Positions 1-57,716 of a DNA stretch of 57,716 bases are shown one piece after another (positions within the stretch are counted from its first letter, which is position 1; each line of letters starts with the position of its first letter). This DNA comes from Prochlorococcus sp. AG-436-C13 (lineage in GTDB: Bacteria; Cyanobacteriota; Cyanobacteriia; PCC-6307; Cyanobiaceae): contig QCPC01000010.1 of the NCBI GenBank assembly GCA_003212695.1, positions 1 to 57,716 of the forward strand. The letters run 5' to 3'. A model generated the notes under the pieces. The model saw only the letters and a program-made list of their open reading frames with translations. It had not been told where the DNA came from and did no database searches. Made by a program: the position numbers and the translations under genes.

Positions 1-1
1 C

Positions 2-175
2 TCACTCTTTCATCTCAACTATTTCATAGTAAGGTTGATCTTCGTAGTCAGCATCAGAGCAGCACATATCTCCACAGATCTCCTCTAGCAAGTCATAGGC
101 ATCATCGTAGTTGTCGAAAATCTGAGATGTGATCTCGTCTTCCTCTCCATCGTGTCTAGTGATGCGATATTTCAT
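2..175 (-). CDS. Small acidic protein, CCSDADY family (copy 1)
   Basis: Complete 57-residue frame from ATG at 175 to TGA at 2-4. The protein is acidic and carries a Cys-Cys pair in 'CCSDADYEDQPYYEI'. It is clearly a paralogue of the 60-residue protein at 25484..25666: both begin MKY, share 'DGEED', 'ITSQ' and 'YDDAY', and have the Cys-Cys segment at the same place. A second small frame ends 12 bases upstream on the same strand, so the two may be cotranscribed. The function is unknown to me. The paralogue is the main support that this is a real gene. Confidence 0.75.
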   Translation of the reverse strand: MKYRITRHDGEEDEITSQIFDNYDDAYDLLEEICGDMCCSDADYEDQPYYEIVEMKE

Positions 176-187
176 TGCTTAGTTCTC

Positions 188-310
188 TTAAGTTTCCCAG
201 TCTGCACCATCGTCATTTTCGTCACATTCGTAATTCAGTAGAGAATCCTCATTCTTTTCTTTCCTGTCTTCTTGATTGGTAAGTGGCTTTTCTTCTTCCT
301 TTTTTATCAT
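188..310 (-). CDS. Small charged hypothetical protein (40 aa)
   Basis: Frame MIKKEEEKPLTNQ..., very rich in Glu, Asp and Lys and ending DDGADWET. Its start codon lies inside repeat copy 295..400. The matching repeat at 15432..15537 also has an ATG ATA AAA AAG GAA start at the same place, so the first residues come with the repeat. It lies 12 bases upstream of the 57-residue gene on the same strand. The function is unknown and it could be a spurious frame. Confidence 0.45.
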   Translation of the reverse strand: MIKKEEEKPLTNQEDRKEKNEDSLLNYECDENDDGADWET

Positions 311-400
311 TTCTCAAGTTTGGATAAAGTTTGGATAGAAATTTTGAATTCTCTGAGAACGCCTGATATCACTCAACGACCGCTTTTCATTAGCCAGTAG
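295..400. repeat. Interspersed repeat, copy J
   Basis: This block aligns end to end, without length change, with 15432..15537. It contains the tandem 'GTTTGGATAAAGTTTGGATA', 'TTCTCTGAGA', 'ACTCAACGACCGCTTTTCAT' and 'TAGCCAGTAG'. On the minus strand it places an ATG of a small frame at the same position in both copies. Confidence 0.75.
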
Positions 401-495
401 GAAATATTTTTATCAGCCATTGCGAGAGAAGAGGTTATCTCAATTGTAGAACTTTAAGGCGATGCTGGTATTTTGCTGGTATGGGGGAGATCCGC

Positions 496-2853
496 TTACA
501 TATTTCTGCACCAAGCACCTTCTTCACTAGCTAGATAATCTTTGGTGTCTTGAGTATAGAGAGACGCTGCTTTTTTTAAATCCATACAACCATCTTTTTT
601 ATTTCCAAGTTTGTATTGTGCAAGTCCCCTTGTATCCAAGACCCATCCAGCATTGCTGTCTTGAGAAAGAAGTTGATTAGCATCTTCTATTGCTCCTAGA
701 TAGTCGCCTTGTAAATATTTAACCCATGCTCTGTTTCCATATGTGGAGTAATCTTCTGGATCAAGTTCAATCGCTTTTGTATAGTCGTCAATGGCACCTT
801 TATAGTCTCCTAGGTTGTCTTTAGCAAAGCCACGATTATGGAAGGTACTGGCATCTTCTGGATCAAGTTCAATCGCTTTTGTATAGTCGTCAATGGCACC
901 TTTATAGTCTTCTAGGTTGTCTTTAGCAAAGCCACGATTATGGAAGGTACTGGCATCTTCTGGATCAAGTTCAATCGCTTTTGTATAGTCGTCAATGGCA
1001 CCTTTATAGTCTCCTAGGTTGTCTTTAGCAAAGCCACGATTATGGAAAGAATCAGCATCCTTGTTGTTTATTGCTATTGCACTATTAAAAGCATAAATAG
1101 CACCTTTGAAATCATCTAATTCGCCTTTTATAGTGCCAAGATTATAATAATAATCTCTTTCTCTTTTGTTTATTTTGATTGCTTTATTGTAATCTTCAAC
1201 AGCACCTTTTAAATCACCTAAATCGCTTTTAACAATTCCTCTATTATAATATATAGAGGCATCCTTAGGATCTATTTCTATTGCCTTTTGGTAATCTGCT
1301 ATTGCGCTTTTATAATTACCTATTCTGTATTTAGAAATACCTCTATTAACATAATAATCACTATCATCTGGATTTATGCTAATCGCTCGATTGAAATCAA
1401 CAATGGCACCCTGATTGTCACCTGATTCTTTCTTTGCAGTTCCACGATTAAAATAATAATTATCATCTAAAGGATTAATATCAATTACCTTATTGAAGTC
1501 AGAAATTGCCCCTGAAAAATCACCTATTGCCGCTTTATCTGCGCCTCTATTGTTAAGTGCAGCGGTGTTTCGAGGATCAATATCAATTGCCTTATTAAAA
1601 TCAGAAATTGCCGCTTTAAGATCTCCTGATTTGCTTAGTGTGTTTCCACGATTGTAGTATGTATCTGAATACCCTGGATCAATACCTATCGCCTTATTGT
1701 AATCCAAGACTGCACCTTTAAAATCACCTAAACTTGTTTTAGCGCTCCCACGATTTTCAAAAGCAGATGCATCCTTAGGGTCAATTCTAATTGCCTTATT
1801 GTAGTCTGATATTGCACCTTTATAGTCTCCTAAGTTTGCTTTGACTATTCCGCGATTATTGTACGCATCTATATCACTAGGATTTATTTTAATTACTTTG
1901 GTGTAGTCCAGGATGGAATCTCTCAAGTTATTCATATCACTACTTGCATATGCTCGAAGGAAATATGCTCTCGGATTATTTTGCTGAACCCTTATAACTT
2001 GGTTTGTTAAACGTATTACAGTTTGCTCTCTACCTTGCTTACCTGCAGATGCATTTGCTTGTGCTAAATAGTCATCAGGGGTTGTTGGGTTTTTCTTCGC
2101 AAGAATAATTGGCAAATTATTTGCAAACAGATTGTAGAAGTTAATTGGGACTCCTTGATTCACTCCAGTTTTGATGATCTGTTTTTTTTCTTTGGATTCA
2201 GTGATATTTCTTTCACCTCTACCATGAATACCAATTAGTTCTCCATTGGTATTCATGATTACTCCACCACTCATTCCCTTCTTGGTGTTGTTTGAGTAAA
2301 GGAGTTGATACCCTTGATCAATACCCACTTCTGCATTCGCGACGACTTCACCACTTTCAAATTTTAGATTTCCCATATCAAATAATGGGAATCCTGCGAC
2401 ATAAACCTGGTCTTGATATTTGACCTTTTTGATATCACCAATATTTGCTAACTCATAGTTCTTTTTGCTTCTAAAAGTCAGCACTGCCATATCGACTTTG
2501 CCTAATCGCTGCAGACTTTTTGATTCCCATAAGTGCTCTTTCCCATCAGAGGTAATGATCCCGACTTCTTCTCCAGGAAGGTTGTCTTTAACGACATGCC
2601 AGGCAGTGAGAACGGTATAACGATTGCCTTCTTTCTTGACCAGAACTCCTGAACCTGGACTGCCAGCACCAAGTATCTGAACAGTGATTGCCTGAGCGAT
2701 CTTGGCAATTTCTGATGAATCCTTCGCCTGTGCTTTTGATGCAGAAAGCACTACGGCTGCAGTAGAAGCAGTCAAAGTTCCCAGCAGCATTGGTTGTCCC
2801 ATCGGCAGAAGGGACAATGCAGTAGCAATAGCAGTGATGCGGGAAGTCTTCAA
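496..2853 (-). CDS. Secreted trypsin-like serine protease with C-terminal TPR array
   Basis: A 785-residue protein. Residues 1-43 form a signal peptide with a likely AQA cleavage site. Residues 45-250 are a trypsin-fold protease domain with a complete triad: His86 in 'TAWHVV', Asp121 in 'KVDMAVLTF' and Ser195 in 'KKGMSGGV'. From about residue 285 to the end are roughly fourteen 34-residue TPR units ('YNRGxxKxxLGDYKGAIxDYxKAIxIDP'). It is therefore probably an envelope or periplasmic protease whose TPR part binds partners. The start is TTG at 2853: the frame is closed by TAA at 2880..2878 and no ATG precedes the signal peptide. Three TPR units near the C-terminus are almost identical in DNA. 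This resembles cyanobacterial protease-TPR proteins; the substrate is unknown. Confidence 0.88.
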   Translation of the reverse strand: MKTSRITAIATALSLLPMGQPMLLGTLTASTAAVVLSASKAQAKDSSEIAKIAQAITVQILGAGSPGSGVLVKKEGNRYTVLTAWHVVKDNLPGEEVGIITSDGKEHLWESKSLQRLGKVDMAVLTFRSKKNYELANIGDIKKVKYQDQVYVAGFPLFDMGNLKFESGEVVANAEVGIDQGYQLLYSNNTKKGMSGGVIMNTNGELIGIHGRGERNITESKEKKQIIKTGVNQGVPINFYNLFANNLPIILAKKNPTTPDDYLAQANASAGKQGREQTVIRLTNQVIRVQQNNPRAYFLRAYASSDMNNLRDSILDYTKVIKINPSDIDAYNNRGIVKANLGDYKGAISDYNKAIRIDPKDASAFENRGSAKTSLGDFKGAVLDYNKAIGIDPGYSDTYYNRGNTLSKSGDLKAAISDFNKAIDIDPRNTAALNNRGADKAAIGDFSGAISDFNKVIDINPLDDNYYFNRGTAKKESGDNQGAIVDFNRAISINPDDSDYYVNRGISKYRIGNYKSAIADYQKAIEIDPKDASIYYNRGIVKSDLGDLKGAVEDYNKAIKINKRERDYYYNLGTIKGELDDFKGAIYAFNSAIAINNKDADSFHNRGFAKDNLGDYKGAIDDYTKAIELDPEDASTFHNRGFAKDNLEDYKGAIDDYTKAIELDPEDASTFHNRGFAKDNLGDYKGAIDDYTKAIELDPEDYSTYGNRAWVKYLQGDYLGAIEDANQLLSQDSNAGWVLDTRGLAQYKLGNKKDGCMDLKKAASLYTQDTKDYLASEEGAWCRNM
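751..1047. repeat. Near-identical 102-bp tandem TPR units
   Basis: Three consecutive 102-bp units (34 codons), beginning near 751, 853 and 955, are almost base-identical inside the protease-TPR gene. The other TPR units are strongly diverged, so these three look like a recent tandem duplication or gene-conversion tract. Confidence 0.9.
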
Positions 2854-2950
2854 AAAGGAGGTCTTACTGGTTTTAGGTTAGTGCAGTTGATATTTGTATT
2901 CATTTGTGTGACCCATCGCAGAGGCAATATTTGAGTCTCATTGAGATGGG

Positions 2951-3088
2951 AAAAGTTTGAACAGAGTTTGAACAGGATTTCCGACTTCCTCCTAATCCCT
3001 TGGCATGACTGTATGCACATTGTTCATTGGCCAGTAGTTAGGTTCACTCATATCAAGGGATCTCCAGGAATTGTAGTGTGTGAATGAG
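2951..3088. repeat. Interspersed repeat, copy G
   Basis: This occupies much of the gap between the protease-TPR gene and the next gene. It carries the tandem 'AGTTTGAACAGAGTTTGAAC', 'TTCCTCCTAATCCCT' and 'TTCATTGGCCAGTAGTTAGG', and ends 'GGATCTCCAGGAA'. Copy D shares the first two blocks and copy H shares the last. I see nothing else in 2854..3223 beyond AT-rich promoter-like DNA. Confidence 0.7.
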
Positions 3089-3223
3089 ATAGCTAATGAA
3101 TTCTTATAAGATTAGATGGCAAGTCAGAAAGCTTTAAATATTTTAAGTTTGTTAGCTCATAAAAGATATCCTTTTTATTAATACTCGCCTAATTTTTAAT
3201 CACACAGTCTTAGAAGCTTTTAG

Positions 3224-3706
3224 ATGAATAAGTGGTTCAAATTTATTTTTTTAGCTATTTTTCTTTTTTTCATTCAATTGAATCCGACCCCTGCGAATGC
3301 GTGCGTTGAAGGTTTGTCTTGGGGGATGGATCTTTCTAGCGTAGAGAAACATTTAGGTGTGTCGTTGCAACCTGTCTCGGAAGGAGACAGCAAAGATCTT
3401 TTTGAAGTTAGAGAATTCCAGATGAGTGGTCTACCTGTAAATAGACTTCGTGTTCGTGTCGAGGATAATCATGGATTAAAACAACTTGCTTATGAAATGA
3501 ATTATGAAAACATGACAGAAGTATTAGCTGGTTTAAGACATCGATTTGGTCCTCCAGTTGGGACAAGTGTTGATATTGATGGAAGATCCCCTCAGCAACA
3601 ATGGATTTGGCATACAGGAGAAGATGTTATTACAGCAGTTAAGAACGAAGATAGTCCTTTTTTACTTTCTTATCGACCATCACTTTTAGATCCTTCTTTC
3701 CTTTGA
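3224..3706 (+). CDS. Exported hypothetical protein
   Basis: A 160-residue protein with a typical signal peptide (MNKWFKFIFLAIFLFF...PANA, cleavage before Cys27). The mature part is soluble, with 'GLSWGMDLSSVEKHLG' followed by a hydrophilic C-terminal half. The '(L)SWGM...VE..LG' opening resembles small secreted proteins of marine cyanobacteria. A lipoprotein reading at Cys27 is possible, but the preceding residues (ANA) fit signal peptidase I better than a lipobox. It stands alone on the plus strand between repeat copies G and D. No function is recognised. Confidence 0.75.
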   Translation: MNKWFKFIFLAIFLFFIQLNPTPANACVEGLSWGMDLSSVEKHLGVSLQPVSEGDSKDLFEVREFQMSGLPVNRLRVRVEDNHGLKQLAYEMNYENMTEVLAGLRHRFGPPVGTSVDIDGRSPQQQWIWHTGEDVITAVKNEDSPFLLSYRPSLLDPSFL

Positions 3707-3885
3707 AAATGTGTGAACAGTGTGTGAACGGATTTCTTGAATTTCTTCTAATCCCTGTCCACCACTTAAGGAACTGTTTTCATTAGCCAGCATGGTAATT
3801 TCTGTGGTGCCATGGGATCTCAGCGATATTGGGATCTGTGGATGGTGTGTGGATGGCTTAATATTCTCACCCCTATTTCTTTATT
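3704..3885. repeat. Interspersed repeat, copy D (long form)
   Basis: It starts at the stop of the preceding gene. It contains 'GTGTGAACAGTGTGTGAACG', 'TTCTTCTAATCCCTG', 'TTTTCATTAGCCAGCATGG', 'GTGCCATGGGATCTCAGCG', a second tandem based on 'TGTGGATGG', and 'TTCTCACCCCTATTTC'. It fills the convergent gap before arsJ. Its tail 'TTCTCACC(C/T)...TTTCTTTATTCTATT' recurs at 11440..11465. Confidence 0.75.
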
Positions 3886-3999
3886 CTATTTCAATCAAGT
3901 TTTGATTACTAATAACCAACAGAACTAAATTTATAGAAAATATTATTCAAACGTTTTCTTGGATAGTGCAGAAGTGATCTCTTTGGATTGTGAGACTAT

Positions 4000-5259
4000 T
4001 TAATTAAGACATCCAGACTTCCTGAGTGAAGGAAGCCGAAGGCTACTCAACCATGAGAAGAGGATAAATAAGCTGGAACAACACAAACAAATCTGCATAC
4101 CTAAATAAGGAGTATCTCCCAGAACAAACAAAACTCCTGATAGAAGCGTTCCAAGAAGCCTACCTGCCGCATTTGCCATGTAATAGAAGCCAACGTTGAG
4201 GCTTACATTTTCAGCATCTGTATAAGCCAAAACCATGAATGAATGGATAGAAGAATTCATTGCGAAAACTATTCCGAACGCAATTAAACCAGCAGTAATG
4301 GCAATGCTTGGATCATTTTGTCTCCATAATGCAATTGCTATTAGTCCAGGTATCCCCATCAGCAACGCACTCCAAAATTGAATCGTTGAAACTCCTGGGC
4401 TCGATTTCTTTCCCCAAAGATTTCTTAAAGTTGGGGCCAATGCTTGTACAAAACCGTACCCAATAATCCATAGGCCTAGGAAAGCTCCAATCTCAGAGAA
4501 GTTCCAATTAAGTGATGTCTCAAGGAAAACAGGTAATGCGACTACAAACCACACATCTCTAGCTCCGAAGAGAAAGAAACGTGCAGTCGAGAGAGTGTTA
4601 ATTCCTCTTGATTTTGAGAAAAGGTCCTTAAATATTGGCTTTTCCTTCATCCGCCCAATATCACCCGGCAAGATCAATGTCATAAGAAATGACAACGCCA
4701 AGCCAATCGCCATTACCCCAACCGCTTTATTAAAACCAAAGCCAGTTAGTAATGCTCCCCCTAGGAAAAACCCAACCCCCTTTAGGGCATTCTTTGATCC
4801 TGTTAAAACAGCAACCCATTTGAACAACTTCTTGTTCCCTTTTTGTTCTTCTTCAGGGGTTTCAGGTACGACTGTTTTGATTGCACTCTTTGCACTCATT
4901 TTGTTGAGGTCTTTAGCAATACCACTAATTGCTTGCGCAACCATGACATAACTAACGCTTAGAAATTTGGGCCAACTTGCAGCAACAGGAACCAGCATCA
5001 AAAGAGCACTGATTTGAAGAAGTGTGCCTGCCCAGAGAGTTAGTCGTAGGCCAGAACGCGCACCAATCCAGCCGCCATAGAGATTAGTAATAATTCCAAA
5101 GAACTCATAAAACAAAAAAAGAAACGCAATCTCTAAAGCTGTATAGCCAAGTTGATGAAAATGAAAGACCACCAACATGCGAAGTGCGCCATCAGTCAGA
5201 GTGAACGCCCAATAATTTGTAGTAACGATCAAGTATTGCTGAAGAGATGATAATTTCAT
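4000..5259 (-). CDS. arsJ: ArsJ, organoarsenical (1-arseno-3-phosphoglycerate) exporter, MFS
   Basis: A 419-residue polytopic membrane protein of the major facilitator superfamily. It matches the ArsJ family closely: the N-terminal 'QYLIVTTNYWAFTLTDGALR', 'FLFYEFFGIITNLYGGWIGA', 'AQAISGIAKDLNKMSAKS', 'TGSKNALKGVGFFLGGALL' and 'ARFFLFGARDVWFVVALPVF' are family hallmarks. In the known pathway GAPDH joins arsenate to 3-phosphoglycerate to give 1-arseno-3-phosphoglycerate, and ArsJ exports it. The usual adjacent gapdh is absent here, so the substrate presumably comes from a housekeeping GAPDH elsewhere (inference). A repeat copy lies directly upstream of the start. Confidence 0.9.
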   Translation of the reverse strand: MKLSSLQQYLIVTTNYWAFTLTDGALRMLVVFHFHQLGYTALEIAFLFLFYEFFGIITNLYGGWIGARSGLRLTLWAGTLLQISALLMLVPVAASWPKFLSVSYVMVAQAISGIAKDLNKMSAKSAIKTVVPETPEEEQKGNKKLFKWVAVLTGSKNALKGVGFFLGGALLTGFGFNKAVGVMAIGLALSFLMTLILPGDIGRMKEKPIFKDLFSKSRGINTLSTARFFLFGARDVWFVVALPVFLETSLNWNFSEIGAFLGLWIIGYGFVQALAPTLRNLWGKKSSPGVSTIQFWSALLMGIPGLIAIALWRQNDPSIAITAGLIAFGIVFAMNSSIHSFMVLAYTDAENVSLNVGFYYMANAAGRLLGTLLSGVLFVLGDTPYLGMQICLCCSSLFILFSWLSSLRLPSLRKSGCLN

Positions 5260-5289
5260 TATTTAAGTGCTTGCTATTACTTAAAGCTC

Positions 5290-5395
5290 ATATTTCATTA
5301 GGCAGTAGCTAAGTTCCTGTTGTGCCATGGGATCTCAGCGAAAATAGGGGGTTTGAATAAAGTTTGAATAAACCCCTTCTCTCAGGGTTCTCTTA
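5290..5395. repeat. Interspersed repeat, copy A
   Basis: Close to the consensus: 'TTTCATTAGGCAGTAGCTAA', 'TTGTGCCATGGGATCTCAGC', then the tandem 'GTTTGAATAAAGTTTGAATA' and 'CTCTCAGGGTTCTCTTAC'. It lies about 30 bp upstream of the arsJ start codon and could contribute to the arsJ 5' region. Confidence 0.8.
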
Positions 5396-5529
5396 CTTCT
5401 ATTATCTCTTAAATCAATAAAAGAAGGACCCTTGTTTTTGAAGGAGACGATTTTCAACTCTATTGATTTTATCTAAACCCTTTTTTTGACGGAAGGAGCA
5501 TGGTTCATTTGGCTCAGATAGAAACATTA

Positions 5530-6051
5530 TTAGAATTGTTGCGAGCCTTCTAGTTGTAATGGACTTAGCTCAATTCTTTTTATTCTCTTGTTTTCGTATA
5601 CCCAAAAAATAGGTTCTGTAGCTTTTGCCTCTGTCAAATCTTTTCTTTCTCGCAGGCTTACAGGAATAAACTCTTTGTTGGGGTCAAAACCCTGTTTTCT
5701 TATTGATTGATTGATAACAATACTTCCTTCTTCCCCTGAAACTGATCTGTGATAAGTCCCTATAGGAATTTGCAGTGCTCCCATCTCTCGTCTTAGAAAA
5801 ATCACATGATGAGGTTCATCCCATGAAGGATTTAGCAAAGTGAATGTTCTTTTGCCTTCGATAACTAAGTTATGATCAACTTGAAACTGGTGTACATAAT
5901 ACTGTTCAAATTCCTCGTCATTAGGAGGAGACGTCGCACTTCCACGATGCATAACGACATCGCAACCATTCGATGCTCTTACTCCTGCATCGAAGAAAGT
6001 AACCTGAGGTGTTTCTCTGAAAATTTGAATAGGGATGAATTCAAGATGCAT
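5530..6051 (-). CDS. Cupin-like hypothetical protein
   Basis: A 173-residue soluble protein. The middle reads like an RmlC/cupin beta-barrel: 'YYVHQFQVDHNLVIEGKRTF' followed by 'PSWDEPHHVIFLRREMGALQ' and 'IPIGTYHRSVSGEEGSIVIN', with histidines at spacings typical of cupin metal or ligand sites. There is no signal peptide. The OsmC-like gene ends one base upstream on the same strand and the CP12-like gene precedes it, so the three form a probable operon. The fold assignment is moderate; the substrate is unknown. Confidence 0.7.
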   Translation of the reverse strand: MHLEFIPIQIFRETPQVTFFDAGVRASNGCDVVMHRGSATSPPNDEEFEQYYVHQFQVDHNLVIEGKRTFTLLNPSWDEPHHVIFLRREMGALQIPIGTYHRSVSGEEGSIVINQSIRKQGFDPNKEFIPVSLRERKDLTEAKATEPIFWVYENKRIKRIELSPLQLEGSQQF

Positions 6052-6052
6052 G

Positions 6053-6463
6053 TTAATACCTCCTTTTATTAGTGATCCAATGGACTGTGATCTTTAATGA
6101 GCTTTTCAGGCTTCTTATTACCGGGCAATCTTCAGTTGCTTTCTGAAGAACTTTTAACCTCTCTATCGATAAATCAATAGGCATGAAAAGTTGAATAGAA
6201 ATAGATTCAATTGCCCTGGGTCCTTTTAGAGTCATCTTTTTATTAACATCTGCTGTTATCTCTCCTATATCCCAACCTTCTCTTTTAGCTGCAATACCCA
6301 TAACTGTCAGAAAACACGTTCCCAACGCAGTTGCGACTAAATCAGTTGGTGCGAAACTCTCACTTTCTCCCTCGTGATCTATAGGTGCATCGGTTGTTAG
6401 TGTTTGCCCTGAAAGAGCATGGAGAGCCTCTGTATGTAAGTTCCCAAGATATTTACAAATAAT
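6053..6463 (-). CDS. OsmC-like protein, start codon unresolved
   Basis: The frame reads 'KYLGNLHTEALHALSG', 'TTDAPIDHEGESESFAPTDL', 'VATALGTCFLTVMGIAAKRE' and so on, which is the OsmC/Ohr peroxide-protection fold. The family Cys motif appears as 'LGTC'. The homology extends upstream of any ATG, GTG or TTG in frame. The frame is open only back to a TGA at 6478..6476, and the only plausible initiators at the expected N-terminus are ATT codons at 6463 and 6460. An ATG at 6479 is one base out of frame. So either a rare ATT start, a frameshift or a sequence error applies; an internal TTG at 6325 would lose the N-terminal third. It overlaps the end region of the CP12-like gene. Confidence 0.7.
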   Translation of the reverse strand: MICKYLGNLHTEALHALSGQTLTTDAPIDHEGESESFAPTDLVATALGTCFLTVMGIAAKREGWDIGEITADVNKKMTLKGPRAIESISIQLFMPIDLSIERLKVLQKATEDCPVIRSLKSSLKITVHWITNKRRY

Positions 6464-6468
6464 CTTGT

Positions 6469-6633
6469 TTACACTTCATACAACTTGCAGTTGGCTTTTG
6501 TTGGATTGCTAAGGCATTCTGCTTCCCACTTAAAATTTTTATCTGCTTCTGGCAAATTGTAATTGAAATCGTGCATCCTCCAGACGTCACTTACTGTGCC
6601 GTTAAGGATGGTGAAAGGTGATACCAACCTCAT
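6469..6633 (-). CDS. CP12-like C-terminal mini-protein
   Basis: A 54-residue protein whose C-terminus reads 'KWEAECLSNPTKANCKLYEV'. The pattern C-x3-P-x4-C-x2-Y is exactly the spacing of the C-terminal, GAPDH-binding Cys loop of CP12 (typical CP12: C-DEN-P-DADE-C-RV-Y). The N-terminal phosphoribulokinase-binding half and the 'AWDAVEEL' segment of CP12 are missing. It may be a redox-sensitive partner of a dehydrogenase; that is inference. It ends 5 bases before the OsmC-like frame. Confidence 0.65.
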   Translation of the reverse strand: MRLVSPFTILNGTVSDVWRMHDFNYNLPEADKNFKWEAECLSNPTKANCKLYEV

Positions 6634-6946
6634 AAGCCTCCTTGTCGATTACTAAGACTATATATGACGGTTAAACCATTTACTCAAGAGGGTTTATACC
6701 TATTTATATGCCTATTTAATATTGTCTTAATTATCTCTTGAATATATTCTTGACACTCATTAGTAGAGATGCTGAAGTTACTCTTTATTATGCCTACATT
6801 GAATTAGCCCTAAATGTTTAAATGACTCTAATTTCAGAAAAATCGGTAGAGTGCATAGACTTCTCTTCTTAGCAGCTTTCTTTGGCTGCGTTTAACGTCC
6901 AGCTCGACTCTTTCTCCCTGTATACATAGGTGATTGCTTATCTCTT
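6634..6946. other. Intergenic, no gene seen
   Basis: About 310 bases between the CP12-like gene and the conserved leader at 6947. I found no credible frame on either strand. The DNA is AT-rich and holds the promoter region of the leftward CP12-like/OsmC/cupin operon. Confidence 0.4.
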
Positions 6947-7054
6947 GCTTCGGTTATTACTGGGGGGTTGTGTCGTAGAGACCGAAGTTCGGTGTAGATA
7001 CCGCATCATTATCTACGGTTTATATCACCATCAAAAACAACTATTTGGCGCATA
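6947..7054 (+). promoter_or_regulatory. Conserved 108-bp leader, copy 1
   Basis: It aligns without any gap to 26754..26861; both lie directly before homologous reading frames. Conserved blocks are 'GCTTCGGTTATTAC', 'CGTAGAGACCGA' and the palindrome ACCGAAgTTCGGT (6981-6993; ACCGAcgTTCGGT in copy 2). In this copy a second stem GTAGATA/TATCTAC (6994-7000/7010-7016) is possible but is not kept in copy 2. It is likely a promoter-operator or 5' UTR. Confidence 0.6.
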
Positions 7055-7384
7055 GTGAATTTGTTGTTCTCATTCGTAGTGATGTATTCAGTTACTCGTT
7101 TCTCTCTTGCTCCTTCTTTCTATCGTCCTGTTTATGTCATCTCTGATAGCGAGATGGCTCAATTAAAAGTTCAACACCATAAAGATGAGCTTGATTCAGT
7201 AGTTGATCAACGAAAACGATTAGAGGATGCTTATGAAAAGCAGAGAACACATTTGCTTGAGCGAGAGAAATCTCTTAAGAGTGAGTTGAAAGCTCTGGCT
7301 CCATCTGCAAGTAACCCTGTTAAAGAAACAGTTGATAAAGCTGTTGATGCAATTAAAGACACGGCTAAGAAAGTAGTCGCATAG
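7055..7384 (+). CDS. Coiled-coil small protein of duplicated family (intact copy)
   Basis: A 109-residue protein starting at GTG 7055, or at ATG 7082 if the N-terminal hydrophobic nine residues are excluded. It contains 'PSFYRPVYVISDSEMAQLK', then a Lys/Glu-rich coiled coil ('DSVVDQRKRLEDAYEKQRTH...EREKSLKSELKAL'), and ends with an amphipathic Lys/Ala tail. A second copy at 26862..27191 is interrupted by an in-frame TAA. A strong hairpin terminator follows at 7403. The function is not recognised. Confidence 0.7.
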   Translation: MNLLFSFVVMYSVTRFSLAPSFYRPVYVISDSEMAQLKVQHHKDELDSVVDQRKRLEDAYEKQRTHLLEREKSLKSELKALAPSASNPVKETVDKAVDAIKDTAKKVVA

Positions 7385-7672
7385 GGTTTGATTGCACAGA
7401 AAAAAGCCCTGCTCAAGCAGGGCTTTAGCAGATTTATTTCTCTTGGCGTAAAGATCAGCTGTTCCATCTGGGAATATCTCTATTGATTTATTGAAATCAT
7501 TTATTGCTTCTAGGTATTTATCAAAAAGATAATTGATTCTACCCCTAATAAAATATATGTAGTCATCTGTTGGATCTTTGTTTATGGCTTGATCGCAGTG
7601 AGATAAGGCTTGAGATAAATTACCATTCTCTGCATAAGTCTCAGCTAATTTGATTAGGTCGTCGATATTCAT
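7220..7672 (-). CDS. TPR protein with C-terminus read antisense to its neighbour
   Basis: Residues 1-75 are convincing TPR repeats: 'AETYAENGNLSQALSHCDQA', 'INKDPTDDYIYFIRGRINYL', 'EAINDFNKSIEI'. From about residue 82 the frame runs through the terminator hairpin at 7403..7426 and then antisense to the coiled-coil gene, where it loses TPR character. The native 3' end was probably lost, so the gene is likely truncated. It starts 3 bases after the DnaB-like gene on the same strand. Confidence 0.5.
   Translation of the reverse strand: MNIDDLIKLAETYAENGNLSQALSHCDQAINKDPTDDYIYFIRGRINYLFDKYLEAINDFNKSIEIFPDGTADLYAKRNKSAKALLEQGFFLCNQTLCDYFLSRVFNCINSFINCFFNRVTCRWSQSFQLTLKRFLSLKQMCSLLFISIL
7403..7426 (+). 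terminator. Bidirectional hairpin terminator
   Basis: Perfect 11-bp stem AAAGCCCTGCT/AGCAGGGCTTT with a two-base loop, 18 bases after the stop of the coiled-coil gene. Confidence 0.85.
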
Positions 7673-7674
7673 GA

Positions 7675-8601
7675 TTAAGCAGCTAAGTTCCTAAATCTTG
7701 TGTACTGTGGTTCAAATAGCAACCTGACTGTGCCGACAGGACCATTGCGGTGCTTGCAAGTGATGAGTTCTGTAATGCCTCGATCACAAGTTTCAGGGTT
7801 GTAGTACTCATCTCGATACATCATTACGACTAAATCCGCATTGTTTTCTATAGAGCCACATTCACGTAGATCACTCAACATAGGTCTTTTGTTTGAACGA
7901 GACTCTATTCGTCTGTTTAATTGAGAAAGTGCAATAACGGGTACATCTAGTTCCCCTGCCATTGCTTTTAGTTGTCTTGTAATTCTTGAGAGTTCATCGT
8001 CTCTAAACTCAGGAACTGGTCCATCCATTAACTGCACATAATCAACAATAACAAGACCGAGCTCTTTCTTGTGTTGCTTCTTGATTTTCTTGCATTTCTC
8101 CGTCATCTCTTCAACAGTAATGTGTGGATCATCACTGAAAAAAATCGGCAGTTGACCAAGTGTATTAATGCCTTGGCCTAGAACTGGCCATTCATCTTGA
8201 GTTAAATGACCAGTTCTTAGCCTGCCAGATTCAATACCAACTTCCATCGATAGTAGTCGATATGCGATCTGCTCTTTACTCATTTCCAAGCTAAAGATGC
8301 ACACAGGAAGCTCATGTATTTGAGCAATATTCTTGGCAAGATTCATTCCCATCGATGTTTTTCCCATCGCTGGTCTCCCACCAAGAATCATTAACCCCCC
8401 TCGTTGTAGTCCTTGAGTTAAGGCATCAAAGTCATAGAAATTGACTGGCACTCCAGCATGTGTTCCTAAAGAACGGCTTTCTATTTCATCAAAGGTTGTG
8501 GTCAGTACTTCTGCAACAGGGGACAAATCTTTGGATTGTTTGAGCTTGCCTTGATTGTTTTGCTTGGACTGATCTTTCTTCTTTTTGCTCTTTTTACCCA
8601 T
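7675..8601 (-). CDS. Stand-alone DnaB-type helicase ATPase domain
   Basis: A 308-residue protein matching only the C-terminal RecA-like half of replicative helicase DnaB. Walker A is 'GGRPAMGKTS' (74-83), followed by 'CIFSLEMSKEQIAYRLLS', Walker B 'LGLVIVDYVQLM' (181-192), 'DVPVIALSQLNRRIESR', 'RPMLSDLRECGSIENNADLV' and the arginine-finger region 'TCKHRNGPVGTVRLLFEP'. Full DnaB has an additional N-terminal domain and is about 450 residues; here it is replaced by a Lys-rich 25-residue tail. It may be a mobile-element or accessory helicase. It is followed at 3 bases by the TPR frame. Confidence 0.88.
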   Translation of the reverse strand: MGKKSKKKKDQSKQNNQGKLKQSKDLSPVAEVLTTTFDEIESRSLGTHAGVPVNFYDFDALTQGLQRGGLMILGGRPAMGKTSMGMNLAKNIAQIHELPVCIFSLEMSKEQIAYRLLSMEVGIESGRLRTGHLTQDEWPVLGQGINTLGQLPIFFSDDPHITVEEMTEKCKKIKKQHKKELGLVIVDYVQLMDGPVPEFRDDELSRITRQLKAMAGELDVPVIALSQLNRRIESRSNKRPMLSDLRECGSIENNADLVVMMYRDEYYNPETCDRGITELITCKHRNGPVGTVRLLFEPQYTRFRNLAA

Positions 8602-8683
8602 TAAATATTTTTGGCTGGACCATCATCTAAACCATAAAATTTTCACCTTGCCAGAGGAAAAATACTTAAGCCTAGATTCCACG

Positions 8684-8869
8684 TTAACTCTTAGGACTTT
8701 CTTTATCTTCTTGGAAGATTTCCTCGAGAAGCCTTTCCAGCACTGCACCTCTACGCTCTAGTCCCCATTCTTCTTTGAGCTCATCAAAGCGTCTGACAAT
8801 ACGCTCGGGAAGCCTGATTGTGACTTCTGAATAGGCTTCATTTTGGCTGTTTTGAGGCTCTTGAGACAT
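8684..8869 (-). CDS. Ribbon-helix-helix DNA-binding protein
   Basis: A 61-residue protein with 'EVTIRLPERIVRRFDELKEE', the signature strand-helix-helix of CopG/Arc-type repressors. The following 'GLERRGAVLERLLEEIFQED' completes helix 2. It lies upstream of the DnaB-like gene on the same strand (82-base gap), so it could regulate that unit. Such small RHH proteins are common in mobile elements and antitoxins. No toxin gene is adjacent. Confidence 0.75.
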   Translation of the reverse strand: MSQEPQNSQNEAYSEVTIRLPERIVRRFDELKEEWGLERRGAVLERLLEEIFQEDKESPKS

Positions 8870-9040
8870 GTTTTGTACTCATCCGAATAGGACTTTAGTT
8901 GATTAATTAATTCTGAAAACTTCTTTACCTGCTTTTTCATCTGCAATTTGTTTAATACCTAAATTTAAAGATGAGTGTACTTCTTATTTTTTTCATTTAG
9001 AATAAGGTGTGTTCAAAAATGAGCTTCATTAAGGCTTTAT

Positions 9041-9586
9041 ATGGACAGATTATTTTTTAAAGACCAATCAGGCTTTTCTTTGGTAGAGATTGTATGTGTA
9101 GTTATAATTTTAGGAATTTTATCAAGCATTGGTGCCGTTAGCTTTAGAAGATTTGCTTCCAGTGCCATTGCATCAGGCTGCAAACAACAAGTTTCTTCTT
9201 ATCAAAAGGCAGCGATACTTTTTTATACACAGAATAACTATATCCCTTCAATTCAGGAGTTGGAAAAATATGGCTTAGTTACTTTACTAGCTTGTAAATA
9301 CGATAACCCGAAAGATTGTAGACATAGTGCTCCTATAAATGCAACTTCAAGATTAATTGGAGGTGCTGGTAACGTTAATACCTATTGGCCCTCTCCAAAC
9401 GGTCACTGCAAAATACAATATAGAAGCTATGGTCAATTCCTTCAGCAGTGGGCAACCCCTCACCATAATAGTGGCTTCCAAAACTGGGCTGTAAGTGCAT
9501 GCTTTAATTCATGGACAGGAGCGAAAAAAGTTTCTTCATTCAAATACAGTGTGAGCTCCTATACGTTGCATAATCAGTTCTGTTGA
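9041..9586 (+). CDS. Type IV pilin-like protein
   Basis: A 181-residue protein with a class III (prepilin) signal: a short basic leader MDRLFFKDQSG cut before 'FSLVEIVCVVIILGILSSIG', with the conserved Glu5. The globular part has a C-terminal 'SACFNSWTGAKKV' that matches 'SGCFNSNTGATTV' in the pilin at 10812..11396, so the two are related. Products would be assembled by the type IV pilus or pseudopilus machinery. No pilus assembly genes are in this window. Confidence 0.8.
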   Translation: MDRLFFKDQSGFSLVEIVCVVIILGILSSIGAVSFRRFASSAIASGCKQQVSSYQKAAILFYTQNNYIPSIQELEKYGLVTLLACKYDNPKDCRHSAPINATSRLIGGAGNVNTYWPSPNGHCKIQYRSYGQFLQQWATPHHNSGFQNWAVSACFNSWTGAKKVSSFKYSVSSYTLHNQFC

Positions 9587-10022
9587 AATTACCTTGATTT
9601 TTGTCGACGTATCTTTGAATAATGGTTTTAAAAAGTAAAGAGAAATTAAGTGAGAGAAAGTTTGGATAAAAGTCAAGTTGCATATAATTGAAATTATCCT
9701 CATTTTTTACAAACACTTTGCCGTCATTTAATTTATATTTTCTGGCTTCTACTTTTCTTGTTGGCATCTATCTCTAAGGAACTAAAGGGGATTTCATCTA
9801 TTAATCATAAGAGCCTTTGTACCTAATGGGTTTAATGATGGAATCTTTAATTGATCTGAACCAGCTATTACTGATCGAGTTTTTATAAGTGCTCCATCTA
9901 CATACAATTCTCTTTGTGAACGTATCTTGAGTTGTTCTGTTTTAGGTATCGTAGCCTCTCTTAATCTCTCTCCTTTTCTCCATCTCTAATTTTCTGAAGA
10001 AGATTAAGCTAAATCGATTTCT
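9587..10022. other. Gap with repeat M1 and gene remnants
   Basis: 9634..9672 carries 'AAAGTAAAGAGAAATTAAG' and 'GAGAGAAAGTTTGGATAAAA', repeated at 10703..10765. On the minus strand 9794..9985 is an open, coding-like but startless frame ('TEQLKIRSQRELYVDGALIK', 'SLNPLGTKALMIN'), probably a gene remnant I do not recognise. A further minus frame, 9540..9767 (MPTRKVEARKYKLNDGKV...), runs into the repeat and may be a truncated gene. Confidence 0.35.
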
Positions 10023-10574
10023 TTACTTAAGACTTTTCGTAATTACGGCACTTAGGAAAGCCTCGTTTAAATCTTCTAAAGAGTCATTGGACCATTCAAC
10101 TAGAGCAGTTCTCATTGCACAAGATCCATGCCTATAGGCATTTGTCATTTCTATACCTTTTAAATCATGATTGCCTAATAGGATTTGGAAGACTAGTTCG
10201 GGAGAGCTATGAGGGAGTTTTGCTAGCTTTACAGCAAGTTCTTTCAAGCCATCTTCTTTAGAAAGTCCCTTCTTTTTTAGGAAAGCATCAAAAAGTTTTC
10301 TAGCAACTTCACCATAATTTTTTGCTCCATCGTCTGTAAAAATTGACCCTATGGTTTTTTCTGGATCAGGTAAATTCTTATCCAGATTAAGATGTTGCTC
10401 TATTTTTGCGAGCCTTTGCTCAAGTGCATCATTATCCGATATTGATTCGACAGTTGCTAGCTTTTCAGTGACAAATTCTGTCAAGGTCATTCCATTCTTA
10501 ATTGCTTCGGACTTAATTTTTAAAAGCAACTCTGGGTCAATATTTATATTTAGCTGAGTTCTTTCTTTTGGCAT
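10023..10574 (-). CDS. Arc/CopG-like N-terminus fused to a helical domain
   Basis: A 183-residue protein. Residues 1-40 ('RTQLNINIDPELLLKIKSEA', 'IKNGMTLTEFVTEKLATV') form a ribbon-helix-helix-like DNA-binding segment. Residues 48-65 are a short coiled coil. Residues 85-183 are a helical domain of unknown type ('YGEVARKLFDAFLKKKGLSK', 'LPHSSPELVFQILLGNH'). It is probably a DNA-binding regulator. It stands alone, with its start 34 bases from a promoter-like AT-rich stretch. Confidence 0.65.
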   Translation of the reverse strand: MPKERTQLNINIDPELLLKIKSEAIKNGMTLTEFVTEKLATVESISDNDALEQRLAKIEQHLNLDKNLPDPEKTIGSIFTDDGAKNYGEVARKLFDAFLKKKGLSKEDGLKELAVKLAKLPHSSPELVFQILLGNHDLKGIEMTNAYRHGSCAMRTALVEWSNDSLEDLNEAFLSAVITKSLK

Positions 10575-10702
10575 TTCCCTCTTGTTTATAAAGTAAACAA
10601 AGATACTTTAACCCATATCTAGCTTCTTGAATGACCTATGCAATCTAGTGGAACTAGTCGTTATATAGTATTAATCTGGGTGAAAAGTTCGACTAAAGAA
10701 TG

Positions 10703-10765
10703 CCGGCTAAAAGTAAAGAGAAATAAGTGAGAGAAAGTTTGGGTAAAGTTTGGGTAAACCTTCGA
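10703..10765. repeat. Interspersed repeat, copy M2
   Basis: It contains 'AAAGTAAAGAGAAATAAGTG' then the perfect tandem 'AGTTTGGGTAAAGTTTGGGT', that is, two 11-mers. It is partly shared with 9634..9672. It lies between the regulator-like gene and the pilin gene. Confidence 0.7.
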
Positions 10766-10811
10766 ACTAGGTTGGTTGATTTAAACCTTATTTAAGATAA
10801 TAAAAATTGAA

Positions 10812-11396
10812 TTAGCATTTAACTTCTGGTATATCATTATTTATTCCTATGCCAACACTCCTTTTACCTCCTTTGTAGTAAGAGGAATTGCTTGGGAAAA
10901 TACCAACAGTTGTTGCTCCAGTATTTGAGTTAAAACAACCAGAAGCACCAGAAGCATTAGAAAAATAAGGTATTGCTCGAATATATAGTCGTTCATTAGA
11001 TTGGCTCAATCTAATATTAAAGAAGCCACTTGGGCTATTCCATTGAGGAGTGCTTGGATTATCCCTTCCTAACTCTAATGGTTTCCATGTTTGACAAATC
11101 TTTTTGCCTTTAAGATGAGCTGCCCACTGACAAGCGGGCACTGGTATACATCTAGATAACTCACCAGCATTTTTTGGTAAATTACCAGTTTCTAAATAAC
11201 ACGATTGTGCTGCTTTTATATAACTAGATACTGATGTTGACCCTTCAACACCCGTTGCTTTGTTGACAAAGTTCAAATAATTAGGAATACCTATAGCTGC
11301 GAGAATCCCAATGATAACCACAACAACTATTAGTTCTACTAGGGTAAAGCCTTCTTCTTTTTGAATTGAGCTAATGGTATGTAATAGATTCCTCAT
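10812..11396 (-). CDS. Type IV pilin-like protein
   Basis: A 194-residue protein with a prepilin leader cut at 'EEG/FTLVELIVVVVIIGIL' with Glu5, followed by 'AAIGIPNYLNFVNKAT', the classic PilA N-terminal helix. The C-terminal half has several cysteines and 'SGCFNSNTGATTV', shared with the pilin at 9041. It ends with a Cys, which is common for a disulfide-closed D-loop. It faces the other way from the 9041 gene, so the two were probably not one operon. Confidence 0.88.
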   Translation of the reverse strand: MRNLLHTISSIQKEEGFTLVELIVVVVIIGILAAIGIPNYLNFVNKATGVEGSTSVSSYIKAAQSCYLETGNLPKNAGELSRCIPVPACQWAAHLKGKKICQTWKPLELGRDNPSTPQWNSPSGFFNIRLSQSNERLYIRAIPYFSNASGASGCFNSNTGATTVGIFPSNSSYYKGGKRSVGIGINNDIPEVKC

Positions 11397-11538
11397 TGAT
11401 TGAAGTAATAGTAGTTTGAGATGTTTGGATCGTTTAACGTTCTCACCCTCATTTCTTTATTCTATTCTTTCTTAATTCTAGTATTTGTTTTTTAGGTAAT
11501 TAAGGATTAATACATACAAATATTTATTATTGACTATC

Positions 11539-11943
11539 TTACATTGCAATATTAACTCCTTCCTTGGTGACTATCTCAACTACTTTCTGCATATCGTCAA
11601 GAGAACTTGAATTTGCTTCTAAACTTGTAAATACTGATTCGACTCCTCCTGGCTGTGCAACCATTATATACCGAGTAATTTTCTTTTTAGATATTGGAGC
11701 ATGAATTGTTCCAGCAGGGACATCAATTGAATGCCCAGCGGAAATAATTGTACTAACTCCATTTAAATTAAGATCTAATTCACCTTCAAGCACAACGTAA
11801 GTCTCATCCCAATTATGAGAATGAGGTGGTTGACCTACTCCTTCTGGGGTCTCAAATTCCAAGACACTATATTTACCATTCGTATCACTAGAAGTTAGCT
11901 TGAGATTTACTTTGTCTCCTAATACTTCAATTGTTTTTGGCAT
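11539..11943 (-). CDS. Cupin domain protein
   Basis: A 134-residue single-domain cupin. Cupin motif 1 is seen as 'PPHSHNWDETYVVLEGELDL' (His, His, Glu metal ligands) and motif 2 as 'SAGHSIDVPAGTIHAP'. A mononuclear metal site is likely. Its substrate cannot be inferred. It is monocistronic. Confidence 0.85.
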   Translation of the reverse strand: MPKTIEVLGDKVNLKLTSSDTNGKYSVLEFETPEGVGQPPHSHNWDETYVVLEGELDLNLNGVSTIISAGHSIDVPAGTIHAPISKKKITRYIMVAQPGGVESVFTSLEANSSSLDDMQKVVEIVTKEGVNIAM

Positions 11944-12159
11944 AAGTCTGCAGGGGGAGTTTGGTTCATTTTATACGTGTTGATGTTAAAAATCTTCATT
12001 CCTTCGATTCTGCAAATGGAATAGCAGAAACTTAAGCACGGGTAATCGAGCAATACATATGTTTCTTTTCTTCACCCTTAGGTTTGTTATTCATTAGATT
12101 TAAAGAAATACTTTTGTCGATTGTGGGTAGATCTACTTCGCTTTCGATTTTCTATTTCT

Positions 12160-12321
12160 ATGAGAAACCTTTTAGCCAGTGAAAGATCTAAATGGATCTT
12201 TGCAATTGGAGTGGTTGCAATCGGGGCAGGCTTTACAGCAAAAAATGTGATCTCATACCCGACTGAGTGTTTACCTCAAAAGGGCTTGGAACTAACTCAG
12301 TTAATAAGACCGCTGGTTTGA
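12160..12321 (+). CDS. Small membrane-anchored protein
   Basis: 53 residues from ATG 12160, MRNLLASERSKW and then one hydrophobic helix 'IFAIGVVAIGAGFTA'. The frame continues upstream to a TTG at 12121, but the ATG start is more natural. It ends one base before the DUF2905 gene, so translation is likely coupled. The function is unknown. Confidence 0.6.
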   Translation: MRNLLASERSKWIFAIGVVAIGAGFTAKNVISYPTECLPQKGLELTQLIRPLV

Positions 12322-12322
12322 A

Positions 12323-12526
12323 ATGCAAAAATTACTAATTACACTCGGACTTGGAATTGCCGTAATAGGTGCTCTATATCCTTACTTGAAGAAAATAGGG
12401 TTAGGACAATTGCCTGGGGACATAATTTTGAAAGGTGAGAATTCAACCTTTTATTTTCCAGTTGTTAGTTGTATTGCTATCAGTTTGATTGTTTCGATAC
12501 TGCTTAATTTATTCCGGTCCTCTTAA
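12323..12526 (+). CDS. DUF2905 family membrane protein
   Basis: A 67-residue two-helix membrane protein that fits the DUF2905 pattern: 'MQKLLITLGLGIAVIGALYP' then 'GLGQLPGDIILKGENSTFYF', with the signature LPGDI and FYFP, and a second helix. The family is widespread and uncharacterised. It is one base downstream of the preceding small gene. Confidence 0.88.
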   Translation: MQKLLITLGLGIAVIGALYPYLKKIGLGQLPGDIILKGENSTFYFPVVSCIAISLIVSILLNLFRSS

Positions 12527-12706
12527 TGCTCTGATTAGGACATCAGCTGTATCCACCTTGGCATATAGCACTTGATCCGTTCTGCTAATAGGAGTCGTAC
12601 TTTCTAATTGCTCATTTGTAATTTCTTTTTCAGTTATCTTATTAGGTTTGGCAAAAGAAAATAGTTTATACGAGTTGAATAGGAGCGTTGTTTCTCTATG
12701 GAGCAT
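12509..12706 (-). CDS. Small hypothetical protein (65 aa)
   Basis: A frame from ATG 12706, MLHRETTLLFNSYKLF..., ending 'KVDTADVLIRALRGPE'. Composition looks coding (balanced charges, a plausible amphipathic C-terminus), but there is no recognised family. It overlaps the 3' end of the DUF2905 gene by 18 bases. Confidence 0.4.
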   Translation of the reverse strand: MLHRETTLLFNSYKLFSFAKPNKITEKEITNEQLESTTPISRTDQVLYAKVDTADVLIRALRGPE

Positions 12707-12780
12707 TATTTCCACGTGCTTCCATAGTTTTTTATGTTCTGGTGAATTTGATAGAATATATTTTAATCTTGATTTTTAAT

Positions 12781-13476
12781 ATGGATATTGCCTACAAATC
12801 CCCAACTTTAAAAAACTCATGGAAGGCATTTAAAGCCCATATCTCAACATATATAGCCTTATATTTATTGGTGCTTTCTATAGGAATTGCTTCTTTTTTA
12901 ATTAATTTTTTATTTATAGTTATTTTCAGTGCGTTAGGCGATGGAAGTGAAGCTGCTTCTGCTCTAGGTCAAATATTAGGAACGATTGTTACTTTCCCTC
13001 TTTCCATACTCAATAATTTATTTGGAGTTCTTCTTATAGCAGTTCCCACTATTTATTACTCAAATGAAGAGATTGTCTCATTTAAAGTAATTATCAAAAA
13101 AGTAAAGTCAAATTTTTGGAGATATATCTTGGCAGGAATATTTTGGGCTTTAGCGATTGCTATTGGATCCATATTTTGTATTATTCCTGGAATTATGCTT
13201 ACACTAATTACACCTATTTATGTTCACAAGATCTTTGTGACTGATCTTGGTATTATTGACTCTTTTCAGAGTTCATGGAGTTCTTTGTTTAATTCAGGAA
13301 AGGCGATTCCATTTTTTGCGATGACTATTTTTATTGGATTTTTAACAATAATCTGCAGCATATTAACTTGCTTGTTAGGAGGATTAGTTTTTATTCCATT
13401 AAGTTGGTTCTATATTATCAACTATTCTTATCATATAGGGATATTGAAGCACTCCAATAATTTATTACATGAATGA
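12781..13476 (+). CDS. Polytopic membrane protein
   Basis: 231 residues from ATG 12781 (MDIAYKSPTLKNSWKAFKAH), preferred over an upstream TTG because the extension overlaps the opposing small gene. There are about six hydrophobic segments. The arrangement of an N-terminal 'W.AFK.H' amphipathic stretch, 'FWRYILAGIFWALAIAIGS' and 'IPGIMLTLITPIY' resembles DUF975/GPDP-membrane-domain proteins. It overlaps the convergent DUF2752 gene by 12 bases. Confidence 0.7.
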   Translation: MDIAYKSPTLKNSWKAFKAHISTYIALYLLVLSIGIASFLINFLFIVIFSALGDGSEAASALGQILGTIVTFPLSILNNLFGVLLIAVPTIYYSNEEIVSFKVIIKKVKSNFWRYILAGIFWALAIAIGSIFCIIPGIMLTLITPIYVHKIFVTDLGIIDSFQSSWSSLFNSGKAIPFFAMTIFIGFLTIICSILTCLLGGLVFIPLSWFYIINYSYHIGILKHSNNLLHE

Positions 13477-13941
13477 CTCTTGAAACATATTTAAGTTGAA
13501 AGCATAGGTCATTGTTACTCTAAATAACCAATATATCAAAAGAATAATTGTTGTTGATGCTATGGTTTTTAGTTTTATCACATAAGGAAATATGTTTCGA
13601 TACTTTATAGACTTTATAGACCATAATAATAGAATAATTGCAACTACTGGACCAAATAAATGTAAATTTAATGAGCTTATAAGATTTCCTTGAAGAGCCT
13701 CACTAGTTGCCCTTGTGAGGAAACAGGAAGGACCTGGGATACCTATTAGGGATTTAAATGGACATGGGACTGGGAAGCCAATTAGAAATTGATATTTTCC
13801 TTTTGCCCATAGATAAATTGTTAACAAAGCAGGAAGAGCGAAACTATAGCGACCAAGTCTTTTTATTAAATACAAATACTGTGAAGTCATTTGAATTAGA
13901 TCTTTGGGATTAGAAAATTTGATCTGGACCATTAAATACAA
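13465..13941 (-). CDS. DUF2752-like membrane protein, degenerate Cys motif
   Basis: 158 residues, of which 'CPFKSLIGIPGPSCFLTRAT' followed by 'EALQGNLISSLNLHLFGPVV' is the DUF2752 signature (usual form CP...P.CG.TRA...L.G). Here the usual Cys-Pro-x-Cys-Gly part has become GPSCF. Three hydrophobic helices follow. A start nearer Met18 (MTSQY) is equally plausible. The function of DUF2752 is unknown. Confidence 0.75.
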   Translation of the reverse strand: MYLMVQIKFSNPKDLIQMTSQYLYLIKRLGRYSFALPALLTIYLWAKGKYQFLIGFPVPCPFKSLIGIPGPSCFLTRATSEALQGNLISSLNLHLFGPVVAIILLLWSIKSIKYRNIFPYVIKLKTIASTTIILLIYWLFRVTMTYAFNLNMFQESFM

Positions 13942-14212
13942 ATCTTAAATACCCAATCTTTATTTGTATAAGTATTGTTTTTAAAAACTATATAAAGCGT
14001 TGCAATAGAAGCGTTGTTTCTCTTTCATCATTGCATTTCTATCAACCAGTCAGACAACATTTACGAGGTCATAATTAGGAGTATTGTTTAGGTAGTGAGA
14101 GGTTGGATGCAGGTTCCCTTGATGCTCAATTAGATTGATCCCTTCTCGCATAATTGGAATTGGATTGCAGGCCCCTTTATTTGATTATTGAGTAAGAGCA
14201 AGAGGTTTTCAG

Positions 14213-14320
14213 ATGATTAAATCCTGGAAGAAGGCTACAATCCATTGCCATTGCCATTGCCATTGCCATTGCCATTGCCATTGCCATTGCCATTGCCATT
14301 ATCATTGCCATTATCATTAG
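14213..14320 (+). CDS. Putative His-Cys repeat mini-protein
   Basis: ATG at 14213 is preceded by AAGAGG 8-9 bases upstream. It opens a 35-residue frame: MIKSWKKATI followed by nine His-Cys pairs and then HYHCHYH, with TAG at 14318. The repetitive part is the hexanucleotide CATTGC. If translated it would give a peptide of alternating metal ligands, but the microsatellite is open in other frames too, so this may be a chance frame. Confidence 0.3.
   Translation: MIKSWKKATIHCHCHCHCHCHCHCHCHCHYHCHYH
14242..14319. repeat. CCATTG hexanucleotide microsatellite
   Basis: Nine perfect tandem copies of CCATTG (14242-14295) are followed by four degenerate units (CCATTA, TCATTG, CCATTA, TCATTA). It is likely to vary in length between strains. 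Confidence 0.97.
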
Positions 14321-14436
14321 CAGATCTAGAGCTAGGGCAAAAGGACGCATCAGGTATTGAAATCTTTAAGGTTATTTTTTGATTTAGTGATTTTTGTCTT
14401 GGAGGTTTTATTCAACGCAACAGTACAGTTTGCGGG

Positions 14437-14595
14437 TTTAGGAAAAAGTTTGAATGGATTTTGATCAAAAGCTGAGATCCCTTTCTATTAAGGTAGACTC
14501 ACTCTTCTTTAGCCAGTAGCTAGGTTCTTTTGATGCCATGGGATTTCAGCGGAAAATGGTGATTTAGGTAAACCTTTAATCTCAGGGTTTTCTTG
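14437..14595. repeat. Interspersed repeat, copy B
   Basis: It contains 'AAAAAGTTTGAATGGATTTT', 'TTCTTTAGCCAGTAGCTAGG', 'GATGCCATGGGATTTCAGCG' and 'CTCAGGGTTTTCTTGATT'. It fills the gap between the microsatellite and the cupin gene. Confidence 0.75.
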
Positions 14596-14600
14596 ATTGG

Positions 14601-14876
14601 TTAGTTGCCAAAACGATAGTGTTTTTTGACTGCTTTATGCACTTCCCAGGTGCAAGACATCCCTTCAGGAAAAATAACTAAATCACCTACTCCAAATCTG
14701 ACAGGTTCCCCACCATCAGGAATCACTGTGATGTCCCCTTCAAGTATTAAACAGGTTTCTTTCTCGCTATATGTCCAAGGGAAAGTGCTTGGATCACAAG
14801 TCCAGATTGGCCAGTTTTTTATTCCTAGATCTTCAATTGTGCTTTGAGAACATGGAGATGTAATAGAAATGCTCAT
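14601..14876 (-). CDS. Small cupin protein (EutQ/DUF861-like)
   Basis: 91 residues. 'WTYSEKETCLILEGDITVIP', then 'VRFGVGDLVIFPEGMSCTWE' and 'VHKAVKKHYRF' match the small cupin_3 family that includes the ureidoglycolate-hydrolase/EutQ-like cupins. It is a single barrel with the typical Trp-Glu-Val-His after the second motif. The product is probably cytosolic; the ligand is unknown. The repeat copy B abuts its 3' end. Confidence 0.85.
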   Translation of the reverse strand: MSISITSPCSQSTIEDLGIKNWPIWTCDPSTFPWTYSEKETCLILEGDITVIPDGGEPVRFGVGDLVIFPEGMSCTWEVHKAVKKHYRFGN

Positions 14877-14937
14877 TGAACCAACCTTTGCTTTCGGGGT
14901 TTTCTTGCTTTTATTATCTCTTAAATCAAGAAAAGTT

Positions 14938-15102
14938 TTAGTCTGATCGTGATATTCCTAGATTCCCGTTTTCTCTATCTTTTTTTATCTCTTCTTTGAT
15001 CTGTTTGTAATAAGCAACTTCTTCAGGCTCTTCTGAACCAAGACCATAGCCCATAGTTGCTGCGATATAAATTTTGTGTTTTCTATGCGCACTTAGATTC
15101 AT
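14938..15102 (-). CDS. Small hypothetical protein (54 aa)
   Basis: ATG 15102 to TAA 14938. A His/Lys-rich start (MNLSAHRKHKIYIAATMGYG) is followed by a highly charged helical tail 'EVAYYKQIKEEIKKDRENG'. Coding composition is convincing. There is no known family, and it has no clear operon partner. Confidence 0.55.
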   Translation of the reverse strand: MNLSAHRKHKIYIAATMGYGLGSEEPEEVAYYKQIKEEIKKDRENGNLGISRSD

Positions 15103-15217
15103 TTAGTTGTTACTCAAGTACTTCAAGCTTGATAGAACAGTGATCGTAATAATTCCATAGGACCATTATAGTTCCACTGTTATCAGATAGTCTTTGCATC
15201 CAAGGAGGAAGACCTTT

Positions 15218-15424
15218 TCACTTACCCTCTGACTTTTTAGGAGACAACCTATCGATCTTTTCCTGTTGAAGTGCTCTCTTTTTGCTTTCTGCTAATGCTT
15301 TGCTAAACCTTTTTCTTACAAAGAAGTTAAGAAGAATAGTATTGATAGCGCCGATGACAATGATTGCAAGAATCGTAGTGTTAAGACCTTTAGAAGTGTT
15401 TATGTAATCAACAAATGAGTTCAT
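15218..15424 (-). CDS. Small membrane protein with basic tail
   Basis: A 68-residue protein with one hydrophobic helix (about 17-36, 'TTILAIIVIGAINTILLNFF') and a strongly basic cytoplasmic tail. Its ATG overlaps the TGA of an 8-codon frame (15421..15447) that starts inside repeat copy I, so its translation could be coupled to that short frame. A 29-residue frame downstream (15110..15199) is possible but unsupported. Confidence 0.6.
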   Translation of the reverse strand: MNSFVDYINTSKGLNTTILAIIVIGAINTILLNFFVRKRFSKALAESKKRALQQEKIDRLSPKKSEGK

Positions 15425-15447
15425 TCGTCAGCTTCCTTTTTTATCAT
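15421..15447 (-). CDS. Eight-residue upstream frame MIKKEADE
   Basis: ATG ATA AAA AAG GAA GCT GAC GAA TGA; the stop overlaps the next start as ATGA. The ATG sits at the same place in repeat copy I as the start of the 40-residue gene in copy J (188..310). It could act as a leader frame. Confidence 0.3.
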   Translation of the reverse strand: MIKKEADE

Positions 15448-15537
15448 TTTTCAGATTTGGGAAAAGTTCGGATAGAAATTTCAAATTCTCTGAGAGCTGT
15501 TACCATGACTCAACGACCGCTTTTCATTAGCCAGTAG
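15432..15537. repeat. Interspersed repeat, copy I
   Basis: 106 bp, aligned without a gap to 295..400 ('CTTCCTTTTTTATCATTT', 'GGATAGAAATTT', 'ACTCAACGACCGCTTTTCAT', 'TAGCCAGTAG'). It is followed by 'TTCTTTTGCCATGATA', a degenerate form of the GCCATGGGATCTCAGCG block. Confidence 0.8.
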
Positions 15538-15622
15538 TTAATTTTTCTTTTGCCATGATATGACTGGATGTGGAGGTTTAAGTGCTTGCTCGAATTTTAT
15601 TGGAATGAGATGTTACTAGTTA

Positions 15623-16024
15623 CTATTCATTATATTCTTTCTCCTCTGCTCTATTAGTTGGTTCACATCTTGGGGTATCAGGTTTTTTATTAATTCTCTT
15701 AATTTTAGATATATCTAAATCAGCTATCTCCAGTCCGTAGAGATTAGCTATTTTTGTCATAGCTAGACCTTCTGCTCCTGCCCAGGATTCCGCTAAAACA
15801 GCCCAAGTTTTCTGGCTAAATTCAACTCCTAAGTTTTCATTGTTCTTCCTTTTATCGTCCATCTCTATGACTTTTTTTAACCCCTGGGGACTGAGATGAC
15901 TTTTGATCCTTAAGAAAATAACTTCCAACATTGAGTAGTAGAACTTTTCCATTGCATTGTTGTAAGCCCATTCAGCATCTTTCTGAGCTTTTTTGGCATT
16001 TTCAGTTGTGATTTCTTGGCTCAT
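15623..16024 (-). CDS. Hypothetical protein with a decayed paralogue
   Basis: A 133-residue soluble, mostly helical protein: 'NAMEKFYYSMLEVIFLRIKS', 'QGLKKVIEMDDKRKNNENLG', 'SWAGAEGLAMTKIANLYGLE' and a charged C-terminal tail. I do not recognise the family. A degraded copy of both ends of this gene is present at 29256..29425. The ORF begins 40 bases after the stop... that is, downstream in transcription from no other gene; it stands between repeat copy I and the metalloprotease and may share that gene's transcript. Confidence 0.6.
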   Translation of the reverse strand: MSQEITTENAKKAQKDAEWAYNNAMEKFYYSMLEVIFLRIKSHLSPQGLKKVIEMDDKRKNNENLGVEFSQKTWAVLAESWAGAEGLAMTKIANLYGLEIADLDISKIKRINKKPDTPRCEPTNRAEEKEYNE

Positions 16025-16064
16025 TTGTTCTTTGGTTTAATGGAATCTTTTGCGACAGAAGAAG

Positions 16065-17222
16065 CTAAGGAGATCTATAGCAATCTCTTTGAGATAGGTA
16101 TTGAGCCTGCCCCTTTCTATCTGAATTTATTGATTGCTTCTTAAATTCGTCGCCTTCAATATCAAAGGTGTTGCTTTGACAGTTAATGATCATTTTCTGC
16201 CTTCTGAACCAACCCTCTGGCATGGCTTTCCCCTGAAGAAGCAGTGAATGAGCACAGTCTTCCTTACTGCCTTGTGAACAGTTAAGGACGCCTATGATAC
16301 CTGCAAAAATATTTCCAGTAATTTGCTTCCTCCTTTCGATTTCAAATCTATAAACATCAAAATACAAATTGTCATTATTAATGTTGTAGCTTTTATGAAT
16401 TCTTTTGGAAAAGGTCTCATTAGTATCTTGTAGCCATTCTCCAGCAAAACTACCTATACCCATAGATTCATCATTGAAGCCATTCATAAAAGCCTTAAAC
16501 CTACCCTTTGGGTTGCCATGTTCTGAATGTAAATGGAAATCTCCAACACTAAAAAAGAGATTTGCACCAGTAGTTAATCCTTCCAAAGGCATTAAATTGT
16601 TAGAGATTACATATGCTAGGTACTTGCCAGCTCTCCAATCAGCTTCATTTTCTTCATTATCACGAAACTTTTCTCTACCAATATGTTGATTAACATGATG
16701 TCCAAATTCATGGGATAAAATTGCCAAACTTAGGTAACTCAGGTTAAGACTGGTTCTATCGCTAAAACCCTTAATTAAGGGCCTTACATCAAGAGTAATT
16801 TCATTAGAATCAGGACAATAAATATTGGGGAATTTAGAAACTGGTCCTTTACCACAACCCATAAGATATCCATCGTCTAGGCGTAAGACCGGGATAGGTA
16901 GATTTGAACCTCGCTTTCTCGCGTGCTCAAGCCAGTATGCATACATCAGTTTGAAGTGAAGTCTCAAAAAGTCTTTGTCGGCAATATCACTACTTGGCTC
17001 CCCAAAATTCTGGAGATTAACTATTAACGGTTTATTTGTATCATTAGCAGAAATAGGATTGGTATTTCTTATTGGATAAATCCGAGAATAATAACGGTAG
17101 CAGTTTTTGTAATCATTTCCACTCCTTAATTTGCATTTTCTATGAGCTACTTGGTTTAGCTCTTCAGCACCTAAAGCATCCAAGCTAATTATCAAAGAAA
17201 GGAGTAGCAGCAGATATTTCAT
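16065..17222 (-). CDS. Secreted zinc metalloprotease, HEFGHH type
   Basis: A 385-residue protein. Residues 1-19 are a signal peptide (MKYLLLLLSLIISLDALGA). The zinc motif is 'AILSHEFGHHVNQHIG' (His171, Glu172, His175), and 'ENEADWRAGKYLAYV' with Glu193 is a plausible third ligand. The HE(F/Y)GHH plus E-x-x-A-D-x-x-A-G arrangement resembles the neutral zinc metallopeptidases of the YpfJ type (PF04228), though the rest is divergent. It contains nine or so cysteines, consistent with disulfides outside the cytoplasm. The substrate is unknown. Confidence 0.8.
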   Translation of the reverse strand: MKYLLLLLSLIISLDALGAEELNQVAHRKCKLRSGNDYKNCYRYYSRIYPIRNTNPISANDTNKPLIVNLQNFGEPSSDIADKDFLRLHFKLMYAYWLEHARKRGSNLPIPVLRLDDGYLMGCGKGPVSKFPNIYCPDSNEITLDVRPLIKGFSDRTSLNLSYLSLAILSHEFGHHVNQHIGREKFRDNEENEADWRAGKYLAYVISNNLMPLEGLTTGANLFFSVGDFHLHSEHGNPKGRFKAFMNGFNDESMGIGSFAGEWLQDTNETFSKRIHKSYNINNDNLYFDVYRFEIERRKQITGNIFAGIIGVLNCSQGSKEDCAHSLLLQGKAMPEGWFRRQKMIINCQSNTFDIEGDEFKKQSINSDRKGQAQYLSQRDCYRSP

Positions 17223-17351
17223 TATTCATCTAGTCTATCTGACTAGTCTCTTGATGACTTTTTGCGTGAAAGTGATCTCTTGCTTGCTAGGAATTTCACT
17301 AAAATAGGATTTCAAGAATAGCTGAGATCTATTGATATAACTGTAAGCTTA

Positions 17352-17450
17352 CGTTTCATTTCTCAATATCTAGGTTCTTGTTGTGCAATGGGATCTCAGC
17401 GGAAATTGATGGTTGGACTAAAGTTGGAATAATCCGTTATTCTCTGGGCT
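17352..17450. repeat. Interspersed repeat, copy C
   Basis: 'CGTTTCATTTCTCAATATCT', 'TTGTGCAATGGGATCTCAGC', then a diverged tandem 'GTTGGACTAAAGTTGGAATA' and 'TATTCTCTGGGCTTTAGCTT'. It fills most of the gap before the lipoprotein stop codon. Confidence 0.75.
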
Positions 17451-17458
17451 TTAGCTTA

Positions 17459-17836
17459 TTAATAGCGAAATCGTTTTTTAACTTCCCAGTCTAGATTAAT
17501 GTCTATTAGCCTAAGAGGAGCATCTTTAACTCTTTGAGATTCATTGAAAGTATAAGTCTGACCAGCGATTCTATTCTGAATACTCAATCCTAAAACTTGT
17601 TTGGTTGCTATTTCTTTTGTACACTTTCTTAGTGAAAAGGTGTTTACTGTATCTTTAAAAACCTCATCTATCTGATCTTGGGATTGCGCGTTTTTCTCAA
17701 TAGCTTTAATTACACCAGTATATGAACCTCCCTTTTTTGCCCATGCTGTGCAACTGTAGCTAGCTTCGTAGATTGAAGGATAAGCACAAGAAGCAAGAAT
17801 AGTTGAACCTAAGAAGAGAAAGAAAATCTGTTTCAT
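17459..17836 (-). CDS. Putative lipoprotein
   Basis: 125 residues with a lipoprotein signal: MKQIFFLFLGSTILASC, with lipobox L-A-S-C and Cys17 as the modified residue. The mature part is a small soluble domain with two further cysteines (SCTAWAKKGG, LRKCTKEI). It would sit on a membrane facing the periplasm. The function is unknown. It lies upstream of the metalloprotease on the same strand, 236 bases away with a repeat between them. Confidence 0.75.
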   Translation of the reverse strand: MKQIFFLFLGSTILASCAYPSIYEASYSCTAWAKKGGSYTGVIKAIEKNAQSQDQIDEVFKDTVNTFSLRKCTKEIATKQVLGLSIQNRIAGQTYTFNESQRVKDAPLRLIDINLDWEVKKRFRY

Positions 17837-17890
17837 TTTTGCATTATAGAAATTATTTTTTAATAACCTATTCTAGATGGCCGTTGAGTA

Positions 17891-17992
17891 TTATTCCAAC
17901 ACTACATCCAGGGTGCGTATGAACTGATTGACTAGATAAACAAACGCTCTAACTGCTTCGTCTTTTGAATTGAAGAATGTGATTGTATTTTG
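17891..17992 (-). pseudogene. Startless coding-like fragment
   Basis: A frame reading 'TITFFNSKDEAVRAFVYLVN' and ending 'FIRTLDVVLE', closed upstream by TGA at 17995..17993 and with no start codon. The composition looks like the C-terminal end of a real protein. It is probably a remnant; the family is not recognised. Confidence 0.3.
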
Positions 17993-18076
17993 TCATTGTC
18001 AAATCCATTTAGAACCTTTGAAAGTAAGTTACATTTTTGAATAACTTACTTATTCATATTTTGTTGTTTTAGATAA

Positions 18077-18101
18077 ATTCACCTATCATTAATAGGTGAA
18101 T
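18077..18101 (+). promoter_or_regulatory. Hairpin covering the autotransporter start
   Basis: Perfect 10-bp inverted repeat ATTCACCTAT/ATAGGTGAAT with a 5-base loop. The start codon GTG (18096) and the purine-rich ATAGG before it lie in the 3' arm, so an RNA hairpin could hide the start; as DNA it could be an operator. Confidence 0.6.
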
Positions 18102-20396
18102 AACAAAGTTTCGCTACTATTTCTTTGCGTCTGCCCAGGGCTTTGTCTCTGCTCACAGCAAACCATGGCAGCAGACTGTACAGATGCATCTGGCACTACT
18201 GTTACTATCTCAACAAGTTGTACAGAGTTAAATTTTTCAGGGGATGTCACTAATTTAACTATTAATTTAGGAGTTACGATTGATAAGGCAGGAAAAGGAG
18301 CAGTATCCATTGGTAATAACACTGTTACTAACTTTACTAATAATGGAACAATTGAAACTACATCATCACATTATGGTTTACGTCATACTGGCTCAGGAGA
18401 AATTACTACACTTATAAACAATGGCTCTATAACTTCAGATGAACGCTACGGTTTAAGCACTGGCAGCTCTTCCAATATAACAACCATTACTAATGCAGGA
18501 ACAATTGCAGCTGGCACGCATACTGGGTTAAGGAACCGTGCTGCCACGATTGAAACCATCACCAATTCAGGAACGATATCTGCAACTCATCATGATGGGT
18601 TAAATAATTCCAATAATGGAACAATTGGAACCATCACCAATTCAGGAACAATTTCTGCTGGTACTGATAGGGGATTAAGAAACATTAGCTCAACAATTGA
18701 AACTATCACCAATTCAGGAACGATATCTGCAGGTGATGATTATGGCTTGAATAATGATAATGGAACAATTGAAACTATCACCAATTCAGGAACAATTTCT
18801 GCAGTAGATGAATATGGACTTCACAATAATGGAACAATTGGAACCATCACTAATTCAGGAACAATTTCTGCTGGAGATGAAGAAGGGCTTCGGAATACTG
18901 GAACAATTCAAACAATAGTCAATTCAGGCACAATTACTGCCACAAATAGATATGGCTTATACAACTCAGGAACTATAACAACTTTGTCAAACTCAGGAAC
19001 AATCTCAGCAGGGTCTAATTTTGCTATTGCTAATACTGGAAGTATTGGCACATTTACAAACACTGGTTCTCTTACCCATACAGGAGCCACTGCAATCAGC
19101 AATCAGGGTTCGATTGCGATATTCAACAACTCACAGGGCAAGGCGGGTTCAAACCCAGTAACTTTCATCAAATCTCTACCGGTAAATTACAATGTCATTG
19201 TTAACACTACCAATGACTATGGACAGATAGAATTTAGTTCTTTTGCAGGGGAAACCAATACATTATTAAATTTTGGCATCCATTCAAGTTCAACTTTAAC
19301 AGCAAGCACAACCTATAGTTCAGTCATTATTGGCTTAAGCAGCAGTGAAATAGCAAGTGGCACTTCCGGAACTATTGTTTCTGGCTCTTCACGACTAAAC
19401 TGGACACTCTCAAATAGTGCTGGTAGTGTTTGGGATTTAGTAGTTGCTGCCAATCAAGATATAACGGCTGATACTAATACCTCGGTCACTACTAGTGTTA
19501 AGCCAAATGTCGTTCTTGGCATTAACAATCTAACTTCAGTGACAGAGGTGAATTTTGCCAATATGAACACCTACGACTGTGACTTCTTTGGTGAAAATAA
19601 TATATGTTTCTCTTTAGGCGAAAGATATACCTCTATTAACACTCCTAAAACAGACGTTAATAGTTCGGTAATGGTCACTGGCTACAAGCTTTCGGATACT
19701 CTTAGAGTTGCAGGCTTTTATCATAGCAACTTATCTCATAAAACACCGATAGGATTTAGTCTTTCAGACAAGACACCGCTCACTGGCGGGCTGCTTGTAT
19801 GGAATCAAAATCCAAATCATTTAGGTTATCAATTAAAGTTAGCAAATGCACAGCAACAAAAATACGCTACGTTCACACGTGAGATAGTAGGCAATTCAGA
19901 GGAAGGTAAGGGGCAGACAGTAATAGGAGCAAAGAGCTATGTCGCGGAACTCCAGTATGGCTATCAAATCAGTGATAATACTGTTTTACGCCCTTACTTA
20001 GCTGCTCGCTCGGCAGTAATCAAGCAAGACGCTTATACAGAGACAGGTAATAGTTCACCGCTGAGCTTTAATCAAATTCAAGACAAGTCAACGACAGTTT
20101 TACTGGGATTTAAGTTCAATAGCAATCGGAATAAAAAGCTATCATTAAAGGGTAGTGGTGGAATCGAGCATGACATCAAGCACTCGGTTGACAAGCTAGA
20201 ACCTACTGGTATATCAGCACTGACTACAGTCAGTTTAGCTGATAGCTTTAAGAAAACTAGACCCGTTGTTTCATTAGGCTTTGATTATGCATTAAAACCG
20301 AATCATAGACTCTCAGGTATTCTCCAATATCAAGAGCTGCCTTACCAGTCAAAAACAGAGACTAATGCCTATCTGAATTACACAATTGCTTTGTAA
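18096..20396 (+). CDS. Autotransporter-type surface adhesin
   Basis: A 766-residue protein. A 25-residue signal peptide (ending QQTMA) is followed by about fifteen short beta-helix repeats, roughly residues 55-330, with the pattern 'TITNSGTISAGxxxGLxN'. After a non-repetitive stretch rich in Ser/Thr (330-470), the C-terminal 270 residues look like an autotransporter beta-barrel ('GYKLSDTLRVAGFYHSNL', 'AELQYGYQISDNTVLRPYLA', 'FDYALKPNHRLSGILQYQEL'). The passenger would be displayed on the outer membrane. The start is GTG 18096, inside a hairpin. Its repeats and its family are unusual among the small genes here, suggesting acquisition (inference). Confidence 0.85.
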   Translation: MNNKVSLLFLCVCPGLCLCSQQTMAADCTDASGTTVTISTSCTELNFSGDVTNLTINLGVTIDKAGKGAVSIGNNTVTNFTNNGTIETTSSHYGLRHTGSGEITTLINNGSITSDERYGLSTGSSSNITTITNAGTIAAGTHTGLRNRAATIETITNSGTISATHHDGLNNSNNGTIGTITNSGTISAGTDRGLRNISSTIETITNSGTISAGDDYGLNNDNGTIETITNSGTISAVDEYGLHNNGTIGTITNSGTISAGDEEGLRNTGTIQTIVNSGTITATNRYGLYNSGTITTLSNSGTISAGSNFAIANTGSIGTFTNTGSLTHTGATAISNQGSIAIFNNSQGKAGSNPVTFIKSLPVNYNVIVNTTNDYGQIEFSSFAGETNTLLNFGIHSSSTLTASTTYSSVIIGLSSSEIASGTSGTIVSGSSRLNWTLSNSAGSVWDLVVAANQDITADTNTSVTTSVKPNVVLGINNLTSVTEVNFANMNTYDCDFFGENNICFSLGERYTSINTPKTDVNSSVMVTGYKLSDTLRVAGFYHSNLSHKTPIGFSLSDKTPLTGGLLVWNQNPNHLGYQLKLANAQQQKYATFTREIVGNSEEGKGQTVIGAKSYVAELQYGYQISDNTVLRPYLAARSAVIKQDAYTETGNSSPLSFNQIQDKSTTVLLGFKFNSNRNKKLSLKGSGGIEHDIKHSVDKLEPTGISALTTVSLADSFKKTRPVVSLGFDYALKPNHRLSGILQYQELPYQSKTETNAYLNYTIAL

Positions 20397-20407
20397 TCCC
20401 TCGCATA

Positions 20408-20773
20408 TTAAACAAAAACAAAAGGGCTCTTCTCAATGAATATATAACTTCTTTTCTCTGGCGATAGATATTGCTGATAATAAAAGACCATTCCACTGGT
20501 AAGAGCTATTGCAATCAGTATCCAAGCTATTAATAACTTTCTCTTCTTAGAAATTTTAGGCTTCATTTCCCTTGGCTTGAACTGTATCTCAGGGAAACAG
20601 CTAATGATTTGAATTAAGTCCCAAACTTCATCGGTGTCATAAGAAGACAAGGGTTTAACTCCACTGCCTTCAACTAATCCTTGGGCCTTCATTTTTTGCC
20701 TTAGCAAAGCCTTCCTTTGATAGCTGGACATTGCTTGAAAGCGTTTTATTCGTTCTTTAGGCTTTTCAGTCAT
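20408..20773 (-). CDS. Hypothetical protein with one membrane helix
   Basis: 121 residues: a basic N-terminal region (MTEKPKERIKRFQAMSSYQR...), a segment 'YDTDEVWDLIQIISCFPEIQ', then one hydrophobic helix at about 84-100 and a short C-terminal tail. It is convergent with the autotransporter, with only 11 bases between the stops. No family is recognised. Confidence 0.65.
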   Translation of the reverse strand: MTEKPKERIKRFQAMSSYQRKALLRQKMKAQGLVEGSGVKPLSSYDTDEVWDLIQIISCFPEIQFKPREMKPKISKKRKLLIAWILIAIALTSGMVFYYQQYLSPEKRSYIFIEKSPFVFV

Positions 20774-20791
20774 AATTTACAAAATAAAAAA

Positions 20792-20810
20792 GTCGCCTAT
20801 TACAAGCGAC
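20792..20810 (-). terminator. Hairpin terminator on the minus strand
   Basis: Stem GTCGC/GCGAC with a 9-base loop; on the minus strand it is followed directly by a run of six T. It lies just upstream of the 121-residue gene and would end transcription coming from the right, where a gene fragment remains. Confidence 0.7.
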
Positions 20811-20870
20811 CCTTTTATTGATCAGAAGATCGGCTGTCAACCAAGACTATTCTAATAGATTAGAGGCAAG

Positions 20871-20946
20871 AAATAATCTTGATGGCATGCCATTTCGGCA
20901 AAAAGAGATGGTTTGAACAAAGTTTGGATAAACCCTTTCTCAAGCA
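20871..20946. repeat. Interspersed repeat, copy K (degenerate)
   Basis: 'GGCATGCCATTTCGGCAAAA' then the tandem 'GTTTGAACAAAGTTTGGATA' and 'CCCTTTCTCAAG'. It abuts the 3' end of the porin-like fragment. Confidence 0.6.
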
Positions 20947-20947
20947 A

Positions 20948-21079
20948 TTAGAAGGTGAAGAATGTTTCAACAACAATTCCTTCGTTGTCGTCTGCACCAT
21001 TAATTTCTTTACTAAAGATACTACTTTGAAGAGCAACGCTGACATTTAAGGGATATTTCCCAGTTTGCCCTTTATAGAT
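20948..21079 (-). pseudogene. Porin-like C-terminal fragment
   Basis: A 43-codon startless frame ending 'NEGIVVETFFTF'. A terminal Phe after alternating hydrophobic residues, preceded by 'GKYPLNVSVALQSSIFSKEI', is typical of the last strands of an outer-membrane beta-barrel such as cyanobacterial porins. It is closed upstream by TGA at 21082..21080. Likely the end of a porin gene whose 5' part was lost. Confidence 0.4.
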
Positions 21080-21117
21080 TCATTGTTTTCACAGCGATTA
21101 GTCAATTTTGTTTTTAC

Positions 21118-21324
21118 TTGGTTGTAAAATTAGATACATCCTCTTTTTCTAATTCTGATAGTTTCTATCCAAATGGAAAACTAAAAAAACAAATGAGTGA
21201 ATTTGCAGTTATCTCTTATTCATCTTTTATAGCGATTTTTGCAATAGTGGTTATCTTTTTCTCATTTGAAGATGATGATGATGAAGGTGGTGGGAAGATG
21301 ATGCCAATACCTCTCAAGAATTAA
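21118..21324 (+). CDS. Small membrane protein with acidic DDDD/KM tail
   Basis: 68 residues from TTG 21118. A hydrophobic helix 'YSSFIAIFAIVVIFFSF' is followed by 'EDDDDEGGGKMMPIPL'. The same layout (one helix, then an Asp run, then G-x-K-M-x-P) is seen in the 58-residue gene at 27377..27553, so these are probably one family. The start could be further downstream. The function is unknown. Confidence 0.6.
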   Translation: MVVKLDTSSFSNSDSFYPNGKLKKQMSEFAVISYSSFIAIFAIVVIFFSFEDDDDEGGGKMMPIPLKN

Positions 21325-21331
21325 AAATTTC

Positions 21332-21964
21332 TTAGTCAATCAGAGCAATCCAGGAGAAAGCTGATCCTATCCCAATCCAGATTCCAGCAGTTAAAAGTCG
21401 TCCCTTAGACCCAAGCCAATTAATGATTCTTTGAGATAGTGCTGTCACAAATAACAGCAAAGCTCCTTGACCAAGTAGAAGACCTGAAAAATATCCTATG
21501 AGTGGTGAAGACTCAGCTCCAACAATTGTGCTTCCAAGCAAGTAGCCGTGTAAAGCAAACATGGGGAAGAGCCATTTTGAGTTCACAAAATTCAGAACAA
21601 TTAACCCTTCTAGTACCAAAGTCAATGAGACAAGTGCTTCTGCCCAGGGAGCTAGCAAATCAGCTAAGGGTAACAACTGTACCAAGGCACTTCCTGCCAA
21701 ACCAATACCCAAAAGAGGAAAAACCCATTTCTTGGTTCTTTTGAGTCCCACAAGGGCTATGCCTAGCATAAAAAGAAGATGATCAGGTCCAAGTAATGGA
21801 TGACCTATACCGCTAAATAGAGCTTGCCAAACTGATAGATCAGAACTATCTCCCATCCCAAAGGGGTGATGAGCCAAGGCAGGATCAGCTAAAAAAAGTG
21901 CGTAAAAAAATAATGTAACTAAAATTGCAAGACAATGATTACGTTCAAAGGAGGTGAACGTCAT
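21332..21964 (-). CDS. hupE: HupE/UreJ family transporter, probable cobalt uptake
   Basis: A 210-residue membrane protein with a signal-like first helix, 'ALAHHPFGMGD', and the family motif 'GIGHPLLGPDHLLFMLGIAL' with a His/Asp-rich metal site, followed by five or six more helices. HupE/UreJ proteins transport Ni or Co. A cobalamin riboswitch lies directly upstream, and in bacteria that placement marks the B12-repressed cobalt version, so cobalt import for B12 synthesis is the most likely role (family knowledge plus inference). Confidence 0.92.
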   Translation of the reverse strand: MTFTSFERNHCLAILVTLFFYALFLADPALAHHPFGMGDSSDLSVWQALFSGIGHPLLGPDHLLFMLGIALVGLKRTKKWVFPLLGIGLAGSALVQLLPLADLLAPWAEALVSLTLVLEGLIVLNFVNSKWLFPMFALHGYLLGSTIVGAESSPLIGYFSGLLLGQGALLLFVTALSQRIINWLGSKGRLLTAGIWIGIGSAFSWIALID

Positions 21965-21992
21965 AGGCCGATCCTCGTCGAATTGTGAAATA

Positions 21993-22112
21993 AGGCGGGT
22001 GTTCTGACTGATATCGATTTATATCGACACTTCACAGTTGCGGGACAGCAGCGGATTCTCACCGCTTTTCCCCATTACCTCCAATGGATGATCTCCATTA
22101 GAACCTCCTAAT
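21993..22112 (-). promoter_or_regulatory. Cobalamin riboswitch
   Basis: On the minus strand the sequence reads 'GGGGAAAAGCGGTGAGAATC', 'CGCTGCTGTCCCGCAACTGT' and, near the 3' end, 'CAGTCAGAACACCCGCC'. These are the B12-box and flanking signatures of the cobalamin aptamer (GTG-x2-AATCC, CTG-x-CCCGCAACTGT, TCAGxAxACCxGCC). It is placed 30 bases before the hupE start, so B12 would lower hupE expression. Confidence 0.95.
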
Positions 22113-22180
22113 CAATTTATTCTGCAATCTGGTGAAAATGATTTTTTGTTAGGAGTCTTATATCTTTTTAAGGTCATAAA

Positions 22181-22264
22181 ATGGCTGGTGTTTTATATGA
22201 TTTAGTTGTAAAAGGGGTTGGAAGGAAAGTAGTCCAAGAATTAATATGGATTCTTAAATCATAA
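22181..22264 (+). CDS. Possible 27-residue peptide
   Basis: ATG 22181, MAGVLYDLVVKGVGRKVVQE..., an amphipathic helix with no recognised family. It could be chance. The rest of 22113..22602 holds no gene; 22405..22500 is a diverged copy of the interspersed repeat. Confidence 0.3.
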   Translation: MAGVLYDLVVKGVGRKVVQELIWILKS

Positions 22265-22404
22265 TGATAAGGCTTAGATTGCTATTATTAGATATCAAGA
22301 ATTACGAAGAACCATAGGTATGAATATAGACTCACCTTTTTTGTAGCTATTGGGGAAAAACCTTCATAGCTCTTGATTCTAATTAGTTGCTTTGGTTTAA
22401 CGCT

Positions 22405-22500
22405 ACTCTTCATTAACTAATTTAGAAGGTTAGTTATAGTTATGGATTTCAGCGAAAAGTAAGACTTGGGTAAAATTTAGCTAACCCTTTGATCTCAGCT
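22405..22500. repeat. Interspersed repeat, copy F (diverged)
   Basis: 'TCTTCATTAACTAATTTAGA', 'ATGGATTTCAGCGAAAAGTA', a weak tandem 'CTTGGGTAAAATTTAGCTAA' and 'TGATCTCAGC'. Confidence 0.55.
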
Positions 22501-22602
22501 TCATCTTTCTTCTGTTATTTCTTATATGAGAACACTGATCTATATGCCAAACAAAATTAAATAGAAAAGCGGCATGATGGGTTGATTAATGCTTTTTGAT
22601 TA

Positions 22603-22827
22603 ATGACTGAAAAGTGCGAAGAGACTTGGCAACCAACAGATGAGCAAGTCGATAAAATAATTCTTCCCGCCATGCAGAGGATTGCCCAGCAATGTGCTGG
22701 TTATATTAATGAACTTCAATGTCCTCCTGAATTTATTTCTGTAATGCTTAGAGATGTTGCAGATGCATTCGAAAACCCAGCTCTCGAAGCTGGAGCCGAA
22801 GGAGATAGCGATTGTTCTTGTTGTTAG
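22603..22827 (+). CDS. Hypothetical protein ending in a Cys cluster
   Basis: A 74-residue helical protein, 'EQVDKIILPAMQRIAQQCAG', with the acidic C-terminus 'EGDSDCSCC'. The terminal Cys cluster could bind metal (inference). It is followed after 2 bases by another small gene; the two surely form an operon. No family is recognised. Confidence 0.7.
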   Translation: MTEKCEETWQPTDEQVDKIILPAMQRIAQQCAGYINELQCPPEFISVMLRDVADAFENPALEAGAEGDSDCSCC

Positions 22828-22829
22828 AA

Positions 22830-23051
22830 ATGTCTTTACGCCATCCTCTTTTTCATAGAACTATCTTGGCTCTTTTAATAGATGTTCAAGAATCAGGGTA
22901 CGAGCCACCAACGCTTGAGAATAGAGAGGCGTTTAAAGATGAGCTGCTACAAGAATTAGAGGAAGGAATAGCTCCTATTATTGAGAGATGTTGTTATCAG
23001 AACCCTTTAGTTAAAAGGAACGAAGATGAATCAAATCTTCCTAAGTGTTGA
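22830..23051 (+). CDS. Hypothetical protein, operon partner
   Basis: 73 residues from ATG 22830 (MSLRHPLFHRTILALLIDVQ), then 'EAFKDELLQELEEGIAPIIE' and a Cys-Cys pair. A helical, acidic protein. An upstream in-frame TTG at 22812 overlaps the previous gene; the ATG, 2 bases after its stop, is preferred. The function is unknown. Confidence 0.7.
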   Translation: MSLRHPLFHRTILALLIDVQESGYEPPTLENREAFKDELLQELEEGIAPIIERCCYQNPLVKRNEDESNLPKC

Positions 23052-23201
23052 TCGCCTTATCCTTAGAAGTTTGCGCGAGGTTTAGTTGAGGGATAGTTTT
23101 TCCTTGTAGATATTGCTTGAATTGGTATCACGAGTTTTTATCGTTAGTCAGTAAAATGTTTTTTTTACGGGAAATGAATAGGTGCTGTCTATAAAGTCTG
23201 T

Positions 23202-23897
23202 TTAAGAAGATATCGGTTTACTCGCATCATTTTTGTGTTTCTTAATAGGAGCTTTTTCTCCTATTAATAATGTTAGATCATCTGGAGGTAAAAAACTTTT
23301 GTCTGCACCATTTTTAAAAGCAAAGCGTAGAAATTCTGCTGCATATTGGATCCGTAGTCTTCTGCTAGCTGAGCCAGGCTCCCCACCATGATGCTCGACA
23401 AGTGTTTTTAAAACTGTGTAACCGTTAGATGCCTTTGGCTGATTAATGAGAATAATTAAGGTGCGATCAATTGTAGTGCGGTAGTTTCGATTCCATACAC
23501 GTGAACTTTTCTTTCCATTACTTGTTTTATGTATTTTGAACTTTCTAGACAGTTTTCCCCAGTCGAGGTCTCGATAGGAATCAGATTTCTTCTTTTGTTT
23601 TAGTAGTTCATATGCTTCGGCTAAACTCTTCTCTTGGGATTTCATTATTATTGAGATATCTTTAGAAACGTGTAATATCCATCCAGCACTTGTTCCTACC
23701 CATGGAACAAAATCCGGATCTCTCTTTGCCTTTGGTCCAAGAATAATGCTGTCTCGTTCACCATTTTTGTATCTAATAGTTAGTTGAACCTTTTGGACAT
23801 GGCCATTCCCTATGCCGCGAACCATCCATCCGTGCCCACATTCTTTTCGAATTTCTTCACGTAGGGATGTAATCCATTTTGCAGATTTGTCGATCAT
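23202..23897 (-). CDS. N-terminal part of a tyrosine recombinase (integrase)
   Basis: 231 residues. The sequence starts 'KWITSLREEIRKECGHGWMV' and has 'VQKVQLTIRYKNGERDSIIL', then a helical segment 'SLAEAYELLKQKKKSD', which are like the arm-binding and SAM-like N-terminal domains of cyanobacterial and cyanophage integrases. The C-terminal half does not show the Arg...His-x-x-Arg...Tyr catalytic residues in order, and the protein is about half the usual length. So it is probably a truncated integrase and a trace of a mobile element. Confidence in the family is moderate. Confidence 0.55.
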   Translation of the reverse strand: MIDKSAKWITSLREEIRKECGHGWMVRGIGNGHVQKVQLTIRYKNGERDSIILGPKAKRDPDFVPWVGTSAGWILHVSKDISIIMKSQEKSLAEAYELLKQKKKSDSYRDLDWGKLSRKFKIHKTSNGKKSSRVWNRNYRTTIDRTLIILINQPKASNGYTVLKTLVEHHGGEPGSASRRLRIQYAAEFLRFAFKNGADKSFLPPDDLTLLIGEKAPIKKHKNDASKPISS

Positions 23898-23929
23898 TAT
23901 TTTTTGCTAGAAGAAAAAGATAAATAGCT

Positions 23930-24050
23930 AGAACAAAGTTCAAGTAAATTTCTATCAATTTCTGAGAACCATTTTTTTATTATATGCTTACTCTTCATTC
24001 GCTAGTGATTTAATTCAGCAATGTATATGGATCTCCAGGAACCTTAGAGT
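23930..24050. repeat. Interspersed repeat, copy H (diverged)
   Basis: 'GAACAAAGTTCAAGTAAATT' (diverged tandem), 'AATTTCTGAGAACC', 'TTCATTCGCTAGTGATTTAA' and 'ATGGATCTCCAGGAACCT', the last shared with copy G. It lies upstream of the integrase fragment. Confidence 0.55.
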
Positions 24051-24076
24051 GATAATGGATGCTACTCAGAAAGTTA

Positions 24077-24253
24077 TTAAAACAAGTCTTTTAAGAATTT
24101 CTCTTTAACTTCCTCATCTTCACATCCATTTTGGAATAAAAAATTAGCTAAAGACGAACTCATAACTTTGTCTCGATCCCACCTTGGATTTGATTTGATG
24201 AAGTCCTTCATTTTTTCATAAAGAACATTTGACATTTCTGTTTCTAACTTCAC
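24077..24253 (-). CDS. DUF2811 family protein
   Basis: 58 residues from GTG 24253, or 52 from ATG 24235. 'LYEKMKDFIKSNPRWDRDKV' and 'SSLANFLFQNGCEDEEVKEK', ending 'FLKDLF', match the DUF2811 pattern (x-P-x-WD-x-D-R...A...FL.QNG...Y.D.LF). Its GTG overlaps the stop of the upstream DUF2811 gene as GTGA, so translation is probably coupled. The function is unknown. Confidence 0.82.
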   Translation of the reverse strand: MKLETEMSNVLYEKMKDFIKSNPRWDRDKVMSSSLANFLFQNGCEDEEVKEKFLKDLF

Positions 24254-24528
24254 AGCACTTCTCCCTCCGAAAGCTTTTTAGGAAAAACATTGTCGATATA
24301 TATTCGTGTAATTAATCTCGATTCAATTCCATGTTGTATAAGGAACCTGGCGACAGCAGCTTGAATGAATCTATATTGATCCCAATTCGGATGACTTTCG
24401 ATAAACCCTTCCATAGACGTTTTTATAGGATCAGGGACCTCTGAGATAAAGCTAACAATAGAACTCATATTTATATTGCTTCCTAGAGGGGGTAAATCTT
24501 TTTCTCTTTTACAAAATTGAGGTTTCAT
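24250..24528 (-). CDS. DUF2811 family protein
   Basis: 92 residues from ATG 24528, with GAGG ten bases before it; a GTG at 24537 is the alternative start. The C-terminal part has 'SSIVSFISEVPDPIKTSMEG', 'FIESHPNWDQYRFIQAAVAR', 'FLIQHGIESRLITRIYIDN', the DUF2811 signature. The N-terminal 24 residues are an extra tail. The next gene is a second DUF2811 that overlaps it by 4 bases. Confidence 0.85.
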   Translation of the reverse strand: MKPQFCKREKDLPPLGSNINMSSIVSFISEVPDPIKTSMEGFIESHPNWDQYRFIQAAVARFLIQHGIESRLITRIYIDNVFPKKLSEGEVL

Positions 24529-24703
24529 CTCTCTCACCTCTCTAGATATCTTTACTATCCACCTCTTCTTTATTGCTAGTCAAGAGAGTTTTTATACTCT
24601 CCCCTATCAAGTCGTCTCATCTTGAGAATGTGGCTCTAAAAGGATTTTCTCGCTTTCAGATACTCTTTAAGAAAAACATGGGACTTAATGACAGGCGTCT
24701 TAA

Positions 24704-24829
24704 AATCAAGTTTGCATCATTTGTTCTTTTCCACAGGATCCAGTAAAGCAGGAGCATTGGGATTTTGCTCTGTGGAATAATTGTGAAAAACTTTTGGATT
24801 ATGGAGGAAAACTCAGACTTGAAGCATGA
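24704..24829 (+). pseudogene. Startless coding-like fragment
   Basis: An open frame without a start codon, ending 'EHWDFALWNNCEKLLDYGGK' LRLEA. Composition is protein-like; it is probably a gene remnant of unknown family. The rest of 24538..25096 shows no convincing gene, apart from a weak minus-strand frame at 24851..25165. Confidence 0.3.
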
Positions 24830-25096
24830 TAAATATTAATTTGTTGTTCCTCACCGAATCTCATGACCTGTCTCCTTTTCTTGTTTAAAGATTACGAACT
24901 TGTCATTTTTTTCGTAAGTACCACCAATAGCTTTTTTAAATGTCAATAGTCCTTTAAGAATAGAGATAAGATCTGTTTCTCCAGCTCGTTTCTCTTTTAG
25001 GCTTAAGGAATCCTTTGTGCAAGGCAAGAAAATTTGTAGCCCAATAAGGAATAAAAAAACTTTCTGCTTACTTGATGTGTGTCTGGTTGGAATACT

Positions 25097-25333
25097 ATGG
25101 CGATTGGTATGCCAGCACCCAAGGTAGTTGCCCATGGTGGTGGTCTTAATGCACAGGATTGCCATAACGATCGATAGCTAGATCATTATCATTGTCATAA
25201 CAATGGTTCATCTCAAGAACAAAAAAATAATTTTTCTATAACAATCAAAGAAACACCTACTAAGAAGGAGTCGAATAATGCGAATGTAGTTATTGATAAT
25301 TGTTATGATGGTGATACTTATGGAAAAAAATGA
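25097..25333 (+). pseudogene. HGGG...YHCH-motif protein with an in-frame TAG
   Basis: The frame reads 'MAIGMPAPKVVAHGGGLNAQ' then 'DCHNDR', TAG (25175-25177), 'LDHYHCHNNGSSQEQK', and runs on in frame to TGA at 25331. The HGG-x-Gly/Leu...CH-x-x-R-K-x-G-x-YHCH pattern is a known secreted-protein motif found near nuclease-like domains. The TAG replaces the Lys after Arg, and the signal peptide upstream is disrupted. Most likely a pseudogene; the downstream half still looks coding. Confidence 0.6.
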
Positions 25334-25483
25334 CGGAGAAAAGATCAGACATGCATGTATTGATACCCCATTCTCTTACAAAATGAAATTTAGCAAGTTC
25401 ATTTAAGCAACTTTCTTTTCTTCCAGTTTTGGGATAAATGGCATTCATCTTTGTGAGAATGCAATATATCATGGGCTTTGTCA

Positions 25484-25666
25484 TTATTCTAATTTCTCCT
25501 TCAAGTCAATAATTTCATAGTAAGGGCGGTCTTGGTAATCAGCATCTGAGCAGCAAATGTCTCCATAAACCTCCTCTAAAATTTCATATGCATCGTCGTA
25601 AGTTTCAAAGCTCTGAGAGGTTATATCGTCTTCTTCCCCATCGTTTCTGATGATGGTGTATTTCAT
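25484..25666 (-). CDS. Small acidic protein, CCSDADY family (copy 2)
   Basis: 60 residues from ATG 25666 (MKYTIIRNDGEEDDITSQSF...), paralogue of the gene at 2..175: same length, 'YDDAYEILEEVYGDICCSDA', 'YYEI'. The frame extends upstream to 25750, but the paralogue fixes the start here. Its TAA overlaps an ATG (TAATG) that would open a 64-residue frame at 25290..25484, which is antisense to the decayed YHCH gene and unsupported. Confidence 0.78.
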   Translation of the reverse strand: MKYTIIRNDGEEDDITSQSFETYDDAYEILEEVYGDICCSDADYQDRPYYEIIDLKEKLE

Positions 25667-25762
25667 TATAAATAGTCTCCAGATATACTGGATATTGTAC
25701 TTTTTATTGTAGGTAAAGTTTAGAAGATAATCCTTTTGATATCTCTCCATTAAAAGAGAAGA

Positions 25763-25948
25763 TTAAAAATTGATTTTGGTTGAATTAATTTTTTTTAGTC
25801 GTTTGTATTCTTCGTGTAATGTACCAAGTTTCCAAGCTTCTATAAATCCTTTAGGTCCTTCAATTAGCAGTTTCACTTCTGAAGGCTTATGTGCCTTCAT
25901 TCCCAAGAATTCTTCTTGCCACGAAGTGTCCTCCCAATTGGTGTTCAT
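25763..25948 (-). CDS. Small hypothetical protein (61 aa)
   Basis: ATG 25948: MNTNWEDTSWQEEFLGMKAH... ending 'RLKKINSTKINF'. A hydrophilic, mixed-charge protein with no recognised family. Its ATG overlaps the TGA of a 32-residue membrane peptide gene upstream (ATGA), so the two are translated together. Confidence 0.65.
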   Translation of the reverse strand: MNTNWEDTSWQEEFLGMKAHKPSEVKLLIEGPKGFIEAWKLGTLHEEYKRLKKINSTKINF

Positions 25949-26043
25949 GTTTTAAGAACAGAGAAAAAAAGTCCGCCAAAGGTAGAAGCAAGGAGTAAAG
26001 ATACCATCGCCAAGACAATGATTTTGGTAATACTATTTGGCAT
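25945..26043 (-). CDS. Single-span membrane peptide (32 aa)
   Basis: ATG 26043 to TGA 25945: MPNSITKIIVLAMVSLLLAS..., one hydrophobic helix and a short tail LKT. The TGA overlaps the ATG of the next gene. Confidence 0.55.
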   Translation of the reverse strand: MPNSITKIIVLAMVSLLLASTFGGLFFSVLKT

Positions 26044-26205
26044 AGCCCTATCATAATCAAATTGCATGGGATGAAGCTAGAGCAGAAAAGCTGACCTTAT
26101 AAAAGTTTAAAAAATATGAGCTAATATTAAGTGTTTAATAGTTTTCTTATTTGGGTGAGTATCGGGTTATAGAGATATTTGCGTAAGGTTTCATCTGAAT
26201 CAGGA

Positions 26206-26298
26206 TTAGTCATCACCCAATAGATAAATATCAATAACGGCGAATAATAAAGTTATTGCGATCGGCCAGAAATCATCAGAAGATCTTTTCTCAGTCAT
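26206..26298 (-). CDS. Small membrane peptide (30 aa)
   Basis: ATG 26298: MTEKRSSDDFWPIAITLLFA... with one hydrophobic helix, ending LLGDD. The start overlaps the stop of the 59-residue gene (ATGA). Confidence 0.5.
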   Translation of the reverse strand: MTEKRSSDDFWPIAITLLFAVIDIYLLGDD

Positions 26299-26474
26299 TC
26301 TTCTTCTTGGCAACAGGGTCGTTCTTCAAGACTGGCTGCTATACCTCTAAGTGTTTTTGCAATGTATTTATCTGGCCACTTTTGATCTGCTCTAATTTCT
26401 TGAATAGCAGTCATGACTGTATCCCAAGCGGCCTGAACTTCATATGGATCTTTTGGACTAAATTCTTTGGTCAT
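26295..26474 (-). CDS. Small hypothetical protein (59 aa)
   Basis: ATG 26474: MTKEFSPKDPYEVQAAWDTV..., 'ADQKWPDKYIAKTLRGIAAS' and a C-terminal Cys-Cys. Helical and hydrophilic with convincing coding composition. It overlaps the next membrane peptide gene by 4 bases. The family is unknown. Confidence 0.65.
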   Translation of the reverse strand: MTKEFSPKDPYEVQAAWDTVMTAIQEIRADQKWPDKYIAKTLRGIAASLEERPCCQEEE

Positions 26475-26753
26475 TTAACGATTCATTTGTAAAATTTTCT
26501 AATGTTGAGATAGAGGATATTAAGAAAGGAAACATATCATCATGACTATTCTATAGAGTGTTGTCCAAATCATTTTTTAGTTGTTTTTATTTTAATAACT
26601 TAAATTGTTAGATGGCTTTATTGATGGTTGGGTAAATTCTATCATTCATCGAAAATATTGAGAATTTCAAATTTTTTCTTCCCTTTGCTTCTCAAATAAA
26701 GATGACACCTTTGGTTGCTGCTAAAGGGAGTAGTCTTAGTTAAGGATCTATTT

Positions 26754-26861
26754 GCTTCGGTTATTACACTAGGGTTATATCGTAGAGACCGACGTTCGGT
26801 ATATATACTGCATGTTTCCCTATGGTTTCTACCACCATCTAAAATAACTACTTGGCTCATA
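26754..26861 (+). promoter_or_regulatory. Conserved 108-bp leader, copy 2
   Basis: It aligns base for base, without gaps, to 6947..7054 and keeps 'CGTAGAGACCGA' and the palindrome ACCGAcgTTCGGT. It sits directly before a homologous, interrupted gene. Confidence 0.6.
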
Positions 26862-27191
26862 GTGAATATGTCGTTAACATTCCTAGCCATGTATTCTTTT
26901 ACTCGTTTTGAGCTCTCCCCTTCTTTCTATCGTCCTGTGTACATCATTTCTGATAGCGAGATGGCTCAATTTAAGGCTCAACAATATCAAGAAGAACTTG
27001 ATTCAGTAGTTGATCAAATAAAAAGATTAGAGGACACTTATGAGAAGCAAAGAAAGTATTTGCTTTAACGAGAGAAAGCTATTAAAAGTGAATTAAAAAC
27101 TCTGACTTCATCTGGGAGTAAAACTGTTAAAGAAACGGTGGAGAAAGCGGTTGATAAAATTAAAGATACTACTAAGAAAGTAGTGGCTTAA
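26862..27191 (+). pseudogene. Interrupted copy of the 7-kb coiled-coil gene
   Basis: The frame starts at GTG 26862 (or ATG 26868/26889) and reads 'PSFYRPVYIISDSEMAQFK' and 'EELDSVVDQIKRLEDTYEKQ' RKYLL, then hits TAA at 27066. The intact copy has Glu (GAG) there. Downstream the same frame goes on (REKAIKSELKTL...KKVVA) to a second TAA at 27189. So one codon makes this copy a 59-69 residue product. It may still yield the short form. Confidence 0.75.
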
Positions 27192-27210
27192 CTTCTATTT
27201 TTAGATAAAC

Positions 27211-27232
27211 AAGCCCTGTCTCATCAGGGCTT
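27211..27232 (+). terminator. Hairpin terminator
   Basis: 8-bp stem AAGCCCTG/CAGGGCTT with a 6-base loop after the interrupted copy. It has the same stem family as the terminator at 7403. Confidence 0.75.
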
Positions 27233-27243
27233 AAAAAGAGTAT

Positions 27244-27384
27244 GTGCTTTTGTTGTTTGAATTTAGTGAACTTACAAGAGGTGTTTATTTAGTCCATCAT
27301 CCAATTATTGGACCTGCTCTTCTGCTGGTGTTTGTAATTTTAAAACTCTTTGTTGATAATGGACGAACAAATTGTTTTATCTGA
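27244..27384 (+). CDS. Possible membrane peptide (46 aa)
   Basis: GTG 27244: 'LLLFEFSELTRGVYLVHHP' then a hydrophobic helix and 'KLFVDNGRTN'. Composition looks coding, but there is no ATG. Its 3' end overlaps the opposite gene by 8 bases. Low confidence. Confidence 0.3.
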   Translation: MLLLFEFSELTRGVYLVHHPIIGPALLLVFVILKLFVDNGRTNCFI

Positions 27385-27553
27385 CACCATGCAAAGTAGG
27401 AATCATCTTGCTTCCATCTTGATCATCATCGTCATCTAATCTACGTGCGAGAAGCTCAAGAGCAATTAGGACTGCCATTGGATAAAAACACCAAATAATA
27501 GCTTTCCATGCCGAGACATTTTCTGTAGATGCTTGAAGTTCTCCTAAAGACAT
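27377..27553 (-). CDS. Small membrane protein with acidic DDDD/KM tail
   Basis: 58 residues: MSLGELQASTENVSAWKAII, then a hydrophobic helix, 'ARRLDDDDDQDGSKMIPTL'. The Asp-run and G-S-K-M-x-P tail match the 68-residue protein at 21118..21324, so the two form a small family. The function is unknown. Confidence 0.7.
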   Translation of the reverse strand: MSLGELQASTENVSAWKAIIWCFYPMAVLIALELLARRLDDDDDQDGSKMIPTLHGVR

Positions 27554-27614
27554 AGCCTTAAATTAAACTAAATAGTTAATGGTTAAAATTTCTTTGCGTA
27601 GAAAGTAGTTGAAA

Positions 27615-27716
27615 TTATTTGGCAGATCGCTTTATTGAAAGGCCTCTCCAAAGAAAAGCTCCTATGTAAAACAAGCCTGCCCATGAGCTCAAAAGAAGTA
27701 ATGAAGAAAAATTCAT
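27615..27716 (-). CDS. Single-span membrane peptide (33 aa)
   Basis: ATG 27716: MNFSSLLLLSSWAGLFYIGA... one helix then a basic tail KRSAK. Its ATG overlaps the TGA of the 35-residue gene upstream. Confidence 0.6.
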   Translation of the reverse strand: MNFSSLLLLSSWAGLFYIGAFLWRGLSIKRSAK

Positions 27717-27820
27717 AACGCCCCAATTGATCCCGCGGTAAAACCGATTAGACAGAAGAAACCAAACTCAACCAATTCGCGAAATGGTGAATTTAGCACT
27801 ATCGAAAGTTTTTGAGTCAT
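27713..27820 (-). CDS. Single-span membrane peptide (35 aa)
   Basis: ATG 27820: MTQKLSIVLNSPFRELVEFG... with a C-terminal hydrophobic helix. The TGA overlaps the next ATG. It belongs with the 33-residue gene in one transcript. Confidence 0.6.
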   Translation of the reverse strand: MTQKLSIVLNSPFRELVEFGFFCLIGFTAGSIGAL

Positions 27821-28003
27821 TTTAACTTTTCTTGAGAAGGATTAGGAACATATATGAGGTAACGGGTTTGATTGTTGGCATTGATTAAAACTGTTCCAAT
27901 ATGCTTATTAACAAGACAACCAATGCTCTACAAGCACCGAAAGCAGTTAGCAGTAATTTTAAATTTTGTATGGCTACATTTTGTAAAATTAGTACTTAGT
28001 GAC

Positions 28004-28123
28004 TTAGTAAATTCCAGGAATAATCCAGCCTAAGAAACCGTAATTTATTATTAGTGCAAATAAACCAATCATCGCTAACCGACCATTAGTTTGTTCTGCG
28101 ACTGCCCAATAGTCGTTGTTCAT
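28004..28123 (-). CDS. hli: High-light-inducible protein (39 aa)
   Basis: A single-helix chlorophyll-binding-type protein, 'EQTNGRLAMIGLFALIINY', with the conserved N-G-R-L-A-M-I-G signature (the Glu is replaced by Glu-Gln-Thr ahead of NGR) and the C-terminal 'GWIIPGIY'. Hli proteins sit in the thylakoid membrane and protect photosystems under excess light. It is the last gene of the five-gene hli operon; its ATG overlaps the TAA of the previous gene (TAATG). Confidence 0.9.
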   Translation of the reverse strand: MNNDYWAVAEQTNGRLAMIGLFALIINYGFLGWIIPGIY

Positions 28124-28326
28124 TAAAAAATGCCTGGGATTAATTGACCTGTTGAAATATAGGCTCCTAATAAGGCGATGAACCCAACCATTGCCCAACG
28201 TCCATTAGCCTTTTCAGCTTCTTGGATATAACCTGCATAGTTTTCTATGAGTTCAGGTTGGGCTTCAACAGGAAATGCATTTTGCCGATTACCTGATTCA
28301 GTAGTTATACAAGGAGAAGATGTCAT
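28123..28326 (-). CDS. hli: High-light-inducible protein (67 aa)
   Basis: 67 residues from ATG 28326, with a 35-residue N-terminal extension before 'AEKANGRWAMVGFIALLGAY' and 'STGQLIPGIF'. The conserved E-K-x-N-G-R-x-A-M-x-G chlorophyll-binding motif is intact. The longer N-terminus distinguishes it from its 35-47 residue neighbours. It overlaps the next hli gene as TAATG. Confidence 0.92.
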   Translation of the reverse strand: MTSSPCITTESGNRQNAFPVEAQPELIENYAGYIQEAEKANGRWAMVGFIALLGAYISTGQLIPGIF

Positions 28327-28339
28327 TGTTAATAAATGC

Positions 28340-28447
28340 TTAAAAGATTCCGGGAATGATTTGCCCTGTAGTGGCATAAGCACCAAAGGCGGCAACAAAT
28401 CCAAGCATTGCTGCCCAGCCGTTGAATTTTTCTGCTTCAGGAGTCAT
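28340..28447 (-). CDS. hli: High-light-inducible protein (35 aa)
   Basis: 35 residues, 'MTPEAEKFNGWAAMLGFVAA' followed by 'TTGQIIPGIF'. The usual Arg after N-G is Trp, a variant seen in short Hli proteins. Almost identical to the gene at 53246..53353, one substitution apart at the protein level (Ile/Leu), so the two arose by recent duplication or conversion. Confidence 0.92.
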   Translation of the reverse strand: MTPEAEKFNGWAAMLGFVAAFGAYATTGQIIPGIF

Positions 28448-28482
28448 GAAAATAAAGTGAGTGGTAATTGAGATCTAGTTGT

Positions 28483-28626
28483 TTAGAGATAACCAGGGAT
28501 GATTTGACCTGTTGATGAATAGGCACCTAAAAGTGCAATGACGCCAATAAGTGCAGCCCTTCCGTTAATCTTTTCTGCCAAAATCTTGTTAGTTTCGATT
28601 TTGGATGAGGTTGTGGAAGTTTTCAT
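28483..28626 (-). CDS. hli: High-light-inducible protein (47 aa)
   Basis: 47 residues: a Ser/Thr-rich N-terminus, then 'LAEKINGRAALIGVIALLGA' and 'STGQIIPGYL'. The core E-K-I-N-G-R-A-A-L-I-G is conserved. Its ATG overlaps the previous TAA (TAATG). It resembles the 47-residue gene at 53668..53811. Confidence 0.92.
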   Translation of the reverse strand: MKTSTTSSKIETNKILAEKINGRAALIGVIALLGAYSSTGQIIPGYL

Positions 28627-28745
28627 TAGAAAGTGCCAGGGATAATTTGACCAGTCACGAGGTACGTGCCCAAAAGAAGCATGAAGCCAATCATTGCCGG
28701 TCTCCCGAAAGCAACGTCTATGACTGAGATGTTTAATTGACCCAT
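28626..28745 (-). CDS. hli: High-light-inducible protein, degenerate (39 aa)
   Basis: 39 residues, first gene of the operon: 'MGQLNISVIDVAFGRPAMIG', 'VTGQIIPGTF'. The conserved Glu/Asn-Gly-Arg motif is changed to A-F-G-R-P-A-M-I-G, so the chlorophyll-binding Glu is replaced by Asp or lost. It may have reduced pigment binding (inference). The promoter at 28763..28799 lies just upstream. Confidence 0.8.
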   Translation of the reverse strand: MGQLNISVIDVAFGRPAMIGFMLLLGTYLVTGQIIPGTF

Positions 28746-28762
28746 GTAAAAAGTTGATGGAT

Positions 28763-28799
28763 GTAACAAAATATAACAGAAAATATTAAGGAGTGTGAA
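28763..28799 (-). promoter_or_regulatory. hli operon promoter, conserved block
   Basis: 37 bp matching 53858..53894 at 30 positions without gaps. On the minus strand: TTCACA, 17-18 bases, then TATATT (TATACT in the other copy), that is, -35- and -10-like hexamers. It is 18 bp upstream of the first hli start. Confidence 0.7.
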
Positions 28800-29255
28800 G
28801 CAAGGTGTTCGATTGTCTGGATGAGCCGTGAAAGATTATCGATTCAACTCTTCAGTGCGCTTTTATCAGTACTGTTTAAGTTGAGATTGTTTAGCATCTT
28901 GATTTAATTAAGCAATAAAAGATGGATGCTCCAATGATGCATATTAATTTGATCAATGCGATCATTGCTTTACATCTGATTGGTTATCAAATAACTATTT
29001 GCACTGATTGGAGCTAGATCCCTATGAATAAATAGGATCATGAATTTACTTAAAAGGCTACAATCTGTAAAACTTTCCAAAACGCTAAGATATTTTCTTT
29101 TTAAAAATTCACTATTCCCCAAGTCCCCAAGATTTATTGTTATAACCCTATGATCTTTTCTCATTGCTTGGTAGCTTAGTCCTTTTTGCATTGTTATGAC
29201 TGTCAAATGGATCTCAAATAGCTTGCTAAAATTTTGTTGGCATGAGATTTCAGCT
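28800..29255. other. Intergenic, no convincing gene
   Basis: About 450 bases upstream of the hli operon. Weak frames at 28922..29017 (+) and 28970..29206 (-) overlap each other and have no family support. The end carries the repeat-like 'ATGGATCTCAAATAGCTTGC' and 'GGCATGAGATTTCAGC'. Confidence 0.35.
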
Positions 29256-29425
29256 TCTATTTATTGTATTCTTTGTCTTTTCTGGTAGTTGACTCGCATC
29301 ATAAAGTATCAGGATTTTTACTAAGTCTCTCATTCTTAGATATATCTAAATCAATTGTCTATAGCTCCTCCGGACTTGTATGGCTCTTGATTATTAAGAA
29401 AACAACTTCTAACAATAAATATTCA
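29256..29425 (-). pseudogene. Decayed copy of the 15.6-kb gene
   Basis: The DNA matches both ends of the gene at 15623..16024: 'TTCTTAGATATATCTAAATC' here against 'TTTTAGATATATCTAAATC', and 'TTAAGAAAACAACTTCTAAC' against 'TTAAGAAAATAACTTCCAAC'. The middle of the gene is missing and frames are broken by stops. Confidence 0.7.
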
Positions 29426-29487
29426 AGACGAGAGTATTAGAAAGATGTTTCAAGAAATGATTGATCGATATTAATCATGAAAGCTTG

Positions 29488-29763
29488 TTACTTCTCTGAT
29501 GCTTTCCTTAATTGAATTTCTTCTTTAGTCATTGGTATACCTTTTTGATTAATTATGATGCCCGTTAATTTTTTAAATTTAGCTTCATAATAACGTTTTC
29601 TTATAATGTCAAATTTGGAAAGGTAAGTATCTGGAGTAGCTCTTAGTTCAATTTCTTCACTAAATTTCCTTTTCTCTCTTCGCTTCTCGATTTGTACTTG
29701 GCGACATAAAGCCAAGTACCATCCGATTAATACACCAAAAATGAATGTAATTGTTGAGATCAT
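29488..29763 (-). CDS. Membrane-anchored small protein
   Basis: 91 residues: an N-terminal helix 'ISTITFIFGVLIGWYLALCR', then a basic, coiled-coil-like cytoplasmic region ('QIEKRREKRKFSEEIELRAT') and a charged C-terminus. No family is recognised. Confidence 0.65.
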   Translation of the reverse strand: MISTITFIFGVLIGWYLALCRQVQIEKRREKRKFSEEIELRATPDTYLSKFDIIRKRYYEAKFKKLTGIIINQKGIPMTKEEIQLRKASEK

Positions 29764-30183
29764 ATATGTTCCTTATTAGCTATTATAAATTTTTCTAAGC
29801 AAAAATGTAATTTAAATCTAAGTTACTCTGATGAGAATTGAATTAAGAAAATGACACAATAAAATCCTGTAGAACGACGTTAAATACATGACTTGGCTGA
29901 TTGGGCTTTCTTTTGGGGTAGGAGCGCCTATCCTGTGACTCGTATAGGGCATAAGGCTAGGGATAGTGCCTGTTACCGCAGTCGTAACAGCCTTTACTTT
30001 TTAGCCTCTTGATGAATTCAATAAAAAATAAAATATTCATTTCAAGCTGGTGATGGTGTTATTGCATTTGCCATTTTCGAAAATCTAAAAGCAAAATCTC
30101 TTGGGGTTGAGAGATGAATATTCCAAAGTCTTTTGATTAATCTTGTTGGTTGGCATAATAGATGAATAGATGTTGAGGTAGTA
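29764..30183. other. Gap with hairpin and frame remnants
   Basis: A stem CTGTTAC/GTAACAG (29970-29976/29984-29990) is followed by CCTTTACTTTTT, terminator-like on the plus strand. A short plus frame begins MTWLIGLSFGVGAPIL and stops at once. A startless plus frame near 30037..30117 reads 'SFQAGDGVIAFAIFENLKAK'; both look like remnants. Confidence 0.4.
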
Positions 30184-30282
30184 ATGGCTTTGTTCAAAAT
30201 TATTGCTCTTTCAGCTCTTCTTGGATCAGCTATTTATTTTGTAGCAAGAGATGTTCTAGATCCAAACTGGTATTTGAGCTAA
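30184..30282 (+). CDS. Single-span membrane peptide (32 aa)
   Basis: ATG 30184: MALFKIIALSALLGSAIYFV, ARDVLDPNWYLS. One hydrophobic helix. It is followed after 6 bases by the 55-residue gene, so probably cotranscribed. Confidence 0.6.
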   Translation: MALFKIIALSALLGSAIYFVARDVLDPNWYLS

Positions 30283-30288
30283 AGACTA

Positions 30289-30456
30289 ATGCCCATAAAC
30301 AAACCAATACCTGATTCTGTGATGCGCTTATGGCGTAAGGTTCGAAGGTATGAATTAAGACGTACTCTTTTGGCTACTCAGAAGAGGATGGATTATGTTA
30401 AAAAGTCATTGGCCTATATAGATCGAGTGGAAGCTAGAACAGATAAGAATAAATGA
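30289..30456 (+). CDS. Small basic hypothetical protein (55 aa)
   Basis: ATG 30289: MPINKPIPDSVMRLWRKVRR..., very Arg/Lys-rich and helical. Its TGA overlaps the next ATG (ATGA). It could bind nucleic acid (inference only). Confidence 0.6.
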   Translation: MPINKPIPDSVMRLWRKVRRYELRRTLLATQKRMDYVKKSLAYIDRVEARTDKNK

Positions 30457-30569
30457 CTAAAGAATTGCCAAGAGAAAATACAAATACAAAACCTAGTTAT
30501 TCTTTTGTAATTCTCTTGGTTGTCTCAGGGATCGTATTCTCAGTAGTGCCATTCTTATTTTTGAATTAG
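30453..30569 (+). CDS. Single-span membrane peptide (38 aa)
   Basis: ATG 30453: MTKELPRENTNTKPSYSF followed by a hydrophobic helix. Third of three plus-strand genes in one operon-like row. Confidence 0.6.
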   Translation: MTKELPRENTNTKPSYSFVILLVVSGIVFSVVPFLFLN

Positions 30570-30634
30570 TTAATGAGTCTTTTCTTGTCAGAGCAGAAGT
30601 TCTCGAACTACTGTGATTTTGTGTTTTGGCGAAT

Positions 30635-30705
30635 ACTCTCTTTTATTAGGCAGTAGTTAGCTTTCTATTGAGGATTGGATCTCAATGAAAATGCTGGTAC
30701 ATTTA
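30635..30705. repeat. Interspersed repeat, copy E (short)
   Basis: 'TCTTTTATTAGGCAGTAGTT' and 'GGATTGGATCTCAATGAAAA', the two best-conserved blocks of the family without the tandem. It lies at the 3' side of the gamma-glutamyltransferase gene. Confidence 0.6.
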
Positions 30706-30727
30706 GATTTTATATTAGCAACTTATT

Positions 30728-32509
30728 TTAAGTTTTTTTTTGTACATGCAAGCTGACTGCTTTTCCTTCTCTTCTTGGGTCAGCAGCACCATGCCAGTTT
30801 CCCTCATGCCATTTGATTAGCGCTAGTCCACTACTAAAATCAGTGTATTTAATTTGGTGACCAAGACTTGTAAGCCTTTTATGGATATTGGCATCGACTT
30901 TTGACCAGTTACCACTTTTTTCAAGTACTGTGTAATTTGGTTGGACAGACAGCAAATCTTGACTAACTACTTCTTTTGGCGAAAGCCCTAAATCTAGTGC
31001 CCCAATTAATGCATTTGTTATGTAATGGGGAATAAGCCATCCACCGGGTGATCCAATTGCCATAACCGGACGGCCATTTCTAAATACTATGACTGGAGAC
31101 ATAGAACTCATAGGACGTTTATTTGGCTTAATTCGATTGGCAATGGGTTTCCCAGATATGGTTGATAAAAATGAGAAGTCAGTTAGTTGGTTGTTTAATA
31201 CCATGCCCCCAGACAAATGCCTGCTACCGAAAACGGTCTCGACTGAACTTGTGTAGGAAGCGACGTTTCCATATATATCAACTACAACTAAGTGAGTTGT
31301 TCCTCCACCAGCTGTGCGTGGCTGACTTGCTAGATCTAATAATTCACTACCTTTTGGTTCTCCTGGTAAAGGACTGAATGTTTTAGAATTAATTCTGATA
31401 GCGTTGGCCCTATCTTCAATATACTCGTCTTCTAGTAGCCCCTCTAGAGGAACTGGCCAATCAATAGGATCTCCTATCCAGTGAGAACGATCAGCATCTG
31501 CAAATCTTAAAGATTCTGCTATAAGATGCCATCTGTTTGGTGTGTCTTTTGACCAATATTTATCGGAGAGACGCTCATATATTCCAAGAGCTTGTAATAC
31601 AGCAACTCCACCACCACTTGGAGGGGGAACAGAACAAATTTTCCAAGATCTGTATTTGCTACAGATCGGGTGACGTTTTTGAATTTTATAACTTTCTAAA
31701 TCCCTATGAGTGATTGTTTGGACTTCTTTGTTGCTGTTCTGTCCGAGTTTGAGGTCAATTATAATTTCATTGGCTATATCTCCACGATAAAATTCATTGA
31801 TACCTCCCTTCGCAAGTAGATTTAGGGTCGCTCCTAATTTCTGGTTGCGAAATGGAATATTTTGTGCGGGGAGAGAATCATTTGGAAGATAGAGGTCTTT
31901 AAAGGGTTGACTATGTTTAATTCCTAATTTCTTTGCTAAAGAGATTGATCTAAGAAAGCGTGGACTTGGTATGAATCCCTCTTTGGCAAGATGAATACTC
32001 TTCTCAAAATTCGATTCCCAAGGTAAACGTCCAAATTGTTGATGTCCTTCCCAAAGTAACGCTGCTGTACCTGGGACTCCTATAGAAGAAAGACTTCTGG
32101 TTGCATGTATCCATGGAACTGCTTTCCCTTCAGATGTTATCCACATATCCTCTTCGACTTGAGCTGAGGCGGTTTCTCTGCCATCAAATGCGTATAAAGA
32201 TTTCTTTGCTTGGTCCCAATACAAAAGAAAAGACCCACCTCCTAATCCTGAACTTTGCGGTTCAACAACAGCAAGCACAGTCTGAGCTGAGATAATTGCA
32301 TCCATTGCTGAACCACCATCCTCCAGGGTCTTGATAGCTGCATCACTTGCTAATGGATTGGCAGTTACAACAACAGCTTGCCCACTAGCAGTTGACACTT
32401 TGCTTTCTTTTGTATCTATACTCTCTGGTTCCTTCCAGCTAACTTGAGCGATGAGTGGTAAAGGAATTGTGAAAAGAAGAACTATCCAGAATGCTTTGAA
32501 TGTTTTCAA
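30728..32509 (-). CDS. ggt: Gamma-glutamyltranspeptidase (periplasmic)
   Basis: 593 residues with a signal peptide (residues 1-21), as expected for a secreted Ntn-hydrolase. It cleaves glutathione and other gamma-glutamyl compounds. The proenzyme self-cleaves before the catalytic Thr404 in 'TAGGGTTHLVVVDIYGNV'; the large-subunit motifs 'PQSSGLGGGSFLLYWDQ' and 'FDGRETA' bind the gamma-glutamyl group. Length and motif order match the family. 'MSSMSPVIVFRNGRPVMAIG' and 'SPGGWLIP' are conserved small-subunit motifs. It stands alone on the minus strand. Confidence 0.95.
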   Translation of the reverse strand: MKTFKAFWIVLLFTIPLPLIAQVSWKEPESIDTKESKVSTASGQAVVVTANPLASDAAIKTLEDGGSAMDAIISAQTVLAVVEPQSSGLGGGSFLLYWDQAKKSLYAFDGRETASAQVEEDMWITSEGKAVPWIHATRSLSSIGVPGTAALLWEGHQQFGRLPWESNFEKSIHLAKEGFIPSPRFLRSISLAKKLGIKHSQPFKDLYLPNDSLPAQNIPFRNQKLGATLNLLAKGGINEFYRGDIANEIIIDLKLGQNSNKEVQTITHRDLESYKIQKRHPICSKYRSWKICSVPPPSGGGVAVLQALGIYERLSDKYWSKDTPNRWHLIAESLRFADADRSHWIGDPIDWPVPLEGLLEDEYIEDRANAIRINSKTFSPLPGEPKGSELLDLASQPRTAGGGTTHLVVVDIYGNVASYTSSVETVFGSRHLSGGMVLNNQLTDFSFLSTISGKPIANRIKPNKRPMSSMSPVIVFRNGRPVMAIGSPGGWLIPHYITNALIGALDLGLSPKEVVSQDLLSVQPNYTVLEKSGNWSKVDANIHKRLTSLGHQIKYTDFSSGLALIKWHEGNWHGAADPRREGKAVSLHVQKKT

Positions 32510-33192
32510 TGTAAGGTTTAAAACAGTTTGTATAGGATGAAGGGATTGCTTTTAACCCATTGCTATCGATGGCTTCTAAGCATTCGCTGACCAGCGGATT
32601 GGTTCAATCATATGGAAGGATCTTGAAGAAGTACAGTTTGTGAATGGAACTGGCTATTAGGGTCTTCAGAGGGCTTAAATTCTTGTCAGTATATTCTGTT
32701 GTGCTGTTGAAAGGTTCCATCTAAATTGGTAAATGACTAAGTAAAAGAGTAGGACTAGCAAAGTTTACTAAAGACTTAATTACCCCGTTCTTGTTATTTC
32801 AATATTCCACTTTCCGATATCTTTTTTAATTTAATCTTTAATCTGCTTTTAATATTAAATTTCTTCTGGATATTCTGAGCTGAGATCATATTCCATGTAG
32901 GCTGATATATAATTTTTTATTGTCAATGAGCACTGATAATAATTTTATTTTATTTATACATGTTTAAGGATATCTTGAAGACTGATTCTTGATATGTCCT
33001 GATATAATTCCTTTTCTTAGCTTTTAAATTAAAAAGAAATAACAAGTAATTGGCTTAAAAATCTAACATGAATCATGATTTATAAATATTTATGCTTAGA
33101 AGAAAAAAACCATATTGCAAGTCGACGTTGATAAGTTTAGACAAAGCTCTGCGATTTGGTTTAAACTCAAAAGTAATAGTTAAAAATGCTAG
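32510..33192. other. Gene-free AT-rich gap
   Basis: About 680 bases between two divergent genes (ggt leftward, HesB-like rightward). I found no supported frame on either strand, and no obvious hairpin terminator or repeat copy. The composition becomes very AT-rich from about 32750. It may contain an undetected small RNA. Confidence 0.35.
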
Positions 33193-33531
33193 ATGATTTG
33201 TAAGTTAACTGTTTCCAAAACTGCTGCTGCTGAATTAATAAGACAATCTGCTTTTGGAGGTACTCCAGGCGAAATGCATATTGATTTGTTGCCTGATGGA
33301 TTTGGTGAAGGTTGGTTATATATTCGACTTAGATGCGGTAACCAAGCTGGTACTCCTATTGCAAGAACTGATGGAGTCACTTTATTTGCGCCTGAGGAGC
33401 AAATGAGCTTATTGAAAGATTTAAATCTTGATTACTACAGTGATTTGAGTGGTGGTGGATTCCTGATTAGCACACCAGAAGGAGCGAAACCAAGTACATG
33501 TGGTTCAGGTTTTAAGTTGGTTGGTAATTAA
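33193..33531 (+). CDS. HesB/IscA-like protein, reduced Cys set
   Basis: 112 residues with the A-type carrier fold: 'SKTAAAELIRQSAFGGTP', 'GWLYIRLRCGNQAGTPIAR', 'GGGFLISTPEGAKPSTCGSG'. IscA uses three cysteines, the last two as C-G-C. Here the C-terminal motif is CGSGF with only one Cys, so it probably cannot hold the classical cluster. Cyanobacteria have such divergent HesB-like proteins. Its exact role is unclear. Confidence 0.8.
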   Translation: MICKLTVSKTAAAELIRQSAFGGTPGEMHIDLLPDGFGEGWLYIRLRCGNQAGTPIARTDGVTLFAPEEQMSLLKDLNLDYYSDLSGGGFLISTPEGAKPSTCGSGFKLVGN

Positions 33532-33880
33532 ATGCATCGGTATTTAAATTGCTAAGCACCTGATTCTTGATTAGAGCTTAGGTTCTCTTTCTGATTGCTG
33601 TTTAGGTAGTGAAAATTTAATTTGTATTGCTGTAGCTGTATCTTCTGAGTTCGAGATAAACCTGGCTTATCTCTTCTTATAAAAATGAATTGATGTATTG
33701 CTCACTTTCTAAAGATCAGAGCTATAAATATTTTTATTTTGGGATAAGAATATTTGGCTCCTAATTCTTTTTGTTTTTATTGCTTGTGAATGTATCCGAA
33801 GAATGATGCTGTTAGGAGGCTTGTATGGATTGAGAATTGATGGATTTATCTATATGATTAGAATTCAATGCTTTTGGCTA
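33532..33880. other. Intergenic, no gene seen
   Basis: About 350 bases with no supported frame. An in-frame upstream extension of the next gene (from 33803) lacks family-like composition and is probably not translated. Confidence 0.35.
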
Positions 33881-34153
33881 ATGGATTTTTCTGGACCTGA
33901 TGCAATTGATAAAGCTATTGATGCAGGACTAGACCTTGACGGCAGTCCAATTCCTTCGGAGATGCTCAATCTTTACCAAGAGGTTATGGATAAAGAAGGG
34001 GTAAGAAAAAGGAGTGGAGTGAAAAAATCAATGCGGAATCGTATTGTGCGAACTGGAGCAAAGCACTATGAGCAAAACATCCTTAATCAGCGGCTTATCG
34101 ATGCTGGTTGGGAAGGTCTAAAGCCAAAGGAGATTGAATTCTTTTTTAGTTAA
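33881..34153 (+). CDS. Conserved hypothetical cyanobacterial protein
   Basis: 90 residues from ATG 33881, 'MDFSGPDAIDKAIDAGLDLD' and 'GSPIPSEMLNLYQEVMDKEG', then a strongly basic region 'RKRSGVKKSMRNRIVRTG'. The 'G.DLDG.PIP...L.LY.' pattern is familiar from cyanobacterial conserved hypotheticals. Upstream in-frame starts would add a hydrophobic stretch that does not fit. The basic middle suggests nucleic acid contact (inference). Confidence 0.75.
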   Translation: MDFSGPDAIDKAIDAGLDLDGSPIPSEMLNLYQEVMDKEGVRKRSGVKKSMRNRIVRTGAKHYEQNILNQRLIDAGWEGLKPKEIEFFFS

Positions 34154-34476
34154 TTATTTTTATTCTGGAAGAATATTTATTTAATTTTTTAATGGTTGGT
34201 TGTCTTAATTATTTAGCACACATCTCATTATCCTAGATCTATACCTATAGCAATTATGATTTCAAAACCAGTTACATGATTAGTTCTCTTGGAATCCGAA
34301 AGCCTACCTCATTATAGCTATGTGGTTAATTGTTAAGATGAAGATTTTTCTTTTCAAGTAAGTATCAATATCAAGTTTCTTTTATCTCATATTAGCCTCT
34401 TCATTTAATAGCAGGAATTTCTTTCGTCGCTTATAAACTACGAGGGGTCTTCTTAAAGCGAATTCAGTTTTAAGTT
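34154..34476. other. Intergenic, no gene seen
   Basis: About 320 bases between convergent genes. No frame, hairpin terminator or repeat copy stands out. Confidence 0.35.
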
Positions 34477-35292
34477 TTAAATATCATCAACTTCCTTATA
34501 TCCTTTGCTTTGTATACCAATGGATTCACTAAATCCAGCTGCAAGTATGCCAGTAGGAATTGCGATAGCACCAATCCCCATAAGCGAAGTCACTGATGCA
34601 ATTATTTTCCCTATTGCTGTAACTGGGATTGAATCTCCATAGCCGACGGCACTTACTGTCGTAACAGACCACCATAAGCAACGAGGGATAGATCCTAAGA
34701 GTTCAGGCTGTATAGAAGATTCCGCTAGATACATGCATGTGCTACTTATTAGGAGGAGTAATAATGTATAAACTGTTGAAATCTGAAGCTCCTGACTTTT
34801 TGACTTAAGCGCAAAGTTGAAGTGAAATATGCTTTCCTTGAACTTTTCATTTCGTCCTATCTTTAAAATTCTAAGTAAACGGATAACTCTTAAGATTTTC
34901 AACTCTGCGCGAACACCAATAAATGAAGGGATAATGGCAATAACATCAATAATTGCCATTGGAGAAAAAAGGTATCTCACGATTCCTTTCCAACCTTTGC
35001 CGTATTTCTCTTGAAGAGGAGCAACATATAAACGGCATAAATATTCAATACAGAATAAGCCTCCAATAATCCAATCTATTAGATCTATTTGGTCCCCAAA
35101 TTTATAATCAATCTGATTCTCTGTCACTAATACTGCGAAAAAAATCGATAAAAATATAGTTATTCCACTTATCTTGTTGAAAAGAGATGTCTGCACACCA
35201 AGATTGTTATTGGTTACCTGATCGAGTAGCCTTCTTCGGAATTCATTCATCGATACTGAAACGTAAGAAAGGTATTCTCCCAAGTTACACAT
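34477..35292 (-). CDS. Voltage-gated-type potassium channel
   Basis: 271 residues with six membrane spans. The S4-like helix has basic residues at third positions: 'LKILRVIRLLRILKIGR' (131-147). The pore selectivity filter is 'TTVSAVGYGDS' (211-221) with G-Y-G-D, preceded by 'RCLWWSVTT' and followed by the S6 'GIGAIAIPTGILAAGFSE'. These mark a bacterial six-helix K+ channel or ion-transport family protein. The start may be ATG 35292 or ATG 35250 (MNEFRRRLLDQV). It sits beside the zinc island but is not obviously part of it. Confidence 0.9.
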   Translation of the reverse strand: MCNLGEYLSYVSVSMNEFRRRLLDQVTNNNLGVQTSLFNKISGITIFLSIFFAVLVTENQIDYKFGDQIDLIDWIIGGLFCIEYLCRLYVAPLQEKYGKGWKGIVRYLFSPMAIIDVIAIIPSFIGVRAELKILRVIRLLRILKIGRNEKFKESIFHFNFALKSKSQELQISTVYTLLLLLISSTCMYLAESSIQPELLGSIPRCLWWSVTTVSAVGYGDSIPVTAIGKIIASVTSLMGIGAIAIPTGILAAGFSESIGIQSKGYKEVDDI

Positions 35293-35449
35293 TTCTTGCT
35301 TTATTTTCTTTTATTTCGTTCGTGTTATTTCCATTTCCCTTCCTATTTGCCTCTTTCATAATCGCTCTACCTACTCGTTTTAGATTAAATTCTTACGAAC
35401 TCATAATAGAACTTTGCTTTGTGGATTTGATTGATATCAGACTGACTAT

Positions 35450-36481
35450 TTAATCTTCCTGATTATTAGTATCATAATAAATACAAGCTTCAAGTTGAAT
35501 TTGTAGCTTTTTATGCTCAAGATCTTTACCTATGAGAACAATCTTATTTTCTCTTTTACGATGTTTTTCTGTATCATCCATTGTGAACCTTTTCCCTGCT
35601 AAATGAAATATATGTGTTAGCTCACTTTCATCAAAGCAAAGTAATCCTTTTGCCCTATATACACTAGATGGTAATTGATTGTCTAAGAAATATTGGAACT
35701 TTCTCAATGAAAAAGGATATTTAGATTTAAAGGAAAATGAAGTAAATCCTTCTATCGATAATTCTTCATGGTCATGGTCATGGTCATGGTCATGGTCATG
35801 GTCATGGTCATGGTTATGGTCATGGAAAGTATTGCTCTGAGCTATCAGATCTGATTGAAATAATCCAACACTGAGTAAAAGGGCCAAAGGCACCTCTCCT
35901 TTTGTGCTTTTTAGAATTCTTGGATCAGTTTTAGTCTCTGAAATTATTGACTCTATAAAACCTATTTTTTCTTGACTAACTAAATCACATTTATTGATTA
36001 ATAATATATCTCCATAGATAATTTGTGATCTAGCAATTTGACTGTGCAGTGTATCTTGATTAAAGTTTTCTGCATCAATTAAAGTAATTATCGAGTCTAG
36101 TCTTAATTGCTCCCTGGCCCCATTGATTGTCATTGCAACTGGTAAAGGATCTGCTAAGCCAGTGGTCTCGACTATTAAATATTCAATATCTTTATTCTTA
36201 CTTAATATCTTATAGATAGTATCTAATAATTCTCCATTAATTGTGCAACATATGCAGCCATTAGTTAGTTCAACAATATCATCATTTGTTTTTACAATTA
36301 AGTCGTTATCAATACCTATCTCACCAAACTCATTCACGAGTACGGCAGTTTTTAGGCCTTTTTGATTAGTTAAAATATGATTCAAAAGTGTTGTTTTTCC
36401 TGAACCAAGAAAACCTGTGATAATTGTCACAGGAATACCAAGTTTCTCGTTTTGCTCTCCATGATTATCTGCTTTTGACAT
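35450..36481 (-). CDS. COG0523 (CobW-type) GTPase with His-Asp tract
   Basis: 343 residues. Walker A 'GFLGSGKTT' (23-31), the family CxCC motif 'GCICC' (75-79), 'ETTGLADP', and the G4 motif 'LLINKCDLV'. A tract of alternating His-Asp residues ('HDHDHDHDHDHDHDHD') separates the GTPase and C-terminal CobW domains, a metal-binding linker seen in zinc-related COG0523 proteins. The likely role is delivery of zinc to client proteins under zinc shortage. It is next to the WD40 and znu genes. The His-Asp tract is coded by a simple CATGGT-type repeat. Confidence 0.92.
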   Translation of the reverse strand: MSKADNHGEQNEKLGIPVTIITGFLGSGKTTLLNHILTNQKGLKTAVLVNEFGEIGIDNDLIVKTNDDIVELTNGCICCTINGELLDTIYKILSKNKDIEYLIVETTGLADPLPVAMTINGAREQLRLDSIITLIDAENFNQDTLHSQIARSQIIYGDILLINKCDLVSQEKIGFIESIISETKTDPRILKSTKGEVPLALLLSVGLFQSDLIAQSNTFHDHNHDHDHDHDHDHDHDHEELSIEGFTSFSFKSKYPFSLRKFQYFLDNQLPSSVYRAKGLLCFDESELTHIFHLAGKRFTMDDTEKHRKRENKIVLIGKDLEHKKLQIQLEACIYYDTNNQED

Positions 36482-36515
36482 TGAATTATTTAGGAAACTT
36501 TTCTATGAAAATATA

Positions 36516-37589
36516 TCATGAGAATCCTTTAGGGGAAGATTTAGTACGCATTTTAAAATTCCAAACGTTAATGCCTCCTTTTGAATTTACTGCTGCCAAA
36601 GCACAATCATCAGGTCGCCAGGTAATTGCGGAGACAAGCTCTCCTGCGAATGCTCCACCAAGTGGGTCACCATGACCATTACTCTTGAGAAACCAAACAA
36701 GAACTGAACCATCTCTAGCTCCTGAAGCAAGAAGCATTCCCTGATTTGAAAAAGCAAGACTAGAAATCGATTCAGCATGAAGAGATAATTGTCCAGGGAC
36801 AGTGCCTTCAGGGCCCGTTCCTTCAAAGCTCCAAACTGTCACGACATCACTTCCCCCAGTAGCGAGGACTGTACCGGTTTGATCAAAAGATAACTGGCTT
36901 GGCTTCCCTGGGTAACCAGTCATCTCAGAGTCTTCGTTAGTTGAGCGACGCCAGAAATGAACAGAATTATCTTGACTGCCGCAGGCTACAACATCACCGT
37001 TTGGGCTAAGAGCCATAGAAACAAGTGAGCCTTGCCATTCAAACTTCTGATTAACCTCATCGTGAACTACATCAAAAAAAGTTACTCGGCCATAGCATGC
37101 AGTTGCTAGTTCATTCGACTTTGACCAAGCGATCGAGCTAACAGTGCTTGGGTGTTCCCCTGATTTCCAATGTTCGTGACCATCAATCCCATATACATGC
37201 ACTCTGCGAGAAAAGGCTACAGCCAAGAAACGTCCATCTGCTGACCATCTCAGGTGTTCGACCCAACCGTCTCCAAGCTCTATTACGTTAGTTGACTCAC
37301 CTTCTTCGCTATTCCAAATAAGAACACGTCCATCTTGTCCTGAAGTTGCAAAAATATCTCCATCTGGGTGTATAGATAATGCGAGCAGGCCTCCTTTATG
37401 GACCTCTTTTTTCTGCCAAAGGGGGGTTCCAGCTTTACCCTCAAATAAATAAAGTCCACCTGCAACGTCACCTACTAAGAGTGCTTTGCCACCCAAGATC
37501 CACCCACAAACTATGGCATAGTCTTCAACTTCAGCACTCCAGCCCTCGTGAAGCATCCCCTGGGGACTAAATCCTTCTACACCAGGCAC
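36516..37589 (-). CDS. WD40 repeat protein of the zinc island
   Basis: 357 residues made of about seven WD40 blades ('ALSIHPDGDIFATSGQDGRV', 'LIWNSEEGE', 'SLAFSNQGMLLASGARDGSV', 'LVWFLKSN'), enough for one propeller. No catalytic motif. It overlaps the end of the second CobW-type GTPase by 13 bases and is followed by the first one, so it is cotranscribed. It may act as a scaffold for the metallochaperone GTPases. The pairing of a WD40 gene with CobW in zinc-related loci is what I recall from marine cyanobacteria. Confidence 0.88.
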   Translation of the reverse strand: MPGVEGFSPQGMLHEGWSAEVEDYAIVCGWILGGKALLVGDVAGGLYLFEGKAGTPLWQKKEVHKGGLLALSIHPDGDIFATSGQDGRVLIWNSEEGESTNVIELGDGWVEHLRWSADGRFLAVAFSRRVHVYGIDGHEHWKSGEHPSTVSSIAWSKSNELATACYGRVTFFDVVHDEVNQKFEWQGSLVSMALSPNGDVVACGSQDNSVHFWRRSTNEDSEMTGYPGKPSQLSFDQTGTVLATGGSDVVTVWSFEGTGPEGTVPGQLSLHAESISSLAFSNQGMLLASGARDGSVLVWFLKSNGHGDPLGGAFAGELVSAITWRPDDCALAAVNSKGGINVWNFKMRTKSSPKGFS

Positions 37590-38959
37590 TTATCGAACTC
37601 CCTACACATTTCTTTTTCATCAAGATTTCTACCGATAAACACTAATTGATTATGGCGAGGTTCATTCCCCCATTCTTTATCTGGCTGAGCAGTGAAGAGC
37701 ATGTGAACCCCTTGAAAAACCATTCTCCTGGATTCACCCGCGTAACTTATAAACCCTTTTGTCCTAAATATATCTACACCTTTTTCTGACAGGAGTCGAC
37801 TCAACCACTTATTGAGTTTTTCTGGATCGACATCACCTATTCGCTCAATAGCAATTGAGCCCACTTCATCATCATGTTCATGCTCTGCCACCCAAGTCCG
37901 CTCAGTTTCAGGTTGGACCAAAGCATCATTTTTGCCATCACTTTCAGTTGTAGTAATTAAAGTATCAACTCGGGATACTTTGATATCAAATTCCTCTGCT
38001 GTGTGCTGGGTGAAAAGCCCAATATGAGTAGGGTTATCAAGTTCTAAAAAGAAAGATTTACGCCCATTAGACTGAAGCTGAAGACTGACATGTTTTTCAA
38101 TTGGGACTGTGCTTCCAGGATGAAGAAGTTTCGCAGAGTCAGCGTAAAGTCTTACGCAAGATTCAGCACCAGCATTAAGAGCTGCTTCGTCAACCCCCTG
38201 ATCTTCCAGAACGACCAGCGACATCGTGGGATCAGGACCTTCTTCAAGGCTAAGTTCATAACGACCTTTCTCAAGAGAAAAAACACCTGTCCACTCGAAT
38301 GGATATTCTGGCTCAAGGAAAGTGGGACGACGCTTTAAAACCTGATCTAGATCAAATGCACTAAGGTTTAACACAGTATCAATAGATACCTCCGCTTGCT
38401 TACTACGAACAACACGAGCCATCCGATTCATATCGCGTAGCCGTGATTCAAGAATATCGAGAGATTCATCAGAGACTAAGTCCGTTTTGTTTAGGACAAG
38501 GACATCTGCGAATGCAACCTGCTCAGAACTTTCATCACTGCGACCGAGTTGCTGATCAATATGAGCCGCATCAACGAGAGTAACAATGCCATCAAGAGAA
38601 AATTCATTACGGATTTCATCATCCATAAAAAATGTCTGAGCAACAGGTCCAGGATCAGCAAGTCCTGTTGTCTCAACCAACACATAGTCAAATTTATCTC
38701 GTCGCTTCATGAGGTTGCCTAATACGCGAATTAGGTCTCCACGAACGGTGCAGCAAATGCAACCGTTGGACATTTCAAAGACTTCTTCGTCAGCATTAAT
38801 GACCAGACCCTGATCAATACCAACTTCACCATATTCATTTTCGATTACAGCGATTCGTTTACCGTGTTCTTCACTCAGAATCCTATTAAGGAGGGTTGTT
38901 TTCCCAGAGCCAAGGAAGCCCGTAAGGATGGTGACAGGTACTTTTTGTTCGATAGTCAT
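37577..38959 (-). CDS. COG0523 (CobW-type) GTPase with an inserted domain
   Basis: 460 residues, longer than the usual 320-400. Walker A 'GFLGSGKTT' (14-22), 'GCICC' (66-70), 'ETTGLADPGPVA', 'VLNKTDLV'. The C-terminal CobW domain is 369-460. Between the two, residues 221-328 form an extra domain starting 'FEWTGVFSLEKGRYELSL' and ending 'GLFTQHTAEEFDIKV'. A domain of the same order and spacing sits in ZnuA encoded just upstream. The region 356-364 has 'AEHEHDDEV', a small metal-binding site. The start overlaps the small gene upstream by 4 bases. Confidence 0.93.
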   Translation of the reverse strand: MTIEQKVPVTILTGFLGSGKTTLLNRILSEEHGKRIAVIENEYGEVGIDQGLVINADEEVFEMSNGCICCTVRGDLIRVLGNLMKRRDKFDYVLVETTGLADPGPVAQTFFMDDEIRNEFSLDGIVTLVDAAHIDQQLGRSDESSEQVAFADVLVLNKTDLVSDESLDILESRLRDMNRMARVVRSKQAEVSIDTVLNLSAFDLDQVLKRRPTFLEPEYPFEWTGVFSLEKGRYELSLEEGPDPTMSLVVLEDQGVDEAALNAGAESCVRLYADSAKLLHPGSTVPIEKHVSLQLQSNGRKSFFLELDNPTHIGLFTQHTAEEFDIKVSRVDTLITTTESDGKNDALVQPETERTWVAEHEHDDEVGSIAIERIGDVDPEKLNKWLSRLLSEKGVDIFRTKGFISYAGESRRMVFQGVHMLFTAQPDKEWGNEPRHNQLVFIGRNLDEKEMCREFDKCLV

Positions 38960-39288
38960 TTTGTCTTTGTTAAGTCTTTAGTACAATTAGAATTGGTCAA
39001 GTTCATATCGATTAAGTAATTTTTATCGATGCCCAAGAGTTCGATAGCCTTTCCTTCAAAATCATCAAGCTCAGAGTAGTTGTAGGGAACTTTTAACTGT
39101 AAGATTAATTTCCCATCTTCTTTTGAAATGGAGTGATCTGAAAATTTAAGTTCTTCAATATTTTTCTCAAAATCATTTGAGAGAGTTAACTTTAAGATTT
39201 TTTGCGGGTTCCATGGAGATTGGTCCATGAAATTTGCTTGATCTTCCCAATATTCCTTATAGGTCTCGAAGCCTTTAGATTTAGACAT
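38956..39288 (-). CDS. Hypothetical protein of the zinc island
   Basis: 110 residues, soluble, charged: 'MSKSKGFETYKEYWEDQANF', 'PQKILKLTLSNDFEKNIEEL', 'YNYSELDDFEGKAIELLGID'. Its TGA overlaps the ATG of the inserted-domain GTPase (ATGA), so it is translated with it, and ZnuA lies 50 bases upstream. No family is recognised. Context suggests a zinc-starvation role. Confidence 0.75.
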   Translation of the reverse strand: MSKSKGFETYKEYWEDQANFMDQSPWNPQKILKLTLSNDFEKNIEELKFSDHSISKEDGKLILQLKVPYNYSELDDFEGKAIELLGIDKNYLIDMNLTNSNCTKDLTKTK

Positions 39289-39338
39289 TTTAATTAGAGT
39301 TGAATGTGAAACTTCAACAGAAGATTAGGATTTTTAAA

Positions 39339-40883
39339 TTAACGTTTAGTTAATGAATCCCACCTATTTTCTAGTTGATTACCTGCTTTCTTATTGCAGG
39401 AACCACCCAAAGAGTTAACGATGGTACATGTGTTATGAACAGCTACAGAAATAGTATTTCCTGTAGGCATTAAGCCATCAACAAAAATCTGTTGTTTTGC
39501 TATAGGGGTAGAAGTTTGTCTACTTAAGTTTTTCAAAAGCTTTGAAGAAGGTTTTTGCTCTGGAAATATAACTTTTACATTCTCTTCTCTAAGCTCTGTT
39601 ATTACTTTGGAAATGGTCTGAGGCCTAAGGCTCGATGAATGACCAAGAAAATCTAATAAGCTAATAGTTTTCAAACCAAAAGCATCCCCGTAGTATTCCA
39701 TAGCTTTATGCTTAGAAACTATCGTCCTTTGATTAGAAGGGATTGTGGCTACTTGTCTTTGAGTCCATTGATCTAAATCTTCTAAAAGAGAATTAACAGC
39801 TTGAGTTCTTTCTTTTAAAACTTTTTTAGTTTCTCTATCAAAGAATGAAATTTTCTTGTTGAGATTTTTAGAAATGACATTTCCCATCTTGATGATGTTA
39901 TGAGGATCATGCCAAACATGGGGATCTAGTCCACCATGATCATGATGATGATGATCACCGCCTTCATCTGGGACTTGAGCTATCGGTTCAATATCATCGC
40001 CTGAAACATCTTTAAAGAAATGTTCATCGGCTTCAAACTCAAAAGGCATATGCTCAGTAAAGAAAGCATATTTACCAGCTTTTTTGATTTCTACATTGAA
40101 TGTTGTGCTGTCTTTTCTCTCATTAAATGTAAGAACATAGGCTTTTTCCTGTGCAACAAGTGTGTCATTGCTGCGTTTAACTTCTGAATTTTTGGACTCT
40201 AATAATTCTTCAGCAAGCTCTTCTGATGCTTCAATATCCGCAGATTTAAGGATGACCATTTTCATGGCAGGATCCGCATAGTCTCCATCGACTTTTGCAA
40301 AAGACCATTTGTAGGTTCCTGGTGAAAGTTCAAAGACACCAGCCCATTCAAAAGCTTCATCTCCATGATCATCGTGGTCGTCATGCTTCGCAGATGAATG
40401 ATCGTCATGATCATCGTGGTCGTCATGCTTCGCAGATGAATTATCGTCATGATCATCGTGGTCATCATGTTTAGCAGATGAATGATCTCCATGATCATCG
40501 TGGTCATCAATTTCTATTGCACTTACACCGACAACAACCGTTATGGGGTTATCCAGCCATTTTTTCATTGCGGGAGTCATCTCTTGCCCAAGAGTAAAGA
40601 CTTGACTTGCATTGTTAAGAGTTTGGGCCTGCCTCGGAGAAATTTTCACATCATGTACATCTTGTTTTCTATCAATCAAACAAGTGACGGGGGATGAAGG
40701 CAACGCAATTGCTGAAACTAAATCACAAACCAATGGTTCAACAGCAACTATTGACTTTGGTTCAGCTTGCACAACCTGATTGATTCCTGTGAAAAATACA
40801 GCTCCTGCTAAAAGAGAGTCCTTTAAAATCTTTATATTTACAAACGATTTTTTGTGACTTGACTTATTTGAAAAAAATGACAT
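39339..40883 (-). CDS. znuA: Periplasmic zinc-binding protein ZnuA with inserted domain
   Basis: 514 residues from ATG 40883; the upstream frame to 40925 runs into the Zur box and is not preferred. Signal peptide 1-40 (ending VVQA). The binding fold is split: residues 40-125, a His/Asp-rich stretch 126-175 made of four 'DDHDDHxD(H/N)SSAKH' units, then residues 177-286 carrying the 'FEWAGVFELSPGTYKWSF' domain also found in the neighbouring GTPase, a 'DHHHHDH' loop (about 311) and the cluster A1-type core 'LDPHVWHDPHNI'. ZnuA normally has about 300-330 residues. It delivers zinc to ZnuBC. Confidence 0.95.
   Translation of the reverse strand: MSFFSNKSSHKKSFVNIKILKDSLLAGAVFFTGINQVVQAEPKSIVAVEPLVCDLVSAIALPSSPVTCLIDRKQDVHDVKISPRQAQTLNNASQVFTLGQEMTPAMKKWLDNPITVVVGVSAIEIDDHDDHGDHSSAKHDDHDDHDDNSSAKHDDHDDHDDHSSAKHDDHDDHGDEAFEWAGVFELSPGTYKWSFAKVDGDYADPAMKMVILKSADIEASEELAEELLESKNSEVKRSNDTLVAQEKAYVLTFNERKDSTTFNVEIKKAGKYAFFTEHMPFEFEADEHFFKDVSGDDIEPIAQVPDEGGDHHHHDHGGLDPHVWHDPHNIIKMGNVISKNLNKKISFFDRETKKVLKERTQAVNSLLEDLDQWTQRQVATIPSNQRTIVSKHKAMEYYGDAFGLKTISLLDFLGHSSSLRPQTISKVITELREENVKVIFPEQKPSSKLLKNLSRQTSTPIAKQQIFVDGLMPTGNTISVAVHNTCTIVNSLGGSCNKKAGNQLENRWDSLTKR
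40368..40502. repeat. 39-bp tandem repeats in znuA
   Basis: Roughly four tandem 39-bp units (13 codons) code for the His/Asp-rich 'DDHDDHxDHSSAKH' stretch. They are nearly identical, suggesting length variation between strains. Confidence 0.85.
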
Positions 40884-40909
40884 CAACCAGGGATTCAAGA
40901 TCATAGAAA

Positions 40910-40924
40910 TGATAATGATTTTCA
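40910..40924. promoter_or_regulatory. Zur operator between znuA and znuC
   Basis: TGATAATGATTTTCA, a 7-1-7 imperfect palindrome (6 of 7 arm positions match) flanked by AAATGATAATGATTTTCATTC. It fits the cyanobacterial Zur-box type (TGA-x-AA...TT-x-TCA). It lies in the divergent region, 27 bp before the znuA start and 50 bp before znuC, so zinc-loaded Zur would shut both. Confidence 0.8.
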
Positions 40925-40973
40925 TTCTTGCTTGCCAAGTATAGTATCGTTTTGTTAGGGAATGCTTTGATTA

Positions 40974-41675
40974 GTGGCCAATTTAATTGCTGAAAAATTG
41001 ACATATTCCTATTCAATGCATAGTCAGCCTGTTTTGGACCAGGTCTCAGTTGAGCTGAATACGGGTACTTTGACTGCACTTGTTGGTCCAAATGGTGCGG
41101 GAAAATCCTCCTTATTTCGTCTTCTTCAGGGGGAAACCAAGCCAAACAAAGGACATATCAGTATTGATGGTCATCCTTTAATTGATATTAGAGAGCAAGT
41201 TGCTCTAATGCCTCAAAGGAATACCATTAACTGGAACTTTCCAATTACCGTTGAAGGTTTAGTTGCTTTGGGACGAGTTAATCATTCAAGATCAACATGT
41301 TGTGAATTAGAAGCTGCCCTACAAAGAGTTGGAATACTGGAATTATCTCAAAGGAGACTTGATGCATTGTCTGGGGGACAGCAACAAAGAGCTTTGCTTG
41401 CAAAAACTTTAATGAGACCAGCAAAAATATTTCTTCTTGATGAACCTTGTTCTGCATTAGATCCTCCTGCACGAGAACAGTTCTTGATAATTATTCGCCA
41501 GTTAGCGGATGCTGGGCTAACAATTTTTGTGAGTAGTCATGATTGGGGCAAATCTTTAAATGCTTATGACAGGGTTGTAGCTCTTGATAAGAAGGTTTTA
41601 GCTAATGGTACTCCTAAAGATGTGCAACAAAAACTCGATTCAATAAACTCTATGGGTAATCATTGCTGTGGATAA
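40974..41675 (+). CDS. znuC: Zinc ABC transporter ATPase ZnuC
   Basis: 233 residues from GTG 40974. Walker A 'GPNGAGKSS' (38-46), Q-loop 'MPQRN', signature 'LSGGQQQR' (132-139), Walker B 'IFLLDEP' (152-158) and the switch His in 'VSSHDWG'. It powers zinc import with ZnuB and ZnuA. The C-terminal 'MGNHCCG' could bind a metal. It faces away from znuA across the Zur operator, and znuB follows after the opposing zur gene. Confidence 0.96.
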   Translation: MANLIAEKLTYSYSMHSQPVLDQVSVELNTGTLTALVGPNGAGKSSLFRLLQGETKPNKGHISIDGHPLIDIREQVALMPQRNTINWNFPITVEGLVALGRVNHSRSTCCELEAALQRVGILELSQRRLDALSGGQQQRALLAKTLMRPAKIFLLDEPCSALDPPAREQFLIIIRQLADAGLTIFVSSHDWGKSLNAYDRVVALDKKVLANGTPKDVQQKLDSINSMGNHCCG

Positions 41676-41689
41676 TTCCCCACATTCAA

Positions 41690-42127
41690 TTAAGCGTTAT
41701 TTTTCTGAATGCAGTTTTGACAAAGACCAAAGAACTCAAGAGTATGAAACAAGAGTTCAAAGTTTTTAGAATTTTTTTGAGGCAAATTGATATGTTTTAC
41801 TGGACAACTATTTAAACGGGTAGTTTCTCCACAATCAACACAAGTTAAATGATGGATATCTCTTTCAACAGGAGCATAAAGAACCTCTCCTGTTGGAAGA
41901 TGCCTAGAACGGACCAACCCTTGCTTTACAAGTACTTGCAAATTTCTATATACAGTAGCTAATCCCATGGCACTTTCACTTTGGTGCAATTGTCTATGCA
42001 CATCTTGACCACTCAATTCGTCATCACATTTTTTTAGTTCTGCAAGCAATCGCTTTTGACGTTTGCTAATTTCAGGTAGGTTTCTATTCATTGGCAAGAT
42101 CTTTCTTTGATCTCTTTTACCGACCAT
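41690..42127 (-). CDS. zur: Fur-family regulator, Zur
   Basis: 145 residues. N-terminal winged helix 'SAMGLATVYRNLQVLVKQGL' is the DNA-recognition part; the C-terminal structural zinc site has 'CVDCGE' (Cys96, Cys99) and 'CQNC' (Cys136, Cys139), and 'DIHHLTC' gives further ligands. Its location inside znuABC identifies it as Zur rather than Fur. It ends 14 bases after znuC and is divergent from znuB, with only 14 bases between the start codons. Confidence 0.93.
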   Translation of the reverse strand: MVGKRDQRKILPMNRNLPEISKRQKRLLAELKKCDDELSGQDVHRQLHQSESAMGLATVYRNLQVLVKQGLVRSRHLPTGEVLYAPVERDIHHLTCVDCGETTRLNSCPVKHINLPQKNSKNFELLFHTLEFFGLCQNCIQKNNA

Positions 42128-42141
42128 ACTGAATCATTTGC

Positions 42142-42930
42142 TTGATGTCTTTTATCAATACAAATTGGTGGATAATCCCCTTCTTTATAACAATTGCCTC
42201 AGGAGTGCTTTGTCCGGCAATGGGCACTGTATTAATTACCCATAAACGTCTTCTGCAAGTTAATTTAATCTCTCATTGTGTCCTCCCAGGGTTGGCAATG
42301 GCAATGGCTCTTGGTATTGATCCTTCTATTGGTGGAATTATTAGTGGGTTGTTAGGGGCTTTGATCGCAGAAAGTTTGACGAATAAAAAAAATGAAAACT
42401 ATGAAGCAGTGATGAATACAACTCTTGCAGGATCACTTGGATTTGGAGTTCTTATTATACCTTTACTCGGTATCAGAGTTGATTTAGAAGCTGTTTTATT
42501 TGGAGATTTGTTGACTACAAACTTTGGAGATTTAGCCAGGACAATTATTTCATTTTTAACATTTCTTTGTCTGATGATTTTTGGTTACGACAAATTGGTT
42601 CATGTAGCATTAGATCCAGAAGGTGCTGCCGCAAACGGTATAAAAGTGTCTTCTTTGAATTTAGCACTTGGTTTTACAACTGCTCTTGTTATTGTTAGCT
42701 CAATGTCAGCGGTTGGGGTAATTCTTGTAATTGCTTTACTTTCTGCTCCAGCTTTATGGGGATTAAATCAAGCCCCGTCTTTATGGATTGCTATGGGGCG
42801 ATCTTCAATTGTTGGACTTACAATATCACTGCTAGGTTTTATACTTGCAATTCTTTTTAATTTAGCTCCTGGTCCTCTTATAAGTGTTATTTGTGTTGTT
42901 TCCTTGTTTCTTAGATATATCAGAATTTAA
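42142..42930 (+). CDS. znuB: Zinc ABC transporter permease ZnuB
   Basis: 262 residues, an ABC-3 family permease with eight or nine membrane helices. Diagnostic segments: 'LCPAMGTVLITHKRLLQVNL', 'SHCVLPGLAMAMALGID', 'DPEGAAANGI' and 'SAVGVILVIALLSAPA'. It forms the membrane channel for zinc with ZnuC. The start is separated by 14 bases from that of the divergent zur gene, so its promoter must overlap zur coding DNA or come from read-through. Confidence 0.95.
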   Translation: MMSFINTNWWIIPFFITIASGVLCPAMGTVLITHKRLLQVNLISHCVLPGLAMAMALGIDPSIGGIISGLLGALIAESLTNKKNENYEAVMNTTLAGSLGFGVLIIPLLGIRVDLEAVLFGDLLTTNFGDLARTIISFLTFLCLMIFGYDKLVHVALDPEGAAANGIKVSSLNLALGFTTALVIVSSMSAVGVILVIALLSAPALWGLNQAPSLWIAMGRSSIVGLTISLLGFILAILFNLAPGPLISVICVVSLFLRYIRI

Positions 42931-43145
42931 GGAATATAAGTTCTTAATTGTATAGAATTTAGTGATATAAATGTACAGCAATTAAATATAGTCAGTAGGT
43001 TTAAATTAAAAAAAATCCTTGCTAAAGATTAAATGCAATGTTTTATATTTTTTAGCAAAGCTCTTTTAAAAATATTGAAATTGTTTATTTTGTGACACAT
43101 GCAATAAGCCTGTATTAAGCTTTGGTTAATTACTTGATTTAACTA

Positions 43146-43385
43146 ATGGGTAAGAAATCTAAGAAATGTTCTTCCAATAAAAGCAGAAGAATACTCTGGT
43201 ATGCATTTACAGTAGCAGGATTAGGTTCAAGAGGATTGGCAGCACTGGCGCTTATTGTGATTGCTATCAAATTGCAGCCATTGAAATACCATTCTAAATT
43301 TTTTAATACTTGTGTGGAAGAAACTATAGATACAGGCAGGTCTGTTCCTGACTCTGTGAGGTTTTGTAATGGAGGTGAGATTTGA
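43146..43385 (+). CDS. Small membrane protein (79 aa)
   Basis: A basic N-terminus (MGKKSKKCSSNKSRRILWY), one hydrophobic helix and a C-terminal soluble tail with two cysteines ('NTCVEETIDTGRSVPDSVRF', CNGGEI). It is convergent with the following repair gene; the stops are one base apart. The family is not recognised. Confidence 0.7.
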   Translation: MGKKSKKCSSNKSRRILWYAFTVAGLGSRGLAALALIVIAIKLQPLKYHSKFFNTCVEETIDTGRSVPDSVRFCNGGEI

Positions 43386-43386
43386 T

Positions 43387-43812
43387 TTATTTTTCTTTAT
43401 CAACTTGTTGGTTCGTCCAACGATACCAAGTTGGCTTTTGATTGATTTTTTCTTTGATTCTTTTTTTAACCAGTTTACAGTCTTGTGCTGTAGGCTTCCA
43501 ATCTTTATATAATTCATTTGGCCACTGCTCCTTTTTGAATTTTCGTTTGGGATTGGGTTGCATGCCTCGGCTTTTCATTTCATCTATTAGCTCTAAATAT
43601 CTTTTATGTAAATACTTGCCTTTGTTATAAAAGAATTTCACGTGTCCAATATTCAAGGTGAATTCTTTAGGTAGGCATTCTTTAGTTGTTTCCCAGTTTT
43701 TTGAGTTAATTGAGCGTTGGAGTGCGGAACCAACCATGAAAATTTCTCTATATTCAGCTACTAAATGTTGATCAGATAATTCACTGGGTTTTATTAAGTT
43801 GATTCTTGTCAT
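43387..43812 (-). CDS. Pyrimidine dimer DNA glycosylase (T4 endonuclease V-like)
   Basis: 141 residues that follow the phage T4 DenV enzyme along their whole length: 'MTRINLIKPSELSDQHLVAE', 'YREIFMV', 'GHVKFFYNKGKYLHKRYLEL', 'KRIKEKINQKPTWYRW'. Catalytic Thr2, Arg22 and Glu23 are in place. It cleaves the glycosyl bond and the strand at cyclobutane pyrimidine dimers made by UV. The gene is convergent with the 79-residue gene. Such enzymes also occur in cyanophages and a few bacteria. Confidence 0.9.
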   Translation of the reverse strand: MTRINLIKPSELSDQHLVAEYREIFMVGSALQRSINSKNWETTKECLPKEFTLNIGHVKFFYNKGKYLHKRYLELIDEMKSRGMQPNPKRKFKKEQWPNELYKDWKPTAQDCKLVKKRIKEKINQKPTWYRWTNQQVDKEK

Positions 43813-43977
43813 TCAAAAACTCTTTGGAAATAAATCCATAGTAAACATATTAGATTTTTAATTATTTTGCAGAAATTTTTATAGATGTTCTATGGGATCA
43901 TGAGAAATAGATAATCCAACAACTTTAAAATAATTTTTCTCTTTCAGGCCATTTGCAAAATAGGCTTTGACGTTTGA

Positions 43978-44148
43978 TTAATCTGCATAACCATCGTCAT
44001 CATCGCTAGGGATGCTGTGAGGTGCCGTACCTGTCTGTTCATACCATGGATGAATGAAAGCCTCTGGGTCAGAGTAGACTTCACTTTTTAATTCAGTTAG
44101 TAAGGTGTCAAGTTCCTGAATAATCCTCTTGAGATTTTCTTTTTTCAT
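43978..44148 (-). CDS. Small hypothetical protein (56 aa)
   Basis: ATG 44148: MKKENLKRIIQELDTLLTEL, 'PEAFIHPWYEQTG', and an acidic tail 'DDDDGYAD'. An N-terminal coiled coil and convincing coding composition. The function is unknown. Confidence 0.65.
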   Translation of the reverse strand: MKKENLKRIIQELDTLLTELKSEVYSDPEAFIHPWYEQTGTAPHSIPSDDDDGYAD

Positions 44149-44361
44149 TATTTGATTAAATATATAAGAACATTTTAAAACTTAGAAGTTTATTTAATAT
44201 CTGCAACTATGAATTTTGAATGATGAATTAGGAATTCAAAGTTTAGGTCCGAAAAAAGCTCAATCTCATACTATCTAATTGACTTTGCCTGGTTTCCTTT
44301 ATTGAGGGTTTCAATTCATAGCTTTTGATGAAGTGGTTTCTTTCAAAAAACCTGGCATGCT

Positions 44362-44910
44362 TTGGTTACTTTTGATTTTAATGTGCGTAAATCATTTCTA
44401 TGTTTTTCATTTCTTTCTTCTTGGCTTTTTGTTTTAGGTGTGACTTTAATATCAGCAGCCAATGCAGGGGAATATGATGCTCTTTGCGATGATGTTGATT
44501 GTCAAATAACAATTACTAATAAAGGTTTCTCTGGTCCAAAAGGTTTTATCTCAAAGGAAAAAATTTCTCAATGGGATTTAGGAAGAGATTCCTATAATCT
44601 TGGTTTGGGAGCAGGAGGAGGAGCGCTTGGAGGAATAGTAGGCTTTGTAGTTGGTTTCACGGCTTGTTATTCAGGGGTATCTTGCCCATTAGCAATGTCA
44701 GGAGGAATTTTGGGAGGAGCAAAGATAGGTTCGAATCTAGGAAATGGGCGGAGTTCCTTATTTACTGTTGTTGGGCAAAACAATGATGGAGTAAACGTTG
44801 TTCAAAGTTTTAGGTTTATAAATAAAAAACCTGCTAAAAGGCTGAAAAAAGAATTAAGAGAATTAACGGGACTTGAAATGGGCACATTAAAAAACTCATC
44901 ACCTTTATAA
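44362..44910 (+). CDS. Exported glycine-rich hypothetical protein
   Basis: 182 residues with a signal peptide ending AANAG. The middle has a glycine-zipper-like helix 'GLGAGGGALGGIVGFVVGF' followed by 'GGILGGAKIGSNLGNG', reminiscent of glycine-zipper outer-membrane or periplasmic proteins. The start used is the first possible one (a GTG/TTG near 44362). The function is unknown. Confidence 0.7.
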   Translation: MVTFDFNVRKSFLCFSFLSSWLFVLGVTLISAANAGEYDALCDDVDCQITITNKGFSGPKGFISKEKISQWDLGRDSYNLGLGAGGGALGGIVGFVVGFTACYSGVSCPLAMSGGILGGAKIGSNLGNGRSSLFTVVGQNNDGVNVVQSFRFINKKPAKRLKKELRELTGLEMGTLKNSSPL

Positions 44911-45191
44911 GACTTCAAAGTTAGTGAAAACTTGATTTAGCAGTTTTGGAAATGTTTTAAGTATCATTAGATGTAATTAATTGATTTCCATCAGTGGATT
45001 TAACAGAGTGATTTTCCTCATTAGATTTTGAGATATAGAATTTTCTAGAACTTTGAGTGTCTGGCTTTTCACAGCGTTAGCGTTGCATCATTTTCTTGCT
45101 TTTTGTCAGCAGAGTATGAAAAGAGTCCTCTTAATAGGCAATTCCTTTGAGCAATATGCAATGCTCTATAGATTATCAATCTTTTTAATTA

Positions 45192-45581
45192 ATGTCAGAC
45201 AAGAATCAAATTCTTTCAATCTTGGAGGCATTTGCTTCTGCAGATAGAATGAGTTCTTTTTTTATAGACAACTCTACGTCCGATTTTTTATTTATCAGAC
45301 CAAGTGGAAATCCAATAGATGCAAAAGGTTTTGAAAAGATGTGGTCTTCAGGAGATTTAGTCTTAGAAAGTTCTGAGATTACTAAGATTCACAAGTTTGA
45401 TTTTTTTGGAGGAGATGCTGCTATGTGTGTGTTTACGCTTGGCTCAAAATTCACCTATAAGGGCACACCGAACGATGACCTGCCAACGGTAACATCAATA
45501 TTTAAAAAAATTGATGGGACTTGGAAAATAGCTTGGATGCAGAGATCATCTGGTAAATCTGATATGTCTTTGTGGAAATAA
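45192..45581 (+). CDS. SnoaL/NTF2-like protein
   Basis: 129 residues: 'ILEAFASADRMSSFFIDNST', 'SSEITKIHKFDFFGGDAAMC', 'TSIFKKIDGTWKIAWMQRSS'. The final 'F.K.DG.WKI.W.QRS' is the typical last strand of NTF2/SnoaL-like or DUF4440 proteins. Probably a small cytosolic cone-fold protein with unknown ligand. An alternative upstream frame at 45053 is not supported. Confidence 0.75.
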   Translation: MSDKNQILSILEAFASADRMSSFFIDNSTSDFLFIRPSGNPIDAKGFEKMWSSGDLVLESSEITKIHKFDFFGGDAAMCVFTLGSKFTYKGTPNDDLPTVTSIFKKIDGTWKIAWMQRSSGKSDMSLWK

Positions 45582-45731
45582 AATACATATAACTACTGGT
45601 TATCGATGTATTTACTTTTACAGTAGAAATACTTGTCAGAATAGGACGCTATTAATACTTAGATCTTAGTTTAATTTTAAGCGCAACCTCCTTGATTAGG
45701 TTATATTTTTTTACTTGAGCAGAAGATCTAA

Positions 45732-45851
45732 ATGCCAATATTAGTAGAGGCAAACTCAGTAGCGGGTACTTTTAGTCTAATTTTGTTTATAGTCTCTAGT
45801 ATGTATTTAGTCTGGATATTCCAGAAGTTTTTCCAAAAGAACGAAAAATGA
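45732..45851 (+). CDS. Single-span membrane peptide (39 aa)
   Basis: ATG 45732: MPILVEANSVAGTF... one helix 'SLILFIVSSMYLVWIF' then a basic tail QKFFQKNEK. Its stop overlaps the next ATG (ATGA). Confidence 0.6.
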   Translation: MPILVEANSVAGTFSLILFIVSSMYLVWIFQKFFQKNEK

Positions 45852-45976
45852 CTGAAAGTCCCAGGAAAGAATTTCTGGAAAAATTCTTTGATTTATGCAA
45901 AGAATATCAGCAAGAAATTCCACCGCACATAATGGCTGAAATTCTTAGGGATTATGCTGACAGGTTGGAGGACTAG
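45848..45976 (+). CDS. Small hypothetical protein (42 aa)
   Basis: ATG 45848: MTESPRKEFLEKFFDLCKEY, 'PPHIMAEILRDYADRLED'. A helical protein with strong coding composition, translationally coupled to the previous one. The family is unknown. Confidence 0.6.
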   Translation: MTESPRKEFLEKFFDLCKEYQQEIPPHIMAEILRDYADRLED

Positions 45977-45985
45977 TAGCCGAAA

Positions 45986-46105
45986 ATGGAAGTTATCGAA
46001 TCACATGATTTAAATCACTGGCAACTTTATTCACCACTTTTAGGATGGTTACTTATATACATTGGCTTGCAACTCCGTTTCATTAAATTAGAAGATCATG
46101 AATAA
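45986..46105 (+). CDS. Single-span membrane peptide (39 aa)
   Basis: ATG 45986: MEVIESHDLNHWQLYSPLLG, WLLIYIGLQLRFIKLEDHE. One membrane helix flanked by hydrophilic ends; ten bases after the previous stop. Third gene of the row. Confidence 0.55.
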   Translation: MEVIESHDLNHWQLYSPLLGWLLIYIGLQLRFIKLEDHE

Positions 46106-46191
46106 TTAGTATTAACGTGACAAATTTCGTTGAAGATTTAGGAATTGCAGCAAAAAGAGCTAGAAAAGAATTAAGGAATTAAAAGTTACTA

Positions 46192-46329
46192 ATGGGATTC
46201 CCTCATTGTTCTATATGTGTGGCTGTTGCTGCCTTGTCTTTCCTTTTGCTAAGTTCTCGTAGCCTATTGGCTTTGATATTCATTATTGAACCTGGAAGAT
46301 TCAATATGCGTTCAGGAATATATAACTAG
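46192..46329 (+). CDS. Possible membrane peptide (45 aa)
   Basis: ATG 46192: 'MGFPHCSICVAVAALSFLLL' with a hydrophobic helix; the tail reads 'IEPGRFNMRSGIYN'. No family is recognised and no close operon partner exists. Low confidence. Confidence 0.35.
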   Translation: MGFPHCSICVAVAALSFLLLSSRSLLALIFIIEPGRFNMRSGIYN

Positions 46330-46343
46330 TTTTTGTGTAAAGT

Positions 46344-46985
46344 TTGGAGGGAGTAAATTTTTCAAAGAGTTTGACTAGGATCTTTCTTGCTACTTCTGGC
46401 TTGCTTTTAGTCTTTTTCTTAGTTATTCATTTGGCTGGTTTACTTCTAGGAGTAATAGCTCCAATTACTTTTGAGCTTTATGCCAAAGCATTGCACGCAA
46501 CATCTTGGTTAGTTTTTGCTGAGTTTATGTTGGGTGCAATTACTTTGACTCACGTATTTTTAACTCTAACGAAGGTTATAAAAAATTCTCAAAATGGAAA
46601 TACCTCAAATTTGGTTTCTCGCCGTAAAGATTCTTTAGCTGTTTTAGCTGCTCGAAGCCAACCAATTGGAGGAATTGTGCTCTTATTTTTTCTTTACATA
46701 CATTTAGGAGAACTTCGCTTTCCCCGTCCAGCTGATGGTTCCGAGCTGTCTACATTGCAACTAATTCTTGCTTCTTCAGGAAATCTTGTTGCTTATATTT
46801 TGGGCTCATTAGCTTTGTTTTTACATCTTTTTCATGGTATCGAATCGTCTCAGAGAAGTCTTGGATTTTTAACCCCTTTAAACTCTTCATTAATAAGAGG
46901 TCTTGGACGTGCTTTGTCTGTGATAATCAGTACTGGATTTGTTTTAATGACAATTTTACTTGGTAGAACATCTGTTTTTGATTAA
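46344..46985 (+). CDS. sdhC: Succinate dehydrogenase/fumarate reductase c-type membrane subunit
   Basis: 213 residues, five hydrophobic helices with histidines at heme-ligand positions ('VIHLAGLLLG', 'ITLTHVFLTL', 'LYIHLGELR', 'LHLFHGIESSQR'), matching the cytochrome b558-type anchor of SdhC/FrdC. It anchors SdhAB in the membrane and passes electrons to quinone. The start is uncertain: TTG 46344 overlaps a purine run (GGAGGGAG), so TTG 46371 is possible. sdhA follows after 6 bases. Confidence 0.88.
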   Translation: MEGVNFSKSLTRIFLATSGLLLVFFLVIHLAGLLLGVIAPITFELYAKALHATSWLVFAEFMLGAITLTHVFLTLTKVIKNSQNGNTSNLVSRRKDSLAVLAARSQPIGGIVLLFFLYIHLGELRFPRPADGSELSTLQLILASSGNLVAYILGSLALFLHLFHGIESSQRSLGFLTPLNSSLIRGLGRALSVIISTGFVLMTILLGRTSVFD

Positions 46986-46991
46986 TTAATA

Positions 46992-48914
46992 ATGAGTTCT
47001 TTCCTTGACCCATGTTTACCTTTAGGGAAGCTTGATGGTGCATGGGGAAGAATCCAAAAAGATTACCCTTCCATTCCTCTAGAGAAGAGGAATGAATTGA
47101 AAATAGTTGTTGTAGGGGGTGGACTTTCAGGATCATCTGTTGCAGCGACCCTTGCAGAACAAGGCTTTCAAGTGAAACTTATTACTTATCATGATAGTCC
47201 GCGTAGGTCTCATTCTGTTGCTGCACAAGGGGGTATTAATGCTGCACAAGGCATTCGAAAAGATGACTTTGATGGAGTTAATGAACTATTTGTAGACACT
47301 CTACGAGGTGGTGATTTTAGAGCAAGAGAAGCATGTTGCCGACGACTTGCAGAGATTAGCAGTTCTATTATTGATCAATGCGTAGCTCAAGGAGTTCCAT
47401 TTGCTAGAGACTATGATGGATTGCTCTCTACGCGTCGCTTTGGTGGTGCACTTGTCAGTAGGACATTCTATGCACGTGGACAAACTGGACAACAGCTTCT
47501 TTATGGGGCTTACCAGTCGCTTATGCGTCAGGTGGAGAACAAAAGAGTCGAACTCCTTCCTCGTAGAGACGTACTTGAATTTATTAAATTCAATGGTGTG
47601 ATTAGAGGAGTAATTAGTAGGAATTTGCTTAATGGGAAGCTTGAGGTTTGTAAAGCTCATGCTGTAATTCTTGCAACAGGGGGGTATAGCAATGTCTATT
47701 TCCTTTCTACAAATTCAATCAAATCTAATGCCAGTGCTATTTGGAGAGCTCATAAACAAGGCGCATTTTTTGCTAACCCATCATTTGCTCAAATTCACCC
47801 CACATGTATTCCAGCAGGAGGAGAATATCAGAGTAAATTAACTTTAATGAGTGAAAGCTTGCGGAATGATGGAAGGATATGGGTCCCTAAGAACCATTCT
47901 GAAAAACGTGATCCTTCTGATATCTCTGAATCAGATAGAGATTACTTCCTAGAACGTTTATACCCAAGTTATGGAAATATGGTGCCAAGAGATGTTGCCT
48001 CAAGAAGAGCTAAAGAGCTTTGTGATGCCGGATTTGGAGTTGGTGATGATGGCCGTTCAGTTTACCTGGATTTGCGTGATGCAATCTTAAAGAAAGGTAT
48101 TCAAGAGATTAAATCTAAATATGGCAACTTACTTGAGATGTATGAGCGTATAGTAGGAGAAGATCCACTCTCAATGCCTATGCGCATCTATCCTGCACCT
48201 CATTATACAATGGGAGGACTGTGGGTGGATTACAATTTAATGAGTACCCTGCCAGGATTGTTTGTACTTGGTGAAGCGAATTGTTCTGTTCATGGTGCGA
48301 ACCGTTTAGGTGCTAATGCCTTATTGCAGTGCTTAGCTGATGGATATTTCATTGCTCCTTTGACTATTAATTCATGGTTGGCAAGTCAGATTTTCTCAAT
48401 TCCTTCACAAGAAATAGATAATGCATGCAAAGATGCTGTAGCAAATGCTGAAAAGCGAATAGATGATTTAATTAATGTCAAAGGTCAAATTCCCGTTGAT
48501 ATCTTTCATCGAAAGCTTGGGGAGATAATGATTAATAGATGTGGAATTATTAGAAATAAGAGTAGTCTGCTTACAGGTTTGGAAGAAGTTGAAAAAATAA
48601 AGCAGAAATTTCATAATGAGGTGAGAATACCTGCCAAAATTAATTGCCCAAACCCTGAATTAGAGAAGGCATTGCGAGTTTCCGACTTTCTGGAACTCTC
48701 TAAATTGATGCTTTCTGATGCACTCTCTAGAGAAGAGTCCTGCGGAGCTCATTTTCGTGAAGAATATCAAACGACAGAAGGTGAAGCGATGAGAGATGAT
48801 GAGAATTATTCACATATTGCTGCTTGGGAGTATGTGGCAGGCTCGGATTCAATCAAGCATTTAGAAGATCTATCCTTTAGCCTTCTTAAACCAATCAAAC
48901 GTAGCTATAAATGA
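46992..48914 (+). CDS. sdhA: Succinate dehydrogenase/fumarate reductase flavoprotein
   Basis: 640 residues. FAD-binding 'VVVGGGLSGSSVAATLAEQG' near residue 35 and 'RSHSVAAQGGINAAQG', which holds the His for covalent FAD. Substrate motifs 'QIHPTCIP', 'RNDGRIW', 'PRDVASRRAKELC' and 'HYTMGGLWVDYNLMSTLPGL' are in place, along with 'EANCSVHGANRLGANALLQC'. It oxidises succinate to fumarate in the TCA cycle. The 'VPRDxAxR' and 'MPMRIYPA.HYTMGGLW' forms fit the SdhA type with a heme-containing anchor. Confidence 0.96.
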   Translation: MSSFLDPCLPLGKLDGAWGRIQKDYPSIPLEKRNELKIVVVGGGLSGSSVAATLAEQGFQVKLITYHDSPRRSHSVAAQGGINAAQGIRKDDFDGVNELFVDTLRGGDFRAREACCRRLAEISSSIIDQCVAQGVPFARDYDGLLSTRRFGGALVSRTFYARGQTGQQLLYGAYQSLMRQVENKRVELLPRRDVLEFIKFNGVIRGVISRNLLNGKLEVCKAHAVILATGGYSNVYFLSTNSIKSNASAIWRAHKQGAFFANPSFAQIHPTCIPAGGEYQSKLTLMSESLRNDGRIWVPKNHSEKRDPSDISESDRDYFLERLYPSYGNMVPRDVASRRAKELCDAGFGVGDDGRSVYLDLRDAILKKGIQEIKSKYGNLLEMYERIVGEDPLSMPMRIYPAPHYTMGGLWVDYNLMSTLPGLFVLGEANCSVHGANRLGANALLQCLADGYFIAPLTINSWLASQIFSIPSQEIDNACKDAVANAEKRIDDLINVKGQIPVDIFHRKLGEIMINRCGIIRNKSSLLTGLEEVEKIKQKFHNEVRIPAKINCPNPELEKALRVSDFLELSKLMLSDALSREESCGAHFREEYQTTEGEAMRDDENYSHIAAWEYVAGSDSIKHLEDLSFSLLKPIKRSYK

Positions 48915-49666
48915 TAAAAAGAATTTCTCTTAATTTTCGTATTTGGCGTCAGGAATCTCAATCCAGTGAAGGTAAATTTGTTGAATATTCTCTCAAAGAT
49001 ATATCCACGAATTTATCTTTATTAGAGGCGCTTGACAATCTTAATGAGCAACTAATCTTTAATGGTAATAGACCAATAAATTTCGACCATGATTGTCGTG
49101 AAGGAATCTGTGGTAGTTGCGGATTTCTTGTAAATGGTCAACCTCATGGTCCCAAAGATGCAACTACGATTTGTCAACTTTATTTACGTCACTTTCGAGA
49201 TCAGGCGACACTAATTCTTGAACCATGGAAAGCAAACTCTTTCCCCATAATTCAGGACCTTGTTGTTGATCGATCTTCTCTTGATAGGTTGATTATGTCA
49301 GGTGGATTTTGTTCAGTTGATACTGGAGAAGCACCAGATGCAAATTTTTTTAAGGTTAGTCAAAATGATGCCTACTCTTCATTTGAAACGGCAACATGTA
49401 TCGGCTGCGGAGCTTGTATTGCAAGTTGCAGAAATGCTTCGGCTAGTTTATTTGTTGCTGCAAAGCTTGCACATTTAGGTCAATTACCTCAAGGACAGTT
49501 TCTTAGGTCAGAACGCGCTTCAAAAATGAAACAACAAATGATTTCCGAAAGATTTGGAAGCTGTAGCAACAATCTTGACTGTGAAGCTGTTTGCCCAAAA
49601 GAGATTTCAGCAAACTGGATAAGTTGGATGAACAGAGAAGACGACCAGAAATATTTAGGAATTTAA
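48911..49666 (+). CDS. sdhB: Succinate dehydrogenase/fumarate reductase iron-sulfur subunit
   Basis: 251 residues. [2Fe-2S] ligands in 'DCREGICGSCGFLVNG' (Cys62, Cys67, Cys70) with Cys88 in 'TTICQL'; the second and third clusters use 'CIGCGACIASCRNASASLF' and 'CSNNLDCEAVCPKEISANWI'. It carries electrons from SdhA to SdhC. The ATG overlaps the sdhA stop (ATGA), so translation is coupled. Start and length are typical. Confidence 0.96.
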   Translation: MIKRISLNFRIWRQESQSSEGKFVEYSLKDISTNLSLLEALDNLNEQLIFNGNRPINFDHDCREGICGSCGFLVNGQPHGPKDATTICQLYLRHFRDQATLILEPWKANSFPIIQDLVVDRSSLDRLIMSGGFCSVDTGEAPDANFFKVSQNDAYSSFETATCIGCGACIASCRNASASLFVAAKLAHLGQLPQGQFLRSERASKMKQQMISERFGSCSNNLDCEAVCPKEISANWISWMNREDDQKYLGI

Positions 49667-49927
49667 TTCAATCAACTTTTCAAATGATTGCCTGGGAAGA
49701 CTGGAAAAATGTATCGAACAAAGTTTGGATGGATTGCATCTACTAGACAAAAAGTTTAAATAAACAAAGTCTCAAACATAATTTATCTTCTAATACCATT
49801 GAGGACTATTGAGTTGCATTGCATTTGTTACTAGCTGGTTTATCTACCTTAAAGTTTATTTGTATCATCACGAACGACATTAAGAATATTGACCTGTTAT
49901 TATTATTAAGTAGCAATAGCTACAGAA
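49667..49927. other. Gap with a diverged repeat
   Basis: No gene. 49714..49770 holds 'GAACAAAGTTTGGATGGATT' and 'AAAAAGTTTAAATAAACAAA', a diverged version of the tandem part of the interspersed repeat. Confidence 0.4.
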
Positions 49928-50003
49928 AACGTTCAACTCGCTATAGCTGCGAGCCGCAGTTCGACTCAAGCCATGGAACGGGGACTTGAGCCAACACGGA
50001 ACA
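49928..50003 (+). promoter_or_regulatory. Structured leader, possible glutamine-II (downstream-peptide) riboswitch
   Basis: Starts 'AACGTTCAACTCGC' and contains stem CTCGC/GCGAG, then CTCAAG-CCATGGAACGGGGA-CTTGAG, and ends 'CACGGAACAA' where GGAAC can pair with the initial GTTC. It ends 4 bases before a 33-codon gene, the position and size of the cyanobacterial downstream-peptide motif. The exact consensus match was not verified. Confidence 0.5.
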
Positions 50004-50007
50004 ATCA

Positions 50008-50109
50008 ATGTCTCTTACTTACAGAGGGAAAACTTACACACAGAACAAGAAAATAGCTGCTAAACAGCATGTTGTTCTTACTTATCGTGGTAAGCAGTAT
50101 CAAAGCTGA
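50008..50109 (+). CDS. DUF4278 mini-protein, PirA-like
   Basis: 33 residues: 'MSLTYRGKTYTQNKKIAAK', 'LTYRGKQYQS'. Two copies of the (L-x)YRG-x-x-Y motif define DUF4278. PirA of Synechocystis, a PII-binding regulator of arginine synthesis, is a small protein I associate with this family (recollection). The structured leader and a strong terminator make this a self-contained unit. It is likely to respond to nitrogen status (inference). Confidence 0.72.
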   Translation: MSLTYRGKTYTQNKKIAAKQHVVLTYRGKQYQS

Positions 50110-50131
50110 GTTCGCAAAGCTTTTTCTGCTA

Positions 50132-50153
50132 AGAGCCCTCATTAGAGGGCTCT
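50132..50153 (+). terminator. Hairpin terminator
   Basis: Perfect 9-bp stem AGAGCCCTC/GAGGGCTCT with loop ATTA, then TTTTTAA; 22 bases after the DUF4278 stop. Confidence 0.92.
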
Positions 50154-50287
50154 TTTTAATGACTACAAATATAAGTATCTAAGTTTGCTAAATCTTTGTT
50201 ATTAATTTGTTGCTTTGATTTTATTCTGCCTTTAATTGAATAAATGCTTTCAAAAACAGCTAGAAAGCTTCAAAAACAATCTGATTT

Positions 50288-50464
50288 ATGGGAGAAGCTA
50301 AAAGAAGAAAAGATCAGGGATTGGCTCCTAAAGGAGGGAAGGAATTGAAATCCAAAGTAGGTCTTAAGAACCTATTTATAAAATATCCTCGCCTGCCGTA
50401 TATCCTTGTAGGCATAGGTATAATTTATTTGATTTTTGACTTGGTCAAATATTACAACCGCTAG
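50288..50464 (+). CDS. DUF2839 family membrane protein
   Basis: 58 residues: 'MGEAKRRKDQGLAPKGGKEL', then 'KYPRLPYILVGIGIIYLI'. The M-G-E-A-K-R-R-K-x-x-G-L opening is the DUF2839 signature of cyanobacteria, followed by one or two membrane helices. Another frame from ATG 50245 in a different phase (34 codons) is not supported. The function is unknown. Confidence 0.88.
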   Translation: MGEAKRRKDQGLAPKGGKELKSKVGLKNLFIKYPRLPYILVGIGIIYLIFDLVKYYNR

Positions 50465-50663
50465 TCTAGATGACTTGTTAATAACGCTGCAATCAAATTC
50501 TTTATGTTGGTGGCTCTAGGGTGGGGAAAGAACAATTTATGGTCTGAATATTTCTAAAGTAATTTTTGGATTAATTGTTTGCTTTAATTTATTGTCATGA
50601 TGATGAAAATATTTATCAGAAAAAAAACTAAATATCTAGAGAAATATATTTATAGTTTAATCT

Positions 50664-51122
50664 TTGGCTACCTTTAAATCAAAATCATTAGCGAAGTTAT
50701 TTATTTCTATTGTGGAACAAACAAAACTTATTTTGTTATTTGATGGTGGCTGCCCTCTATGCCAAAGAGAGATCTCCTTTCTTCGCTCTAGAGATGTATT
50801 TAAATCTATAGTCTTTGTAGATATTGATTCTTCAAGTTACGAACCAGATCTTTTTAGTGGGATTAGCTATAGAGAAGCAATGGGAGAAATTCATGCAATA
50901 ACTTCTTCTGGAGAGATCCTTAAAGGTACTAGGGTTTTTCAAGAGGTATATCGATTAGTTGGTTTGGGTTGGGTCTATACTCCAACGACTTGGCCAGTAT
51001 TAGGACGTTTTGTTGATCAGATTTATGCTATTTGGGCAAAATTGCGCCTTCCTTTGGCTAGAAGACCATCTTTAGATCAACTTTGTAAGCTAAGGGATAT
51101 AAATACAAATAAAGATCATTAA
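50664..51122 (+). CDS. DUF393 / thiol-disulfide oxidoreductase DCC family
   Basis: 152 residues. 'LLFDGGCPLCQREISFLRSR' holds the D-G-x-C-P-x-C motif of DUF393 (DCC) proteins, a thioredoxin-like family predicted to act on disulfides. Then 'YREAMGEIHAITSSGEILKG' and 'RVFQEVYRLVGLGWVYTPTT' are typical conserved parts. The start is TTG 50664; a later start would lose only the N-terminal tail. Substrate unknown. Confidence 0.88.
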   Translation: MATFKSKSLAKLFISIVEQTKLILLFDGGCPLCQREISFLRSRDVFKSIVFVDIDSSSYEPDLFSGISYREAMGEIHAITSSGEILKGTRVFQEVYRLVGLGWVYTPTTWPVLGRFVDQIYAIWAKLRLPLARRPSLDQLCKLRDINTNKDH

Positions 51123-51169
51123 CTAATTTCCTGCTAACTCTTTAATATGGTTGTAATTATAAATTCATA

Positions 51170-51319
51170 GTGAGAAAAATTTACACATTCCTATTTGCAC
51201 TTTCAATTAGTACAGCTCCTGTTGCCTCATGGGGTTGGGGAGATAGTGGTGATTGCCCTTATTCCAAAGATAAAGCAAGCCAAGAGAATACTGAACAAGT
51301 CGAAGAGTCAGGTAAGTAA
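51170..51319 (+). CDS. Small secreted protein (49 aa)
   Basis: GTG 51170: MRKIYTFLFALSISTAPVAS is a signal peptide; the mature part begins 'WGWGDSGDCPYSKDKASQEN' and is acidic. The function is unknown; probably periplasmic. Confidence 0.6.
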   Translation: MRKIYTFLFALSISTAPVASWGWGDSGDCPYSKDKASQENTEQVEESGK

Positions 51320-51413
51320 ATTTAAACTCTATACATCAATAATATTAGGATTATTGTGCTACTAGTTGAGCTAAATGAGTTTGATTAATTTAATGCAGCG
51401 GATTTTTTAAGTT

Positions 51414-52280
51414 TTGATTGGTATTTTTTCTGCTATAGGAGCAGCTAGTTCTTGGACCTATGCTTGTTATTTATGGAGACAGCAGACTAAATATTTATCT
51501 GCTTCACAGATAAATATTATAAAAAATATAATTGCATTTATTATATTTTCACCAATCCTCTTTACTTTTCATTTCGAATCTAGCGTTAGAGAGATTTTAA
51601 TTCTTTTTGTAAGTGGAATTATTGGAATTGCGTTAGGTGATACTTTTTATATAATTTCATTAAAGAGTTTAGGAACAAGAAGGACCCTTACCTTTGAGTC
51701 GGCTTCACCTATTATAGCAGCTCTTTTGGGCTCATTTCTTTTGAATGAGACTCTACCATTTAAAATGTGGTTGGGAGTGTTTATAGTGAGTATTTCTTTG
51801 TTAGGAGTTTCGCTGCAGAAAAAAATAAATAATCAAGATATAATAACTAACATTAATAAAAATCAAGGCATTGCATTTGCTTTGCTTTCTGTTTTATGTG
51901 CTGTTGTTGCAGCGACTTTATCAAGATTAGTACTAGTAAACTCTGATCTAAATCCATTTCAAACTACAGAAATTAGATTGTTTGGTGGTATTATTGGATT
52001 GCTTCCTTTAATTAAATATAATTTTATTAATTTAATTAAAAAATTGCCATATAAAAATAGATTTAATCTTGTGTACGCATCATTTTGGGGGACAAACATA
52101 GGGATCTTATTGCAACAAAATGTCTTTAAAATATTACCTATCGGATTAGGGTGGACACTTTTAAGCACATCGCCAGTGATAGCACTTTTTTTTGCAAGAT
52201 CTGAAGGAGATGAAGTCAATTGGAAAAATATACTTTTATCTGCAACGACATTATTAGGAGTTGCAATAGCTTTGATTTGA
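51414..52280 (+). CDS. EamA/DMT-family transporter
   Basis: 288 residues with ten membrane helices in two EamA halves: 'GAASSWTYACYLWRQQTKYL', 'GIIGIALGDTFYIISLKSLG', 'TFESASPIIAALLGSFLLNE', and again 'GLGWTLLSTSPVIALFFARS'. These are typical of the drug/metabolite transporter superfamily; the substrate cannot be inferred. It starts with TTG at 51414. It is monocistronic. Confidence 0.88.
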   Translation: MIGIFSAIGAASSWTYACYLWRQQTKYLSASQINIIKNIIAFIIFSPILFTFHFESSVREILILFVSGIIGIALGDTFYIISLKSLGTRRTLTFESASPIIAALLGSFLLNETLPFKMWLGVFIVSISLLGVSLQKKINNQDIITNINKNQGIAFALLSVLCAVVAATLSRLVLVNSDLNPFQTTEIRLFGGIIGLLPLIKYNFINLIKKLPYKNRFNLVYASFWGTNIGILLQQNVFKILPIGLGWTLLSTSPVIALFFARSEGDEVNWKNILLSATTLLGVAIALI

Positions 52281-52426
52281 GAAGTAGTTAGTATTTTGAG
52301 AGTTAATAAATCACACTAAACCTGTTTATAAGCTGGTTTATAGATTCTTAGCTTTTGATTAGGCATTAGCCTTTTGTTATATCGGTATCTCTTTTCTAAA
52401 GTTGAATTAAACTTTTGAAAAGAGAT

Positions 52427-53104
52427 ATGGATTTTATTTTGGCTAATTATTTGATAACAGGTTCAAATCGTGGAATAGGTCTTGAGTATTGTCGGCAACT
52501 CAAAGAAAGAGGGGAGGAGGTGATTGCAACATGCCGATCTTCTTCCCCTGAGTTGGATGAACTGGGAGTAAGAATTGAATCGGGAGTTGATGTTTCTTCA
52601 GGAGAATCAGTTCTTAAACTTAAAGATAGATTAGAAGGAGTTTATATAGATGTATTGATTCAAAACGCAGGTATAGCAGAATTTAATTCGTTATCCAATC
52701 TTGATCCAGTAAGTGTTATCCGTCAGTTTGAGGTAAACGCATTAAGTCCTTTGTGTTTTATACATGCATTTCTTGGAAATATGGGAAAAGGTTCAAAAAT
52801 TGCACTTATGACAAGTCGAATGGGCTCTATAGACGACAATACTTCTGGCGGGTCTTATGGATACAGAATGTCTAAAGTTGCTCTTTGTATGGCTGGGAAG
52901 TCTCTGTCAGTTGATCTAGAGCCCAGAGGAATCACTGTGGCTATTCTGCACCCTGGATTAGTTAGTACTCGGATGACAGGATTTACTTCTAATGGGATTA
53001 CAACAAAAGAATCTGTTGAGGGCCTTCTTTCAAGAATAGACTTACTCTCAGTAGAGAATTCAGGTACTTTTTGGCACTCGAATGGAAAAATTCTTCCCTG
53101 GTAA
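52427..53104 (+). CDS. Short-chain dehydrogenase/reductase
   Basis: 225 residues from ATG 52427. Rossmann motif 'LITGSNRGIGLEYC' (TGxxxGIG), 'VLIQNAGIAEF' (NAG), the catalytic Ser region 'ALMTSRMGSI' and 'YGYRMSKVAL' (Tyr-x-x-x-Lys), then 'LHPGLVSTRM'. Classical SDR of NADP type (Arg after the first strand, 'ATCRSSS'). Closest in style to C-factor-like SDRs. The substrate is unknown. Confidence 0.92.
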   Translation: MDFILANYLITGSNRGIGLEYCRQLKERGEEVIATCRSSSPELDELGVRIESGVDVSSGESVLKLKDRLEGVYIDVLIQNAGIAEFNSLSNLDPVSVIRQFEVNALSPLCFIHAFLGNMGKGSKIALMTSRMGSIDDNTSGGSYGYRMSKVALCMAGKSLSVDLEPRGITVAILHPGLVSTRMTGFTSNGITTKESVEGLLSRIDLLSVENSGTFWHSNGKILPW

Positions 53105-53245
53105 TTTTTAATTTTACTTAAAGAAGAGTTTGATTAAGTTTAAAGGATTCTAAAAAAATAGATTCGTCAAATTCAATTGAAGTTTATATAGCTACTTTAC
53201 TTTAGTTATCTGTAAAATTAATGTTGTAATTAGATAAAGGAATAT

Positions 53246-53353
53246 CTAAAATATACCGGGAATAAGTTGACCTGTAGTTGCATAAGCACCAAATGCTGCA
53301 ACAAAACCAAGCATTGCTGCCCAGCCATTAAATTTTTCTGCTTCAGGAGTCAT
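53246..53353 (-). CDS. hli: High-light-inducible protein (35 aa)
   Basis: 35 residues: 'MTPEAEKFNGWAAMLGFVAA' and 'TTGQLIPGIF'. Almost identical to the gene at 28340..28447. It is probably alone in its transcript, with another hli gene 315 bases upstream on the same strand. Confidence 0.9.
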   Translation of the reverse strand: MTPEAEKFNGWAAMLGFVAAFGAYATTGQLIPGIF

Positions 53354-53667
53354 GATGAAAAAGTAATTAGGGAATGGTTAATGAATGAGTGTCAAAGATT
53401 AAAAACCTACAAAGGATAGGAATCTGACAAGAGTGAATTAAAGTAAAGGGATTTAATTCTTTAGCTTTAACATATCCAGAAAACGTCTTGATTCCTAGTA
53501 ATCTATTCCATCTTTAATTAGGAATAAAAACGATTGAAATTAGACAAGAGAAATAGTTGCCCTATTCATTGAGCAATCTTTGCTGGCAATTAATTAGGCA
53601 TAGATTTTTTTGCAAGCAGCCTGAATAAATTGCTGAAAAGGTTTGAAAGGATTGAATTCCATTTTTA

Positions 53668-53811
53668 CTAAACAATCCCAGGGATGATTTGACCTGTAGT
53701 TAGGTAGGCACCTATGGCAGCCCAAAATCCCATCATTGCAGCCCAGCCATTAATTCGTTCTGCAATAAGCTTTTCAGGCTCAACTTTTGGTTGCTGTGAA
53801 ATTTTTTTCAT
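53668..53811 (-). CDS. hli: High-light-inducible protein (47 aa)
   Basis: 47 residues: MKKISQQPKVEPEK, 'LIAERINGWAAMMGFWAAIG', 'TTGQIIPGIV'. The N-G-W-A-A-M-M-G core keeps the chlorophyll-binding Glu (in A-E-R). It resembles the 47-residue gene of the other cluster. A conserved promoter block lies 47 bp upstream. Confidence 0.9.
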   Translation of the reverse strand: MKKISQQPKVEPEKLIAERINGWAAMMGFWAAIGAYLTTGQIIPGIV

Positions 53812-53857
53812 CTAGACAAAATAGATTTAAGGAGTGCCGAACAGAGCTGTTTGGCTT

Positions 53858-53894
53858 GTAAAGAAGTATAACAGGTAATATTACGAAGTGTGAA
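53858..53894 (-). promoter_or_regulatory. hli promoter, conserved block
   Basis: Matches 28763..28799 at 30 of 37 positions: TTCACA...TATACT on the minus strand. Same placement relative to the hli gene, so likely the shared hli promoter. Confidence 0.7.
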
Positions 53895-54423
53895 TAGCTG
53901 GCATCATAAGATATTGGATGTTGAGCAAATTGTTCTCAAACCTATTGGAAATAAAGGATACCCTCTCTTTTATCTTTCTTGAATTGGCCTTAAATTCTAT
54001 ACTGAATAGAATAAATTATCTATTAATAGCAACACTAAATATCATATATATCTATATTTCTCTTGAATTGATTTTCTTCCTTTACGTTACTTGAAAAAAA
54101 CAGCATAATTATCGCTTCAGTCTAAATCATATTCTTGCGGATGAAAAATATCTATTAATTGTAATTCTTGTTCGCTATGGCTTTTCTTTTAACTGCTTAT
54201 TGGGCTTCAGTTTTTGCTTTTGATTGCTAGTTTTGTAGTGTTCTCAAAAGCTCCTTGCGGAATTTTAGTTGTTCCTGGCTCTCGAAAAACAGACGTTCAG
54301 CTAAAAACATGTGTATCTGCCTATTCCGGGAAATTGAATTAAATAAATTAAGTTAGATTATTTGCACCATTAAATGGTCATTTTGAATCTTTTTGGATTT
54401 TAAAGTCAAATACATAAATCTAA
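53895..54423. other. Intergenic, no gene seen
   Basis: About 530 bases without a supported frame. A 17-codon frame at 54178 (MAFLLTAYWASVFAFDC) is probably chance. No repeat copy recognised. Confidence 0.35.
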
Positions 54424-54618
54424 TTAATCAGTTGCCTGCTTCCAGATAAAAGCAAGAAGCAAAGACATGAGAAGCAAAGGAAGAATGGCTTTTAAAATGC
54501 TAACAATAATTAATACGCCAACTCCTAGCAGGCAATGTATAGCCCCTTTAGGAATGAATCGAGCTGCATTGAAGCCTACCGAACTGGAAGGAGGAGTTAC
54601 TTCTTGGTCGATTGCCAT
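54424..54618 (-). CDS. Small membrane protein (64 aa)
   Basis: ATG 54618: MAIDQEVTPPSSSVGFNAAR, 'FIPKGAIHCLLGVGVLIIVS' and a C-terminal hydrophobic helix ending IWKQATD. One or two spans. The function is unknown; the plus-strand frame overlapping it is a shadow. Confidence 0.6.
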   Translation of the reverse strand: MAIDQEVTPPSSSVGFNAARFIPKGAIHCLLGVGVLIIVSILKAILPLLLMSLLLAFIWKQATD

Positions 54619-54679
54619 TGCTGTAAAGAAGTTTATGCAAAAAATAACTTATTTCCCCTTGAAAAGATATGGTTTGCCG

Positions 54680-54826
54680 CTATATAGATTTAGCAATCTT
54701 CATGATTATCCACATCGCTAAAGCGCCTTCAAGAAAAGCCATCCAGTATAAAGTGTAATTAGATAATCCCATTTCTTTTTGCGCACGCTCAAGCATTGAC
54801 TTATGCCAATTGATTAGTCTTTTCAC
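54680..54826 (-). CDS. Small hypothetical protein (48 aa)
   Basis: GTG 54826: 'KRLINWHKSMLERAQKEMGL', then 'YTLYWMAFLEGALAMWIIMK' with one amphipathic or membrane helix. Coding composition is good. Probably the next gene in the same direction as the 64-residue gene (62-base gap). No family is recognised. Confidence 0.6.
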   Translation of the reverse strand: MKRLINWHKSMLERAQKEMGLSNYTLYWMAFLEGALAMWIIMKIAKSI

Positions 54827-54937
54827 TATTCAGCGAGAGTAAGGGCAAGGAATCTTTGCTTTAGCAAGATCCAATACATTTATTTTAACAGCTACAAAAA
54901 TATGGCAATACCAGCCCTTCCTGAGAACGTTTGCCTT

Positions 54938-54963
54938 TACCATAGTACTGGTGTACTATGGTA
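54938..54963. promoter_or_regulatory. Perfect palindrome with divergent starts
   Basis: 11-bp arms TACCATAGTAC/GTACTATGGTA with loop TGGT. An ATG occurs in each arm: 54958 on the plus strand (72 codons) and 54943 on the minus strand (37 codons). As DNA it could be an operator between divergent genes; as RNA it would cover the start codon. Confidence 0.7.
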
Positions 54964-55176
54964 AGAGAGGGCGATAATTTCGTCAAAATGATTCCATCAA
55001 TTTATTCTATGGCCTTAAAAGCACTTCAAAAGCATTCACGAATGTACATAGGACCATTCGTGAATATGTCTTGGGACTCTGGGTATAAAAGTTTTGTGGC
55101 GAATACTCGCCTAGGACCTGTGTTCGAACCGCAACTCCCTCACATTGCTATGCGCTTCAGAGGAGAGGGTAAGTGA
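54958..55176 (+). CDS. Hypothetical protein (72 aa)
   Basis: ATG 54958 inside the palindrome: 'MVREGDNFVKMIPSIYSMAL', 'QKHSRMYIGPFVNMSWDSGY' and a basic C-terminus. Composition is acceptable. The stop overlaps the start of a 22-residue gene (TGATG), which supports translation of both. The family is unknown. Confidence 0.5.
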   Translation: MVREGDNFVKMIPSIYSMALKALQKHSRMYIGPFVNMSWDSGYKSFVANTRLGPVFEPQLPHIAMRFRGEGK

Positions 55177-55244
55177 TGAGTTTTTTTTATATCTGGTTCG
55201 GTTTCATAGTTCTAATAGCAGCTATGAGGGCTAAGGCTTATTAA
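55176..55244 (+). CDS. Membrane peptide (22 aa)
   Basis: ATG 55176 overlapping the preceding TGA: 'MSFFYIWFGFIVLIAAMRAK' AY, a single hydrophobic helix with a basic end. Coupled translation is suggested by TGATG. Confidence 0.45.
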   Translation: MSFFYIWFGFIVLIAAMRAKAY

Positions 55245-55245
55245 T

Positions 55246-55341
55246 CTATTTAGCTTTTTCTGATTTCTTAGAACTGAGTTGAATTATGCTGATAGTCAAT
55301 AACAACAAAGCTAAAATATCGAGTGCTATGAAATGAAACAT
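55246..55341 (-). CDS. Membrane peptide (31 aa)
   Basis: ATG 55341: 'MFHFIALDILALLLLTISII', then QLSSKKSEKAK. One hydrophobic helix and a basic tail. It ends one base from the stop of the 22-residue peptide gene, convergent. Confidence 0.5.
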   Translation of the reverse strand: MFHFIALDILALLLLTISIIQLSSKKSEKAK

Positions 55342-55526
55342 GGCTTTAATGTGTTGCTTATTTCTACCAGTAAAATCTAGGTAGTCAAACCTTTTTTCTA
55401 TTCGATTGCTCTCAGGCTGTTTTTATAGGACTTATTATTCTTATAAATTCCCCCTGGAATGAATGACTTGCCGAAACTATTTTTAGGACTAAATAGTTAA
55501 CTAGACTACCACCTAGCAGTAAAGGT

Positions 55527-55550
55527 AGATAAGCTGTTAATAGCTTATCT
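55527..55550. terminator. Hairpin, possible terminator
   Basis: Perfect 9-bp stem AGATAAGCT/AGCTTATCT with a 6-base loop; no long T-run follows on the plus strand, so termination is uncertain. Confidence 0.4.
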
Positions 55551-55658
55551 ATTTCTAGAGTCTTAACTAGCATAGTTGCCAGATGTAGGTAAGGGCGTTA
55601 TAGGCATCAATACATGTCAAAAGTTATAAATGGGTTTCTGTTTAGAATTTATTGACTC

Positions 55659-56024
55659 TTATTTACTAGGCATTTCTGAGACATCAAATAATTCCACTAA
55701 CTTTTTGAATTGGTCTTTATTGCTAATTAGTATATTTAGATTTGCAAAACCATCAGTTTTTATTTGTTGAACAAAGGTCTTGCTTAGTCCAATGCTAACG
55801 TTTTTCTTGCTTTGATTGGATGATGAATTTTCTTCATAGAGGAATTTTAGTCTTTCATATAAATACTCATATTCATTACAATCTTTTTCACGGGAAAATT
55901 TTGTTCCGTCTATAGCTTCAAATAAATCTTTTGGTTTGGCTGACTTTGAGAAAATAACACCTAGGAGTAAGCCTGTAGCTACTATGCCAACTAGGACTAC
56001 TAATCCAACATAAAAACTGTTCAT
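55659..56024 (-). CDS. Membrane-anchored hypothetical protein
   Basis: 121 residues: an N-terminal helix 'YVGLVVLVGIVATGLLLGVI', then a soluble domain, 'EAIDGTKFSREKDCNEYEYL', 'VQQIKTDGFANLNILISNKD'. The family is not recognised. Confidence 0.65.
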   Translation of the reverse strand: MNSFYVGLVVLVGIVATGLLLGVIFSKSAKPKDLFEAIDGTKFSREKDCNEYEYLYERLKFLYEENSSSNQSKKNVSIGLSKTFVQQIKTDGFANLNILISNKDQFKKLVELFDVSEMPSK

Positions 56025-56216
56025 TTGTCTTAGGCATGATCAACTTATATTATAGAAATAGGCGAATGGATTTTAGATATTGCGTAAAGTGTTGCATCGA
56101 TGTTGAGTTCTTCTTGAAGAGTTTCTTTTTCACTGAAGTTTTTTATTGCAAGCCTTGTTTTATTAATGCCTTAAAAACTAACAAGTGCTAAAACATAACT
56201 TAGTAATTTCTTCTTT

Positions 56217-56405
56217 ATGCCAATATTCTTTTCTGTAGCTCTTGACTTGGGTTCTCTCGAGATAGGAGTGATATTATTTTCTGGACTTGGATTTCTAATA
56301 ATGTTTGGATATAGTTCTGCTACAGGTGCTTATCAGGATTTAATAAAAACTACTCTGGATAATGATGAGGCTAGAAGAAAAAAGAAGTTACCGAATAGTC
56401 GTTAA
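56217..56405 (+). CDS. Small membrane protein (62 aa)
   Basis: MPIFFSVALDLGSLEIGVIL, 'FSGLGFLIMFGYSSATGAYQ' then a charged tail 'NDEARRKKKLPNSR'. Two hydrophobic stretches. The function is unknown. Confidence 0.65.
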   Translation: MPIFFSVALDLGSLEIGVILFSGLGFLIMFGYSSATGAYQDLIKTTLDNDEARRKKKLPNSR

Positions 56406-56467
56406 GAATCTTTATTGGAATTTATATTCTATTTGTCTCTGTAACTATTTATATTTAACCTAATTGA

Positions 56468-56707
56468 TTATCTATTGAAACTGATCTGTTGGTGGTGTTC
56501 ATAGCTTTTAATTTGACTATCAAGTGAAAATAAATATTTTTCTATAGATTCTAGTTCATTTCTTAAATGAAATCGTTTGGCTTGTAAGGCTTTGAACCTT
56601 CTGTACATCTCCGCTAAGCGCCTACCACGATTTTCCTCTGTTGATAAGTACTTGGATGGTCTCTCGTTTAACGAGGCGTTGAATTGACTGCTCATGACAT
56701 GCTCCAT
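56468..56707 (-). CDS. Coiled-coil hypothetical protein (79 aa)
   Basis: 'ENRGRRLAEMYRRFKALQAK', then 'RNELESIEKYLFSLDSQIKS', a clear two-helix coiled coil. The start may be ATG 56707 or ATG 56695 (MSSQF). The family is unknown. Confidence 0.6.
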   Translation of the reverse strand: MEHVMSSQFNASLNERPSKYLSTEENRGRRLAEMYRRFKALQAKRFHLRNELESIEKYLFSLDSQIKSYEHHQQISFNR

Positions 56708-57294
56708 GTTTTTTGCCGAAAGAGCTAGTAGATTAAAAGCCTTTCTAATGCCTTGAGCTAATAATAAGAAAGAATCAACCTAGGCCTTGAACCTGTTCTA
56801 TATGATTTAAAGCATAGAGTAAATGCGCCTTAACGCTCAAGCATTTCAACCTCAGCCTAATTACCCCAGTAGTTATTACAAGTATTTCTACCATATAGCT
56901 TTTATTCCTACAAAAACTGAGGTGATACTTTGTTTGCAAGTAGAATAAAAGTTGTTGAGATTGATTATTTACTCTTGGAACATCTCAGTTGTTGAGTGAT
57001 AGATAAAGTTTGACTAGCTTGAGCAGATCTTTAAACTCTTCTTTTTATATTTAGCAACTATAGCTAATGCTCAAGGAGTTATAGTTTTTATTATCTCTAT
57101 TGCAGGTTGAATAATCTTATTGTTTTTTTATATTTACCATTCAGTATATTCTGGATCCAAGAATTAACTGATACATTGACTATAAATTAAAGGCTGACTA
57201 ATCAATAGAGAGAATGCTTTAGATCCATATTGCCATTTCCTATTAAGGAAAAACCATTCCAATTTTTTTTACTAGGTAGTCCTTGTATTCCATA
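56708..57294. other. Gene-free AT-rich gap
   Basis: About 590 bases without a supported frame on either strand. No repeat copy or strong hairpin was recognised. Confidence 0.35.
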
Positions 57295-57558
57295 ATGAGG
57301 AAAGTAAAACAGTCATATAGTTGTTCTCAAGCTATTCTGGATGTATCACGAGATGGATCCAATCCAATGCCTGCAGCCTCAGTAACTAAGCCAAAGACCA
57401 CTTCTTTAGGAGTGGGAACACAAACATCTCAGTCTCTATATGCTTCTACTCAATCTAGATTCGCAACCAGTCAACTCATAAAAAATTTGGGTTCTGGTAA
57501 TAATGGTGTTCATTTCTTCTTTTCAAATGGATTGAGAACAGCTCACGGTAGGGATTAA
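57295..57558 (+). CDS. Hypothetical protein (87 aa)
   Basis: ATG 57295 preferred over TTG 57283: MRKVKQSYSCSQAILDVSRD, a Ser/Thr-rich low-complexity middle 'GTQTSQSLYASTQSRFATSQ' and a C-terminal 'NNGVHFFFSNGLRTAHGRD'. Not recognised. The last 158 bases of the window contain no gene. Confidence 0.45.
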   Translation: MRKVKQSYSCSQAILDVSRDGSNPMPAASVTKPKTTSLGVGTQTSQSLYASTQSRFATSQLIKNLGSGNNGVHFFFSNGLRTAHGRD

Positions 57559-57716
57559 TTAAGTAAAAGAAGCTAATTTAAAGTCAAAAAATTATAAACA
57601 GACAAATATAACTATGAAATCACAGAAGATGAAATTTTGCGTCGAGAAATAAACTATTTGATTTCAGTTGTTGATTTTTTGCAAGGAATATAAGAAGTAC
57701 CTTCGATAGTTAAGTC

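Follow-up and report, generated by a model that had tools for sequence, protein, structure and literature searches.

A homologous domain, putatively metal-binding, at or in place of the His-rich loops of ZnuA and a COG0523 GTPase in Prochlorococcus

In AdcA, a ZnuA-type zinc-binding protein carries a second metal-handling domain, ZinT, according to the part of the account available to us (PMC6689063). For the COG0523 GTPases, the available sections of Haas et al. (2009, PMC2770081) describe a subfamily 5, in which the GTPase gene clusters with WD40 and znuABC genes, some of them linked to Zur, and place a human COG0523 protein in the same subfamily as the COG0523/WD40 system. Periplasmic or extracellular zinc accessory proteins, namely AztD, ZepA and ZrgA, are also described beside ABC transporters in the portions of their accounts at hand. 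In the open ocean, cyanobacteria have very little zinc at their disposal. Here we describe a module which has no name and which sits in two zinc-handling proteins, unrelated to each other, that a marine cyanobacterium encodes, as well as in further metal proteins, both bacterial and haloarchaeal. A portable domain located at, or replacing, the His loops of a transporter and a chaperone would partly explain life at low zinc, and it offers a way into the COG0523/WD40 system, which is poorly understood.

Gene organization and putative zinc regulation

The window, i.e., the whole stretch of 57,716 nucleotides that was analyzed, contains a gene run (znuA, orf, cobW, WD40, cobW2) behind a Zur-box-like site. 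The features are as follows.

35450..36481, minus strand: the run's second CobW GTPase, module-free and with its His loop plain, an internal control (sequence, profile)
36516..37589, minus strand: WD40-repeat protein, overlapping the cobW stop, partner gene (profile match; pairing in relatives)
37577..38959, minus strand: COG0523/CobW GTPase, 460 aa, with the module between GTPase and CobW_C (Pfam cobW 2.4e-61, CobW_C 2.2e-24)
37973..38299, minus strand: CobW-borne module copy, CobW residues 221-329; invariant E222, G232, D243, H319, E323
38956..39288, minus strand: 110-aa ORF between znuA and cobW, no assigned function (ORF list, profile searches)
39339..40925, minus strand: znuA, encoding the substrate-binding protein of a zinc ABC transporter, 528 aa when counted from the first ATG (Pfam ZnuA 2.1e-48)
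39927..40019, minus strand: acidic end of the insert, followed by a His stretch that reaches the ZnuA motif DPHVWHDP, which runs from residue 334 (sequence)
40020..40352, minus strand: ZnuA-borne module copy, ZnuA residues 192-302; invariant E193, G203, D218, H292, E296
40353..40520 (approximate limits), minus strand: ZnuA His/Asp-rich loop before the module (sequence)
40910..40924, no strand assigned: Zur-box-like palindrome with one mismatch to the consensus
40974..41675, plus strand: znuC-like ATPase gene, divergent (named from translation alone)
41690..42127, minus strand: Fur/Zur-family-like regulator gene (named from translation alone)
42142..42930, plus strand: znuB-like permease gene (named from translation alone)

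The translated CobW host possesses both the P-loop GFLGSGKTT and the NGCICC (CxCC) motif, and the ZnuA host matched PF01297 with 165.5 bits in two stretches, the best of which (residues 310-503) follows the module. In both hosts the module lies beyond the Pfam ZnuA and CobW matches, in agreement with the sequence-only reading of this DNA, which held it to be foreign to either family. The start of znuA is probably at 40883 rather than at the most upstream ATG, since the Zur-box-like site covers the latter; because the sequence-only reading also began znuA at 40883 (residue 15), its ZnuA residues 177-286 correspond to about 192-301 in the present numbering. Zur-box-like sites with up to two mismatches were found in 63 of 79 znuA start regions versus 4 of 79 single shuffles, and before cobW in 3 of 73 cases, all these loci being close relatives whose counts are not independent. 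Its place in the gene run, together with the Zur-box-like site, leads us to predict that ZnuA performs zinc-specific uptake.

Homology and predicted fold of the two copies

That the CobW-type GTPase and ZnuA bear the same domain of about 110 residues, as had been proposed, was borne out. BLASTP of the whole proteins aligned CobW residues 221-325 with ZnuA residues 192-298 (25% identity, E 3e-6), and the profile check suggested earlier for both inserts, run as a profile-profile comparison of 5 ZnuA with 15 CobW inserts, gave a match better than chance (probability 96.8%, E 3e-10, 100 columns). The ZnuA insert searched in its own genome hit two places at E <= 10, which are the ZnuA and CobW copies. 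These comparisons confirm ZnuA residues 192-302 and CobW residues 221-329 as one homologous domain. The low pairwise identity might speak for a chance or convergent likeness of two unrelated inserts, but this is refuted by the profile comparison along with the BLASTP E-value, and its probability is virtually nil, considering also that the main predicted elements follow the same order in both models and that five positions are invariant across all copies.

The AlphaFold2 model of the ZnuA module (pLDDT 89.8, pTM 0.84), based on an alignment of 29 rows, 13 of them CobW, comprises strands 9-15, 18-25, 35-42, 62-65, 70-72, 77-81, 88-95 and 99-105 with helices 46-58 and 109-112. The model of the CobW module (pLDDT 80.7, pTM 0.75), based on CobW rows only, comprises strands 8-15, 18-24, 31-38, 63-65, 76-80, 87-93, 97-103 and 112-117 with helix 44-58. 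Strand 70-72 and helix 109-112 are confined to the former and strand 112-117 to the latter; it follows from these lists that the main order agrees, so the structure-prediction check of each insert, made by element order, also came out in favor of the common domain.

Foldseek returned no PDB match for either model at E <= 0.001, leaving no known metal site to match, and no PDB sequence matched the module below E 0.3 in either phmmer or hmmsearch. There was no significant or above-cut-off match over the module in Pfam, NCBIfam or PHROGs, where a named family had to exceed its own cut-off or, if none is given, to reach a significant E-value. A Pfam scan of 14 modules at E 1 listed 6 families, with no row for ZinT, which we take to be PF09223. 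CBM_35, Copper-bind and PA14 were rejected as names for the module, being single weak sub-threshold matches. The CBM_35 (E 0.0079, 16.9 bits vs the cut-off of 28) and PA14 (E 0.14) matches, together with the periplasmic or surface location of some hosts, could hint at a sandwich binding carbohydrates or other small molecules, e.g., zinc complexed with organic ligands. Such a role is highly improbable, as the CobW copy is cytosolic, the named hosts are metal proteins, and each of these weak matches occurs in just one member of the 14. A viral origin was discarded after four scans of viral contigs, which gave 4, 101, 17 and 89 pattern matches, none a confirmed relative; tblastn against phages found no relative of the module. 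A limited literature search found no published account of the module.

Invariant residues, hosts and distribution of the module

Module positions E2, G12, D27, H101 and E105 are invariant in 56/56 thinned and 217/217 distinct full-length copies, and four of these residues (Glu, Asp, His, Glu) are candidate ligands that can bind metal. In ZnuA, in an Alicyclobacillus membrane protein and in haloarchaeal stand-alone proteins the module is flanked by His-rich stretches, and in the CobW hosts it stands in place of the usual His loop. Counted over 108 ZnuA and 109 CobW distinct frames, many near-identical and some partial, the median was 7 His per 30 aa before the module (range 0-10) and 9 per 60 aa after it in ZnuA vs 0 and 2, respectively, in CobW. 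A metal-handling role fits both the invariant set and the position at His loops.

The invariant residues could instead be structural, the module serving for protein-protein contact or oligomerization and docking the WD40 protein in the case of CobW and ZnuB or another periplasmic protein in the case of ZnuA. The beta-sandwich without a ligand site recognized by Foldseek would agree with this, as would the WD40 gene adjoining the module-bearing CobW gene in 71 of the 72 cases in loci L022-L101. A WD40 gene also adjoins 18 or more of the 30 COG0523 genes without the module, though, and hence the pairing does not require it; besides, the hosts occupy different compartments with only metal handling in common, and the Glu/Asp/His/Glu set is absolutely invariant. 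We therefore regard docking as unlikely.

Module-bearing ZnuA occurs in Prochlorococcus, three proteobacteria and haloarchaea, and the module is also carried by COG0523 GTPases with a WD40 neighbor; one of the haloarchaeal stand-alone proteins adjoins urease genes. In the Alicyclobacillus host, Pfam gave no row for the whole protein, the module-less protein or the N-terminal part, and the C-terminal part matched Mntp under the cut-off (E 0.0055), with two weaker rows; its designation as NicO-like is our guess from a motif. Synechococcus WH8102 synw0972/0973 could not be equated with cobW/WD40, the published account calling them uncharacterized. The module is rare (2/398 Pseudomonadota genomes; 31/386 genomes of the window's phylum). 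Of 271 relatives, the best 80 were retained. The window and most of the Prochlorococcus loci compared have the same gene run, ZnuA and CobW copies being found together in 73 of 81 loci, and the ZnuA loop held two modules in 23 of the 81.

The sequence-only reading took the module to be a zinc-binding or sensing part common to the chaperone and the transporter of one regulon, so that the matched copies would respond alike or pass zinc on, perhaps with both compartments handling the metal alike. The single gene run behind a Zur-box-like site stands, as does the joint occurrence in 22/386 genomes of the phylum, with none bearing the module in ZnuA alone. The module is not specific to the ZnuA-CobW pair, however, and does not always accompany it: of the phylum's 31 genomes with the domain, 9 bear it in CobW only, 3/3 proteobacterial genomes hold a single domain, in ZnuA, and membrane and stand-alone hosts exist. 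Moreover, in genomes G750 and G694 znuA is not linked to the gene of the CobW with the module, and the CobW rows fall on one side of a 97/88 branch of the module tree, which carries a long-branch warning. Crosstalk within one regulon thus appears decidedly improbable.

Sequence comparison shows the module of ZnuA to be uncoupled from the protein that carries it: its presence or absence does not follow the ZnuA backbone, and it is shared between phyla. Between Prochlorococcus and proteobacteria, the ZnuA inserts are 75-76% identical vs 20-25% for the C-lobes and 23-26% for the N-lobes. In L083 and L078 the insert (40-41% GC) is AT-rich within cores of 50-52% GC; in L062 the gap is small (36% in 39%). 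Genome G828 encodes two ZnuA proteins, with C-lobes 94% and 87% identical to that of the ZnuA in the window; the former bears the module and the latter does not. Module-free forms of Prochlorococcus ZnuA occur naturally in L151 and L201. On the ZnuA core tree, module presence requires 6 changes, at least 4 of them forced by starred branches; as few changes arose in 70 of 500 shuffles, hence module presence is hardly clustered and the count itself is not unusual. Firm nesting of the proteobacterial inserts within Prochlorococcus was withdrawn, as the AU test did not reject a single clade for the ZnuA inserts of Prochlorococcus (p 0.122). The CobW-borne modules diverge faster than their hosts (28-47% vs 66-82% identity to the window's module and GTPase, respectively), with the four residues kept.

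Considering these data, we favor, with some reservation, the view that the module is a portable beta-sandwich of proteins serving metal homeostasis, where it is inserted into His-rich loops or replaces them, and that it presumably binds metal. The Glu-Asp-His-Glu set would form one metal site, through which the module may capture or buffer Zn, or Ni/Co in some hosts, beside the host's own site. In the window, zinc shortage would lead to synthesis of both copies from one Zur-controlled gene run, the ZnuA copy catching periplasmic zinc for ZnuBC and the CobW copy serving the cytosolic GTPase chaperone. More tentatively, and with the odds somewhat against it, the undescribed Glu-Asp-His-Glu module might pass from one phylum to another as a piece of a gene, with DNA repeats of the His loops as recombination landing sites. 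A zinc-capturing part would thereby be gained, duplicated and dropped by ZnuA, NicO-like transporters, COG0523 chaperones and secreted proteins, some Prochlorococcus having a tandem pair for very low zinc. Such a transfer would be unusual, in that a folded domain crosses phyla within a gene of which the other parts do not.

Comparison with described zinc-handling systems

Like the COG0523 subfamily 5 genes, the window's cobW adjoins a WD40 gene (36516-37589), but it encodes the module, whereas the available part of the subfamily account mentions no inserted domain (PMC2770081). All 30 close proteobacterial COG0523 relatives examined are without the module, 28 of them having a His stretch beyond residue 200. 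With the cluster A-I zinc-binding proteins (ZnuA, AztC) the window's ZnuA shares the ZnuA core, the DPHxW motif and the His loop; unlike in those, the loop holds one folded module or two.

A zinc-acquisition accessory role beside an ABC transporter, as described for AztD, ZepA and ZrgA in the parts of their accounts at hand, may also apply to the module. AztD is a beta-propeller; in the available description it is larger than the module and has WD40-like structural relatives. ZepA was rejected as a relative, since it has, as far as its account was available, an H-X2-9-H-F/Y-H site which the module lacks, and the stretches matched by ZrgA models were all His-rich and lay outside the module. The ZinT fold is lipocalin-like and is placed C-terminally in AdcA. 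ZinT is a separate known family, whereas the module is a sandwich of about 110 residues inside the His loop; still, both AdcA, as its account at hand describes it, and the window's ZnuA combine a ZnuA-type protein with an extra domain, metal-handling in the former and putatively so in the latter, and the role of the module may be likened to that of ZinT fused to AdcA.

Homology and predicted fold of the shared module

Residues 221-325 of the CobW GTPase aligned with residues 192-298 of ZnuA at 25% identity (E 3e-6), and the alignment of the ZnuA-insert family with the CobW-insert family gave E 3e-10, in agreement with the sequence-only reading that one domain of about 110 residues is inserted in both proteins. 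In the AlphaFold2 models of the two modules the main strands and one long helix follow in the same order, apart from slight deviations around strand 70-72 and in the terminal part. The alignment used as input for the CobW module consisted of CobW rows only; CobW also supplied 13 of the 29 rows for the ZnuA module, so the latter model is not wholly independent of CobW. No Pfam or NCBIfam match over the module reached the family cut-off, PHROGs gave no match at E < 0.1, PDB sequences none at E < 0.3, and Foldseek searches of the PDB with both models none at E < 0.001; the weak Foldseek neighbours common to both models include 9fow, 5azw (GOLD domain), 4d3w and 5lvc. The available portions of PMC2770081, PMC6689063, PMC9337993, PMC10957091 and PMC8786288 do not mention the module.

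The window, contig C10, comes from a genome (G000) of 1.55 Mb that is 79% complete, and both host genes belong to one gene run:

35450-40925, minus strand: five-gene run, in order znuA, 110-aa ORF, CobW/COG0523 GTPase, WD40 protein, second CobW
38956-39288, minus strand: 110-aa ORF between znuA and cobW
divergent from znuA: znuC-like, Fur-family-like and znuB-like genes, named by translation
40910-40924: Zur-box-like site TGATAATGATTTTCA, one mismatch to the consensus, immediately upstream of the znuA start at 40883 taken in the sequence-only reading

The 110-aa ORF had no family match above cut-off; similar ORFs adjoin znuA in loci L148 and L149. The WD40 gene overlaps the cobW stop, and the second CobW, with a plain His loop, starts 34 bases further on, so that two COG0523 types occur within one run (35450-37589, minus strand).

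The Zur-box-like site is the sole one in the window with one mismatch to the consensus; taken alone it is weak, because sites with up to three mismatches number 24 in the window vs 10.1 expected. In the window and related loci, all close relatives, the znuA start region of about 210 bases contained a site with at most two mismatches in 63 of 79 cases, vs 4 of 79 after a single shuffle; for cobW, with start regions of about 150 bases, the figure was 3 of 73. In Synechococcus WH8102 the Zur-repressed cluster synw0968-0973 includes uncharacterised genes by znuA, according to the available part of PMC9337993.

Distribution and invariant residues

The domain was found in 31 of 386 genomes of the window's phylum, 22 with it in ZnuA and CobW and nine in CobW only (two of the nine, G001 and G029, have cut frames and were assigned by their sequence), and in two of 398 Pseudomonadota genomes, once in ZnuA and once in CobW. 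In a scan of GTDB species contigs the ZnuA insert had 271 relatives. The best 80 were retained, and their record titles name Prochlorococcus in 76 cases, Synechococcaceae and Pelagibacteraceae in one each, and gammaproteobacteria in two. The Pelagibacteraceae copy and both gammaproteobacterial ones lie in ZnuA next to permease- and ATPase-like genes, as named by translation, and each of these three genomes has one domain, also when searched with the broad profile. Across 81 loci (the window and the best 80 of 271), ZnuA and CobW copies occurred together in 73 and the ZnuA copy only in six, some loci being partial; in the other two, both with proteobacterial ZnuA, the labelling missed the copy. 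ZnuA carries a tandem pair of modules in 23 of these 81 loci. According to the available part of the review PMC8786288, Prochlorococcus almost entirely lacks ZnuA cluster CK_2462; in contrast, the window's family yielded 29 ZnuA frames with the module, and these may belong to another cluster.

Plasmid records extend the range of hosts. They hold haloarchaeal module-bearing ZnuA (L105, L107, L108, L109), three haloarchaeal stand-alone module proteins with lipoprotein-like starts (L110-L112), CobW copies with WD40 neighbours in Paraburkholderia and Pantoea agglomerans, a broken 108-aa frame with the module in Pantoea soli (L115), and an Alicyclobacillus membrane protein (L106:3779-4690) adjoined by annotated cation transporters and a metal-sensitive repressor. 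The Natrinema stand-alone protein (L111:3875-4426) directly follows ureG/ureD/ureE/ureF genes, a neighbourhood that hints at nickel; the stand-alone proteins and this one urease neighbourhood suggest that the metal is not necessarily zinc in every host.

In Haloarcula rara a TnpB-like frame (L109:988-2307), presumably transposon-associated, lies upstream of the ZnuA that carries the module. In L148 (G623) an 872-aa ZnuA frame (4727-7342) consists of two near-identical parts linked by an N run, either an assembly artefact or a tandem duplication. In L149 (G750) a short CobW frame of 128 aa (1573-1956) adjoins znuA, and the same genome has a module-bearing CobW at a different place (C1:907617).

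After thinning at 90% identity, the remaining 56 copies agree at five positions without variation: Glu2, Gly12, Asp27, His101 and Glu105. In all 217 distinct full-length copies, L126 included, these positions and no others were kept without exception. As a caveat, all copies were collected by means of a profile in which these residues are already evident, and the ZnuA records were fetched by two conserved peptides containing Asp27 and His101, respectively. The thinned set and the module tree omitted twenty loci, which except for L126 duplicate others. Four of the five residues are potential metal ligands.

Position at His loops and probable transfer of the module

In ZnuA the module lies between His-rich stretches, ahead of the DPHxW motif. 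Across 108 distinct ZnuA frames, many of them almost identical and some partial, the 30 residues preceding the module contain a median of 7 His (range 0-10) and the 60 following it a median of 9; this count excludes nine repeat loci and any frame with unknown residues. Across 109 CobW frames the corresponding medians are 0 and 2. In the module-equivalent region the window's second CobW carries a long His run. Of 30 closely related module-free COG0523 genes from Pseudomonadota (30 of 35 matches fetched, with short flanks), 28 share this feature and at least 18 adjoin a WD40 gene. The module is therefore an addition to the His loop in ZnuA and a stand-in for it in CobW.

The ZnuA inserts of the window and of proteobacteria are 75-76% identical, with C-lobes at 20-25% and N-lobes at 23-26%. 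Module-free ZnuA proteins can stand much closer to the window's: the C-lobe of that in G758 is 67% identical, and G828 holds both a module-bearing (94%) and a module-free (87%) ZnuA. Such paralogue pairs, one with and one without the module, were seen in L201-L204 (G828, G897, G857, G840). The module was present in 31 of 42 ZnuA frames from loci L155-L206, several of which duplicate loci already counted. For the Halothiobacillaceae ZnuA, the three nearest C-lobes in 37 related genomes (itself and G195 apart) are 39-42% identical; the frames they belong to, at 307-329 aa, leave no room for the module, and the one checked, that of G814, lacks it. Insert GC is 40-41% vs 50-52% for the core in L083 and L078; L062 (36% vs 39%) gives no strong sign.

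The core tree comprises 26 of the 30 rows tried, those of L152, L158, L159 and L164 not being usable. It requires 6 changes in module presence, of which starred branches force at least 4, and 70 of 500 shuffles need as few. Proteobacterial copies fall among Prochlorococcus copies in the module tree (97/91 in the 9-row set, with long-branch warnings), and the AU test did not reject a tree keeping the Prochlorococcus ZnuA inserts apart (p-AU 0.122). Taken together, these results give good support to transfer of the module separately from the rest of the gene, support that covers the transfer and not its direction. The event is not recent, since third-position identity of the window and proteobacterial inserts is 52-60%. 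DNA repeats of the His loops are proposed as putative recombination sites.

Possible role in metal transfer

One His and three carboxylates may form a site that holds metal weakly enough to pass it on. In ZnuA the module would lie at the mouth of the metal site, in CobW at the hinge that joins the GTPase and C-terminal domains. In the window, a lack of zinc would relieve all genes of the run from Zur repression, and the derepressed run would supply ZnuA and a chaperone, each bearing the module. In the available parts of the sources, His loops are thought to raise zinc near the cleft (PMC8786288), and ZinT is described as such a metal-handing part in AdcA (PMC6689063). Holding and handing on of metal by the module would thus resemble the supposed role of the His loop, with ZinT in AdcA as a possible analogue.
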